DNA from: a virus | Strand: one strand, 5' to 3' | DNA length: 40,590 bases | IMG/VR virus record: IMGVR_UViG_3300050821_004937 | Coordinates: 1-40,590 of that record | Part shown: piece by piece, positions 1 through 40,590 of the stretch | Layout: each line of letters starts with the position of its first letter | How positions within the stretch are numbered: position 1 is the first letter of the stretch | The notes under the pieces: model-generated | Databases searched by the model: none | What the model was told of the DNA's origin: nothing | What the model saw: the letters and a program-made list of their open reading frames with translations, nothing else | Position numbers and translations under genes: made by a program

Positions 1-98
1 GGCCCTATTAGTGTAGCTTCAGCCGCGATGCTGCTATTTGTCAATACTTCTATAGCATACCGCTGAAGATTCAAGTTATTGGACTGTGAGAATGGAAT
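1..98. repeat. Terminal direct repeat, left copy
   Basis: These 98 bases are identical to the last 98 bases of the window. The coding frame of the minus-strand gene crossing this point stays open when the ends are joined (402 nt in total), so the repeat marks a circular or circularly permuted genome of 40,492 bp. An assembler overlap is the simplest origin because the repeat lies inside a gene; a true short phage terminal repeat is less likely but possible. Confidence 0.95.
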
Positions 99-323
99 TA
101 TCAAAGTTCCAGTGATGATTGATTTAGCGAAGGCCACTCTCAAAGGATGATTTGCTGTGCTGGTAGATTCAGCAACTACATTTATAGCTGACTGTTGCAA
201 ATAGAAATTTACTCTATTCTGGAATCTTGTATCTGTTGAAATGCTGACAAGGTCCCCGGTAGCAAGCGAAGCGAATGCCGGTTTCACAAAGAATAACAAT
301 CCAATAAAGAGCCACTTTTTCAT
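1..323 (-). CDS. Small secreted protein with Sec signal peptide (5' part; wraps round the contig ends)
   Basis: The ATG at 321-323 follows a perfect AAGGAGG ribosome site. Joining position 1 to 40492 continues the frame to a TAG at 40414-40416, giving 133 residues. The N-terminus is MKKWLFIGLLFFVKPAFA, a textbook signal peptide: lysines, a hydrophobic core, and an AXA-type site near residue 18. The mature part (about 115 residues) is polar and Ser/Thr/Asn-rich with no family I recognise. It lies 9 bp after a fibre-like gene that also has a signal peptide, and before the membrane protein/cyclase/endolysin genes. It could be an exported host-modifying protein or a tail-associated protein; the function is unknown. 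Confidence 0.8.
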   Translation of the reverse strand, partial: MKKWLFIGLLFFVKPAFASLATGDLVSISTDTRFQNRVNFYLQQSAINVVAESTSTANHPLRVAFAKSIITGTLIIPFSQSNNLNLQRYAIEVLTNSSIAAEATLIG

Positions 324-332
324 AGATCCTCC

Positions 333-1463
333 TTAATCTCTTCCCATACAAATATAGTAAACCTTGCCTCCCCCCAAAGAGGCACTAAATCCAAAAGTTA
401 CAGAAGAATTATTGACGGAAGATATATCTCCGTTAATTGCCACACTATTATCAGATATGACGCATGAAGGAGCATTGGTATAGGCGGTTCCGAAAGTTAG
501 AGTGCATCCCGTTACAGATACGCCCGATCCTACGGTAATCGTTCCAGCGTTGTCGCTTCCTGTTAGAGAAGGGGCCGTTCCGCATGATGTCACGGTTGCA
601 GCGGCTACTGAGGTTGAATTAATGTGGCCACTTGAAGAAATATCCGCCAAAACGTTTGCACTTGAATTTTTCCAATCCTGCAAGTCAGCCGTTTGGCTTG
701 CGGCCTCTTGTACGGTAAGAGGAACCCAAGTCGTATCTGTGCTGAAAATGATCAAATTTGTGTTCGGTACTGTTTGACCGGCGCTTTTATTTATGGAGAC
801 AGGTCCACCAACCGAAATGCGAAGTTTTTCATTAGTGCTGAGATAACCGGCTTGTCCTGTACCAAATATGATGTCTCCCGCAAAAGAGCCTCCGTCAAAT
901 TCTCCACGAGTGAAAAATACCAGTGGTCCTTCTGCTGAAAAGATGGCTGTGAATGCTGAATTAGGAAGTATTCCTATTCCGGGATAATGTATGCCAGCGG
1001 CTGTTAGTCCTCCCACCTCTCCATTCGCACCGATAAAGTCGAACCCTGAAAATGACGAGTAACTGGCAGCAGTATTTGTGTAATGAAACGCCATTCCCCC
1101 TGACAGTCCACTTTCCGAGATATCTAGCTTTTTGGACGGTGAATTCGTTCCTAACCCTAAAAACTTATTTGTATTGTCCCAAAAGAAATTGGTGTGATCG
1201 GCACCGAAAGATCCTCCATTATTGAATGGAACATCGCCTGTTGAACCTGGCGCAGACCCGCCTGCTGTCGGGGAGGAGACTTGAACAGTTCCGTCTGGAA
1301 ACGTGATAGATTTCACGGAAATAGCTGTATTAGAAGATATGACTGTACCAACGCAATCGAGCTTTCCAGTGAACGGGTTAAATGCAGTTGAACCACATGC
1401 TGCGCCATGAGAAAGACGCGCAAATCCGAGAAGAATGAAGCAAATTGAAAGCAGTTTTCTCAT
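333..1463 (-). CDS. Fibre-like protein with signal peptide
   Basis: 376 residues from the ATG at 1461-1463, which overlaps the TGA of the upstream gene (ATGA), so translation is probably coupled. The frame is open further upstream, but this start fits the overlap. Residues 1-20 (MRK, then LLSICFILLGFA, then RLSHGA) form a Sec signal peptide. Then come a motif SITFPDGTVQVSSP, glycine-rich beta repeats and a C-terminal region of about 80 residues with paired cysteines (TSCGTAP, TGCTLTFG, APSCVISD, YYICMG) typical of fibre or receptor-binding tips. The position after the other tail genes fits a fibre. A Sec signal is unusual for a virion protein, so a surface-exported adhesin is an alternative. 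Confidence 0.7.
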   Translation of the reverse strand: MRKLLSICFILLGFARLSHGAACGSTAFNPFTGKLDCVGTVISSNTAISVKSITFPDGTVQVSSPTAGGSAPGSTGDVPFNNGGSFGADHTNFFWDNTNKFLGLGTNSPSKKLDISESGLSGGMAFHYTNTAASYSSFSGFDFIGANGEVGGLTAAGIHYPGIGILPNSAFTAIFSAEGPLVFFTRGEFDGGSFAGDIIFGTGQAGYLSTNEKLRISVGGPVSINKSAGQTVPNTNLIIFSTDTTWVPLTVQEAASQTADLQDWKNSSANVLADISSSGHINSTSVAAATVTSCGTAPSLTGSDNAGTITVGSGVSVTGCTLTFGTAYTNAPSCVISDNSVAINGDISSVNNSSVTFGFSASLGGGKVYYICMGRD

Positions 1464-1738
1464 GAATAAGTGTAAGTTGCTCTGCTTGTCCATGAAAACG
1501 AAAATGCACAACTCGGATTGCCATTTGCGTCACCTGGAAACCCCGAAGCTGTGAAGCGGTTTGACCCGTCATAAGTGTTCTGTATAATGCGCCAGGCGAG
1601 ATCACTATTACCTGTTCCAGGCTGTGCCCAGCCCTGATAAATAGCGTTCGAATTTGCGTCATAATCGATGCGAGTTATGAGATTTCCTTGAGTGTAGTTG
1701 AACTGCCACGGTGAAATGAGCGGTGTACTTTCAGCCAT
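1460..1738 (-). CDS. Small tail-region protein, unknown
   Basis: 92 residues starting MAESTPLISPWQFNYTQGNL; rich in Asn, Ser, Trp and Tyr, with no signal peptide. The stop overlaps the start of the signal-peptide fibre gene (ATGA). Trp/Tyr-rich stretches such as DLAWRIIQNTYDGSNRF suggest a small beta structural domain. Placed among tail genes; the role is not recognised. Confidence 0.6.
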   Translation of the reverse strand: MAESTPLISPWQFNYTQGNLITRIDYDANSNAIYQGWAQPGTGNSDLAWRIIQNTYDGSNRFTASGFPGDANGNPSCAFSFSWTSRATYTYS

Positions 1739-1740
1739 AA

Positions 1741-1884
1741 TTAACTCGGTGATGGATGAGGCTGACGGTTAAGTTTGTCCAACTTTTCGTTCATCTCGAC
1801 CAACTGTTTTAGTATCTCTTCAAGCAATTCCGTTACGTCACGGTCCTGCTTGGGTTTGAAATAACTCTCAAGGTCTTTTTTCAT
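1741..1884 (-). CDS. Short coiled-coil protein (47 aa)
   Basis: Reads MKKDLESYFKPKQDRDVT followed by an amphipathic heptad stretch (LLEEILKQLVEMNEKLDKL) and ends at TAA 1741-1743. It starts 3 nt after the stop of the ATP-grasp gene and ends 2 nt before the next start, so it fills the gap exactly, the main argument that it is real. Probably a small oligomerisation or accessory protein of the tail region. Confidence 0.55.
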   Translation of the reverse strand: MKKDLESYFKPKQDRDVTELLEEILKQLVEMNEKLDKLNRQPHPSPS

Positions 1885-1887
1885 AAA

Positions 1888-3267
1888 TTAGCCCCCTGTG
1901 GCTTTCACGGCATAAGGGGTTTGTGACGCTTCGGCCCCAGAGGGTTTTGTAGATTGTTGACCGGAAGATGGCGAAGGAATGTCAGTAAATCCCCATGAAC
2001 GAAGCTTCATAATCCGCTTCCATGCGTCCTCTATTCCATCGGTATATCTTCCACCGGCGTTCGGAACTTCAACGGTTTTGAAGACCTTTTGCGACGCTCG
2101 CCATGCTTCCATGAGCGAATTTCCGCGTCCGATGCATTCACCGACAATCCCCATCGTTCCAGCCGCTTGAAGGTCTGTTTTCTTGCCTTTTTCAACGTCG
2201 ATAGGGATGAAATCCGGCCCGTATTTACCGTTAATCCTGATCCCTTCCGTTTGCTCATAAACCCTCTTGGATATTTTGTCGTCCTCGAAGCTGAAAGGAT
2301 AAGGGGGAATGTGGATTTTTAAAGAGGTTGTCCATTTGGCTTTGAAAGGAATTGTGAAGGCTTGATAGGCTATGCGCTCAAAATAAGATGACACGCTCAT
2401 GCCCAACATCGCAACATAAGCGTAAATTGCTGAGTATCCGATGCGTGGCGTGAATTCAAGGAAATACGGCTCTCTGTCTTCCTCAGAAACGATGCAATTA
2501 ACATCAATTGGGCCCGTATACTTTGAATATTTTAAGAGTGGAGCGATTTTAAGAACTGATTTGTCAGCAAGTTTGGAATTGCGACCTTCATAGTGACAAA
2601 CAACGCTCGTTTCACATCCGGTTCGCACACCCAATTCTCCGGCCAAGAGTTTTTTGGTTTCAAAGGTGGAATTAGATGGGAAACAGGGAACTCCATTAGA
2701 AAACCAACATTCCGTTGATACTTCCGATCCATGAATAACCTCCTGGAGAATGAAAGTATCTCCGTTTATTAGTCCCTCTTCCTTCTGCCAGTTGATGTAA
2801 TCAAGCATGTCTTCCTGACTCTTGGCTACGTAACTAGATGCTTCAGATTTGTTGTTATCCACCTTGATTGCGAGTGGTTTCTTGTTCTTTTTGATGTACT
2901 CAATTGCTTGACCCACATCCTTAAATTCAACTGTTGGTGGAACCTTGATTCCGAATTGTTTTGCGACCTTAACGCCATAGGCACGGTCCATTTCAAGTTT
3001 ATCCGCAAGCTCAGAACCACCGACAACTTTGTAACCATCCTTGCGTAGCTGATCTGCTAATTTACCGTCACCGTTCAAGTCAAAAATGATGAAATCTGGT
3101 TTCTTTTTAAGGCCCTCTTCCATCGTTTCAACATGAGGAACAATTCCTGACATCACTTTGCGTGAGAACGGATCTTTCACATATAAATCAACATTCGCGC
3201 CTTCACGTTGCATCATGTAGGCGAGACCGGCACTGTCGGCGCTACTGCTGTGGATTAGGATTTTCAT
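1888..3267 (-). CDS. ATP-grasp ligase, phosphoribosylamine-glycine ligase (PurD)-like
   Basis: 459 residues from the ATG at 3265-3267; the frame is open for 58 codons further, but MKILIHSSSADSAGLAYMM is a typical N-terminus of the GARS family. A pre-ATP-grasp domain (1-100; PDFIIFDLNGDGKLADQL) is followed by the ATP-grasp fold (105-330): lysine in PLAIKVDNN, GDTFILQEVIHGSEVSTECW, and the metal-ligand region DVNCIV...YFLEFTPRIGY. In PurD this fold makes an acyl-phosphate and joins it to an amine. It lies among virion genes with no other purine gene, so a purine role is doubtful; modification of a virion or host component is an inference. The tail (420-459) is Ser/Pro-rich. It overlaps the upstream gene by 26 bp. 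Confidence 0.8.
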   Translation of the reverse strand: MKILIHSSSADSAGLAYMMQREGANVDLYVKDPFSRKVMSGIVPHVETMEEGLKKKPDFIIFDLNGDGKLADQLRKDGYKVVGGSELADKLEMDRAYGVKVAKQFGIKVPPTVEFKDVGQAIEYIKKNKKPLAIKVDNNKSEASSYVAKSQEDMLDYINWQKEEGLINGDTFILQEVIHGSEVSTECWFSNGVPCFPSNSTFETKKLLAGELGVRTGCETSVVCHYEGRNSKLADKSVLKIAPLLKYSKYTGPIDVNCIVSEEDREPYFLEFTPRIGYSAIYAYVAMLGMSVSSYFERIAYQAFTIPFKAKWTTSLKIHIPPYPFSFEDDKISKRVYEQTEGIRINGKYGPDFIPIDVEKGKKTDLQAAGTMGIVGECIGRGNSLMEAWRASQKVFKTVEVPNAGGRYTDGIEDAWKRIMKLRSWGFTDIPSPSSGQQSTKPSGAEASQTPYAVKATGG

Positions 3268-4414
3268 TTGGTTGATTGCGTTGTCGTCTGAGAATTTCCG
3301 CTGTAATTGCTTGCCGTACTCCTGGTTTTGACAGCAAACGCATGATATCGCCGCCTGCTGTTGCAGCGAGTCCAGTGGCAGCGGGACCTGTTGCAAGAGG
3401 ATAAGCCAAAGGCTTAAGACTGTTAGCTCCCAATGCATCAAGAGCAGACAAAATTGTTATAAAAGCTGATGGCTTACCAGCTTTTGTGACACGAAGCGGT
3501 GACATAAGGGATTTCTTGACGATTGCTTGCCTATAATTCTTTGATGCATCACTCAAAGGCCCGGAAACATTGCTTAAAATATCATTCAATGTATCCCGAT
3601 CTTTATACATCTCTGTCAATGCCCCTTTATCTCCTTGAGGTGTGGCCGCAATAATGCGATCAATCGCTTGTTTCCCTCTTAAAGCCTCCTCTGGATTTAC
3701 AGGAGAAATTCCCTTAACAAGGGGACCAGACCGCACCTTTTCCATCACACTTTTCGCTGTATCACGAGCCTGAGCCAGTTGCGGATCATAAATATTCTGC
3801 ACAGGTGGACGACCAATACCTTCTTTGGTCAAAGCATTCTCAAAACCTTGTTCAGCCTCTTCCATTGATGGAGCAGTATAAGTTTTCAAGCCTTGGCGCA
3901 TTGCCTGCTCGTAAACATTAGCCTTTGGACCGGCTACTGCTTCAAATGTTTTTGCAATTCCTTTCCTTCCAAGCTGAGCAAGTTTTCCAGCTTGCGTTGT
4001 GTCAGGAAATCCTGAAACGAGAGTGTTAATCATTGCTTCTTTAGCAGCAGAACCAGGAGTAGTTGGAGCATTTTTATCACCACCATAAATGGACGCCATA
4101 TTACCAGCAATTGATCCAAGTCCTGCACCGATTGCGCTTCCCATTCCAGGATTAATGGCAGAGCCAACTGCACCGCCAAGTGCCGGAAGATAAGGACCGG
4201 CCATACGTGCAAGATTCTGAGGATTTGACTCGTATTTTCCGAATTGCTTAGCAACTTCTAAGCCAATCTTTCCACGAGATTTCAATGACTCAAAAAGAGA
4301 TGGTTTGTGACCACCCATCTTAGATGCTGCACTCGACACAGCCTGTTTAAGCTGATCCGGCTGCATATCATCAGGGAAACTTACAACCGTTCCATTGATA
4401 TCGACGTTTGGCAT
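3242..4414 (-). CDS. Glycine-zipper virion protein, probable DNA-ejection protein
   Basis: 390 residues starting MPNVDINGTVVSFPDDMQPD; the ATG at 4412-4414 shares a base with the upstream TAA (TAATG). Residues about 70-105 hold a glycine zipper (LGGAVGSAI...GSAIGAGLGSIAGNM) able to pack in a membrane; a second Ala/Gly/Leu-rich segment lies near residues 325-365. The middle is helical and charged. In P22-like phages three ejected proteins (gp7, gp16, gp20) follow the tail genes, and position and composition here match. No sequence family is recognised, so the assignment rests on context. Confidence 0.55.
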   Translation of the reverse strand: MPNVDINGTVVSFPDDMQPDQLKQAVSSAASKMGGHKPSLFESLKSRGKIGLEVAKQFGKYESNPQNLARMAGPYLPALGGAVGSAINPGMGSAIGAGLGSIAGNMASIYGGDKNAPTTPGSAAKEAMINTLVSGFPDTTQAGKLAQLGRKGIAKTFEAVAGPKANVYEQAMRQGLKTYTAPSMEEAEQGFENALTKEGIGRPPVQNIYDPQLAQARDTAKSVMEKVRSGPLVKGISPVNPEEALRGKQAIDRIIAATPQGDKGALTEMYKDRDTLNDILSNVSGPLSDASKNYRQAIVKKSLMSPLRVTKAGKPSAFITILSALDALGANSLKPLAYPLATGPAATGLAATAGGDIMRLLSKPGVRQAITAEILRRQRNQPNENPNPQQ

Positions 4415-5484
4415 TATTGCACCGGTTCCAAGTCGCCTGTTTGAGGATTCCAACGTAAAGTTGCTTTTCCAGCTCCTTGATTTAACGGTGATGGTGATTG
4501 TTGATTTGGTTCACTCTGTTGAGCGAATTCCTTTAGTGTATTCTGTAGGATTGCATCATAAGTATCAGGATCAATTCTCTTCAAAACAGTCGCTGTAGGA
4601 GCACGTCTCTGTATCTGCATATTGACACGTTGCATGACAGCATTTTTCTCTCTAGCGACCGAATCAGCATAACGTTTAACAAATTCTTTTTGTCCAGCAC
4701 CCTTGGGAGCATTTGTAAAATATTCAATCCAATTCGCATATTTACCCTTGGCTGTATTTGGTATCAAACCTTCAATCTGTCCCTCTGTACCGGTTGCGCC
4801 TTGGATGATTCTGTTGAGGGTTGTGGCTGTCTCTCTCATTTGACGTGTATCACCGCTATCAACCTGAGAATTCATCTGCTGAATCAATGGTTCGATACGT
4901 GAAATTGTATCGAGGCGTTGAGCCTGTTCTTTTCCAGGTCCACTCTGAAAATATGGGTTAATACGATCAATCATGTCATTAGCAGTCTGTTCTATTAATT
5001 GATTCTGACGAATCGGAGCCATGGTTGCACCATAACTCGTAGATTTTGCTTTTATAGTTCCAACTTTTTCTTGTGTAGGATCTGAAGGGTTATAAAATAG
5101 CTGGTATCCTTCTGGCGTTTGACGACCGGACTCTTCTTTCCACTGAATAGGTTTTGGCCCGCCCATTTGCTTCTCCAAACCAGGCAAAAGCTGCGCAACA
5201 TTCTGAGGAGTCAAGAACTGAGCCGCACCAGCAATGTTTGGATTCTGTTGAGCAAATTGCTGCCTCGCTTGATCGAATTGCGCCTGTTGTTGCTTCAATT
5301 TCTTCTGCTGTTGACCTTGCTGATACCCCTGTATTCCAGTCGTTATCCCCTGACCCAAATCCTGTCCCAACCCCTGATACATCTGATTCTTTTTCTGAAT
5401 CGCCTGAGCCAATAGCTGCATGACTTCAGGAGGAAGACCTGTATTGAGAGGAGTTTGTGTTGTTCTGAAATCAAAACTTGGCAT
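4414..5484 (-). CDS. Q-rich internal virion protein
   Basis: 356 residues, MPSFDFRTTQTPLNTGLPPE. Residues 20-100 are very rich in glutamine and helical (QQGQQQKKLKQQQAQFDQARQ), followed by charged helical sequence and a Pro/Gln-rich end. Second of three consecutive large low-complexity proteins. Such proteins after the tail genes of short-tailed phages are often packaged and ejected with the DNA. No enzymatic motif seen. Confidence 0.55.
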   Translation of the reverse strand: MPSFDFRTTQTPLNTGLPPEVMQLLAQAIQKKNQMYQGLGQDLGQGITTGIQGYQQGQQQKKLKQQQAQFDQARQQFAQQNPNIAGAAQFLTPQNVAQLLPGLEKQMGGPKPIQWKEESGRQTPEGYQLFYNPSDPTQEKVGTIKAKSTSYGATMAPIRQNQLIEQTANDMIDRINPYFQSGPGKEQAQRLDTISRIEPLIQQMNSQVDSGDTRQMRETATTLNRIIQGATGTEGQIEGLIPNTAKGKYANWIEYFTNAPKGAGQKEFVKRYADSVAREKNAVMQRVNMQIQRRAPTATVLKRIDPDTYDAILQNTLKEFAQQSEPNQQSPSPLNQGAGKATLRWNPQTGDLEPVQ

Positions 5485-5495
5485 AGATCACTCCG

Positions 5496-6704
5496 TTATA
5501 AACCACCAAGGAAAGCACCTAAACCTTGGCCAGCACCTTGGAATAATCCACTAGCAGCACCCATTCCTAACTGGGTCCATGGATTTTGTTTCTGCTGATT
5601 CAAAGCATTCTGGTAGGCATTTTGTTGCGAATTCTGCAACTGAGTTTGTGCATTAAGTTGATTGTAAAAATCCTCTAGTGAAAACTGCCTCTGAAGGCCA
5701 CCAATCCCAAGTCCAGATTGAGTCTGATATCCCTGATTACCAATATCCTGAAGTTGTTGTTCTGCCCCCGTTCCAAACGCGCCAAGAGCATTCACGCCTT
5801 GCTGCGCTGCGCCCTGTAAAGCATTCTGCTCATCCAATTGAGCCTGCAAGAGATTGTTCTGTGTGTTCTGCTGAATCTGACCAAACTGGTTAGCAAGTCC
5901 CTGATTGAACGCACCGGAATTTAGCAAACCCATGTTGTTGTAATACTCTCTAAGGCTCTCACCTTGAGGACCAGTTGTGAGATTCTGCACAGCCTGGTTC
6001 TGCTGATTCTGAAGACTCTTAGCTATGTCCTGGTATCCCGTATCATAGTTCTGCTTCGTCTGATTCATGAAATTCCCATACAACTGCTGCAACTGTTGTT
6101 GAGTGTTTTGTTGATTGGTTTGGGCTTGAGTTTGAGCCTGATTCTGAAGAGTTTGCTGTTGTTGTTGTTGCTGACCAATCTGAGTATTTAAGGCAACATT
6201 TCCAGGCAAAGACCCGGCAGGAACGAGTCCTTTGTTGATCTGGTCTGCCGTTGGCTTTGCAGAATCAGGGAGTTGAGCATACTCCTGCTCTGAGAGTGGA
6301 AGAGCCGCATTAAACTGTCCATTCTGATTCTTGATAAAGCTCTCATCTTGCAACTGTTGCCAGATGGGGTTAACTGTGTTGGCAGATTTGCTTCCTTGAG
6401 ATGAAACAACGTTCTCGATATTGTGAGCAGCGGACACAATAGGAGTTGCAGCCTGAAGATAAGCGGCAGAGTTGATCTGACCTGCTGTCAACTGGCTTTT
6501 GAGGCCACGGAGTTGCTGCAAGGCTTGAGACAAACCGCTTGCATTCCAAGGAAGTTTGCTCGGATCTGTGTTATCAGTCGGTGGAGTGTTTCCAAGCATC
6601 CCAACATAATTTGAAGGAGCCTGAGAGACATTCTGACTAACGCCAGGTGCACCAAATCTATTATTTGGATTTACAAATGGACTCTGTGGTTGTTGAACAG
6701 CCAT
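5496..6704 (-). CDS. Q/N-rich internal virion protein with poly-Gln tract
   Basis: 402 residues, MAVQQPQSPFVNPNNRFGAP. Residues about 180-215 are almost pure Q/N/T, including seven consecutive Gln. The middle is a long Gln-rich helical region with regular FNQGLANQFGQIQQ-type repeats, and the last 30 residues are glycine-rich and hydrophobic (GMGAASGLFQGAGQGLGAFL), able to insert into a membrane. An ejection protein is the best guess; the hydrophobic C-terminus and the neighbouring glycine-zipper protein support it. Confidence 0.55.
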   Translation of the reverse strand: MAVQQPQSPFVNPNNRFGAPGVSQNVSQAPSNYVGMLGNTPPTDNTDPSKLPWNASGLSQALQQLRGLKSQLTAGQINSAAYLQAATPIVSAAHNIENVVSSQGSKSANTVNPIWQQLQDESFIKNQNGQFNAALPLSEQEYAQLPDSAKPTADQINKGLVPAGSLPGNVALNTQIGQQQQQQQTLQNQAQTQAQTNQQNTQQQLQQLYGNFMNQTKQNYDTGYQDIAKSLQNQQNQAVQNLTTGPQGESLREYYNNMGLLNSGAFNQGLANQFGQIQQNTQNNLLQAQLDEQNALQGAAQQGVNALGAFGTGAEQQLQDIGNQGYQTQSGLGIGGLQRQFSLEDFYNQLNAQTQLQNSQQNAYQNALNQQKQNPWTQLGMGAASGLFQGAGQGLGAFLGGL

Positions 6705-6716
6705 AATGGCTCCTAT

Positions 6717-7757
6717 TTAATATGGGTACTGATACTGAAACGTGTAAACACCCTTACCGTTTGCGTTCGTCCAACTAGAAGGGTTATTGGTAGATTTATA
6801 GAATGTAATAGTCGTCCCGCTTATACTTGCGAAAGCTGGTATAACAACAGAACCATTATCCAAAGCAGCGCACATTCTTGCACCAGTTGATTGATCGTTT
6901 CCTGTTGACGTAACTGGCAATCCAGTAATTGTAAATGATGTGGCGTTTGACGTTCCAAACCCGCTAACGGTGTAATAAACGTTTACGATTCCAGCATCGA
7001 TTGAAAATGTTGCAGCAGCAGATGTTGGATTAGAAGAAAACCCTGTGTATCCAGGCGTCCAGTTAAACTGTGATGGGAATCCTTGCGGCGTATCTAACTT
7101 AGAGTAGAAATTAGCGGTGATAGCCGCATTTGCAAGAGAATAATCAGATCCGCCCGTCACGGTTATTGTGGTTGTGCCTGCACCGAATGATGTGGATAAA
7201 ATGTAGAAATACTTGACCGTGGTCTGAGTCAGTTTGATCTTATCGCCCTTGTTATATTTCCCAGTCACATCAGCGGCAACAGTGAAGGTCGTTGCAGAGG
7301 CATAAGTCCAGGTCTCATTTGCTCCAATCCACCCATCCCAAACACCGCTCAATGTCATTGTTCCAGTTGCTGCAAAACCACCGGACATAGTGAGAGAATT
7401 GCTCATCGTCCAGGTCCCAGCAATTGTGTAATTCCCTTGATCCAACACAAAATTGGCTCCTGCTCCAGCATCCGGCAACGTGTATGTACGAGATGCAGAT
7501 GGGGCAGTTGATGAAACAGTGACAGTGTGAGTCGTCCCAAGCACCATCTGATTTGTGGTGTTGGTGATATTGATGCTTGTAAAAGTCGATGCTCCAGTTA
7601 CAGTCAATGTCCCTGAAACACTTAAGTTCGTGAATGAAAATGTACCCGCATCAGTATTATTCCACGTGTTAATAATGTTGTTAAACTCATTATTAAGATC
7701 ACGGGCATTGACCTGCTTAACATCAGCCCACGTAACGATGCGGTTGATTCGTGTCAT
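6717..7757 (-). CDS. Tail fibre protein 2
   Basis: 346 residues. The N-terminal 40 residues (MTRINRIVTWADVKQVNARDLNNEFNNIINTWN...) match the N-terminus of the fibre gene at 7946-8935 position by position, so this is a shared virion-attachment module. The remainder is Ser/Thr/Gly-rich beta sequence (LSVSGTLTVTGASTF, TYTLPDAGAG) and ends in an aromatic strand (YTFQYQYPY). C-terminal parts of the two fibres differ, as expected for receptor-binding regions. The ATG overlaps the stop of the small gene upstream. Confidence 0.75.
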   Translation of the reverse strand: MTRINRIVTWADVKQVNARDLNNEFNNIINTWNNTDAGTFSFTNLSVSGTLTVTGASTFTSINITNTTNQMVLGTTHTVTVSSTAPSASRTYTLPDAGAGANFVLDQGNYTIAGTWTMSNSLTMSGGFAATGTMTLSGVWDGWIGANETWTYASATTFTVAADVTGKYNKGDKIKLTQTTVKYFYILSTSFGAGTTTITVTGGSDYSLANAAITANFYSKLDTPQGFPSQFNWTPGYTGFSSNPTSAAATFSIDAGIVNVYYTVSGFGTSNATSFTITGLPVTSTGNDQSTGARMCAALDNGSVVIPAFASISGTTITFYKSTNNPSSWTNANGKGVYTFQYQYPY

Positions 7758-7936
7758 CCCAGTTTTACGTCATCCAGTTTTGGTGCTTCCTGATTTCCAA
7801 TAAGTTCTTTTTTCATCTGGTATATAAAAACATCCATTGCGCCTGTTGTTGCCTGAGCTTGACTCAGAAGATTTCTTAAGTTTGCAAAGGCTGATGCTAG
7901 CTCGGTGTCTAACTGCTTGAGTTTTTCTTGGTCCAT
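7754..7936 (-). CDS. Small helical protein between two fibres
   Basis: 60 residues, MDQEKLKQLDTELASAFANL, almost entirely amphipathic helix. It ends with overlap on the next fibre gene and starts 9 bp after the previous one, with an AGGAGAT-type ribosome site. The placement suggests a chaperone or small linker for fibre assembly; this is inference only. Confidence 0.6.
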   Translation of the reverse strand: MDQEKLKQLDTELASAFANLRNLLSQAQATTGAMDVFIYQMKKELIGNQEAPKLDDVKLG

Positions 7937-7945
7937 TGGATCTCC

Positions 7946-8935
7946 TTAACGTACTCTTACTGCTGTTATTCGTCCATTAAAAGCCTGAGTGCCGCCTGTG
8001 TATGTGGCTGTCATCTTTGCGTAATATGTCGTCGTTGATGATATTGATACACGATATCCCGATATCCCTGCACTTGCAAACTCTCCTGATGTTGCACTCT
8101 GAGTCATATAATTATCACCAGTCGTTAATCCAGCATTTGAATTTCCAGATGTGGTTGATATGCCAATTGCAATAAATGTTGCAGTAGTAGATGCACCACT
8201 TAACGCAATCTGAGCACTTAAAGTCCAATCACCTGCCGTTAAACTTATAGAAGTTAAATCACCGTAAGCATTAGAACTTGGTAAGGAAACTCCTGTGACC
8301 GCAGACGATATATTTTGTCCTACATTTCCAGCAGCGGGACTATCGTTAGTTGTAGTTCCAACAATTCCCTGAGTGGATGTTGCATTGAATTTAAGATTTC
8401 CATAACAAGTGACAAGCCCACCAGATGAAACAGAAAATGTTGATGTTGCTCCGCCTTGGAGAGTAAACGTTCCACCGGCGGTTAATCCTAAAAGTAGATT
8501 TCCACTACTATCCTCAAATCCAACTAAAGTTGTACTTGCGGCTCTGCCACCATCTTTCAATATAAATCCCCCGGAGGATGTTCCAATTGTTGCCGATGGA
8601 TTTGCTACATTAAGACCAATATTTCCATACTTGTCGAATATAGTGTTCAACACCCCTGAAGTTGTGATTCTAATTTCTCCACTAGCTGACTGATAAAGTC
8701 CACTCTGAGTATCTCCTCCAATATAAATAGCCGGTGCAGATACCGTTCCTGCTGACGATATTCCAACAATTCCACCTACAGTCAAATTACCCGTTATACT
8801 CTGGGCCGTCCACGATGTACCTGCATTGTCAATACTATTCCATGCATTAACAAGATTATTGAATTCACCATTGAGAGCCGCAGCGGTTAAAACTTGTCCT
8901 GATGCCCATGTTGTTACTCTCGCTATTTGCGCCAT
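7946..8935 (-). CDS. Tail fibre protein 1
   Basis: 329 residues, MAQIARVTTWASGQVLTAAALNGEFNNLVNAWNSIDNAG at the N-terminus, homologous to the module of the fibre at 6717-7757. The body is Ser/Thr/Gly-rich beta sequence with strings like GNLTVGGIVGISSAGTV and GIYIGGDTQSGLY-like repeats common in phage fibres; the C-terminal 110 residues form a compact, probably receptor-facing domain ending FNGRITAVRVR. It directly follows the gp10-like gene. Confidence 0.75.
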   Translation of the reverse strand: MAQIARVTTWASGQVLTAAALNGEFNNLVNAWNSIDNAGTSWTAQSITGNLTVGGIVGISSAGTVSAPAIYIGGDTQSGLYQSASGEIRITTSGVLNTIFDKYGNIGLNVANPSATIGTSSGGFILKDGGRAASTTLVGFEDSSGNLLLGLTAGGTFTLQGGATSTFSVSSGGLVTCYGNLKFNATSTQGIVGTTTNDSPAAGNVGQNISSAVTGVSLPSSNAYGDLTSISLTAGDWTLSAQIALSGASTTATFIAIGISTTSGNSNAGLTTGDNYMTQSATSGEFASAGISGYRVSISSTTTYYAKMTATYTGGTQAFNGRITAVRVR

Positions 8936-8941
8936 ATTTCC

Positions 8942-10513
8942 TCAACTAATAATTTGGTCAGAAATGTAATAAGGGTGAACAATAAATCCCTGTCCTGAAT
9001 TTTGATTCCTAAATTGTATTTGAACCGAAGCAACATTGTTATTCGAGAAAGGAATTACGGTCTTTCTAAGAAGTGTGTTGCCACCCAACGTGCTTGAATC
9101 TAGGATGAACGAATCAAGCAATCCGCCTGGAATTGCCAATGAAACATTGGCGGATTTGTTGACAATATTCGTGGCGTTAAAACCATAATTTACTTGCAAA
9201 AACCAACTTCCTTGAGCATCGGTTGGAACAAGAAATGATTTGACAGGAAATTCTCCTGAATCTTGTGCAACTTCAACGGAGGTGACGCCATATCCGTCGA
9301 TCACTCCGTTAGTGTCCTCTGCATTACTTGACCCAACATCCTGCTGGTAAACAAACGTCGCATGAGAGCCTGTAAGCATCGTAACCGGAAGAGTTCCACC
9401 GTCCGTGGTGGTTCCATTGGCTCCAGGAAAAGACGTGTAAGCAATCATGGACTGAGGATTTCGACCCGTTATCTTTGATTCCCAAATCCCAAGACTATAG
9501 TTGTAAATCAGAATGATGTTCTTAGCTGTTGCACCCAAAGAACTTGTCCCATCTGTCGTCGATATCCATATCTGACTTCTCGTCGGATAATTGACGACAA
9601 TGGGATTCGTCTGTGCAATCTTGATCGTGTCAAGATAAGGCTGAATGTTGCTTCCTGGATAGGGAGGATCGCTGATATCAAGGAAGTTGGCACCGTCGAA
9701 GATGTAGACGTGATTGTTGGTTGCAACAAAACAAATATTCAACTGATTGACGTAGTCCCATGCGAGCCGAGAGCAGAGTCCTCGGCCCACTGTGAGAGTC
9801 ACCAATGGAGCCAATGTGCTTGAGCCGGAGATGACTGTTGAATACGTATAAAGCTGACCTATAGAGTTCTGTTTCCAGATCAAAAGGTTCTGGTTATAGG
9901 AGGTGAGTCCGACGATCTTGTCACCGTCATTCGCACGGAAATCAACAACACTTGTCGCTGGCCACGTCTCAGGATCTGCAACGTTAGACCAATAAACACG
10001 AGATGGATTGCTGGAATTGCCTGCAATAAAGAGAAAGTTATTCGCAACGGTGCAGACTGTGCCAGTAGGTGGAGATCCACCCAATGCAACGATGTGATTT
10101 CCAGGACCTGTCCATTTCACAGTTGTTGCATTCCCACCAACACGAACAAGGATGCTGTTAAGCAAGGCGTAATGAGGATTCGTGTCTGTGATTCCAACGT
10201 CATCTGTGATTGCTGTTGATGTCGTTCCCAAGTTCGTGATGTACTTAAAAGATTCAGCGGATGCACCGATTGATTCCGTGAAAAGATACGAATTCGCTGC
10301 GTTAAACTTCCACTGAAACATCCCCGCAACGCCACCGGGACTCGTTGAAACAAGCGCCGCTGTATTCACCTTCACAGACCCATTCGCCTTCACGAGATCG
10401 TTGTAAACGATGTAGACATTCTGCGCGTCCGTCATCTGGTCGGGCGGAAGATTGATTGAGGAGGATTTGAGATTTAAACCTCCTCGGAAACCGTATGGGC
10501 CTTTGACTGTCAT
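8942..10513 (-). CDS. P22 gp10-like tail hub / DNA-stabilisation protein
   Basis: 523 residues. The N-terminus (FRGGLNLKSSSINLPPDQMTDAQNVYIVYNDLVKANG) is characteristic of gp10-like tail accessory proteins of short-tailed phages, where a beta-propeller plugs the portal channel and carries the tail needle. Many repeated strands with YWSN, WKQNSIGQLY and LGIWE motifs fit a propeller. It follows the connector gene and precedes the fibres, the order seen in P22-like tails. Slightly longer than P22 gp10 (about 470 aa). Confidence 0.7.
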   Translation of the reverse strand: MTVKGPYGFRGGLNLKSSSINLPPDQMTDAQNVYIVYNDLVKANGSVKVNTAALVSTSPGGVAGMFQWKFNAANSYLFTESIGASAESFKYITNLGTTSTAITDDVGITDTNPHYALLNSILVRVGGNATTVKWTGPGNHIVALGGSPPTGTVCTVANNFLFIAGNSSNPSRVYWSNVADPETWPATSVVDFRANDGDKIVGLTSYNQNLLIWKQNSIGQLYTYSTVISGSSTLAPLVTLTVGRGLCSRLAWDYVNQLNICFVATNNHVYIFDGANFLDISDPPYPGSNIQPYLDTIKIAQTNPIVVNYPTRSQIWISTTDGTSSLGATAKNIILIYNYSLGIWESKITGRNPQSMIAYTSFPGANGTTTDGGTLPVTMLTGSHATFVYQQDVGSSNAEDTNGVIDGYGVTSVEVAQDSGEFPVKSFLVPTDAQGSWFLQVNYGFNATNIVNKSANVSLAIPGGLLDSFILDSSTLGGNTLLRKTVIPFSNNNVASVQIQFRNQNSGQGFIVHPYYISDQIIS

Positions 10514-10525
10514 GAAAGTAATTGA

Positions 10526-11431
10526 TTATCCGCTAATTACAGTAGGATACTGTTCAGGCATTTGTATCCATTTTGCACGTTGTATAGAGTCAATCGACCG
10601 CATAATGATCTGATTGTCCTCAGACATCCGATACTCTGATCTCATCTGAGCCAAACGTTGCTCAAACTTCTGAGACCAGGCTTGAGCCATGTCCAAATCT
10701 TTCTTGTAAGCCCATGCAATCGAGATCGCCCCCCACGCAAGAATATGTGCGTATTTGTTGGGAATACTAATCGCTGAATCAGTTGGTTTCTTGATTGTTT
10801 TAAGCTCAAACACACGCGCATCAGAGGGATAAGGATACGGAACCACTTGCACATTTCCACTCGTGTCAACACCCCACATAAGATAACCGTAAGGAGCATT
10901 TGTTGATTGTGGATTGGGGCGTAAATCATCGATTGTACGTGGATCAACTTGAATCAGTTTAAGAGGTGTAGCCATATTCAAGATATCCACAACGCGGTCA
11001 CAGGAAGAGGAAAGGCTGTAATATTTCTTTCGAATGATGTAGGTAGATGCTGTAAGATTCGTTGTGCCCTGATACGGTTGCTCAACCGTTAGACTGGTTG
11101 CGGAATTGAACGCGGTTATCAGATACCAGTCATTAGATGCAATGAACTGAATCCAATACTGACCATTTGCCATGGTGGATGTGAAAACTGTTGATGATCC
11201 TGTGACGGTCTGAGATCCAGCGTTGATACTCACCGTTCCTGTTGTATAGTCAGGAACCGTGACAATGGACTCTCGTGACTCCATGAAAGGCCACGGCCAA
11301 CGAGAGCAAACGTCCTGTTGAGTGTAATTAAGCCAACGAGTTACATTGTTCTGTGTCGTCGTATCAGTTGAGTCAAGATTCACCTGTTGGTATGTTTCAG
11401 TTTGTAAATCGCTGAATGCAAGATTCGCCAT
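10526..11431 (-). CDS. Head-to-tail connector (P22 gp4 / phage adaptor-like)
   Basis: 301 residues. A helical N-terminus (MANLAFSDLQTETYQQVNL, then TTTQNNVTRWLNYTQQDVCSRWPW) resembles adaptor proteins that dock under the portal; a beta insertion (about 60-130; TGTVSINAGSQTVTGSSTVF) and a helical C-terminus follow. Located directly before the gp10-like gene. A TAGGGGTAAGGG motif precedes the start, one of several related GGGGTAA leaders in this genome. Confidence 0.65.
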   Translation of the reverse strand: MANLAFSDLQTETYQQVNLDSTDTTTQNNVTRWLNYTQQDVCSRWPWPFMESRESIVTVPDYTTGTVSINAGSQTVTGSSTVFTSTMANGQYWIQFIASNDWYLITAFNSATSLTVEQPYQGTTNLTASTYIIRKKYYSLSSSCDRVVDILNMATPLKLIQVDPRTIDDLRPNPQSTNAPYGYLMWGVDTSGNVQVVPYPYPSDARVFELKTIKKPTDSAISIPNKYAHILAWGAISIAWAYKKDLDMAQAWSQKFEQRLAQMRSEYRMSEDNQIIMRSIDSIQRAKWIQMPEQYPTVISG

Positions 11432-11453
11432 GATTCATGACCAACCCTTACCC

Positions 11454-11762
11454 CTAAGAAGTTGCCTGCAAAATGTAGAAAACTGTCACCGCAGTTGTAT
11501 TCGAGTCAAAACTCACATAGCAACCATTCGGAAGCATGACAGGAAGAGGAAGACTCTGTACATTGCCAGTTGAAATCGTAATCGGTCCAGGTTCAAAAGC
11601 GACAGGAGATGTGGACGCGGTCCCATTCATAATATATGGCTTGGCCGCTGTTCCACCTGATTCCACTCCATAGCCTGCGATCAGAATTGGCTTACCAGAA
11701 TCGCTGATAACTCCCGAGGTTGTTAATCTCTGAAACCCACAAGAATAAGGCGCATATCCCAT
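11454..11762 (-). CDS. Small virion protein, unknown
   Basis: 102 residues, MGYAPYSCGFQRLTTSGVIS; beta-rich, Gly/Ser/Thr-rich with a VMLPNGCYVSFDSNTTAVTVF C-terminal strand pair. It starts 1 nt after the stop of the zinc-finger gene. Similar small beta proteins decorate capsids or tails, but there is no specific match. Confidence 0.55.
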   Translation of the reverse strand: MGYAPYSCGFQRLTTSGVISDSGKPILIAGYGVESGGTAAKPYIMNGTASTSPVAFEPGPITISTGNVQSLPLPVMLPNGCYVSFDSNTTAVTVFYILQATS

Positions 11763-11763
11763 A

Positions 11764-12462
11764 CTATACTCCTACTGTATGTTGAATTGGTTGAGGATGT
11801 TTCTTCATATTGTGCATCCTTAAACCCCTTTCATTGAAATCTTTCTGACACGGATCGCAGCGAGACAATTTCTCAGCAATTGGTGCTGGTTCTGATTGCT
11901 TTGTTTCAAGTTTCACAACAGGCGCTGCATAAACCGTTGCGGTTTGAACTGGAGGTTGAACTACAACAGTTGGCGTTGGTTCAGGTTGCCTCAAATCAAT
12001 AACAGGAACATCAGCTTTTCTAAGTTCCAGATTCCCACGAGCGCCGCGTCTCGCTTCATGCGGATCAAATCCTGACTTCTGATTGGGCGCTACAAGCACT
12101 GGTTTTGGAATGATCTGGTCTCGTGGAACGGAACGTTCAAGATACCGCTCAATCCTCTCCCACATTGTCTGTCCTGCTTCGCTGATGTATTCAAACTTGA
12201 CTCCCAAAGCTGTGATTTCATCAACAAATCCCTTATGATCTTTATCTATGGGAGGAAAGTATTGAACGAACTTAAATTCATCGCAAAGGTGACGGATTTC
12301 CTTCGGGATATTCACCTCAACATCAGCAACCCAAGGACGTATAAGCTCTCGCCCATGCGCTCCATTCCTAAAGAACATGTCATCTGGCAAACCTTTAATG
12401 CAGATCAACTTATCAATGTGATTGGGATTGTCGATAAAATGTCCCGCGAGCCGAATCATCAT
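11764..12462 (-). CDS. Protein with C-terminal C2H2 zinc finger, next to glycosyltransferases
   Basis: 232 residues. The ATG overlaps the stop of the glycosyltransferase upstream (ATGA). Residues 1-110 form an alpha/beta domain of unknown type (FIDNPNHIDKLICIKGLPDD). A Pro/Val/Thr-rich linker (135-195) leads to a zinc finger near residues 203-222: CDPCQKDFNERGLRMHNMKKH, i.e. C-x2-C-x11-H-x4-H. Such fingers are uncommon in phage virion regions; the finger may bind nucleic acid or protein. Function unknown. Confidence 0.6.
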   Translation of the reverse strand: MMIRLAGHFIDNPNHIDKLICIKGLPDDMFFRNGAHGRELIRPWVADVEVNIPKEIRHLCDEFKFVQYFPPIDKDHKGFVDEITALGVKFEYISEAGQTMWERIERYLERSVPRDQIIPKPVLVAPNQKSGFDPHEARRGARGNLELRKADVPVIDLRQPEPTPTVVVQPPVQTATVYAAPVVKLETKQSEPAPIAEKLSRCDPCQKDFNERGLRMHNMKKHPQPIQHTVGV

Positions 12463-13436
12463 ACAAGCACCCCTTCTGGTTCATAATTTATGCACGTTTT
12501 AAGGATCTCTTTCACACGGTGCATATACGTGTGTTTAGAGAGAAATTCATCGTAGCCTGCTTGTGCTACTTTGTTCCTCAACTCATCGTTGGCCAGATAA
12601 AACTTTGCTTTCTCAATTGCGTCATCAATCCCGTCAAACATGACCATGTGTTCTCCGTCGGTGAAATGATCATGCAGAACCGGGATGTCTTCTGTTAAGA
12701 GAAATCGCTTGCAAGCTAAGGCTTCAAAGGTTCGCATATTCATGTCATCTTTGATGCTCTCATTCACAATGATGCGTGACTGTGAGAACTTCTTGGCGCA
12801 ATCTTCAAGCACGTTGTAACCTCTGATCTCGCCTTGTCTCCAGCCAAGATATCCTTTGATTCCGACTGGGAATTCTTTACAGAAACGGTCAATCAGATCA
12901 ATGCGGAATTCATTGGACAAGTGACCTATGAAACACCAATCCCACTTCTCAAGAATAGGGAATGGCTTGTAGCACATTGGTTCTGCTGCCCATGGGAGAT
13001 AGTGGACCCGATCTTCATACAACCCATCTTCAAGCAGACGTTTGAGCGTTGGCTTGTGCGAGACAAATATCGTGTCAAACTCTTTTGCTCGTCTCTTACG
13101 ATATTGATAACTCTCTTCAGAAATATGCGAGTCACACATCCAATAAAAGTTTGGAGATGGAATCTTCCAGTCGAGTGGAATGTGAAGTCCGTCCTCTCCA
13201 TAGTCAATCAAGCCATTCAGATCAAACGTGCCAAAGTGATGATGAGGATTCAAAGGGGACAGTGTCACAACGTTTCCATTGTCCTCTTGAATCCGACCAG
13301 GAGTGCCATATACATCTACACCATCCAGTAACTTTTTTAAGTTGTAATGCATGAAAAGGTTTGCGCCATCGTTCCGCATACCTGTAGACGGAAGGACATC
13401 GTAATACAGAGCAACCCTTGGTTTCTTAAAGTCCAT
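12459..13436 (-). CDS. Glycosyltransferase, GT-B type (CgeB/YkvP-like)
   Basis: 325 residues. The C-terminal half carries the donor-binding signature of this family: WCFIGHLSNEFRIDLIDRF, then SRIIVNESIKDDMNMRTFEALACKRFLLTEDIPVL, ending in the YDEFLSKHTYMHRVKEIL helix. It would transfer a sugar from a nucleotide donor to a protein or glycan. Sits in an overlapping run with a GT2/methyltransferase fusion and another GT-A gene, all inside the virion operon, so virion-protein or host-surface glycosylation is likely. Confidence 0.75.
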   Translation of the reverse strand: MDFKKPRVALYYDVLPSTGMRNDGANLFMHYNLKKLLDGVDVYGTPGRIQEDNGNVVTLSPLNPHHHFGTFDLNGLIDYGEDGLHIPLDWKIPSPNFYWMCDSHISEESYQYRKRRAKEFDTIFVSHKPTLKRLLEDGLYEDRVHYLPWAAEPMCYKPFPILEKWDWCFIGHLSNEFRIDLIDRFCKEFPVGIKGYLGWRQGEIRGYNVLEDCAKKFSQSRIIVNESIKDDMNMRTFEALACKRFLLTEDIPVLHDHFTDGEHMVMFDGIDDAIEKAKFYLANDELRNKVAQAGYDEFLSKHTYMHRVKEILKTCINYEPEGVLV

Positions 13437-13611
13437 CTGATGCTTCTAAGTTGTCAAGAATATGTTCCATGTTTTTTTCTGAATCTATATCTTTGGGACG
13501 ATTACATTCAATTGCGCTTACTGTTAATTTATTTCCGCCCCTTATTCTGGCCCCAATCAATACATATAAATCTCTATTTGCCAGTTTTACATATTGAAAT
13601 TTAGTTTCCAT
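13426..13611 (-). CDS. Small protein between glycosyltransferases
   Basis: 61 residues from METKFQYVKLANRDLYVLIG; the ATG at 13609-13611 overlaps the end of the fusion gene by 11 bp and the stop overlaps the next glycosyltransferase, so it fills the gap. An open frame extends 16 codons upstream but inside the previous gene. It reads as one small beta domain with a helical, acidic C-terminus. No family recognised. Confidence 0.5.
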   Translation of the reverse strand: METKFQYVKLANRDLYVLIGARIRGGNKLTVSAIECNRPKDIDSEKNMEHILDNLEASDGL

Positions 13612-14842
13612 TGCGCTCAAATACCCCCACAAAACTGACCTCATTTTTCGCGTCTTCAATGGCGACTGTTTTCAGTCCCAACGTCTCCATGAAGTTCTTT
13701 AAGCTATCAGGTGTCCATGCGTGTACGTGCTGATAGTTCATAACAATGGTGTTCCGAGTGGTATGATCTGGAACCGCGACAATCAAACGTCCACCATGCT
13801 TAAGAGCATTTCGCCACGCTGTCACAGCCGCTGTTGCATCAACCATGTGCTCTAAAATGTGCCGTGCCATGATTGTGTCACAGTCTCTCACCGGCAACTC
13901 ATGTTGGACATCGGCAGTGATATCTGCAATCGAAATACATGAGCCACTTACACCAGGAATCTGCTCGCCACGAGGCATAATGTCAATACCTATGGAGTTA
14001 GGAAGCGTCTTCTTATCGCCACATCCAAGCTCAGCAATCTTCTCACCGACCGAGTATTTGCGAACGATATTTCCTTCCAAATCACCCCAACCATTCATCA
14101 TTCGAGAATCAGGCGTTTCCTCTTGATTAAAAAGATCCAAGAATGCGCGGAGTCCATGCTTTCTGATGAGGGCAAAGTTCGTGCGTTCCATCTTCTCAAT
14201 TGAATTCCAACCATTTGCCTGAGAGGCCGGACCTTCAACGCGCTCGCCTGTCTTAAACCCGTGGTGCCATACGAAAACGTCACGATCAATCAAGAGATAC
14301 TTCCCAAGATTGCGTAGTCTGATGGATAGATCCAGATCGTCTCCACCAGGAAGCGTGTCATCGATTCCGCCTACTGCATCAAGGTCAGAACGACGTACCA
14401 AGAGGCAGAATCCGATTAAGAATTTGGTACGCAAACTCTCTAGATGATAGGGGAAAAAGATGTTCTGTTTGCCCATAACAACGTTGGATGTTGGACCAAC
14501 CGCAGCGCAGGACTTATGTTCAAAATGATTAAGCAACTTTGATAACCACAACCGCTGGTGAGACGGAATCATGGTGTCATCGTTCAAAAACATCACATAT
14601 TCTGCTTGAGAGATAGCAAGACCTGCTTTAAGCCCACCTTCCCAACCAGCGTTTTGATTCATTTGAAGAATGGTGACATTGGGATGATTTTTTAGTGCCT
14701 CCATGTTATGCGGATCGCCATTATTTACGACAATCAGGTGAAATAACTCATTGGGAAGTGTGTTCCAGAAGAGAGATTGGACGCACGGGATGAGGTACTG
14801 ATTGTTATTAAATGTTGGAACGATGATATCTACCAAGCTCAT
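13601..14842 (-). CDS. Fusion: GT2 glycosyltransferase + SAM-dependent methyltransferase
   Basis: 413 residues. Residues 1-240 are a GT-A family 2 domain: VDIIVPTFNNNQYL, LIVVNNGD, GWEGGLKAGL, MFLNDDTMI (metal-binding DD), GGIDDTLPGGDDLDLSIRLR. Residues about 262-413 are a class I methyltransferase: EKIAELGCGDKK (motif I), GIDI, DTIMARHILEHM, GGRLIVAVPD, as in Methyltransf_11. The fusion suggests one enzyme adds a sugar and methylates it or the acceptor. Starts by ATGA overlap with the upstream GT-A gene. Confidence 0.85.
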   Translation of the reverse strand: MSLVDIIVPTFNNNQYLIPCVQSLFWNTLPNELFHLIVVNNGDPHNMEALKNHPNVTILQMNQNAGWEGGLKAGLAISQAEYVMFLNDDTMIPSHQRLWLSKLLNHFEHKSCAAVGPTSNVVMGKQNIFFPYHLESLRTKFLIGFCLLVRRSDLDAVGGIDDTLPGGDDLDLSIRLRNLGKYLLIDRDVFVWHHGFKTGERVEGPASQANGWNSIEKMERTNFALIRKHGLRAFLDLFNQEETPDSRMMNGWGDLEGNIVRKYSVGEKIAELGCGDKKTLPNSIGIDIMPRGEQIPGVSGSCISIADITADVQHELPVRDCDTIMARHILEHMVDATAAVTAWRNALKHGGRLIVAVPDHTTRNTIVMNYQHVHAWTPDSLKNFMETLGLKTVAIEDAKNEVSFVGVFERNGN

Positions 14843-15699
14843 CCCATATTCTCCGTCTCATATTTTTGAAACCGTCCGTACATCTTCTCTCTCTGTTCAG
14901 GTGTAAGCTTATTCCAATTCTCTGAATACTCTTCCGTGATAATCACCGGAGATCCGAGATGACCAAGCTTAATGGATGTATCCATCCACACTGAAAACCC
15001 AAGCTTTCTTGCCTTGAGGCAAAAGGCAATATCCTCTCCTGTTGACTCCATCCCAAAGAACCAAGGCTTAGGCATTCGTCGAAGGACATCTGTTTTAATC
15101 AATACCGCACCAAACCCAACCGCGTCACATTCGACTAGCTGATTCTTGGGATAGTTGACAACGAAGCGTGTCATCCCATATTTTGTTCCAATCGCTGCGT
15201 CATGTCCTTCAATCGTTTCGTAAATCACAGGCTTATGATCTGGATTCCTAGTGAATGCAAGTGGTGCGATGATGTCTTTGTCATGAGCAACCAACTTGTA
15301 GAAAAGATCAGGCGCAGAAAGCATGTCATCATCAATCATGAAGAGATAATCAGCTCCTATTTCAAGGGCTGATTCCGCTAGGCGTTCACGTGCATAAGGC
15401 ACCAACATTTCACCGATAGCTCCCAGCGCAAACACATATCTAGGATTCTTTTTCTCAAAGAAATCAACCGCTTCCTGTCCGCCCAAGTTCTTAAACATGA
15501 GCATACGATCATGATAGGACTGAGCAGGGGTATGACCTTTGAGAGGAATACCGACGAGAACTTTGAATACTTTCTCATCTACTTTATTCTCTACAGAAAG
15601 GTTAGGAGATAATTGAATAACGTCTCGTTTCTCTCCTTCAATGGGTGCCCCAAGCACTTCCCTATCATCAACTGATCGTATCTCCTCAGTCTGTTGCAT
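14839..15699 (-). CDS. GT-A glycosyltransferase
   Basis: 286 residues. After a 45-residue acidic lead comes a GT-A fold: VLVGIPLKGHTP, ADYLFMIDDDMLSAPDLFY (DXD metal site), DIIAPLAFTR, CDAVGFGAVLIKTDVL, and GEDIAFCLKARKLGF with the catalytic ED region and a following LGH. First gene of the glycosylation block, preceded by a strong hairpin that may lower its expression relative to the capsid genes. Confidence 0.75.
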   Translation of the reverse strand: MQQTEEIRSVDDREVLGAPIEGEKRDVIQLSPNLSVENKVDEKVFKVLVGIPLKGHTPAQSYHDRMLMFKNLGGQEAVDFFEKKNPRYVFALGAIGEMLVPYARERLAESALEIGADYLFMIDDDMLSAPDLFYKLVAHDKDIIAPLAFTRNPDHKPVIYETIEGHDAAIGTKYGMTRFVVNYPKNQLVECDAVGFGAVLIKTDVLRRMPKPWFFGMESTGEDIAFCLKARKLGFSVWMDTSIKLGHLGSPVIITEEYSENWNKLTPEQREKMYGRFQKYETENMG

Positions 15700-15723
15700 G
15701 ATTCACACTTTAGAATCCGGGTT

Positions 15724-15758
15724 CGGAGATTGGGAGACTGATGATCTCCCAACCTCCG
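15724..15758 (-). terminator. Strong stem-loop between capsid and glycosylation genes
   Basis: As minus-strand RNA, 14 pairs (CGGAGGUUGGGAGA with UCUCCCAAUCUCCG, one G-U) enclose a 7-nt loop. On the plus strand the wobble becomes an A-C mismatch, so selection appears to act on the minus-strand transcript. No U run follows, so it may attenuate transcription or stabilise the capsid mRNA rather than terminate outright. Confidence 0.6.
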
Positions 15759-15791
15759 ATCCAGCCAGATATCTATCCCCTTTGTCATTTA

Positions 15792-16250
15792 TTATTTAAT
15801 ACAGCGAACGAATCCAGAGCAATAGAGTGGAGCAGCCTGAGAGAGCGTTCCCGTCGGAGGATTGGACGCAATCACCCAATTAAATCCACTCGCAGCATAG
15901 GTCGGAACACCTGAAAATAGCGTTCCCGCAACCGCACCAGGTATCAAGGGGTCACCAGCCGTAATTGTGATTGATGTGGTTGTGACTGAGAGGAGAACCG
16001 AAGCAGTATTGCCATAGGTTTGAATGAGTCCATAGGCATTGCTCGGAATATCCTTAACAGAGATTCCGAGGAAACCTGGCAGATCCCCAGCATTTCCTGC
16101 AATCGCTCTCACCATCTGAGTTCCGTCAAAAGATGCAGTGGTTCCGAGACGAAGGGCAGCACCCATTCCCGTTGTGATGGATGTCGCCTCAACGTTCTTC
16201 CCAGTTACAAATGCACGCTCATCTCCGAGCGCAGCTTGTTTAAACAACAT
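15792..16250 (-). CDS. Capsid-associated (decoration-like) protein
   Basis: 152 residues, MLFKQAALGDERAFVTGKNV. Gly/Ala/Thr/Ser-rich beta sequence with no charge clusters (SITITAGDPLIPGAVAGTLFSG), like head decoration or stabilisation proteins. Located two genes after the major capsid protein. The leader contains AAGGGGTAAAGGCAGG before the ATG, related to the leader of the capsid gene. No specific family recognised. Confidence 0.55.
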   Translation of the reverse strand: MLFKQAALGDERAFVTGKNVEATSITTGMGAALRLGTTASFDGTQMVRAIAGNAGDLPGFLGISVKDIPSNAYGLIQTYGNTASVLLSVTTTSITITAGDPLIPGAVAGTLFSGVPTYAASGFNWVIASNPPTGTLSQAAPLYCSGFVRCIK

Positions 16251-16276
16251 AGTATTCCTGCCTTTACCCCTTATAG

Positions 16277-16349
16277 TTGGGTGCGATGCCGTCCGGCATG
16301 TCTCCGACCCCTACAGAATGCTCCCACGACTCGTGGTGCCGTCACCCAA
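16277..16349 (-). ncRNA. 73-nt multi-stem RNA structure in intergenic leader
   Basis: As minus-strand RNA an outer 7-bp helix (UUGGGUG with CACCCAA) encloses a hairpin CCACG-AGU-CGUGG and a hairpin AUGCC-GGAC-GGCAU, with about 24 nt between them. The size and 7-bp closing stem resemble a tRNA, but there is no T-loop, D-loop or CCA, so it is not a tRNA. It begins 5 nt after the preceding stop and ends about 27 nt before the next start. Role unknown; a translational or stability element is possible. Confidence 0.45.
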
Positions 16350-16354
16350 TAAGA

Positions 16355-16639
16355 CTATTGACCTGATGTAATGATGAGAAACCTTCCCGTTGTAACGTTG
16401 TCCTGGTTTTCAATGGTGAATGTGCAGATACCATTGGACACCGATGTTTCAACACGAGGAATGATCTGATACGAGTTATCCAAGGGATCAAGTTTCTGGA
16501 ATATGCACATGATGGGATAAGCTCCTCCAAGCGCAATTGTTCCCGCACTATCACCCGCTGCACCGGACCATTCACCAATCACCATGCGAACACCGGCACC
16601 AGGATATATTTGGTTCCGAATTGTCGTCGAAAATGCCAT
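16355..16639 (-). CDS. Small capsid-region protein
   Basis: 94 residues, MAFSTTIRNQIYPGAGVRMV. Compact beta-rich sequence with CTFTIENQDNVTTGRFLIITSG at the end. Follows the major capsid gene by 9 bp with an AGGAGG site. Likely a head decoration or completion protein by position; no family recognised. Confidence 0.6.
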   Translation of the reverse strand: MAFSTTIRNQIYPGAGVRMVIGEWSGAAGDSAGTIALGGAYPIMCIFQKLDPLDNSYQIIPRVETSVSNGICTFTIENQDNVTTGRFLIITSGQ

Positions 16640-16648
16640 AGAACCTCC

Positions 16649-17816
16649 TTAGGCTGTGACAGACGTTAGAAGTCCCAACTTCCGACGGTTATTCGTTGTG
16701 AGTTCCCCGGCCCAAAATACCTGTGCAACTTTGAGATCCTGGTTCGCTGGTTTGACCCATTCAGACATCGTGAAAAGACGACTCTGATGTTGGACAAGCT
16801 CAATCGCTTTCGAGTTCAAGAGATAAATATTTCCACTCGTCGCATTCGGGTCCCATGTCCACACAGCTTCCTTGTATTTCAGATTCGAGAAACCAAGGTC
16901 TCCCATGTTGACATCGGAGTAACGAACGGTAGGAATCAAGGTTGCCTCATAAGCCTCATAGCTCGTCTGATCAGACAAAAGCAGATCAGGTCCACCAGCA
17001 GGCATCTTAACAGAGACATTATCCCATGTGGTACGAAGGTCAGAGAGACCACGAGCAGCAAAGGAACCGGATGTTGTCTGAGTAGACTGCCACCACGTGT
17101 TTGTTCCACCGTTAATATCACCGACCGTGCCAGTATTAGAAATAATGGCATTAATAGGAGTGATATTAGGGCCAGTTTGAGCAGAAGAGAAGAGCTTGAT
17201 ATCAATCGTCTCTTTAAGGCTTGCAAGAGCGTTATCAATCTGCGCTTTCGCATAGTCAATCACTTGCGCCCTACCAGCATTCTGGAGTTCGATTCTTCCA
17301 GTCACACTAATAGACGCTGCTGCCTGTCTCCACTGATACTGGCTTGCTGTAAAATTATCTTGAATAGTAGTATCAAGAACATCATCGCTAGCGTAAAACC
17401 CAGCGGTTGAGTTACTACCATAAACCACCGATCTTACTATTGTTGCTCCACCTTCCTCCGTCACTCGCTTCTTGATCGTCAACCAAGCGAATAAGGGGAT
17501 TGCCTTGTGAATATTGTCTGCCAACTGCTTACCATACGTTGACAGCGTAGTCGCGATGAGGCTTGTGACATTCCTTTGTGTTAGCTCACGTTTCTGCGAC
17601 TTAAGTTATTCGTGAGAGCAGACTGTATATCCCTGGTTTCTCCAGGCCCTTGTCAGTCGTTCGAGCGCTTCGAGTCATTCGACTCCGATTGGCGCTTCGG
17701 TCTTGGCCACTTCTGGCTTTTAACCGATATTCGGGTTATGCACCGGAGAATTCCTTCTCCGATGGCCTATGTTGTTAAGCTGGACCGTAGGTGAATACTG
17801 TATCCGAAACTGCCAT
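16649..17816 (-). CDS. Major capsid protein, gene split by an intron (exons 17784-17816 and 16649-17584)
   Basis: Exon 1 begins at the ATG 17814-17816 after an AGAGAGGA ribosome site and encodes MAVSDTVFTYG before running into a stop two codons later. Exon 2 has no normal start that includes LTQRNVTSLIATTLSTYGKQ, which reads as genuine N-terminal capsid sequence continuing into LADNIHKAIPLFAWLTIKKR. Removing 17585-17783 joins the two in frame, giving 322 residues. The rest carries capsid features: SYEAYEATLIPTVRYSDVNMG, LGFSNLKYKEAVWTWDPN, GNIYLLNSKAIELVQH. The gene follows the scaffold gene, as expected. Without splicing only a protein started at the TTG 17522-17524 and lacking the N-terminus would form. 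Confidence 0.8.
17585..17783 (-). ncRNA. Small group I-type self-splicing intron in the capsid gene
   Basis: 199 nt, no internal ORF. By hand fold on the minus strand: P2 (10 bp, GGAA loop); P4 UCGGU/ACCGA with A-rich joints; P5 GCCA/UGGC; P6 AGCGC/GCGCU; P6a GAGUC/GACUC; P7 GACUG/CAGUC; P8 CCUGG/CCAGG; and the J8/7 sequence GAUAUA next to P7, the most recognisable group I core signature. P9 CUCACG/CGUGAG ends at the terminal G. Exon 1 ends in GGU, pairing with GCC so that U faces G, and exon 2 starts CUA, complementary to the adjacent UAG (P10). P3 is weak in this fold (three GC pairs), so exact ends are less certain than the call itself. Confidence 0.78.
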
Positions 17817-17851
17817 GGTGATTCCTCTCTTTACCCCTTACTCTGTTGAAT

Positions 17852-18742
17852 CTATTTCGACGACTTCACTACAAATCTTGTTTCTTTGTCTCCTCTCAAC
17901 TGCGCGTCCATGGATTTCATCATGAGTTCATCCATGCTCCCAACTTCAACGACATTCTTTGTTTGTGATTGTGTGGAAGGACCGGCTGTGACAACCCCCT
18001 TCTTGTCATTCACCATTCCCATTGCTTGCTGCTGTGCGCTTGTCTTCATTGAATTAAACCACTGGTCTGCTAGACGATAACCTTCTTCAAGAGTACGGCC
18101 ATTACGCTCAGCCCAGTCAAGGGCTTGCTCTAAAAGACTCACTCCCTCGCCCTTATCATTCAATCCAATCTTGTCTAAATCCTTCGCATTGGGATGAACT
18201 TCAAAGAGATTCTTAAGCTCCATCTCCGTGCGGAGAGCCTGTTGATCGGACTGAATCTTTTGAACGAGAGGTTGTGCCCAACTCGCCATCATGCGAGCTT
18301 GAATTTGCTGCATCTTGGTCGCATCACCATTTGAAGCGTCAAGTATTGCTTCCTGCCACTCTTGAGGAGATGCGAACTGCTGAGGCTGTGACTGTTGAAT
18401 TTGCTGTTGCTGTTGAACACCTTGACCGGCCTGAGCGGTTCTTTGCTGCGCCTGCCACCACTGCACAAAAGGCTGATAGTTAATCAGCTTGTCTAGGGCA
18501 GAGGCTTTTTCCTCTAAAGGCTTATATTTCTCTGCGACGGATGATTCGCGTTTACTGATCTCCTCAGTTGCGCGTTTCTTCCAAGATTCAATAACCGGAT
18601 CTAATCCGGCCCGTTGCTCTGGAGTGAGGGACGTAAGTGCATTCTCATCCAGAGAAAACGGATCGGACGGCGCTGCTGGAATTGGAGCAGCAGCCGGTAT
18701 ATCTGCCGGAGGTGGTGCTTGAATAGTTTGCTCTTCACTCAT
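17852..18742 (-). CDS. Scaffolding protein
   Basis: 296 residues, MSEEQTIQAPPPADIPAAAP. The N-terminus is disordered and Pro/Ala-rich, followed by a long helical charged region (60-250), a Gln-rich stretch and a short basic C-terminus (GDKETRFVVKSSK) of the kind that binds capsid protein. Located directly before the capsid gene and after portal, the standard scaffold position. Assignment rests on composition and position. Confidence 0.7.
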   Translation of the reverse strand: MSEEQTIQAPPPADIPAAAPIPAAPSDPFSLDENALTSLTPEQRAGLDPVIESWKKRATEEISKRESSVAEKYKPLEEKASALDKLINYQPFVQWWQAQQRTAQAGQGVQQQQQIQQSQPQQFASPQEWQEAILDASNGDATKMQQIQARMMASWAQPLVQKIQSDQQALRTEMELKNLFEVHPNAKDLDKIGLNDKGEGVSLLEQALDWAERNGRTLEEGYRLADQWFNSMKTSAQQQAMGMVNDKKGVVTAGPSTQSQTKNVVEVGSMDELMMKSMDAQLRGDKETRFVVKSSK

Positions 18743-18767
18743 AATCTATCCCTTAAGGTCGATGACC

Positions 18768-19079
18768 TTAGCTCGGACTAATCTGCACGTTGGGAGTCAC
18801 CTTCTGCGCCACTTGACTTGCCATCCCAGCTTGGTCTTCTCCGCCATAACTATCACCTCCACCGAGAGGGGAAACAGACATGACGCGGAACTTGCCGTCG
18901 GATTCGAGCATGCCATGAACCTCGCAAGCCAGATCACTTCCTGGCTGTGCGTCTTTGAATGCTTTCATCTCATCTGGGGTCAGCTTAATTTCACGGGACA
19001 TCTCTTCCGGTTTATCCATCTCTGGACTTTTGCCGGACTCTTTGTCCCGCATCTTCTGGAGATATTCTCCTACGGGCAT
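18768..19079 (-). CDS. Small acidic head-region protein
   Basis: 103 residues, MPVGEYLQKMRDKESGKSPE. The ATG shares a base with the upstream TAA (TAATG). The central part IKLTPDEMKAFKDAQPGSDLACEVHGMLES is followed by a glycine-rich stretch GGGDSYGGEDQAG. It lies between portal and scaffold. No known family; possibly a head-assembly accessory protein. Confidence 0.6.
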   Translation of the reverse strand: MPVGEYLQKMRDKESGKSPEMDKPEEMSREIKLTPDEMKAFKDAQPGSDLACEVHGMLESDGKFRVMSVSPLGGGDSYGGEDQAGMASQVAQKVTPNVQISPS

Positions 19080-19240
19080 TATTTCTTACCTTTGTTGGAA
19101 CCAGGATTGTTGAATCCATGAGATCCACCAACATCATTCACAACATTCATGTCCCACTGCTCCATACCGTCAAGAGTGGAACCAAGAACAGACCCAGAAT
19201 CCGGCTTGTGCGTATCGTTGATCTTTCCTTTGTCTGACAT
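19079..19240 (-). CDS. Short unstructured protein (53 aa)
   Basis: Starts MSDKGKINDTHKPDSGSVLG after a GGAGG site and ends ...NNPGSNKGKK at TAA 19079-19081, overlapping the next ATG. Rich in Gly, Asn, Asp and Ser, probably disordered. The ribosome site and exact stop/start overlap support a real gene. Function unknown. Confidence 0.55.
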   Translation of the reverse strand: MSDKGKINDTHKPDSGSVLGSTLDGMEQWDMNVVNDVGGSHGFNNPGSNKGKK

Positions 19241-19260
19241 AACTACCTCCTGTTGATTCG

Positions 19261-19533
19261 TTATCTTTTTCTTAAAGATTCCATCGCATGACGATGGGAG
19301 ATACGGTCAAAAGACGATGCGCCGTGGTGACGGTCTCCTGCTTCGCGCAAATGACAGCGTTCAAGCCACGCTTTCTTTTCACCACGACTAGAGATAAATT
19401 TTGGACCGGGATGCTCTTCACTCGCAATATGCTCATCCCAGTAAGGTTCCTTAAAATAGATATCAATGGGTCCGCGACAAGATCCCTTGTCAACTAAAAC
19501 AAAACCTTCTTTAGTTCCGAGATACCGCGCCAT
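19261..19533 (-). CDS. Small basic head-region protein
   Basis: 90 residues, MARYLGTKEGFVLVDKGSCR. The start overlaps the upstream stop (TAATG). It contains HLREAGDRHHGASSFDRISHRH, histidine- and arginine-rich, which could bind metal or nucleic acid. Part of the small-gene string between portal and scaffold. No family recognised. Confidence 0.55.
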   Translation of the reverse strand: MARYLGTKEGFVLVDKGSCRGPIDIYFKEPYWDEHIASEEHPGPKFISSRGEKKAWLERCHLREAGDRHHGASSFDRISHRHAMESLRKR

Positions 19534-19748
19534 TACATGCTTCCTGGAATGAAATCCATGGGGAACGGGTTATAATCTCTAAGCAAAGACTTCTTCTTAC
19601 TACCGTTCTTAATGTGAATATTTTCTCTGTAAGCTTCCTTCTTAGAAATCCTGCGCCTAATAAGACCGACAACTGCGTGAGGCATATGAGCGCCGGGATC
19701 TGGGATCTTTTTCCCAAGCTGACTTGCAAGTTTTCTAAACCTATCCAT
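19533..19748 (-). CDS. Small basic protein after portal
   Basis: 71 residues, MDRFRKLASQLGKKIPDPGA. The start lies inside the last codons of portal and the stop overlaps the next gene. Strongly basic (RRRISKKEAY, GSKKKSLLRDY). Unknown function; probably translated with portal. Confidence 0.5.
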   Translation of the reverse strand: MDRFRKLASQLGKKIPDPGAHMPHAVVGLIRRRISKKEAYRENIHIKNGSKKKSLLRDYNPFPMDFIPGSM

Positions 19749-21834
19749 TGGTCACTCCATTGGTTATGCCATTGGCGGGGGTACGGAACTGCTCCAAGAT
19801 TGATTTGACGAGAGTTTTCTGAATGTCGTGTTGATTCTTCATTTTGTCCACGGCAAGCTTTTCTTTCATGCCCTGAAGCTTCAACTGTTGCTCTGCCATC
19901 TTCCCTTGAAGCTTCACTTTGGTTTCGGCTTGTTTGGCTTGAACCTTTGCTTGGATCTCCATCATCTTAGGAGGGGTAGAAGGGGGAGACTGATCTGCCA
20001 AATCCATGACCGGCTCCATGCCCATGAGCCCAACGAGCCTCGAAAACTCTCGGGCGAATTCCTTGGCGGCTGGAGAACCGGGCTGGACACCGGCCATTTG
20101 CATAACGGGGACCATTTTCTCCATGATCTGAAGCTGAGACTCACGGTCCATGGGAACAGTGGAACCAGCAAGCACATCCACATCCATATCGCCAAGAATG
20201 TCTTGCCGGTTCCACGAGAACGCAAAATCTTGCTGGAAACTCTGACCTGCTACGGGGTTGGGTTGTTGCTGTTGGGGTTGCTGTGGAGCACCTGGTGCAC
20301 CACCTGGAGCCTGACCTTGAGGAGAAGCGCCCGGCATCATGGGCTGAGCAGAAGGACGGCCCGGAAGCATGTTCATGATCTTTTTCTGAACGGCACGAGG
20401 ACCAACGATACGGGCAATCTTAGGCAAATCGTACTCTTTCTGCATGATTGCGAGTAATTTTCGAGCGACTTCTGCTATACAGTCTTCAAGAACGTCCACT
20501 TTCTCATCAGCACGAGCCTTTCCGCCCATCATCTGCATGCGGAGTTCACCCAAGGTTCTCGTTTGAGTTTTGGCCTGTCCGCCTTGATCGGTTTGAGTTT
20601 GACCAGCGATTGATCGCCATACGTCATAAACCTGATTCCAAATCCCATATGCATCGGACTGGACTGGAGCATAAGGGGGGATAAAAATCTTGTCTTTGGC
20701 ACCTTGAGTTTGGGCCTGAATCACTGCACCATCGTTCGCATCTTTGAACTTCGCCATCTCGTCCAGAGTGAAAGTCTCCGCATCCACAATCATTTGCCTA
20801 TTCCAACGCTTCAGGTGATTCAGTTCAATGGAAAGAATCTTGGTGAGTTCAATAATTTGGCCTTCGTGCGGGGCGATATCCGACATTGGATACACGTCAC
20901 CCGGAACAGGATTAAAGTAGAACTGCACGAAGGGGAAACCACCATTTAAATACTCAGGCAGGGGGATTTCTCTTAAATATTTCTTCATTCCAGGAGAAAC
21001 GGTGCGAATCATCTGGTTATCTAAGTCGTAGATCTCCCAGAGAGTTACTGACCGAACGTCTTTGCCGAAACTTTCCTTTATCGAATCGGGCGTATCGTAA
21101 GGAACATTCGGATCATCAACAAAAGCGGATGGCTTAAGCTCATCAGTGTTCTGATATATCCCCGAATCACAGATAGCGCGATAGGGTTTGACGATTTTGT
21201 GCGCCATCCACCTGGCGTTATGGGTGGCGGGGAAGGTAGCAGAGGGGTCGAAGATGATGTCTTTGTAAGGGACATAATAGGCGAAAACGTTTTCTGATTT
21301 TATGTACTCGTTTGTGTCAACCTGGCTGTATTTCTTGGGGCGACCAGGTCCCTTCTTCTCTTCCTTCGGTTGACTCTCAACTGTCCCGAATTCAGCAGCA
21401 TAGCCCAGCTTAATCCAGGAGTGGCCAATAAGCAGAGATTCGAGCAAAGCCATCTTTATCTGGTTTTTTAGCTTTAACTCGCCCCAAGTGTAATTTAGTA
21501 TCTGTTCTGCTATTTGAGCCGCACCAATGTCCTCAACTCGCTTGGCGTTAACAGTGATCCATGGGTCTTTAAAATATAGTCGCGCAATTTCAGTTTTAAC
21601 GTATGCGAAAACGAGGTTGACTGGCACGACCGGGATGGATACGGCGGATTGAAGAAAGTCCCAATTACCTTTGTACTCATTGACAAATCTCTTCCAGCCT
21701 GATTTGTTGCCGATCTGGTCACGGAACTGGATGGTGGACTGGATGGTACGGAGCCACGCTTCAACTTCTTCTCTTTCAGAGGAAGGGTTAGGTGTTTCAG
21801 AGATGCCGACTTTTTCTTTTTTATCGTCTGCCAT
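19741..21834 (-). CDS. Portal protein (P22 gp1-like)
   Basis: 697 residues, close to the 725 of P22 portal. Core portal features: NLVFAYVKTEIARLYFKDPWITVNAK, AEQILNYTWGELKLKNQIKMALLESLLIGHSWIKLGY, VPYKDIIFDPSA, PFVQFYFNPVPGDVYPMSDI and a long channel-region helix. The C-terminal 200 residues are Pro/Gln-rich then coiled coil (QAKVQAKQAETKVKLQGKM), like the P22 barrel. Forms the dodecameric DNA entry ring. There is no recognisable ribosome site before the ATG; it is immediately preceded by a hairpin with a U run. Confidence 0.88.
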   Translation of the reverse strand: MADDKKEKVGISETPNPSSEREEVEAWLRTIQSTIQFRDQIGNKSGWKRFVNEYKGNWDFLQSAVSIPVVPVNLVFAYVKTEIARLYFKDPWITVNAKRVEDIGAAQIAEQILNYTWGELKLKNQIKMALLESLLIGHSWIKLGYAAEFGTVESQPKEEKKGPGRPKKYSQVDTNEYIKSENVFAYYVPYKDIIFDPSATFPATHNARWMAHKIVKPYRAICDSGIYQNTDELKPSAFVDDPNVPYDTPDSIKESFGKDVRSVTLWEIYDLDNQMIRTVSPGMKKYLREIPLPEYLNGGFPFVQFYFNPVPGDVYPMSDIAPHEGQIIELTKILSIELNHLKRWNRQMIVDAETFTLDEMAKFKDANDGAVIQAQTQGAKDKIFIPPYAPVQSDAYGIWNQVYDVWRSIAGQTQTDQGGQAKTQTRTLGELRMQMMGGKARADEKVDVLEDCIAEVARKLLAIMQKEYDLPKIARIVGPRAVQKKIMNMLPGRPSAQPMMPGASPQGQAPGGAPGAPQQPQQQQPNPVAGQSFQQDFAFSWNRQDILGDMDVDVLAGSTVPMDRESQLQIMEKMVPVMQMAGVQPGSPAAKEFAREFSRLVGLMGMEPVMDLADQSPPSTPPKMMEIQAKVQAKQAETKVKLQGKMAEQQLKLQGMKEKLAVDKMKNQHDIQKTLVKSILEQFRTPANGITNGVTNG

Positions 21835-21837
21835 TAA

Positions 21838-21891
21838 AAAGCCTGTGCAAAGTTGACGCGGGTGTAGCCGCGCTGCCTCTACACAGGCTTT
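21838..21891 (-). promoter_or_regulatory. Structured RNA element 1 directly before portal, terminator-like
   Basis: As minus-strand RNA a 10-bp outer helix (AAAGCCUGUG with CACAGGCUUU) is followed by a U run ending 3 nt before the portal ATG. Inside, AGAG pairs with CUUU and CGCGG with CCGCG, leaving a loop CUACAC that is exactly complementary to GUGUAG at the 5' base, so a pseudoknot is possible. Could be an attenuator, a translation switch or part of a new RNA motif. Confidence 0.6.
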
Positions 21892-21909
21892 GTGTATATC
21901 TAGACATAA

Positions 21910-21954
21910 AAACGCTCGCGAGGACGGCCTAAGCCTGCTCCTACACGAGCGTTT
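21910..21954 (-). promoter_or_regulatory. Structured RNA element 2, tandem to element 1
   Basis: As minus-strand RNA, AAACGCUCG pairs with CGAGCGUUU (9 bp), enclosing AGGA/UCCU and GGC-UUAG-GCC, and followed by UUUUUAUG. It shares GUGUAG-(G/A)-GCAG and CGUC with element 1 in the same order, so the two look like diverged copies of one motif. It lies in the 189-nt gap between 22024 and portal. Confidence 0.55.
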
Positions 21955-21957
21955 AAA

Positions 21958-22000
21958 TGTGAAACAAAATTGTTATGCCAATGGAATTGTGAACAAAATT
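21958..22000. repeat. Direct repeats upstream of the RNA elements
   Basis: TGTGAAACAAAATT (21958-21971) and TGTGAACAAAATT (21988-22000) are near-identical direct repeats about 30 bp apart, i.e. three helical turns, just upstream of the tandem hairpins in the minus direction. Possible protein-binding sites for a portal-operon regulator. Confidence 0.4.
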
Positions 22001-22023
22001 CTAATTAAATGCAAGTAAAATCT

Positions 22024-22254
22024 TCATCTTTGTGCTGGCTTATAGAATCCAAACTTCACAAAAGACGGATCAAGGAAGCGCGGGAACGGGTGATCTTTCC
22101 CATCCTTGGTCTTGAATAAAGACTCAAGAACAATCTCAATAATTTCATTTTCATAAAGGTATTTAAAATCAACCTTATCACCCAATGAAACATATCCTGT
22201 TTTAGGATCTTTCATTAGAACCTTATAATATTCACCATTCACCCTAGCAATCAT
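22024..22254 (-). CDS. Small protein after terminase
   Basis: 76 residues, MIARVNGEYYKVLMKDPKTG. The ATG overlaps the TerL stop (ATGA). A compact alpha/beta sequence with VDFKYLYENEIIEIVLESLF. No family recognised. It is the last gene before the structured intergenic region that precedes portal. Confidence 0.6.
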   Translation of the reverse strand: MIARVNGEYYKVLMKDPKTGYVSLGDKVDFKYLYENEIIEIVLESLFKTKDGKDHPFPRFLDPSFVKFGFYKPAQR

Positions 22255-23739
22255 CCAACTTCCCTTAAAAACCTCTCATAGATCGTCTTCTCACCTTGAG
22301 GCATATGATTCTTAAGCCACCAATTGACCGTCATATACCCTTCGTCTTTCGCTTGCGCGACTCCGACCGACGGGATGAGGAATTGGATACACCTGGATAG
22401 AGCGTCGATAAGGTCATCGTATTTTCCTCTAGGAAACGAAAGCAGTTCATCAACAAGCTCGTGCATATCTGAGCGAAGTTCAATAAGTCCTTGCTCAAAG
22501 AGTGGTTGTAGAGATCGTATACGTTCCTCTTTATTAATTGTTTTTTCACCTGATCCAGTTCGCCCGATGCGTAACTCATCAATTCCAAAATAAATGCCAG
22601 TCTCTCTCTGTCTTCTTTCAATCTCATACTTGAGCGTTTTTTGGAATGCGAATGTTTCAATGCCGACACGTTTTAGTCTCCACTTTTTTACGAGGTCAAA
22701 TACAATAGTAACAAGCTCAGAAGGAACAACACGCTTCCTAACGAAATCAACAATACGTATTGAACGGCTCTTGAACATACCCGCAACAATAAACGCCGAA
22801 TAATCGGCATCACGGGAGAGGCTATGAGCAGGATCAATACTAAGATACAGATTTTCAGGATGAGGACTACCCGGTGCATAATATTTTATCCACTCCTTCT
22901 TAAAGTCCGCTGCTTCTTGTTCGATGGGATTGTTGAGGTACCAACAAGAGAAAAGAGTAGGTCCGAGCTTATTGCGTAAAAACTGCAATTTTTCAAGCGT
23001 GAATTTTTCAGGAAATATCGGCGCTGTTCTACTGTCATCAACATAAGCGGAGCGAAGTAACACATCCCAAATGCCTTCTTCAATGAGGTCTCCATAGGCA
23101 TCATCCATAGACCATCTAGTTCCAACAACCCATAATTCACCATTGGGTTCGAGGAGGGCCATGAGTGAGTTGATGTAATCTTTGACCTTCGCCCTCTGCT
23201 CCGGCGTTGCAACATTCTCCCGCGCGACAAGGTCATCCGCGATGATGAGGTCATAGTGTTGTGAGGTTTGTTCTTTCTCAAGGCCCGTCGTCGCAATCGT
23301 CGGCGCATCCAGAATCACCGTCCTCTGTTTGATCGTTATCTCGTCTTGATTCCAATGACCACTCTCGAACGCCCCAAAATACTGCGAGAGTATCTGACCC
23401 CGGACAAGGTAAGCTGTGATACTTCTCAAAAACTTCCGTGCATTGTCCCATGTGTTATTCGCGATCAAGATACGGATGTTGGGATTCTTTAGCATCCGCA
23501 TAATCGCTCCACCTTTTGTTATGATGGAGGATTTTAGATGATCGCGCGGTAATAGAAATAGTTTAAACTTAGAGGGCTTGCGAACGTGCCTAGAGATATC
23601 CCGATGTATCGCATCATTCGCAGACCAATCTTTGTAGCCAAGAATAACCTTGCAGAGAAACTTAAGATCTTCTCTGCAACGATACTTGACTTCTTCTATG
23701 AGTTGCGCTTTACTTAATGGTTTCTTTTCTTCCGTACAT
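22251..23739 (-). CDS. Terminase large subunit (TerL); start region out of frame by one base
   Basis: Packaging ATPase and nuclease. The frame that includes LLPRDHLKSSIIT (P-loop variant), YDLIIADDLV (Walker B) and the nuclease motifs SIDPAHS, VGIETFAFQK and KYDDLIDALS is open from 23750, but contains no ATG, GTG or TTG before the internal ATG at 23501, which would remove the P-loop. The ATG at 23737-23739, with AAGGGTGGG upstream, is in another frame and stops after 9 codons. Dropping one A from the A4 run at 23725-23728 joins them into a 495-residue TerL beginning MYGRKKPLSKAQLIEEVKYR. Sequencing error, real mutation or programmed +1 shift are all possible. Confidence 0.85.
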
Positions 23740-23750
23740 ACAACCCACCC

Positions 23751-24431
23751 TTATGCCAATTCTTTCTGCCACCACGAGTAACCTTCATACTTCATTGCCT
23801 CTGCTTTGAGCAGAACGCGGCAATCATAATCAAGATAATCTGGACGATTAACAAGCCTACGTCCTTCATTAAGTTCGAGAGGTTTGTTCTCACAGATACC
23901 ACCAATCGCCGCATAGTTCCACCCCTTCTTTCTTGCGCGTCTGGTCCACTCGTTTACTTCAGATCCATACTGCTTGAAAGCGCAGAGGATTCCGCCCACA
24001 TCAACAACCGCTTTCATGCGCCACACAACGATGTCATCTGGCTCCCGGTCATTCACAACAAACTCGCCCACTTTGAGGCTCGGGGAACCGCCGACAATAG
24101 CAATCTTTGGATCGTAATCGAAAACATCTTTCATGCGGGGCCACCAATTCTCAGACACAAGAGCATCAGCGGGAACGGTTGCAAAGAATTCTGAACTGCA
24201 TCCAGCCATACCAAAGTTTATAGCTCCTACTATTCCGTGACTTTTGGTTGTGAGGACAACGTCATCAGAGTACGTGACAAGTTCTGTATAAAAAGCAAAA
24301 TCTGTGTTCTCATTATAAGGGCTGTAGACAATCATCAGATCATGCTTGTGTGTTCTGTTCTTGAGTTGAACGAGAGAGGGAATTGTGCAGGACTCACCGA
24401 CTGTCGGCATGAGGATTGTGAGTTCGTTCAT
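23751..24431 (-). CDS. GT2-type glycosyltransferase
   Basis: 226 residues. GT-A features: ELTILMPTVGE at the N-terminus, VLTTKSHGIVGAINFGMAGCSSEFFATVPADALV (the DXD-like position is PADA, weaker than usual), ARKKGWNYAAIGG. The C-terminal helix ends YSWWQKELA. Lies directly before terL, away from the main glycosylation block, giving the phage four glycosyltransferase domains. Activity is less certain because of the DXD variant. Confidence 0.65.
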   Translation of the reverse strand: MNELTILMPTVGESCTIPSLVQLKNRTHKHDLMIVYSPYNENTDFAFYTELVTYSDDVVLTTKSHGIVGAINFGMAGCSSEFFATVPADALVSENWWPRMKDVFDYDPKIAIVGGSPSLKVGEFVVNDREPDDIVVWRMKAVVDVGGILCAFKQYGSEVNEWTRRARKKGWNYAAIGGICENKPLELNEGRRLVNRPDYLDYDCRVLLKAEAMKYEGYSWWQKELA

Positions 24432-24576
24432 TTGATTCGTTATCTTTTAAAAGTCCTACCTAAGAATGAGAATGACAGCCACTTAACACCAGAAGATGTA
24501 ACTTCAAGAGTTGGACATAGATGCTTTCTAATAAAGAATCTTGAATTGAGATTTATCCGCTTGGATCTTTTTGATT
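24432..24576. other. 145-bp gap before the glycosyltransferase
   Basis: No supported gene. A minus-strand open frame here runs through the previous gene's coding region and has no ribosome site. No strong hairpin was seen; possible promoter for the glycosyltransferase-terL genes, but no clear -35/-10 pair. Confidence 0.4.
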
Positions 24577-24843
24577 TCACTTCTCTTTCTCCCACTTGGC
24601 GAGGGCTTCTTTGGCCAATTGACTGGCCCATTGACCATGCACCAACCAATCCGGAATGTCCTTTTTATCTATTGTGGCTATTTTTGTTAGCGCCTTTTCC
24701 AACCCCTTCGCCTTCTCGATGGCTGCGAGATAGCCACGACAAAATTCATATTTCAAGCTATGTGATTCGCTGAAACAGCGACCTTCTATTTTGACTGACT
24801 CGCAAAACTCTCTCGCCTCTTTTTCGGTCACTTTGTCTTCCAT
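24577..24843 (-). CDS. Small helical protein, unknown
   Basis: 88 residues, MEDKVTEKEAREFCESVKIE; charged and helical with three cysteines. Start overlaps the previous gene by 16 bp. Last gene of the overlapping minigene string 24577-26732. No family recognised. Confidence 0.55.
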   Translation of the reverse strand: MEDKVTEKEAREFCESVKIEGRCFSESHSLKYEFCRGYLAAIEKAKGLEKALTKIATIDKKDIPDWLVHGQWASQLAKEALAKWEKEK

Positions 24844-24998
24844 ATTTCAGAATGCGACTGACCGTAAATCAACGTTTCGAGCATTCGTTTCTCTTGTTCC
24901 TTTGCTTTAAAACCACGAACGATTTCTTTCCAGAAATAAAACAATCCAAATAAAAATCCTGCGAAGAACATTCCGACCTCTGACCATGTGTATATCAC
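24828..24998 (-). CDS. Single-span membrane protein (56 aa)
   Basis: GTG start at 24996-24998 overlaps the previous TGA (GTGA), which fits better than the longer open frame. One transmembrane helix (VGMFFAGFLFGLFYFW, about residues 8-23) is followed by a basic, charged cytoplasmic-type tail. Could be a small holin-like or host-modifying membrane protein; no family recognised. Confidence 0.55.
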   Translation of the reverse strand: MIYTWSEVGMFFAGFLFGLFYFWKEIVRGFKAKEQEKRMLETLIYGQSHSEIWKTK

Positions 24999-25273
24999 AG
25001 CCCCATCTCCCGAGCTTTGGCAATAACTTCTTGTTCTCTCGCAGAAAGCGGAAATATTCTTTTGCAATCAGGACAGTGATGATCTTGGGATGATTTTATT
25101 GCGTCCACTAATTCCACCGCCAACGATTTCAATTTGTCGAGATCCGGAACTTTTATAAATCCACAGTGATGGCAACTAAAATAATCCGGGCCGCCACTAT
25201 GTCCCAGGTGGTGCCAAATTAAGTACATCTCATCGTGTGAATGACTCGATACCTGCCCTTGCTCTTCGCTCAT
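24995..25273 (-). CDS. Small zinc-ribbon-like protein
   Basis: 92 residues. CHHC (residues 34-37) and CPDC (67-70) form a likely four-Cys zinc site around a helix; histidines in SHSHDEMYLIWHHLGH may also bind metal. Part of the minigene string. Function unknown; such proteins often bind nucleic acid or host proteins. Confidence 0.6.
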   Translation of the reverse strand: MSEEQGQVSSHSHDEMYLIWHHLGHSGGPDYFSCHHCGFIKVPDLDKLKSLAVELVDAIKSSQDHHCPDCKRIFPLSAREQEVIAKAREMGL

Positions 25274-25274
25274 C

Positions 25275-25577
25275 TCATTCCCCCTCGATAGGAAGGGCGC
25301 GGATTTGTTTCACACATGCGCAAGCATTAGGATTAACACTCGCGCAAGAACAAAATCCAAACGATTCTAAGGCCGCCCTCTCCCGCATCTCGCGCTGGCC
25401 TTCTATTTTTCCCGCTTCAAAATTCTTATCTTTGGAAAAACATTTATCGTTGTGGCGCTTCTTCGCTTCCTCGAGGGCGCGTTCAATCTGAAACAATCCA
25501 ATACCACGCAGGCGACTAGATGCTCCGGCTGGGAAACAATCTATCATGATTTTTTCCGCCCGTTCACGGTTGGTCAT
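25275..25577 (-). CDS. Small protein with Cys cluster
   Basis: 100 residues, MTNRERAEKIMIDCFPAGAS. Helical and charged in the middle, with a C-terminal cluster FCSCASVNPNACACVK (five cysteines in 13 residues). The ATG overlaps the previous TGA. Function unknown. Confidence 0.6.
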   Translation of the reverse strand: MTNRERAEKIMIDCFPAGASSRLRGIGLFQIERALEEAKKRHNDKCFSKDKNFEAGKIEGQREMRERAALESFGFCSCASVNPNACACVKQIRALPIEGE

Positions 25578-25834
25578 TTATTTTCGTCATTCCATTCTTT
25601 GAGAGCTTTATCTATACATTCGATTTCATGTTTTATTCCGGTCAATTGAGAAAATAATTTCCCTTTCTCTCTAAGAAGAATCGTCACCTCTCTTTTTCGT
25701 ATTATGAATTTCCAGCTTTGCAGGGTGGATTGAATCGCTTCTGAAGAGCCTTCCGCTTCAATCGAATTGTCACCCGCTTTTACATTCACCTTATTTTTTA
25801 TTTCATTAATTACATTATCCATTTCTTTTACCAT
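25574..25834 (-). CDS. Coiled-coil protein, unknown
   Basis: 86 residues from MVKEMDNVINEIKNKVNVKA, with a GGAGGAGG site just upstream; ten extra upstream codons are inside the previous gene. Mostly charged helix (LREKGKLFSQLTGIKHEIECIDKAL). Overlaps the previous gene by 20 bp. Function unknown. Confidence 0.5.
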   Translation of the reverse strand: MVKEMDNVINEIKNKVNVKAGDNSIEAEGSSEAIQSTLQSWKFIIRKREVTILLREKGKLFSQLTGIKHEIECIDKALKEWNDENK

Positions 25835-26144
25835 CCCTCCTCCGCAGCGCCTCCGCCTCAACATTCATCACAGCGTCTTCCCTCGTGACAAAAGCCCGGT
25901 ACTCTGCTTCCCAGAGGTCAATGGCGATTCCTCTCATTACTTCGTATTTGGCTTTCCACTCCTCGCATTGTTCGCAAGGGTCTAGTTTGTAGGGCATGGG
26001 CTGATGAATTTTTCCAACACCCGGCGTCATTTGTTCGAGTGATTGCGGATGAATAATCTTCACTTGCGAATGGCAAACAGTACAAGTGCATGTGAGTCCC
26101 GTATCTCCATTCTGCCAACAGCAACTACAGGAAATATTTTTCAT
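25815..26144 (-). CDS. Cysteine-rich small protein
   Basis: 109 residues beginning MKNISCSCCWQNGDTGLTCTCTVCHSQ, with eight cysteines in the first 30 residues plus CEQC near residue 58: two possible zinc sites. The C-terminal half is helical and charged. It starts directly before the TAA of the 54-residue gene. Function unknown. Confidence 0.6.
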   Translation of the reverse strand: MKNISCSCCWQNGDTGLTCTCTVCHSQVKIIHPQSLEQMTPGVGKIHQPMPYKLDPCEQCEEWKAKYEVMRGIAIDLWEAEYRAFVTREDAVMNVEAEALRRRDGKRNG

Positions 26145-26309
26145 TTAAAAAAGATTCCCCTGCGAATCAACTTGACCCTCAAAACCACACCAGCGGCATT
26201 TTGCGAATACCAAAAATTTTAATGGGTCCATGTCGCTATGATGTACGTCATCATAGCCACCGAAACTATGCCAACCAATCCAACAACAAAAGCGTTTCAA
26301 ATGTTTCAT
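26145..26309 (-). CDS. 54-residue Cys/Trp zinc-ribbon-like protein
   Basis: Reads MKHLKRFCCWIGWHSFGGYD... with CRWC about ten residues before a FEGQVDSQGN turn, the look of short phage zinc-ribbon proteins. The ATG at 26307-26309 overlaps the upstream TGA (ATGA) and the TAA at 26145-26147 directly abuts the next ATG. It exactly fills an otherwise empty gap. Confidence 0.65.
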   Translation of the reverse strand: MKHLKRFCCWIGWHSFGGYDDVHHSDMDPLKFLVFAKCRWCGFEGQVDSQGNLF

Positions 26310-26551
26310 TTCTTCTCCAACAACCGCGCGGCCTTTTCGTCGATCTTTTTTCGTGCCTCAAGCACTTCCAATTCATTCGCGTCCCCATCAACATAATAAT
26401 CAAAAGCCACTTCCCTATACGCATCCTGCTGGGCGAACAGCCGTTCAATACATTGCGCTAAATCTAACCACGCTTCCCAACACCTAACATCAAGCTTTAA
26501 TTTCTTGGTATGTTCCATCATCTCTTCCCGCGTCACGAATTTGTAGGTCAT
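26306..26551 (-). CDS. Small helical protein, unknown
   Basis: 81 residues from MTYKFVTREEMMEHTKKLKL; this ATG (26549-26551) overlaps the stop of the lipoprotein gene (ATGA) and is preferred to the earlier in-frame codon. Helical, charged, with WEAWLDLAQCIERLFAQQDA. No family recognised. Confidence 0.55.
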   Translation of the reverse strand: MTYKFVTREEMMEHTKKLKLDVRCWEAWLDLAQCIERLFAQQDAYREVAFDYYVDGDANELEVLEARKKIDEKAARLLEKK

Positions 26552-26634
26552 GGTTTGCACGGACAACCTCTATAAATATCGATGCAACCAGAAAGAAATA
26601 CAGCCATTGCAATCAGCCAAAGAACCTTTTTCAA
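26548..26634 (-). CDS. 28-residue lipoprotein, outer spanin (Rz1)-like
   Basis: TTG start overlapping the TGA of the upstream gene. Translated MKKVLWLIAMAVFLSGC followed by 11 residues IDIYRGCPCKP: a complete lipoprotein signal with lipobox LSGC and a very short Pro/Cys mature part. Size and form resemble small Rz1-type outer-membrane spanins, but typical spanins are more proline-rich and lie beside the endolysin, which here is about 13 kb away. Could be a moron lipoprotein instead. Confidence 0.6.
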   Translation of the reverse strand: MKKVLWLIAMAVFLSGCIDIYRGCPCKP

Positions 26635-26732
26635 TTCTTAACCACCAACCTATAAAGCGTCGACATAACCAAATACCCCAGTCCTCCGAAAAATCCTATC
26701 TCGAACCATTCAAGTAATTTGTGCCAGTCCAT
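26631..26732 (-). CDS. 33-residue single-span membrane protein
   Basis: MDWHKLLEWFEIGFFGGLGYLVMSTLYRLVVKN with a perfect AAGGAGG site before the ATG at 26730-26732. One transmembrane helix over residues 10-30. Its stop overlaps the start of the lipoprotein gene, so the two are co-translated, suggesting a membrane/lipoprotein pair. Holin- or spanin-like role is inference. Confidence 0.6.
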   Translation of the reverse strand: MDWHKLLEWFEIGFFGGLGYLVMSTLYRLVVKN

Positions 26733-26766
26733 AAGACCTCCTTTTTCCGGCTATAATGCGCCGTTG

Positions 26767-26803
26767 CTTGCTGCACTGCGCTGATACTTGCTGCACGACG
26801 CTG
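26767..26803. repeat. Short direct repeat before the minigene string
   Basis: CTTGCTGCAC occurs at 26767-26776 and 26787-26796, each followed by a near-copy of CGCTG (15 of 17 bases match), two helical turns apart. The surrounding gap (26733-26868) has no gene; it also contains a CCACTT/AAGTGG hairpin on the minus strand. Possible binding sites upstream of the membrane/lipoprotein genes. Confidence 0.35.
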
Positions 26804-26868
26804 CGTCAAATCCGCCCCCTCCTCCCCACTTCCCTTGCCAAGTGGAAAGGAACGCGGGGGCAAAAGAA

Positions 26869-27063
26869 CTATCCTCTCGCAGCCAATGTCTGCGCCGCGA
26901 ACCTGTTCTTCCGCATCTCCTTAAGCTTCGGGATCACCTTCGATATATGCGGACGATTGGGTACTAACTCCTGTGATTGTTGTAGAGCCTGAGCTGTCAA
27001 ACTGCCATTCTTTCCAGGATTAAATCTGTACTGCTTACTATCTTGGTTGATTAGCTTTTCCAT
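26869..27063 (-). CDS. Small basic protein, unknown
   Basis: 64 residues, MEKLINQDSKQYRFNPGKNG, after an AAAGGAG site. Basic with a helical C-terminus (KVIPKLKEMRKNRFAAQTL). No family recognised. It is followed by the 136-bp gap that precedes the membrane/lipoprotein genes. Confidence 0.55.
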   Translation of the reverse strand: MEKLINQDSKQYRFNPGKNGSLTAQALQQSQELVPNRPHISKVIPKLKEMRKNRFAAQTLAARG

Positions 27064-27066
27064 GTG

Positions 27067-27414
27067 TTACTCCTTTCTTACTGGATTCTCGTGGATGTTG
27101 CCGATGACTGCATAAACATCACAATTCATTATCGATATAAATGAGTCTCTAGTATCAACTGATTCTGCCAGCTTCTCGCTCATCCAAATAACGAACGATC
27201 CTTTATGAAAGCGCACATCTCCGCACTCATCCTTTTGTAAACCCATTTGAGCATAAGCGAGAATATCTCCCTCATAAATCTCCTTCCCGTTCTTGTCGAG
27301 GAGACCTGTGAATTGCATGAGTTCGTATCGAACACCAGCAGGAATAACATTTGAAGTCCATTCAATCATCTTGGAATCAAATTTGTCCCACGCTCGGAAT
27401 CTAATGGGTCTCAT
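27067..27414 (-). CDS. YopX family protein
   Basis: 115 residues. Signature of the phage YopX family: RPIRFRAWDKFDSKMIEW at the start, LMQFTGLLDKNGKEIYEGDIL in the middle, AVIGNIHENP at the end. These are common small phage proteins of unknown role with a beta-barrel fold. Length is typical. Confidence 0.9.
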   Translation of the reverse strand: MRPIRFRAWDKFDSKMIEWTSNVIPAGVRYELMQFTGLLDKNGKEIYEGDILAYAQMGLQKDECGDVRFHKGSFVIWMSEKLAESVDTRDSFISIMNCDVYAVIGNIHENPVRKE

Positions 27415-27694
27415 AGAAAATAGAATCCTTGCTCTTCTCTGGTTCGTTCATTCGCTCTTCAAATTCCTCGTCAACAGAATGCTTAGCCAGATAACGGTTG
27501 TCACGATTCTGATCTTCACGCTCAAGTCTTTCTCTAACCTCGTTAATTAAAATCTTTCGCATAACTCGGAAAGATCGCAATAAGAATTCTCCATCCAAAC
27601 AACCGCAACGCGGATCGCAACCACATTCGCCTTGTTTCTCCATCTCTTTTATCCTTTCAAGCGCAGTCATGGAAAGTTCATTTGTTTCGTTCAT
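27401..27694 (-). CDS. Small protein with Cys cluster
   Basis: 97 residues, MNETNELSMTALERIKEMEK followed by CGCDPRCGC (possible zinc site) and a charged helical C-terminus. The ATG overlaps the stop of the small membrane protein upstream (ATGA) and its end overlaps the YopX gene by 14 bp. Function unknown. Confidence 0.6.
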   Translation of the reverse strand: MNETNELSMTALERIKEMEKQGECGCDPRCGCLDGEFLLRSFRVMRKILINEVRERLEREDQNRDNRYLAKHSVDEEFEERMNEPEKSKDSIFYETH

Positions 27695-27807
27695 TTCAGG
27701 AACCTCCTCTCAAACCAAGGAAGAAGAAACTTAATCGAGAACGCAGCACCCCCTATGAAAGATGCGAGATATACAAATATTATTAGTACAATTTTAAGCA
27801 CGATCAT
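27691..27807 (-). CDS. 38-residue single-span membrane protein
   Basis: MIVLKIVLIIFVYLASFIGG then AAFSIKFLLPWFERRFLK: one long hydrophobic helix and a basic end. The start overlaps the previous gene by 14 bp; the stop overlaps the next start (ATGA) and an AGGAGG site for the next gene lies in its last codons. Function unknown. Confidence 0.55.
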   Translation of the reverse strand: MIVLKIVLIIFVYLASFIGGAAFSIKFLLPWFERRFLK

Positions 27808-28033
27808 ATTTGGTCATCCACCTTTGCTCTACAATTTTCTGACAAACTCTGCATTTGAAGTGATCCCCATAGTCGTCGAATCGATAGGCATAGACGTGTG
27901 GATGAGTGCAGTTTACCTTGCTACGAGTAGGGGAGTCATAGCTTTGCACGAGTGGGTTTTGACGCAATTGTTTTCGCTTGCGCCAGAGTTCACGAACCAT
28001 TAGCTTAATGTCTTTGCGCAGTGGTTTTCGCAT
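27794..28033 (-). CDS. Small basic zinc-ribbon protein
   Basis: 79 residues from MRKPLRKDIKLMVRELWRKR (a TTG four codons upstream is an alternative start). A strongly basic N-terminal helix is followed by CTHPHVYAYRFDDYGDHFKCRVC, a Cys/His ribbon. Looks like a small nucleic-acid-binding protein. Confidence 0.55.
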   Translation of the reverse strand: MRKPLRKDIKLMVRELWRKRKQLRQNPLVQSYDSPTRSKVNCTHPHVYAYRFDDYGDHFKCRVCQKIVEQRWMTKYDRA

Positions 28034-28349
28034 TGTGCTTGTCAAGCTTCGGGCATTCGCGTAGTTCGCTGTTCTTGATTCCTAGAAATATAACCTCTCC
28101 ACGTTCAACTTCGCATGCGTGACAGCTTATAAATCCGCTTGATTTCGTCTCAAGAAAATCCTTTAACTTGCTATCATTGAATTCAAATAATGTGGCTCGA
28201 TGTGCGCCATTCTCTGCGTGTGGTTGTGGCTTGATTGTTATCCCGATCGCTGCAAGTGTAGCAAGAATATATTGCAATTGTCTGGGTGGTTGGCAGTGGG
28301 GGCAGAGGGGTCTTTTTGTGTTGCGCGGTCGGGCGGGGGGCTTGATCAT
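28005..28349 (-). CDS. Small protein with two CxxC pairs
   Basis: 114 residues. CPHC (16-19) and CHAC (about 76-79) could form a zinc site; the middle resembles a folded alpha/beta domain (LQYILATLAAIGITIKPQP). First gene of the leftward minigene run after the operator region at 28400-28474. Function unknown; no ribosome site seen. Confidence 0.55.
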   Translation of the reverse strand: MIKPPARPRNTKRPLCPHCQPPRQLQYILATLAAIGITIKPQPHAENGAHRATLFEFNDSKLKDFLETKSSGFISCHACEVERGEVIFLGIKNSELRECPKLDKHNAKTTAQRH

Positions 28350-28399
28350 GATAAGGGTGTAGGGGGTGGGTTTTTCTGCGCCTGGCCAGAATGTTCGAT

Positions 28400-28474
28400 C
28401 ATCAGATTGTCACTCAGATATCGCGTGAATATCGTTGATATCGAACCGATATGACACAGATATGTCACAGTGAC
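28400..28474. promoter_or_regulatory. Operator-like repeat cluster
   Basis: Five GATAT-type motifs (AGATATCG, GAATATCG, TGATATCG, CCGATATG, CAGATATG) occur within about 50 bp, with two inverted repeats: TGACA-CAGATA-TGTCA (28452-28467) and GTCAC-A-GTGAC (28464-28474). It sits in the 173-bp gap between the TerS-like gene and the minigene run. Likely regulator-binding DNA; no confident -35/-10 pair found. Confidence 0.45.
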
Positions 28475-28522
28475 CCCTTTTATCACTCTACGAGCGCTTG
28501 CTAATCAAGCAGATGCTCAGGC

Positions 28523-28978
28523 TTAAGGCGCTGAATTAGGTTGATTATTAGGTATTTCCGGGTCAACATCGATAATAATGGCGTCATTTACTCTTTTATG
28601 GGCCGACATTGTGTCAACGGAATTAACCTGTAACCGATCAACAAAGCTTCCCGTTTCTAAATACTTCAAGATTGCTAGATTCGCAACAATTCCATTAGCT
28701 GAATTGGCCTTAATCGCTAATTTATTCGTGTAAACAGAGCGCAAAATAGCAAGAATTTCATCCCATTCATACTTAAAAGCGGAATCTTGTTTAAGATGCC
28801 GTTCAAAGGTCCGAACATCAATTCCTACAGTCTTACACAATTCATGAATTAGAGGGAATTCGCGAAAGGTTTGGACATATTCTTTCGCAAGCTTAAGGAT
28901 TTCTAGTTTACGATTGCTTGTGAAAGAATAGCCGCTATCAATAAATCCTGTGTCATCATTCCTAGCTAAAGAATTCAC
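28523..28978 (-). CDS. Terminase small subunit-like protein
   Basis: 151 residues. LEILKLAKEYVQTFREFPLIHELCKTVGIDVRTFERHLKQDSAFKYEWDEIL reads as a helix-turn-helix domain with the spacing common in phage small terminases, then a helical region SANGIVANLAILKYLE and an acidic tail. It would bind pac DNA. It is separated from terL by 4.8 kb of minigenes, unusual for TerS. Another HTH regulator is the alternative. Confidence 0.6.
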   Translation of the reverse strand: MNSLARNDDTGFIDSGYSFTSNRKLEILKLAKEYVQTFREFPLIHELCKTVGIDVRTFERHLKQDSAFKYEWDEILAILRSVYTNKLAIKANSANGIVANLAILKYLETGSFVDRLQVNSVDTMSAHKRVNDAIIIDVDPEIPNNQPNSAP

Positions 28979-29087
28979 GGATTGGAATGCTCCAAAATCT
29001 CTTGACGCATAGCAAGTGAAAAGTTACCATTTGACCTGACATTAAGCAAGGTCCTCATGTAAGGTTCGTTGGCATGTTAGGGCACGC

Positions 29088-29327
29088 GTGAGTATGAGCC
29101 CGGCGACTGTCAACCGCCGACCGCGATATCAGAAACCGAGAGCGAACAACGCACTGCTACCAACAAGCCGTGAGAGGAGCGCCCACCGTCGGAGAACCCC
29201 GACACTGAAAAAAAATTGGCATTTTGCTGATATGGCTTTTCATGCCCTGATGACCGAAGGGAAGAAAAAGAAACAACCAGAGAAAAAGGGAACGACAGGA
29301 AAAGGAAGAAGAGGAGGAAGACTTTGA
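29088..29327 (+). CDS. Small highly basic protein (low confidence)
   Basis: 79 residues (GTG start; ATG at 29094 also possible). Very rich in Arg, Lys and Pro at both ends (RPRYQKPRANN, KKKKQPEKKGTTGKGRRGG). The composition may be that of a DNA- or RNA-binding peptide or simply non-coding; the only support is the overlap of its stop with the next start (TTGA). Confidence 0.35.
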   Translation: MSMSPATVNRRPRYQKPRANNALLPTSRERSAHRRRTPTLKKNWHFADMAFHALMTEGKKKKQPEKKGTTGKGRRGGRL

Positions 29328-29533
29328 GAAAGATGTTAAAAAAGTTCCTTCAAGCGAAGCGACAAGAGAAAAAAGAATTCACGCATCACAAGGGAAAACT
29401 ACTCGAAATTACCGGAAAATTCTCCGGGATGAAAACAATCTGGAAGGCTGTAGACTTCCGCAGAGATCCAGACAAGAAAGACATTCCAAAGCCATTCGTA
29501 ACCCCACCACACTACAAAGACAAAACAGACTAG
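29324..29533 (+). CDS. Small basic protein (low confidence)
   Basis: 69 residues from TTG; LLEITGKFSGMKTIWKAVDF and RRDPDKKDIPKPFVTPPHYK read like real protein. Follows the basic ORF with a 4-base overlap. No family recognised and no strong ribosome site. Confidence 0.4.
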   Translation: MRKMLKKFLQAKRQEKKEFTHHKGKLLEITGKFSGMKTIWKAVDFRRDPDKKDIPKPFVTPPHYKDKTD

Positions 29534-29599
29534 TCAACAACTATTTCACAAATCCTCTCATATCAGCACTTTCCAAGGCACTGTTTGAGCAGAAAAGGC

Positions 29600-29639
29600 T
29601 TGAAATCTCACAATACATCCATTATACTACTAGAGTAGT
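29600..29639 (+). promoter_or_regulatory. Sigma-70 promoter with overlapping palindromic operator
   Basis: TTGAAA (29600-29605), a 17-bp spacer and TATACT (29623-29628) form a near-consensus promoter. A perfect palindrome ACTACT-AG-AGTAGT (29626-29639) overlaps the -10 and start site, as a repressor operator would. It drives the early plus-strand genes beginning at 29743. The whole gap 29534-29742 has no gene. Confidence 0.75.
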
Positions 29640-29742
29640 CAAGAGAGACGAATTCACACAGATTTCACAGAGATGCAATCAAGATTTCACAGGTTACAGG
29701 TAGACTTAAATCAGAAGTTAAGCATCAAAAAGGGGTTACAAA

Positions 29743-30069
29743 ATGAGCAATTCAACCGCAACAGACTTCACACTTCTTCCGACACTCCGCTACTTAAAAC
29801 ACGTTGGTTCCACAATGGACATTAAAGTCACAATTCACAAGACTTTGGGCCATTCTCCGGTCATTTTCATCAGGGATTATGAGTTCAATAACGTTCTCTC
29901 CGCGCTCATGTTTCTGAGACATGTGGCTGAGACGGAGATTGGGCCAGAACATAAATTCCCTGAATGTCCTAAGTGCGGGAAATTAGACGCGAGAATATTA
30001 GTGGCCGGAGATTGGATTTGTGAGAAATGTTGGAATCCGGAGACGGAGTGGAAGCATTCGAGAAGGTGA
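29743..30069 (+). CDS. Early protein with C-terminal zinc ribbon
   Basis: 108 residues, MSNSTATDFTLLPTLRYLKH. Residues 75-98 contain CPKCGKLDARILVAGDWICEKC, a classic two-CxxC zinc ribbon. First gene after the promoter at 29600 and the first of four genes preceded by AAAAGGGGTTACA. Function unknown. Confidence 0.65.
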   Translation: MSNSTATDFTLLPTLRYLKHVGSTMDIKVTIHKTLGHSPVIFIRDYEFNNVLSALMFLRHVAETEIGPEHKFPECPKCGKLDARILVAGDWICEKCWNPETEWKHSRR

Positions 30070-30073
30070 CGCC

Positions 30074-30569
30074 ATGAAAACCAAAACAATCAACGTCTAC
30101 CAATACTCCGAATTGAGCGACAAGGCAAAAGAGAAAGCGCGCGTGGTATCTATCGGACGGGTTCCAGAGCGAACAAGCATGGGAACACGTTCAAGAGGAT
30201 GCAAAGAACGTCGGGCTAATTATTCACTCATTAGACCAACATAGAGCAAACAGCGGACGGTTCGAGCGGTTCGCGGAGAATACGGCGGAGAGAATTATTA
30301 AAGAACATGGCGAGACATGCGAGACGCACAAAACAGCGAAAACGTATCTCGACGCCTTGAAAACCTTAAAGCGCGACGAAGACGGCGAGTTGTATCTACA
30401 GTCACAAGACGAAGCGGAGAAGTTAGAAGAAGAATTCCTTGATTCTATCTTGGAAGACTACCGTATCATGCTTGAAAAAGAAATCGAGTACCAGGAAAGC
30501 GAAGAACAGGTAGCCGAAATGATGGAAGCGAACGAGTACGAATTCGACGAAAACGGTAAAAGAATCTAA
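30074..30569 (+). pseudogene. Phage antirestriction/early family-like gene split by a frameshift
   Basis: The ATG at 30074 opens MKTKTINVYQYSELSDKAKEKAR, typical of a phage protein family with YxYxELSDKAKEKAREWY. At about 30138-30145 the frame moves: the continuing sequence RAWYLSDGFQSEQAWEHVQED...GETCETHKTAKTYLDAL... runs to TAA at 30569 in the next frame. Restoring one GC unit in the GCGCGCG run would give an unbroken gene of about 165 residues with ...KEKARAWY. So a dinucleotide contraction or sequencing error split it. I do not assign a function. Confidence 0.7.
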
Positions 30570-30597
30570 CTAACTACTACTCAAAAGGGGTTACAAG

Positions 30598-30930
30598 ATG
30601 AAAACTCAAATAGATGAAATTGTCACATCAGACTTATCGCAATTCGGATCAAGAGAGAGAGACATGTTGATAGAACTCTTAACGTCGTGGAGGGTCCAAG
30701 GTTTACCATCAGACTTTGATGACGATCAAGTGATACCTATGATGAATAAAAACAGTGGAAATGTATTCCTGACAAATTCAAACTATGACGTTGCAATGAT
30801 GAACGGTAACAAGCTTGAATCCTTCTATTCCTGTCATCAATGCGGGCATGAAGGATTTTTGGAAGAAATGGACCACGACGGGAATTCTGATTGTGAAGAA
30901 TACGTAAAAGAAATTAAAGAAAGAGTGTAG
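30598..30930 (+). CDS. Early protein with CxxC, unknown
   Basis: 110 residues, MKTQIDEIVTSDLSQFGSRE. CHQC near residues 79-82 followed by HEGFLEEMDHDGNSDCEEY suggests a partial zinc site. Preceded by the AAAAGGGGTTACA leader. An imperfect hairpin follows the stop. Function unknown. Confidence 0.6.
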   Translation: MKTQIDEIVTSDLSQFGSRERDMLIELLTSWRVQGLPSDFDDDQVIPMMNKNSGNVFLTNSNYDVAMMNGNKLESFYSCHQCGHEGFLEEMDHDGNSDCEEYVKEIKERV

Positions 30931-30936
30931 CATCAA

Positions 30937-30965
30937 GCCCCCGGAGATTTGCAGTTCTCCGGGGC
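30937..30965 (+). terminator. GC-rich hairpin after 30598-30930
   Basis: GCCCC-GGAGA (one bulged C) pairs with UCUCCGGGGC around a short loop. No T run follows, so it is a weak terminator or an RNA processing/stability site between two early genes. Confidence 0.45.
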
Positions 30966-31002
30966 ACAATTTGAGATCAAAATATAAAAAAGGGGTTACA
31001 CA

Positions 31003-31191
31003 ATGAAAACTAAATCAACATACCGTTGCATGGCTTGCCAGAAAATTAAAAAAGAGGATCATGATTCAAAAGAAATCCATCCAGGCAAACTCTTTCCAGT
31101 CGAACATGAACGATGGCATGGCGTTAGCGCAGTCTTAGTTTGCAATAAATGCGCTGATAGACTTGCTAAGAATCAATGGGTGAATGTATGA
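31003..31191 (+). CDS. Small zinc-finger-like early protein
   Basis: 62 residues: MKTKSTYRCMACQKI with CMAC (9-12), HxxxxxH in the middle and CNKC (47-50), forming a probable zinc ribbon. Preceded by AAAAGGGGTTACA. Overlaps the next gene (ATGA). Function unknown. Confidence 0.65.
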   Translation: MKTKSTYRCMACQKIKKEDHDSKEIHPGKLFPVEHERWHGVSAVLVCNKCADRLAKNQWVNV

Positions 31192-31400
31192 AACCACGAT
31201 TCATCAAATCCCCCATGATTTCCAGATACATTAAAGGCCAGAACAAAGGAAAGCATATAACGCCAGGTTTCATCTATTCTCTTGATAAGCATGTTCAACA
31301 ACTCATTGATCATGCGCTCATCATCTCAGGGGATCGTTCTGTTATGGACATCAATGCAGCGGAGGCAGCGGGTATATTCCTAACGGGTTATCGGCCATGA
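31188..31400 (+). CDS. Small early protein, unknown
   Basis: 70 residues from MKPRFIKSPMISRYIKGQNK; the ATG overlaps the stop upstream and the stop overlaps the next start (both ATGA), which sets this start rather than the ATG four codons earlier. Basic N-terminus, helical middle. No family recognised. Confidence 0.6.
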   Translation: MKPRFIKSPMISRYIKGQNKGKHITPGFIYSLDKHVQQLIDHALIISGDRSVMDINAAEAAGIFLTGYRP

Positions 31401-31534
31401 TCCAAATAGCCGGTGGAATCATTCTTGCCTATCTTGCACTCTTATTTTTCGCATTCATGGTGGAGATGGTAGGCGCATTAGGAGCCATGGGAATATCATT
31501 TATTTTGGGAATAGTAATTTTGATATTAAAATAA
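31397..31534 (+). CDS. 45-residue hydrophobic membrane protein
   Basis: Reads MIQIAGGIILAYLALLFFAF, then MVEMVGALGAMGISFILGIV and ILILK: two transmembrane helices joined at a VEM turn. Start overlaps the previous stop (ATGA). Small two-span early membrane proteins in temperate phages are often superinfection-exclusion or host-modulating proteins; that is only a possibility here. Confidence 0.6.
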   Translation: MIQIAGGIILAYLALLFFAFMVEMVGALGAMGISFILGIVILILK

Positions 31535-31613
31535 GAGAATATCGATAGTAAAACTAATAAGAGGGTACTAACCGACCTAACACGCCTTTAAGAGAGTACA
31601 AAAAGGGGTTACA

Positions 31614-31934
31614 ATGGATATTAGAGAATCGTTGCTTGATACGCTAAGGCGCATTCAAGCTTACAGTCGGGCTGAGATCCATATCAAGAAAGCGTTGGAT
31701 GAAATTGATTCAGCGGATGGACCGATAGAGAGATCCGCTCACCTAGAAAATCTGACGCCAAGGGAGAAGGAAATCTATCAGATGCTGGCGCAAGGATTGG
31801 AGCCTAGAGAGATCGCGGAGAAGCTTAAGCGCTCGCTTAAGACGATTGAGGCGCAGCGCGATACCTTAAGGAAGAAACTGGGGTTCGCTACCGCCGCTGA
31901 TCTCGCGCGAGCGGCAAGGGAAGGGAAGGTGTGA
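31614..31934 (+). CDS. LuxR-type HTH regulator
   Basis: 106 residues. The C-terminal domain is a GerE/LuxR helix-turn-helix: LTPREKEIYQMLAQGLEPREIAEKLKRSLKTIEAQRDTLRKKLG (about residues 47-90). The N-terminal 45 residues are a charged helix with no receiver or ligand domain. Preceded by AAAAGGGGTTACA directly before the ATG. The best candidate for a phage transcription regulator in the early region. Confidence 0.85.
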   Translation: MDIRESLLDTLRRIQAYSRAEIHIKKALDEIDSADGPIERSAHLENLTPREKEIYQMLAQGLEPREIAEKLKRSLKTIEAQRDTLRKKLGFATAADLARAAREGKV

Positions 31935-32155
31935 AGCTTACACCACGCTCACAAGGCTACCGTTTCACGCATAAGCTTCTTCTGAATCCGGGTGATTATG
32001 TTGACATTCATCTGGTCGGACGAACCATTGTCACTGCTACGGATCAAGAAGGAAAGATTCGGATGTTTGAGCGTGATGACATGGACAAAGACTGGGTGAG
32101 AGTAGGTTCAACGCGATCTCAACGGCAACATGCCAGTGATTCAAAACTCCCATGA
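31931..32155 (+). CDS. Small basic protein after the regulator
   Basis: 74 residues, GTG start overlapping the TGA of the regulator gene (GTGA). Beta-rich N-terminal half (YRFTHKLLLNPGDYVDIHLVGRTIVTATD) and an Arg/Ser-rich end. Probably co-translated with the regulator. No family recognised. Confidence 0.55.
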   Translation: MKLTPRSQGYRFTHKLLLNPGDYVDIHLVGRTIVTATDQEGKIRMFERDDMDKDWVRVGSTRSQRQHASDSKLP

Positions 32156-32249
32156 GCTAAGTCGCAAATCAAAGGGCCGGGGATCAATTTAAGAAGGAGG
32201 AAATAAACATACGAGAGCACAAACCTAACCAAGTATCCCGGAGCAGAGT

Positions 32250-32423
32250 ATGGGAGAAAACTACGTATGGATGTGCATGTATCATGGAGAAATATTCGTG
32301 ACGGAAGATTCTGTCAGAAATCATGAGTTTAAGATGGAGTGTGTGGCAACCCTAATCAGAAAAGAAGACGCGGATTATTACAGATTCATTCTGGAAAAGT
32401 TCCTAATCAATCTCTTGAAATAA
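32250..32423 (+). CDS. 57-residue Cys/His protein A
   Basis: Reads MGENYVWMCMYHGEIFVTED and continues to TAA 32421-32423. A C-x2-H-x12-H-x5-C pattern (CMYH...NHEFKMEC) could bind zinc. Preceded by a run AAGGAGG some distance upstream. Shares the pattern and spacing with the next gene, so the two look like a tandem duplication. Confidence 0.6.
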   Translation: MGENYVWMCMYHGEIFVTEDSVRNHEFKMECVATLIRKEDADYYRFILEKFLINLLK

Positions 32424-32432
32424 GGGGATTAA

Positions 32433-32606
32433 ATGGCTCGGCAAGTTTATATGTGTTTGATTCATGACGAAGTGTTTGAGACCTTAACCGACGCAAAGAA
32501 GCACGAAGTGTTGACGGATTGTTGTGCAGCGGTTCTTGTGATGCAGAGTGAAATTGAGGAGTTAAGATCGATAATCTACAATGACAGACTGATCTCACGT
32601 TTATAA
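32433..32606 (+). CDS. 57-residue Cys/His protein B
   Basis: MARQVYMCLIHDEVFETLTD...; CLIH...KHEVLTDC repeats the C-x2-H-x12-H-x5-C pattern of the gene before it at equal length. Preceded by TAAGGGG, a variant of the early leader. Ends just before a bidirectional terminator. Function unknown. Confidence 0.6.
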   Translation: MARQVYMCLIHDEVFETLTDAKKHEVLTDCCAAVLVMQSEIEELRSIIYNDRLISRL

Positions 32607-32647
32607 GATTCCTCTCGGGTTTCAAGTAACCCCTTGTTCCCGAGACA

Positions 32648-32695
32648 ACCGGCCCCAATGAGAACGTTCAGACTCAAAGGGGCCGGTCTTTCTTC
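32648..32695. terminator. Bidirectional terminator between convergent operons
   Basis: ACCGGCCCC (32648-32656) and GGGGCCGGT (32679-32687) are perfect inverted repeats followed by CTTTCTTCT on the plus strand. It sits between the plus-strand early genes ending at 32606 and the minus-strand genes ending at 32674, overlapping the end of the latter. Confidence 0.8.
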
Positions 32696-33066
32696 TCTAG
32701 GTTCCCCGCTAATTCTTCCACGAAGTCCGGCATATCACCGCAAAACTTCTTCTCATACTCGTTCCGCCACGTCTTCCAGCAAGCAATGTCCAAAAGCTTG
32801 GGGATCTTGCTCAAAAACATCTCAAAGGACCAGCCCGCTTTTCTCGCAAACTCATCCGTCTCAATCAAATACAAATCCCATAGACTCATCACACCAAAAG
32901 GCGTGTAGATACGCGCCAACTCTTTCAACTCACGGAAATAGTGAGGCCGAAAGTAAAAGGGAACACCCTTCTTCTTCTTCCATGTCTTATCTATGTGCTC
33001 TACCATTTCCTTGAAAAACGGAGTAGGTGGTTTCTCTTTCTTAACCTTCTGCACCATTTTAGTCAC
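32674..33066 (-). CDS. Unknown protein at the end of the methyltransferase block
   Basis: 130 residues from the GTG that overlaps the upstream TGA (an ATG two codons in is also possible). Basic N-terminus, then KGVPFYFRPHYFRELKELARIYTPFGVMSLWDLYLIETDEFARKAG and a helical end; aromatic-rich. Its position beside DNA-processing genes suggests a replication or recombination accessory role, but no family is recognised. Confidence 0.6.
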   Translation of the reverse strand: MTKMVQKVKKEKPPTPFFKEMVEHIDKTWKKKKGVPFYFRPHYFRELKELARIYTPFGVMSLWDLYLIETDEFARKAGWSFEMFLSKIPKLLDIACWKTWRNEYEKKFCGDMPDFVEELAGNLEKKDRPL

Positions 33067-33383
33067 CAAACGCGGTCTCTCGTCAAAGCCAGTTGAAGTT
33101 TTTTCATAAGTGGTTCAAGTTTTTCTTCTTGATTGTCGTTGTACCATCTTTTCAAAATGGCAATGGCCGCATCACAGATTTCCTTGTGCAACTGACCATG
33201 GGTCACATCTTCGCCTGGGTCGTCGTTTTGTGCCCATTCGGCACAGTAGATTTTCGCATGAGTCTTAGGGAACTCAGAAGGCGATCCGAACTCGACGTAT
33301 TGCGGCGGAAAACGAATGCATTCGCCGTACTCGCTGCCATCTTCGTTTTGTCGATTCCAGTAAGTGCAATTTCCGCAGTTCAT
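33063..33383 (-). CDS. Cys-containing small phage protein
   Basis: 106 residues. MNCGNCTYWNRQNEDGSEYGECIRFPPQ...KIYCAEW has four cysteines (CxxC, then single C, then C) as in small phage zinc proteins with a CGNCxxW start. C-terminal half is helical. ATGA overlap with the methyltransferase upstream. Confidence 0.6.
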   Translation of the reverse strand: MNCGNCTYWNRQNEDGSEYGECIRFPPQYVEFGSPSEFPKTHAKIYCAEWAQNDDPGEDVTHGQLHKEICDAAIAILKRWYNDNQEEKLEPLMKKLQLALTRDRVW

Positions 33384-34036
33384 TGTTCCTCCGTGAAGTT
33401 AAAAACTTCTTGACTTAATCGCTTTGCTGCAATCTCGCAGTATTTCTCTTCGATCTCGATTCCGACGGCTTTGCGGCCCAAGTCCTTGGCAGCACGTAGG
33501 GTTGTGCCGCTTCCCATGAATGGATCTAAAATAAGTTCCCCCTCGTGTGAATCGATAAGTGGAGTTAGCGCCTCGATCGGTTTTTCGTTCGGATGTTTCA
33601 ATTCCAACGGTGTAATTCTGTTAGCGATGATCAGATCGACAGGACGACGTTTAAATTTGTGTTCCGGTCCAGGATAAAACGCGCATCCTTCCCATCGACG
33701 GCCAAACTCATGTTCTAAGTCTCCCATCGAATGATTTCCTTTATCCCATGCGATAAAGGATTTTGGTTTCGGAAAGAATCTCATTTGATCCCAACGACAC
33801 CACACAAACATCGCAACTCGTGGTTTTAATTCTTTGAAAATCCATTCTGGAAAAGCATCATCTCCTACGATCTTGTCTTTCCTAAGCCATTCAGTCCGCC
33901 AGGCGGACTGATACGAAATGCCATAGGGCGGATCGGTCAGAACAATATCGATAGGAGCTTTTTGAATCTCAACCAACACATCGCGACAATTCCCGTGGTA
34001 AATCGTGATCCCGGCATGTTCGTAATATGGTTTCAT
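33380..34036 (-). CDS. DNA N4/N6-methyltransferase (beta class)
   Basis: 218 residues. DPPYGISY (motif IV) near residue 35 precedes FMGSGTTLRAAKDLGRKAVGIEIEEKYCEIAAKR (motif I and following) near residues 174-207: the beta order. Adds a methyl group to adenine or cytosine amino groups in DNA, probably protecting phage DNA or marking it for regulation. No restriction enzyme lies nearby, so it is a solitary methyltransferase. Confidence 0.9.
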   Translation of the reverse strand: MKPYYEHAGITIYHGNCRDVLVEIQKAPIDIVLTDPPYGISYQSAWRTEWLRKDKIVGDDAFPEWIFKELKPRVAMFVWCRWDQMRFFPKPKSFIAWDKGNHSMGDLEHEFGRRWEGCAFYPGPEHKFKRRPVDLIIANRITPLELKHPNEKPIEALTPLIDSHEGELILDPFMGSGTTLRAAKDLGRKAVGIEIEEKYCEIAAKRLSQEVFNFTEEQ

Positions 34037-34105
34037 TTACAAAAAAGGATTTTGTCTGTCATAGAGCATTCCTCTCTATTTGCTCGGAGCTGAAATCAAC
34101 GTCCA

Positions 34106-34648
34106 TCAAATTCTCTTGAATCCAAAATCTTTTTTCTTTATTTTAACCATTCTTCCGTCTGAATGGTGCCATACAATGCCTTCAATGTCTTTATCTTTAA
34201 ACCAATCTTTTAAAGCATCAAATGATCTAGGCGCATCAAGAATTTCTTTGCCATGAGGAATTAGTCGATGAATATTTTGATGTTCTGGATTCCCTTGGAT
34301 CTTAGGTCCTATTAACTCGTAAGTTCCATTTGGTTCGTTTCCTTTGAATGCTTCTAAAAACCATTTGTCGCTGGGATTTGTTGGTTCACATTGCAACCAA
34401 CCAGGCCAGTGTTTAGTGACTGGATCTGGATCTTGAGATGGGATAAATCCATATGGCGGAGTTTTGCCTTCTTTACAGTCGTAACGCTTGAATAACATCC
34501 CATCTTTAACCATGCAACACGTACCGTCATATTTGCGTGTAGCAATTCCTTCTCCATTTATTACCCATTCAGCACCCGGTACAATTGAATCTCTAACAAG
34601 ATGATCGCCATCATAATTTCTCTCAAATAGTGAGATTATTTTCTTCAT
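34106..34648 (-). CDS. RNA ligase-like nucleotidyltransferase
   Basis: 180 residues. Ligase motifs: motif I ATRKYDGTCCMV with the nucleotidylated Lys followed by DGT (about residues 37-48), FLEAFKG and ELIGPK in the position of motif III, EGIVWHH as motif IV (about 155-161), MVKIKKKDFG as motif V (about 167-176). The short size matches phage families resembling T4 RNA ligases without extra domains. Probably repairs nicked tRNA/RNA. It overlaps the exonuclease gene (ATGA). Confidence 0.8.
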   Translation of the reverse strand: MKKIISLFERNYDGDHLVRDSIVPGAEWVINGEGIATRKYDGTCCMVKDGMLFKRYDCKEGKTPPYGFIPSQDPDPVTKHWPGWLQCEPTNPSDKWFLEAFKGNEPNGTYELIGPKIQGNPEHQNIHRLIPHGKEILDAPRSFDALKDWFKDKDIEGIVWHHSDGRMVKIKKKDFGFKRI

Positions 34649-35406
34649 AGAAAGTGTTTCATCCCCATGGAATGAGTGAGATTTTTAGCCGCAAGAAAAG
34701 CTTTAAAGCTCTCTTCCATATTGGCAATTTCTCTGACTTCAAATGTGACGGGTAACTTTTTGCCAAAGCGCACAATATATCCCCGCGCACACGATTCTCC
34801 ATACGTTTCGGTGAATGCTTGCCAATACGCAGATACTTGGAGCGCGTATTCATCGTAGATCCCGTTAGACGTTTTCCAGTCCAGTATGACGTATTGTCCA
34901 TTTTGTCTTCCGAGTGCATCGAGCGAACCTCCGTATCCGTGGATTAGAGACGCGACTTTCGTATCACCCATCACAAGCTCAATCTTGGAATTCTTCCACC
35001 ACTCTATAAAAGCTGTGACCGCTGGTTCCATCTCAGGAGTCAAATCCGTCGGCATCTTTCCTTGGATCACTTGATCAATGTATTTATGCACCAGGGTACC
35101 CAAGTCCGCTGCGTCGTCTTTGATCTTCTCGGGACGCGCTTGCGCTTCGGTCAAAATCTCTTTGATCCATGCTTCGGTCAAAATGATCTCAGTCTTTGGT
35201 TCCCGAATGTGAGTCATGAGCGCTCGTTCCACGGATGCAAGTGCCTCTCTCTTGCTCCAAATTGAAATCCCTGGCTTGTTGATGATCTGAAGAAATCCAG
35301 TCACTCCTGGAAGCAAATCTGAGTTCGCCTTGTAGAAATGCTTCCGTTTCTCAACGATCAACTCGACGGAGAATTTGGGTTTTAGGGGAGCGATTTGGTC
35401 TTTCAT
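34645..35406 (-). CDS. PD-(D/E)XK exonuclease, RecB/Cas4-like
   Basis: 253 residues. GTLVHKYIDQVI (about 104-115; His of the family), GYGGSLDALGRQNGQYVILDWKTSNG (catalytic D...DWK, about 157-182) and YALQVSAYWQAF (motif QxxxY). A DNA-processing nuclease for recombination or DNA-end resection. Transcribed from the operator region shared with the 35529 operon, where a possible annealing protein is encoded. Confidence 0.85.
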   Translation of the reverse strand: MKDQIAPLKPKFSVELIVEKRKHFYKANSDLLPGVTGFLQIINKPGISIWSKREALASVERALMTHIREPKTEIILTEAWIKEILTEAQARPEKIKDDAADLGTLVHKYIDQVIQGKMPTDLTPEMEPAVTAFIEWWKNSKIELVMGDTKVASLIHGYGGSLDALGRQNGQYVILDWKTSNGIYDEYALQVSAYWQAFTETYGESCARGYIVRFGKKLPVTFEVREIANMEESFKAFLAAKNLTHSMGMKHFL

Positions 35407-35410
35407 GGGA

Positions 35411-35511
35411 TTAGGTGAACCACCTTAAATATTTTAGGTGAACCTGTCAAATCGCTGCAAAATCACCTAGACTTGACATGCAGCTCACCTAATGATATTA
35501 GGGACACCTAA
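35411..35511. promoter_or_regulatory. Operator array and divergent promoter region
   Basis: Two TTAGGTGAACC copies (35411-35421, 35434-35444) and three reverse-type copies TCACCTA (35463), TCACCTAA (35485) and ACACCTAA (35504) sit 19-29 bp apart. TTGACA (35473-35478) and TATTAG (35496-35501) with a 17-bp spacer make a plus-strand promoter that the TCACCTAA site splits. The array lies between the exonuclease start and the 35529 operon start, so one repressor could control both. Confidence 0.75.
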
Positions 35512-35528
35512 CGATTGAGGAGGCCATC

Positions 35529-35720
35529 ATGGAGAGAAAAGAAGACTTCAATCCTTACACCGCAACAAAGCAATTTTGGTTTAAACACTTTCACATGGAA
35601 CTGTGCTCAGGCAACAACCAGCTTGCTGAAGAGCATTTCTTGCGTTACCGCTATTGGATGAGACGTGAGAAGGTTTGGGAGTATTTGAGCGAACTGTGTA
35701 AACAAAAGATGAAATCTTGA
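35529..35720 (+). CDS. Small early protein of the integration operon
   Basis: 63 residues, MERKEDFNPYTATKQFWFKH, after a GAGGAGG site. Aromatic- and Arg-rich (HFLRYRYWMRREKVWEYLSEL), mostly helical. First gene behind the operator-controlled promoter. No family recognised. Confidence 0.65.
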   Translation: MERKEDFNPYTATKQFWFKHFHMELCSGNNQLAEEHFLRYRYWMRREKVWEYLSELCKQKMKS

Positions 35721-35738
35721 AGTTCAAGGAGTTTGGCA

Positions 35739-36566
35739 ATGCCGGATGAGCGAAGCGCAGCATCACATGAGACAATGGAGATCGCAACAATCGAAACGAA
35801 AGAAGTATCAATGAGTCGGACCCCGGATGTGGTGTTGGGTGAGGCGAAGAGAGCGGCTGAGTCTCTTAAAGCCATCATCGCCAAGAAACCCAAACCTGTC
35901 ATCATCGCGGGGCGTCAGTTTCTGGAGTTTGAAGACTGGGCTATGATCGCCAAATTCTACGGTGTCGTGGCCAAGGTTGTAGATTCCAAATACGTTGAGT
36001 ACGGGACATCAAAAGGCTTTGAATCGGTCGCCGTAGCCTTCCACATTCACTCAGGACAAGAGATATCAAGGGCTGTTGGCATGTGCATGAGTGATGAGGA
36101 GATAACGCAAGGGAAGACTCGCGCTGATTGGTCACTTCAGAGACTGCGCTCATTCTCCCAGACTCGGGCTTGCTCCAAGTGCTTGAAGCAAGTGTTCTCA
36201 TGGGTTGCTGTTTTGGGGGGGTATGCCCCGCAACCGGCTGAGGAGATGACCCATGAAGCTACCACAATCCACCCACAAAATCACCCACAAAATCCCCACG
36301 AACCTGAAGTTCTTCCTCCCATCAAAGAGATCGCCGCTGACATCAAAGACATGATCGGTGTCATGTGCCAAGGCGATCAGACAAAGATGGAGGTCATGCT
36401 CAAAGAGTTCACTTCCTGGAAAGACAAGGAATCAGGCCAAGAAAAATGGCTTGACTTCGATTCCGTCAACCGCTTAGTCGCAAATCCATCCAAGCACGCT
36501 TGGCTCCGCAAGATCCACTCCCGTGTTTCGGAATTCGTAGCCAACAATAAAGGAAAACCACAATGA
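35739..36566 (+). CDS. Possible single-strand annealing / recombination protein
   Basis: 275 residues; the ATG at 35739 has AAGGAG upstream. A conserved phage region: VIIAGRQFLEFEDWAMIAKFYGVVAKV, then WSLQRLRSFSQTRACSKCLKQVFSWVAVLGGYAPQPAEEM. This resembles the SMAQTRAxxKALR...AGY-PAEEM signature of uncharacterised phage proteins found beside exonucleases, and the TRA...R..a.GY pattern recalls Rad52/Erf-type annealers. The function is inferred from this and from the divergent exonuclease. Confidence 0.5.
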   Translation: MPDERSAASHETMEIATIETKEVSMSRTPDVVLGEAKRAAESLKAIIAKKPKPVIIAGRQFLEFEDWAMIAKFYGVVAKVVDSKYVEYGTSKGFESVAVAFHIHSGQEISRAVGMCMSDEEITQGKTRADWSLQRLRSFSQTRACSKCLKQVFSWVAVLGGYAPQPAEEMTHEATTIHPQNHPQNPHEPEVLPPIKEIAADIKDMIGVMCQGDQTKMEVMLKEFTSWKDKESGQEKWLDFDSVNRLVANPSKHAWLRKIHSRVSEFVANNKGKPQ

Positions 36567-36778
36567 CAACCGCAACTTCAATCAAGAGAGAAAAGAAAGC
36601 TCGCATCTATAAAGTGAGGAATGGAGACATAGTGCAACTCGTGCGCGCTTATTCCAGGTCAGGGGCAATCAAGGGACTACTTTCCGAGATTAGCGCCAAC
36701 ATCGCCACACAGGACGAAATTCTGACCTATGGGCCACAAGTTGAACTAATCGACGCGACAAAACTAGCTGATCTATAA
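36563..36778 (+). CDS. Small protein, unknown
   Basis: 71 residues, MTTATSIKREKKARIYKVRN; ATGA overlap with the previous gene. Looks like a short beta/alpha domain (ARIYKVRNGDIVQLVRAYSRSGAIKGLL) comparable to small phage proteins that adapt or bind DNA. No firm family. Confidence 0.6.
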   Translation: MTTATSIKREKKARIYKVRNGDIVQLVRAYSRSGAIKGLLSEISANIATQDEILTYGPQVELIDATKLADL

Positions 36779-36796
36779 GGGAAAGGGTGGCAATTC

Positions 36797-36994
36797 ATGG
36801 CTACAACTGATACACTTAAGCGTTATCTGAGCGTAAAAGAGACAGGGGAATATCTAGGGCTATCCAGACACACAATCTACCGCATGATTAAGAGTTTAGA
36901 GATCCCTTTCACGACCTTTGGCCGCGTTAAACGGTTTGATCGTGAAAAGCTGGATCGCTGGATCGCGGCAAGGAGTGTGGAAGGGAAAACCTAA
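36797..36994 (+). CDS. Excisionase-like MerR/HTH_17 protein
   Basis: 65 residues. YLSVKETGEYLGLSRHTIYRMIKSLEIPFTTFGRVKRFDREKLDRWI is a winged HTH_17 domain complete from residue 10 to 55. Placed 12 bp before the integrase gene, where directionality factors are encoded. It likely binds attP and favours excision; it could also regulate transcription. Confidence 0.85.
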   Translation: MATTDTLKRYLSVKETGEYLGLSRHTIYRMIKSLEIPFTTFGRVKRFDREKLDRWIAARSVEGKT

Positions 36995-37006
36995 AAAGGG
37001 GTACGC

Positions 37007-38104
37007 ATGAAACGCATTTCCAACCTGAAAGAGATCAACGGGATCTGGCGTTGCAATTACATCCATCCAATCACAAAAAAGCGAGTACGGCACACCCTTA
37101 AAACACGCATCTATGAAAAGGCTCTGGAGATGTACCAGAGAGAATATGGCACTGCGTTTGATCAGAAATATCTTGGGAAAGCAACGGATAAAACACTCTC
37201 GGAATTGATCGATTGGTGTTGGGATAATTACTGGCAATTCGATGAGCATGGGGCAGATAAGAAAACTCGCTACGGGTACATGAAAGCGCCAATTGATAAA
37301 TTTGGCACAGTTCAAGCAAAAACAATCACAAAAGATCAAGTCAGAGCATTCATCGCAGAGCGCATTCTAACCGTTAAGAAAAAATCAGTTGGAAATGAAA
37401 TCTCTTCAGTTGGGTTTGCGTTCAATCGTGCCATTGAAGAAGGCATGTTGAGTGAGAACCCTTTTACCAAACTTGGCAAAAGATTATTCCCAAAATATGA
37501 ATCTTCCAGGTCTAGAATAGGCTCTCAGAAAGAGATTGGCTTACTCTTGGGTCACTCAGCGGGGATGCTTCGAGCTATCGTTGAATTTGATCTTAACAGC
37601 GGTTTAAGGAAAGGTCAGATTGAGAATCTGAAACGCACGGACGTTGACTGGATCAAACGCACAATGACAGTTGAGTGTGATAAGGGGGGCCGTCATCACG
37701 TTTACGAAGTGCCCATCTATGACCGTGCAATGGAGATCCTGAAGTCGTTGCCTCAAGACACAGAGTACATTTTCACCAATCAATTCAGTCAGAAGATTCC
37801 GATTAATGGCTTGATTAAAGCCGGTTTCCCACGCCTTGTGAAACGCTGTGGCATCACTGATTTCAAGTTCCACGATCTACGCCACACATTCGCAACTGAA
37901 CTTTACCGCAATACCAAGAATCTCAAGTATGTCCAGGAAGTGCTTGGGCATACCGATGTTAAGCAAACGCAAACCTACCTGAATCTGACACACGAGGATC
38001 TGGCGCAATATAACAGCTTCCGTTTCGGTTCTGTTGAGCACAAAAATGACACAGTGACAGAAACGGAAGATGCAAACATGGTGAAAGTGACTGATAATCA
38101 ATGA
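37007..38104 (+). CDS. int: Tyrosine-type phage integrase
   Basis: 365 residues. The N-terminus (MKRISNLKEINGIWRCNYIH) is an arm-binding-type region and a SAM-like core-binding domain follows (residues 60-150). Catalytic residues: Arg in NSGLRKGQIENL (about 204), HDLRHTFATELY (His-x-x-Arg), and GHTDVKQTQTYLNL (His ... Tyr). Preceded by TAAAAAGGGGTACGC, a variant of the early leader. The TGA at 38102-38104 lies one base before the tRNA-Pro fragment, so transcription of int runs straight into attP. Confidence 0.95.
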   Translation: MKRISNLKEINGIWRCNYIHPITKKRVRHTLKTRIYEKALEMYQREYGTAFDQKYLGKATDKTLSELIDWCWDNYWQFDEHGADKKTRYGYMKAPIDKFGTVQAKTITKDQVRAFIAERILTVKKKSVGNEISSVGFAFNRAIEEGMLSENPFTKLGKRLFPKYESSRSRIGSQKEIGLLLGHSAGMLRAIVEFDLNSGLRKGQIENLKRTDVDWIKRTMTVECDKGGRHHVYEVPIYDRAMEILKSLPQDTEYIFTNQFSQKIPINGLIKAGFPRLVKRCGITDFKFHDLRHTFATELYRNTKNLKYVQEVLGHTDVKQTQTYLNLTHEDLAQYNSFRFGSVEHKNDTVTETEDANMVKVTDNQ

Positions 38105-38276
38105 TCGGGGTGTAGCTCAGCTGGTAGAGCGCTTGGTTCGGGAGCAGCTAATATTTTAGTATCAGGCTTTATCAGACGTTGACTTTAGTTGCAAATCAGT
38201 CACTTTCGTAAGAATTAAGAAGTTGCTGGAAGTTTAGTTTTTAGCTCAAGTTAGCTTAAATCAAGCTTTATCAGAC
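38083..38276 (+). other. attP: Phage attachment site (attP) with arm-type repeats
   Basis: Contains the 38-base 5' half of a tRNA-Pro gene (38106-38143). A 13-bp inverted repeat GAAAGTGACTGAT (38083-38095) / ATCAGTCACTTTC (38195-38207) is centred on position 38145, two bases past the end of the tRNA homology. TATCAGRC-type copies lie at 38160-38167, 38170-38177 and 38269-38276, within a 17-bp near-perfect direct repeat (38161-38177 and 38260-38276). These are probable integrase/excisionase arm sites. The region 38105-38301 has no gene. Confidence 0.82.
38106..38143 (+). tRNA. tRNA-Pro(CGG) gene fragment, 5' half only
   Basis: CGGGGTG acceptor strand, TA, a D-arm GCTC-AGCTGGTA-GAGC, G, anticodon strand CTTGG and loop TTCGGGA (anticodon CGG). 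Identity to a tRNA ends there: the next bases GCAGC do not pair with CTTGG, and no T-arm or acceptor 3' strand follows. Not a functional tRNA; it is the integration target core. Confidence 0.85.
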
Positions 38277-38307
38277 ACAAAATTGGCACAATCAAAAGGA
38301 GTTGAAA

Positions 38308-38526
38308 ATGAACGATAAAATCATCGTCGCACTGAGAGAGGAATTGAAAAAAGCAGAGAAAGAGTCACTGAAACTTAAGTCAGTTCTTGCGATGCTAAAT
38401 GGCGCATCTAAAACGATCCAGAATGGCCACAAACGGAGTGCAGCAACCATTGCCAAAATGAAGGCTTCTGCTAAGAAAAGATGGGCTAAAGAGAAAAAAG
38501 CGTCCCCTAAAGTCCTCTCTCAATAA
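38308..38526 (+). CDS. Small basic helical protein
   Basis: 72 residues, MNDKIIVALREELKKAEKES, after GGAG; TTG two codons upstream is an alternative. Lys/Ala-rich coiled N-terminus and a basic C-terminus (KMKASAKKRWAKEKKASPK) that could bind DNA. Just beyond attP on the plus strand. Overlaps the nuclease gene tail-to-tail by 20 bp. Confidence 0.6.
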   Translation: MNDKIIVALREELKKAEKESLKLKSVLAMLNGASKTIQNGHKRSAATIAKMKASAKKRWAKEKKASPKVLSQ

Positions 38527-38860
38527 CCTCATCCACGCTTCGCGCAACAAAGGCCATTCCACCGGATTTGTTGATCCTTTGGATCATAGCGTTCTGCTCT
38601 AATGTGACCAAACCTTTCTGGTTTTTACATTCGATCCCTACAAACCGCCCACCGTCTGTTCCGCACGTTGGACAAGGTTTTCCCGTTGGTTTAGTCATCC
38701 CAATTGTATCGGGCCAGCCTTTTTCACCTATATGAATGGCCCATTTTTTGCCCTTGTGTTCCCCCAACATCAAACCGCTATTGTTTCGTTTGAACACATA
38801 GCCACGCATCCATAGATATTGGAGAATAGCCTTCTGAATATGTTTTTCTGCAATGTCCAA
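38507..38860 (-). CDS. VRR-NUC domain nuclease
   Basis: 117 residues. AILQYLWMRGYVFKRNNSGL (N-terminal Glu/Arg region), GWPDTIGM (catalytic D) and FVGIECKNQKGLVTLEQ (E-x-K) are the VRR-NUC family motifs; a CPTC pair sits between. Small phage VRR-NUC proteins are resolvase-like or restriction-type nucleases. Last gene of the lysis strand, ends at the border of attP. Confidence 0.88.
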   Translation of the reverse strand: MDIAEKHIQKAILQYLWMRGYVFKRNNSGLMLGEHKGKKWAIHIGEKGWPDTIGMTKPTGKPCPTCGTDGGRFVGIECKNQKGLVTLEQNAMIQRINKSGGMAFVARSVDEVIERGL

Positions 38861-38861
38861 T

Positions 38862-39071
38862 TTAGGTTGCCGGAACGTCGGGAAGAGATCCGCCTTTAAA
38901 CTTTACAATCGCTCTCGCAAGCGCATAAACACCTTCTAAAAGTGTCGTGACAAACACCGCTTTATCAGGTGTGACAAGTCCCTTTGCCATACCCCAGATC
39001 GTGAAAAGCTGCATCGCCACTTTGCCCCAAAACTCGGTAGTTTTCCATCCTGGTTTCACACCGTTATTCAT
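38862..39071 (-). CDS. Holin-like membrane protein
   Basis: 69 residues from MNNGVKPGWKTTEFWGKVAM with AAAGGAGG directly upstream; upstream codons of the open frame are excluded by this site. GWKTTEFW is typical of phage holins. Two hydrophobic stretches (VAMQLFTIWGMAKGLV, AVFVTTLLEGVYALARAIV) would span the membrane. Sits after the M15 endolysin, forming a lysis cassette. Confidence 0.65.
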   Translation of the reverse strand: MNNGVKPGWKTTEFWGKVAMQLFTIWGMAKGLVTPDKAVFVTTLLEGVYALARAIVKFKGGSLPDVPAT

Positions 39072-39213
39072 CTTTGCCTCCTTTAACGTCATACCTAGGT
39101 TTTCCAACTTCAGAAGAATCCTTATTTTCTGTAATAGATTCATCGTTTTTCCTTGAGAACGTCGGCAGAGTCCATGACCATGAAATCCGGTAACCTGTAA
39201 ACTTTTCAATCAA
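39064..39213 (-). CDS. Short protein between endolysin and holin (low confidence)
   Basis: A frame ending TAA 39064 overlaps the holin start. A TTG at 39213 gives LIEKFTGYRISWSWTLPTF and a hydrophilic charged tail, 49 residues. An AAGGGGAAG site lies about 17 nt upstream, so the start is unsure. Fills the gap between two lysis genes; function unknown. Confidence 0.4.
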   Translation of the reverse strand: MIEKFTGYRISWSWTLPTFSRKNDESITENKDSSEVGKPRYDVKGGKDE

Positions 39214-39223
39214 ATCTAAAAGA

Positions 39224-39574
39224 TTAATGATCTTCCCCTTGGTAAAATGCGTTGGGCGGGACTCTAAGACTGTTCGACACATGAAAATGTTTAGGGCAAG
39301 ATTCAACATTCGTGAATCCAGCTCTGCCAAAAGCCCATGCTAACTTCTCCCTCACAAACGGGTCCGCTGGAGCCTGCACATCAAAAGCCTCGCCTGTTAA
39401 GTGGGGTGAATCCGCTTTCCCGCGCACCTCTTCATTATGTTCTGGAGTCCTGTACCCGTCAATGAAAAAAATGGGACTTCCATAAAAGTCACGCGCACGA
39501 TCAATCATTGCCATGAAATCGTCCGTCATCCCTTGCGATTCTGCCGGTGTAAACCATCTGGATACGTACATCAC
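39224..39574 (-). CDS. Endolysin, M15 family L-Ala-D-Glu / D-Ala-D-Ala peptidase
   Basis: 116 residues. Zinc motifs of peptidase M15: SPHLTGEAFDVQAP (His ... Asp, about 70-83) and CPKHFHVSN (His-x-His, about 97-105), with FIDGYRTPEHNEEVRG before them. Cleaves peptidoglycan peptides at lysis. Start overlaps the cyclase stop (ATGA), so it is co-translated with the cyclase gene. Confidence 0.88.
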   Translation of the reverse strand: MMYVSRWFTPAESQGMTDDFMAMIDRARDFYGSPIFFIDGYRTPEHNEEVRGKADSPHLTGEAFDVQAPADPFVREKLAWAFGRAGFTNVESCPKHFHVSNSLRVPPNAFYQGEDH

Positions 39575-40170
39575 TTGTCTCCCTTTGAAAATGTCCAGAG
39601 TGAGTTGAAATCTTCTCTGTAGACCCCCGTGGGCGGTTCCTCAAAAGACTTCAACTTCTCAAAAGTGTATTTGTTGTCCACAATTTCCTTCTCAGTCATC
39701 ATCTCTTTGAATGCTTCACTGCACACAAAGAGATCACTTTTATTGGAACGCAAAAGCCTCTCACAAAGATTCACCTGATACCCTAAATAATCCTTACGCT
39801 TATTCGCTCTGAGAATCTTCCATACGTATCCACACACCACTCTAAAACGAAATTGTCCAGGGCGGGGGCTTGGATGATTGGAGACGAGGGAATTGATTTT
39901 TTCCGCCACGGCCCAGAGATTGTTGAGAAACTTGGCCCTTGCCGGTTTCTTACCATGTACTTCAACCACACACATAAACCCGTCTCCCAATCTCTTGAGA
40001 AAATAGCCTGTTTCCTCTTCAAAAGCATCAACAATGTCATCGAATCTCCGTATGAAAGGACGCAATTGCGTGTCGGGATAAGCCACACGCTGCATGTAAC
40101 TTCCAAATCCTTCTATGTCCCCAAACGCAATCAAGACTCGTATTTGTTTTTCTATATTCTGAGCAATCAC
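39571..40170 (-). CDS. Class III nucleotide cyclase
   Basis: 199 residues, GTG start. The cyclase homology domain fills nearly the whole protein: FGDIEGFGSY (metal Asp18), KRLGDGFMCVVE (Lys59 base recognition, metal Asp63), RVVCGYVWKI, KDYLGYQVNLCERLL (Asp127 base recognition; Asn134 and Arg138 transition-state residues). All usual catalytic positions are present and Lys/Asp is the adenine-type pair, so it is predicted active, most likely making cAMP or another cyclic nucleotide. No sensor domain is attached. The gene lies between a membrane protein gene and the endolysin. Confidence 0.85.
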   Translation of the reverse strand: MIAQNIEKQIRVLIAFGDIEGFGSYMQRVAYPDTQLRPFIRRFDDIVDAFEEETGYFLKRLGDGFMCVVEVHGKKPARAKFLNNLWAVAEKINSLVSNHPSPRPGQFRFRVVCGYVWKILRANKRKDYLGYQVNLCERLLRSNKSDLFVCSEAFKEMMTEKEIVDNKYTFEKLKSFEEPPTGVYREDFNSLWTFSKGDK

Positions 40171-40179
40171 GCATTGCCT

Positions 40180-40404
40180 TTATCTTCTCGCTCTTACTAC
40201 CATTTGTTGTGTCGCTGATATCTGCTGCTGCATTATGCTCATTTGTTGTGTTAATACATCAATCTTTCTGAAAAAAGAGTAAATCACAAATAGAATAGTA
40301 GCAATGGATAGCATGATATTGAGCATCGATGAAAATATTCCAAAGATGTCTTTGATCCGCATGAGCATACGGTCGAAGGGAACATTTTGCTTTCCATCTC
40401 TCAT
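40180..40404 (-). CDS. Single-span membrane protein with coiled coil, paired with the cyclase
   Basis: 74 residues, MRDGKQNVPFDRMLMRIKDI, one transmembrane helix (about 20-45: IFGIFSSMLNIMLSIATILFVIYSFF), then a Gln-rich coiled coil (KIDVLTQQMSIMQQQISATQQM). The stop lies 9 bp before the cyclase start and the start 9 bp after the secreted-protein stop. It could be a membrane anchor or effector for the cyclase, or an unrelated lysis protein. Confidence 0.6.
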   Translation of the reverse strand: MRDGKQNVPFDRMLMRIKDIFGIFSSMLNIMLSIATILFVIYSFFRKIDVLTQQMSIMQQQISATQQMVVRARR

Positions 40405-40413
40405 GTAATTTCA

Positions 40414-40590
40414 CTAAGTTGATACACCTGACCAAGCATTAAAAAGAGTTTGAACTGCAAACTGAATATCGCCGTCTGGAATTCCAAAATCAGGCCCTAT
40501 TAGTGTAGCTTCAGCCGCGATGCTGCTATTTGTCAATACTTCTATAGCATACCGCTGAAGATTCAAGTTATTGGACTGTGAGAATGGAAT
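40414..40590 (-). CDS. Small secreted protein, 3' part (continues from 1-323 when circularised)
   Basis: Continuation of the signal-peptide gene whose start is at 321-323. From 40492 to the TAG at 40414-40416 the frame encodes the last 26 residues, ending NAWSGVST. Bases 40493-40590 duplicate 1-98. Confidence 0.8.
   Translation of the reverse strand: MPFSQSNNLNLQRYAIEVLTNSSIAAEATLIGPDFGIPDGDIQFAVQTLFNAWSGVST
40493..40590. repeat. Terminal direct repeat, right copy
   Basis: Identical to bases 1-98; see the left copy. The overlap implies a circular map of 40,492 bp. Confidence 0.95.

Follow-up and report, generated by a model that had tools for sequence, protein, structure and literature searches.

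How a phage could make its major capsid protein from a gene whose long reading frame has no start codon of its own is the question raised by the minus strand at positions 17,816 to 16,649 of a 40,590-nt viral stretch (IMG/VR record IMGVR_UViG_3300050821_004937; hereafter the window). The major capsid gene is split there by a 205-nt insert, and the MAVSDTVFTYGPA frame, which opens at ATG 17816 with the ribosome site AGAGAGG upstream, meets UAA at once as the first in-frame codon of the insert. The initial annotation had noticed a ribosome site ahead of a short 5′ exon, a non-coding insert and a capsid ORF without a normal start, all of which are seen in the sequence, although the 5′ exon spans 13 codons (17816-17778) rather than the 11 given. 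Its claim that removing the insert restores one frame was confirmed on the joined exons, where U17778 joined to A17572 gives ...YGPA^NVTS... (the caret marks a splice site or join). The spliced protein is a PHROG 9953 (phrog_9953) major head protein (E 1.9e-48). Its only PHROG matches are phrog_9953 and phrog_14242, and searches of the window capsid found neither a Pfam match nor a P22-type capsid family, so that the label "P22-like" had to be dropped.

The borders of the insert were established by comparison with 17 related viral contigs, 15 of which include the N-terminal region, upstream of the capsid match. The capsid gene is uninterrupted in 14 of these 15 and reads GP(A/S/N)-N at the join (L004, for example, reads MAVSDTVFTYGPANVTSLIATTL across the junction), while the remaining one, L005, carries an insert elsewhere. 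Thus, the insert comprises 205 nt, 17777-17573, with the 5′ splice site after U17778 and G17573 as its last base, ending ...AAAGG before the AAU of the 3′ exon. The initial annotation had instead proposed a group I intron of 199 nt (17783-17585) that joins ...YG to LTQRNVTS, and these borders keep the frame too and allow a GGU/GCC P1 and a CUA/UAG P10 to be drawn. However, all 14 uninterrupted relatives have GP(A/S/N) directly before N, whereas this join would insert LTQR and lose PA; moreover, the P9 hairpin closes at 17585, 12 nt short of the true end, so that the cut falls at the P9 base and omits a tail common to the other family members. The 199-nt version is therefore highly unlikely and was rejected, the join being fixed at GPA^NVTS by the intronless relatives, and the GGU P1 and the P10 belong to the wrong borders.

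Table 1. Exons, predicted RNA elements, HNH genes and intron-bearing capsid genes
Feature	Source	Position	Strand	Details
5′ exon, major capsid gene	window	17778..17816	minus	13 codons, MAVSDTVFTYGPA; matches N-terminus of intronless relatives
Group I intron	window	17573..17777	minus	205 nt, no ORF; borders from intronless relatives
3′ exon, major capsid gene	window	16649..17572	minus	begins NVTSLIATTL, without own start codon
P1	window	17765..17780	minus	exon GCU (17780-17778) with guide GGC (17767-17765), 3 bp, U-G at splice site
P2 hairpin	window	17741..17764	minus	10 bp; both-side changes in 9/10 pairs
P3 pseudoknot	window	17647..17735	minus	CCC 17735-17733 with GGG 17649-17647, 3 bp
P4 and P5	window	17698..17726	minus	P4 17726-17722 with 17702-17698; P5 17717-17714 with 17709-17706
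P6 with P6a extension	window	17665..17695	minus	P6 17695-17692 with 17668-17665; in minimum-energy fold
P7, P8, J8/7 GAUAUA	window	17621..17658	minus	P7 17658-17654 with 17625-17621; P8 17646-17632
P9 hairpin	window	17585..17616	minus	CUCACG/CGUGAG; both-side changes in 5/6 pairs
Free-standing HNH gene	L005	2221-2730	minus	upstream of capsid gene
Free-standing HNH gene	L010	2387-2872	minus	upstream of capsid gene
Free-standing HNH gene	L012	2233-2871	minus	upstream of capsid gene
Free-standing HNH gene	L013	2374-2934	minus	upstream of capsid gene
Major capsid gene	window, L022, L028; L005			phrog_9953; L005 gene is a homologue of the window's
One related capsid gene	L040, L030, L038, L059, L060, L144, L187			L040: phrog_9953 (7.6e-6) and weak SU10 capsid match; other six placed by eye from sequence resemblance
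Intron-bearing major capsid gene	L039			phrog_138, which we take to be the T4 gp23 type
Intron-bearing major capsid gene	L148			phrog_267, weak, 1e-4
Intron-bearing major capsid gene	L175/L183			phrog_283, 34 N-terminal residues only
Intron-bearing major capsid gene	L069			resemblance of short exon only

The fold of the insert was assessed in an alignment of 14 family members, further members having been collected by exact patterns, against a P2-P9 structure written by hand, in which P3 is a pseudoknot. Because the structure was drawn from the same sequences, the 97.4% of cells that are paired is partly circular, and the both-side changes in 23/42 pairs are the stronger evidence. Compensatory changes occur in P2, P5 (3/4 pairs), P6 (one pair exchanges CG/UA/GC), P8 (5/5 pairs) and P9; none of 500 shuffles reached the observed covariation, and sliding the pairing partners abolished the signal. 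P3, P4 and P7 do not vary within phage family A, the family represented here, and thus draw no support from covariation; P4 is paired in all aligned members, and P3 reads CACC/GGUG and CUCC/GGAG in a related endonuclease-type family. Energy folding of the window alone returned the same helices (z −3.6), and the P4-P8 helices, the GACUG/CAGUC P7 and the GAUAUA J8/7 described in the initial annotation are all present in the predicted minimum-energy fold. The insert has the P3-P8 core with a P3/P7 pseudoknot that is expected of group I introns (P4-P8 by covariation or invariance, P3 with 3 bp), as well as a U that precedes the 5′ splice site and pairs with a guide G, and a terminal G (GCU^...GGC, ...AAAGG^AAU). 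The P1 arrangement of the window recurs in the first intron of L040.

A covariance model, R1, was built from 12 phage introns, excluding those of the window and L005, and was roughly calibrated. It gave a single match in the window (17560-17797, 185.7 bits, E 2e-60 by the rough calibration), placing the intron in phage family A, scored the L005 intron at 209.7 bits and found no matches in the intronless relatives. R1 had never seen the window and yet returned this E value, and with no shuffle among 500 reaching the covariation, chance is excluded. The check suggested in the initial annotation, a search with the Rfam group I models, had a different outcome: RF00028 (Intron_gpI) gave no match in the window at gathering or at E up to 10, and only 17.3 bits on L005. 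This miss, which taken literally is one of the outcomes that the initial annotation had named as refuting its reading, and the shortness of P1 and P3, 3 bp each, count against a group I assignment. However, at gathering Rfam also finds nothing in ten clear phage relatives or in the Patescibacteria members tried, so that the miss points to the sensitivity of the model; by inspection RF00028 and the window intron share the same overall architecture, and we conclude that the general model lacks the sensitivity to detect this subfamily. A blastn search of the intron and its surroundings against 50,697 phage records gave no match.

If the insertion had decayed and did not splice, the capsid gene would be broken, or its protein would come from ribosome bypassing or an internal start, and a TTG at 17524 does open a 291-aa ORF. 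However, the core helices show no damage and covary between family members, the remainder of the gene has stayed open and conserved, and the N-termini of all relatives lie upstream, at MA... or MS/MG, rather than at LADNIHKA, the start that the initial annotation had set down as speaking against an intron; the chance of such a dead insertion appears very slight. An assembly artefact or chimera might be suspected because the window is a single metagenomic contig, but the insert lies exactly at the join of the uninterrupted relatives and contains a conserved ribozyme, and a homologous intron occurs on a separate contig at another site of the same gene, which leaves this explanation a negligible probability. 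The reading that we favour, with a probability of about 0.95, is that a minimal group I intron lies between codons 13 and 14 of a phage major capsid gene and is spliced from the transcript; the initial proposal of a group I intron in this gene is thus backed by intronless homologues, the covariance model and covariation. In the transcript, the RNA would fold into P1-P9, a guanosine would attack after U17778 to free the 5′ exon, and the freed exon would attack after G17573, releasing the 205-nt intron. The predicted ligated exons read GGUCCAGCU-AAUGUC, and the joining of ...GPA to NVTS... would yield the full-length capsid protein. From unspliced mRNA, only a 13-residue peptide could be made, since UAA stands in frame at the very start of the intron.

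The near relative L005, whose capsid protein is 86% identical to that of the window, has its own insert, 188 nt long and homologous, at MAISD^T, 24 nt closer to the gene start. Neither of the two phages has an insert at the site of the other, and P1 in L005 is CGGAU^AAAAAAAUU-GUCCG, with five pairs and a U-G at the splice site. The window intron contains no endonuclease-sized ORF, in agreement with the initial annotation, since no homing endonuclease fits in 205 nt, and tblastn with HNH queries found no HNH homing endonuclease in the window; spread would therefore have to be in trans. One route, with which the recurrence of similar guide sequences at many sites is compatible, would be reverse splicing directed by the 3-5 bp guide sequence. 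The other would be help from free-standing HNH endonucleases. In four relatives their genes (Pfam HNH_3, E 5e-10 to 2e-14) are located antisense immediately before the capsid gene, separating it from the preceding, probably scaffold, gene; only one of the four, L005, also carries the intron. Collaborative homing, in which an ORF-less intron works together with a free-standing endonuclease, is discussed in the literature (for example PMC10448857). With related introns 24 nt apart in one gene of two close phages, spread without an internal endonuclease is directly testable.

Pattern scans blind to the host gene showed that ORF-less introns of ~185-205 nt recur, mostly in head genes; in most of the other members looked at, a long ORF reappears once the exons are joined. 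At scores of about 145 bits and above, the introns come from ~17 phage lineages, ~15 of which carry them in the major capsid gene, with at least four PHROG types, roughly a dozen insertion sites and up to three introns per gene; the exceptions are L025, with a weak portal match (0.027), and L078, which matches nothing convincingly. Contigs are admitted to viral collections in part for their head genes, and the apparent capsid share may be inflated by this; since many contigs measure 36-45 kb, it is unlikely to explain the whole share. Three family introns lie in one capsid-type gene of L040 (6280-6469, 6746-6935 and 7569-7752), and the same is seen in L068, where a partial match at 9262-9331 (14.8 bits) marks a likely fourth further on. 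Divergent extra introns (31-44 bits) were observed in or beside the related capsid-type gene at L038 4745-4952, L060 3191-3410 and L030 5643-5860. Related introns at L143 503-727 and L151 9604-9828 (both minus) lie in apparent tape-measure genes (L143 by PHROG), and in both a Cys-rich, HNH-like ORF begins in the P8 region.

A 19-base core searched for in 84,980 species genomes hit 32 stretches, nearly all in Patescibacteria, and 30 of them score 83-131 bits with the phage intron model. The Patescibacteria tRNA-Thr(GGU) genes (L108-L139) are interrupted directly after the anticodon, so that ordinary tRNA finders can miss them, and joining GGU to the downstream half restored the tRNA in 27/27 loci with a recognisable 5′ half. 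These introns are the nearest cellular kin of the phage introns: they share the core and, with most phage members, the GGU target and GCC guide, but they sit in a tRNA at the anticodon and not in a phage protein gene. In a quick tree of low support, phage and tRNA introns fell for the most part into separate groups. This kinship does not identify the phage host, and the failure to find the window capsid protein in 380 Patescibacteria genomes shows little, the search having had no positive control.

Elsewhere in the window, a phage integrase family protein (37007-38104, plus, E 7e-27) suggests that the phage is probably temperate. Matches were also observed to Pfam RNA ligase 1 (RLIG1; 34106-34648, minus, E 1.1e-12) and to a guanylate cyclase catalytic domain, unexpected in a phage (39571-40170, minus, E 4e-6).

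Introns in capsid genes of P22-like phages were called rarely reported in the initial annotation, which is fair, though group I introns in the capsid genes of lactococcal phage Tuc2009 and mycobacteriophage LittleE have been published, splicing of the latter having been demonstrated by RT-PCR and protein sequencing (PMC3706429). Both share with the window a capsid-gene intron with a U before it and a G at its end; compared by description, LittleE differs in its 819-bp insert with an endonuclease ORF, against 205 nt without an ORF here. The BAKA/Optimus intron (PMC3706429) is likewise small (265 nt), free of an endonuclease gene and located in a virion structural gene, but, again by description, in a tail gene rather than a capsid gene. 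The window intron is thus a new, well-supported case of a known kind; what is newer is the family associated with capsid genes. That phage group I introns favour genes of nucleotide synthesis and DNA metabolism has been called mysterious (PMC12350094); here, a tiny, coherent, endonuclease-free subfamily, unseen by Rfam at gathering, shows an apparent preference for the capsid gene instead. We tentatively suggest, at somewhat below even odds, that an ORF-less group I lineage akin to the Patescibacteria tRNA-Thr introns has specialised on the major capsid genes of phages of several unrelated types, reaching many sites via guide-directed reverse splicing or trans-acting HNH enzymes. Such a capsid specialisation, if true, would contrast with the DNA-metabolism genes that phage introns usually favour.
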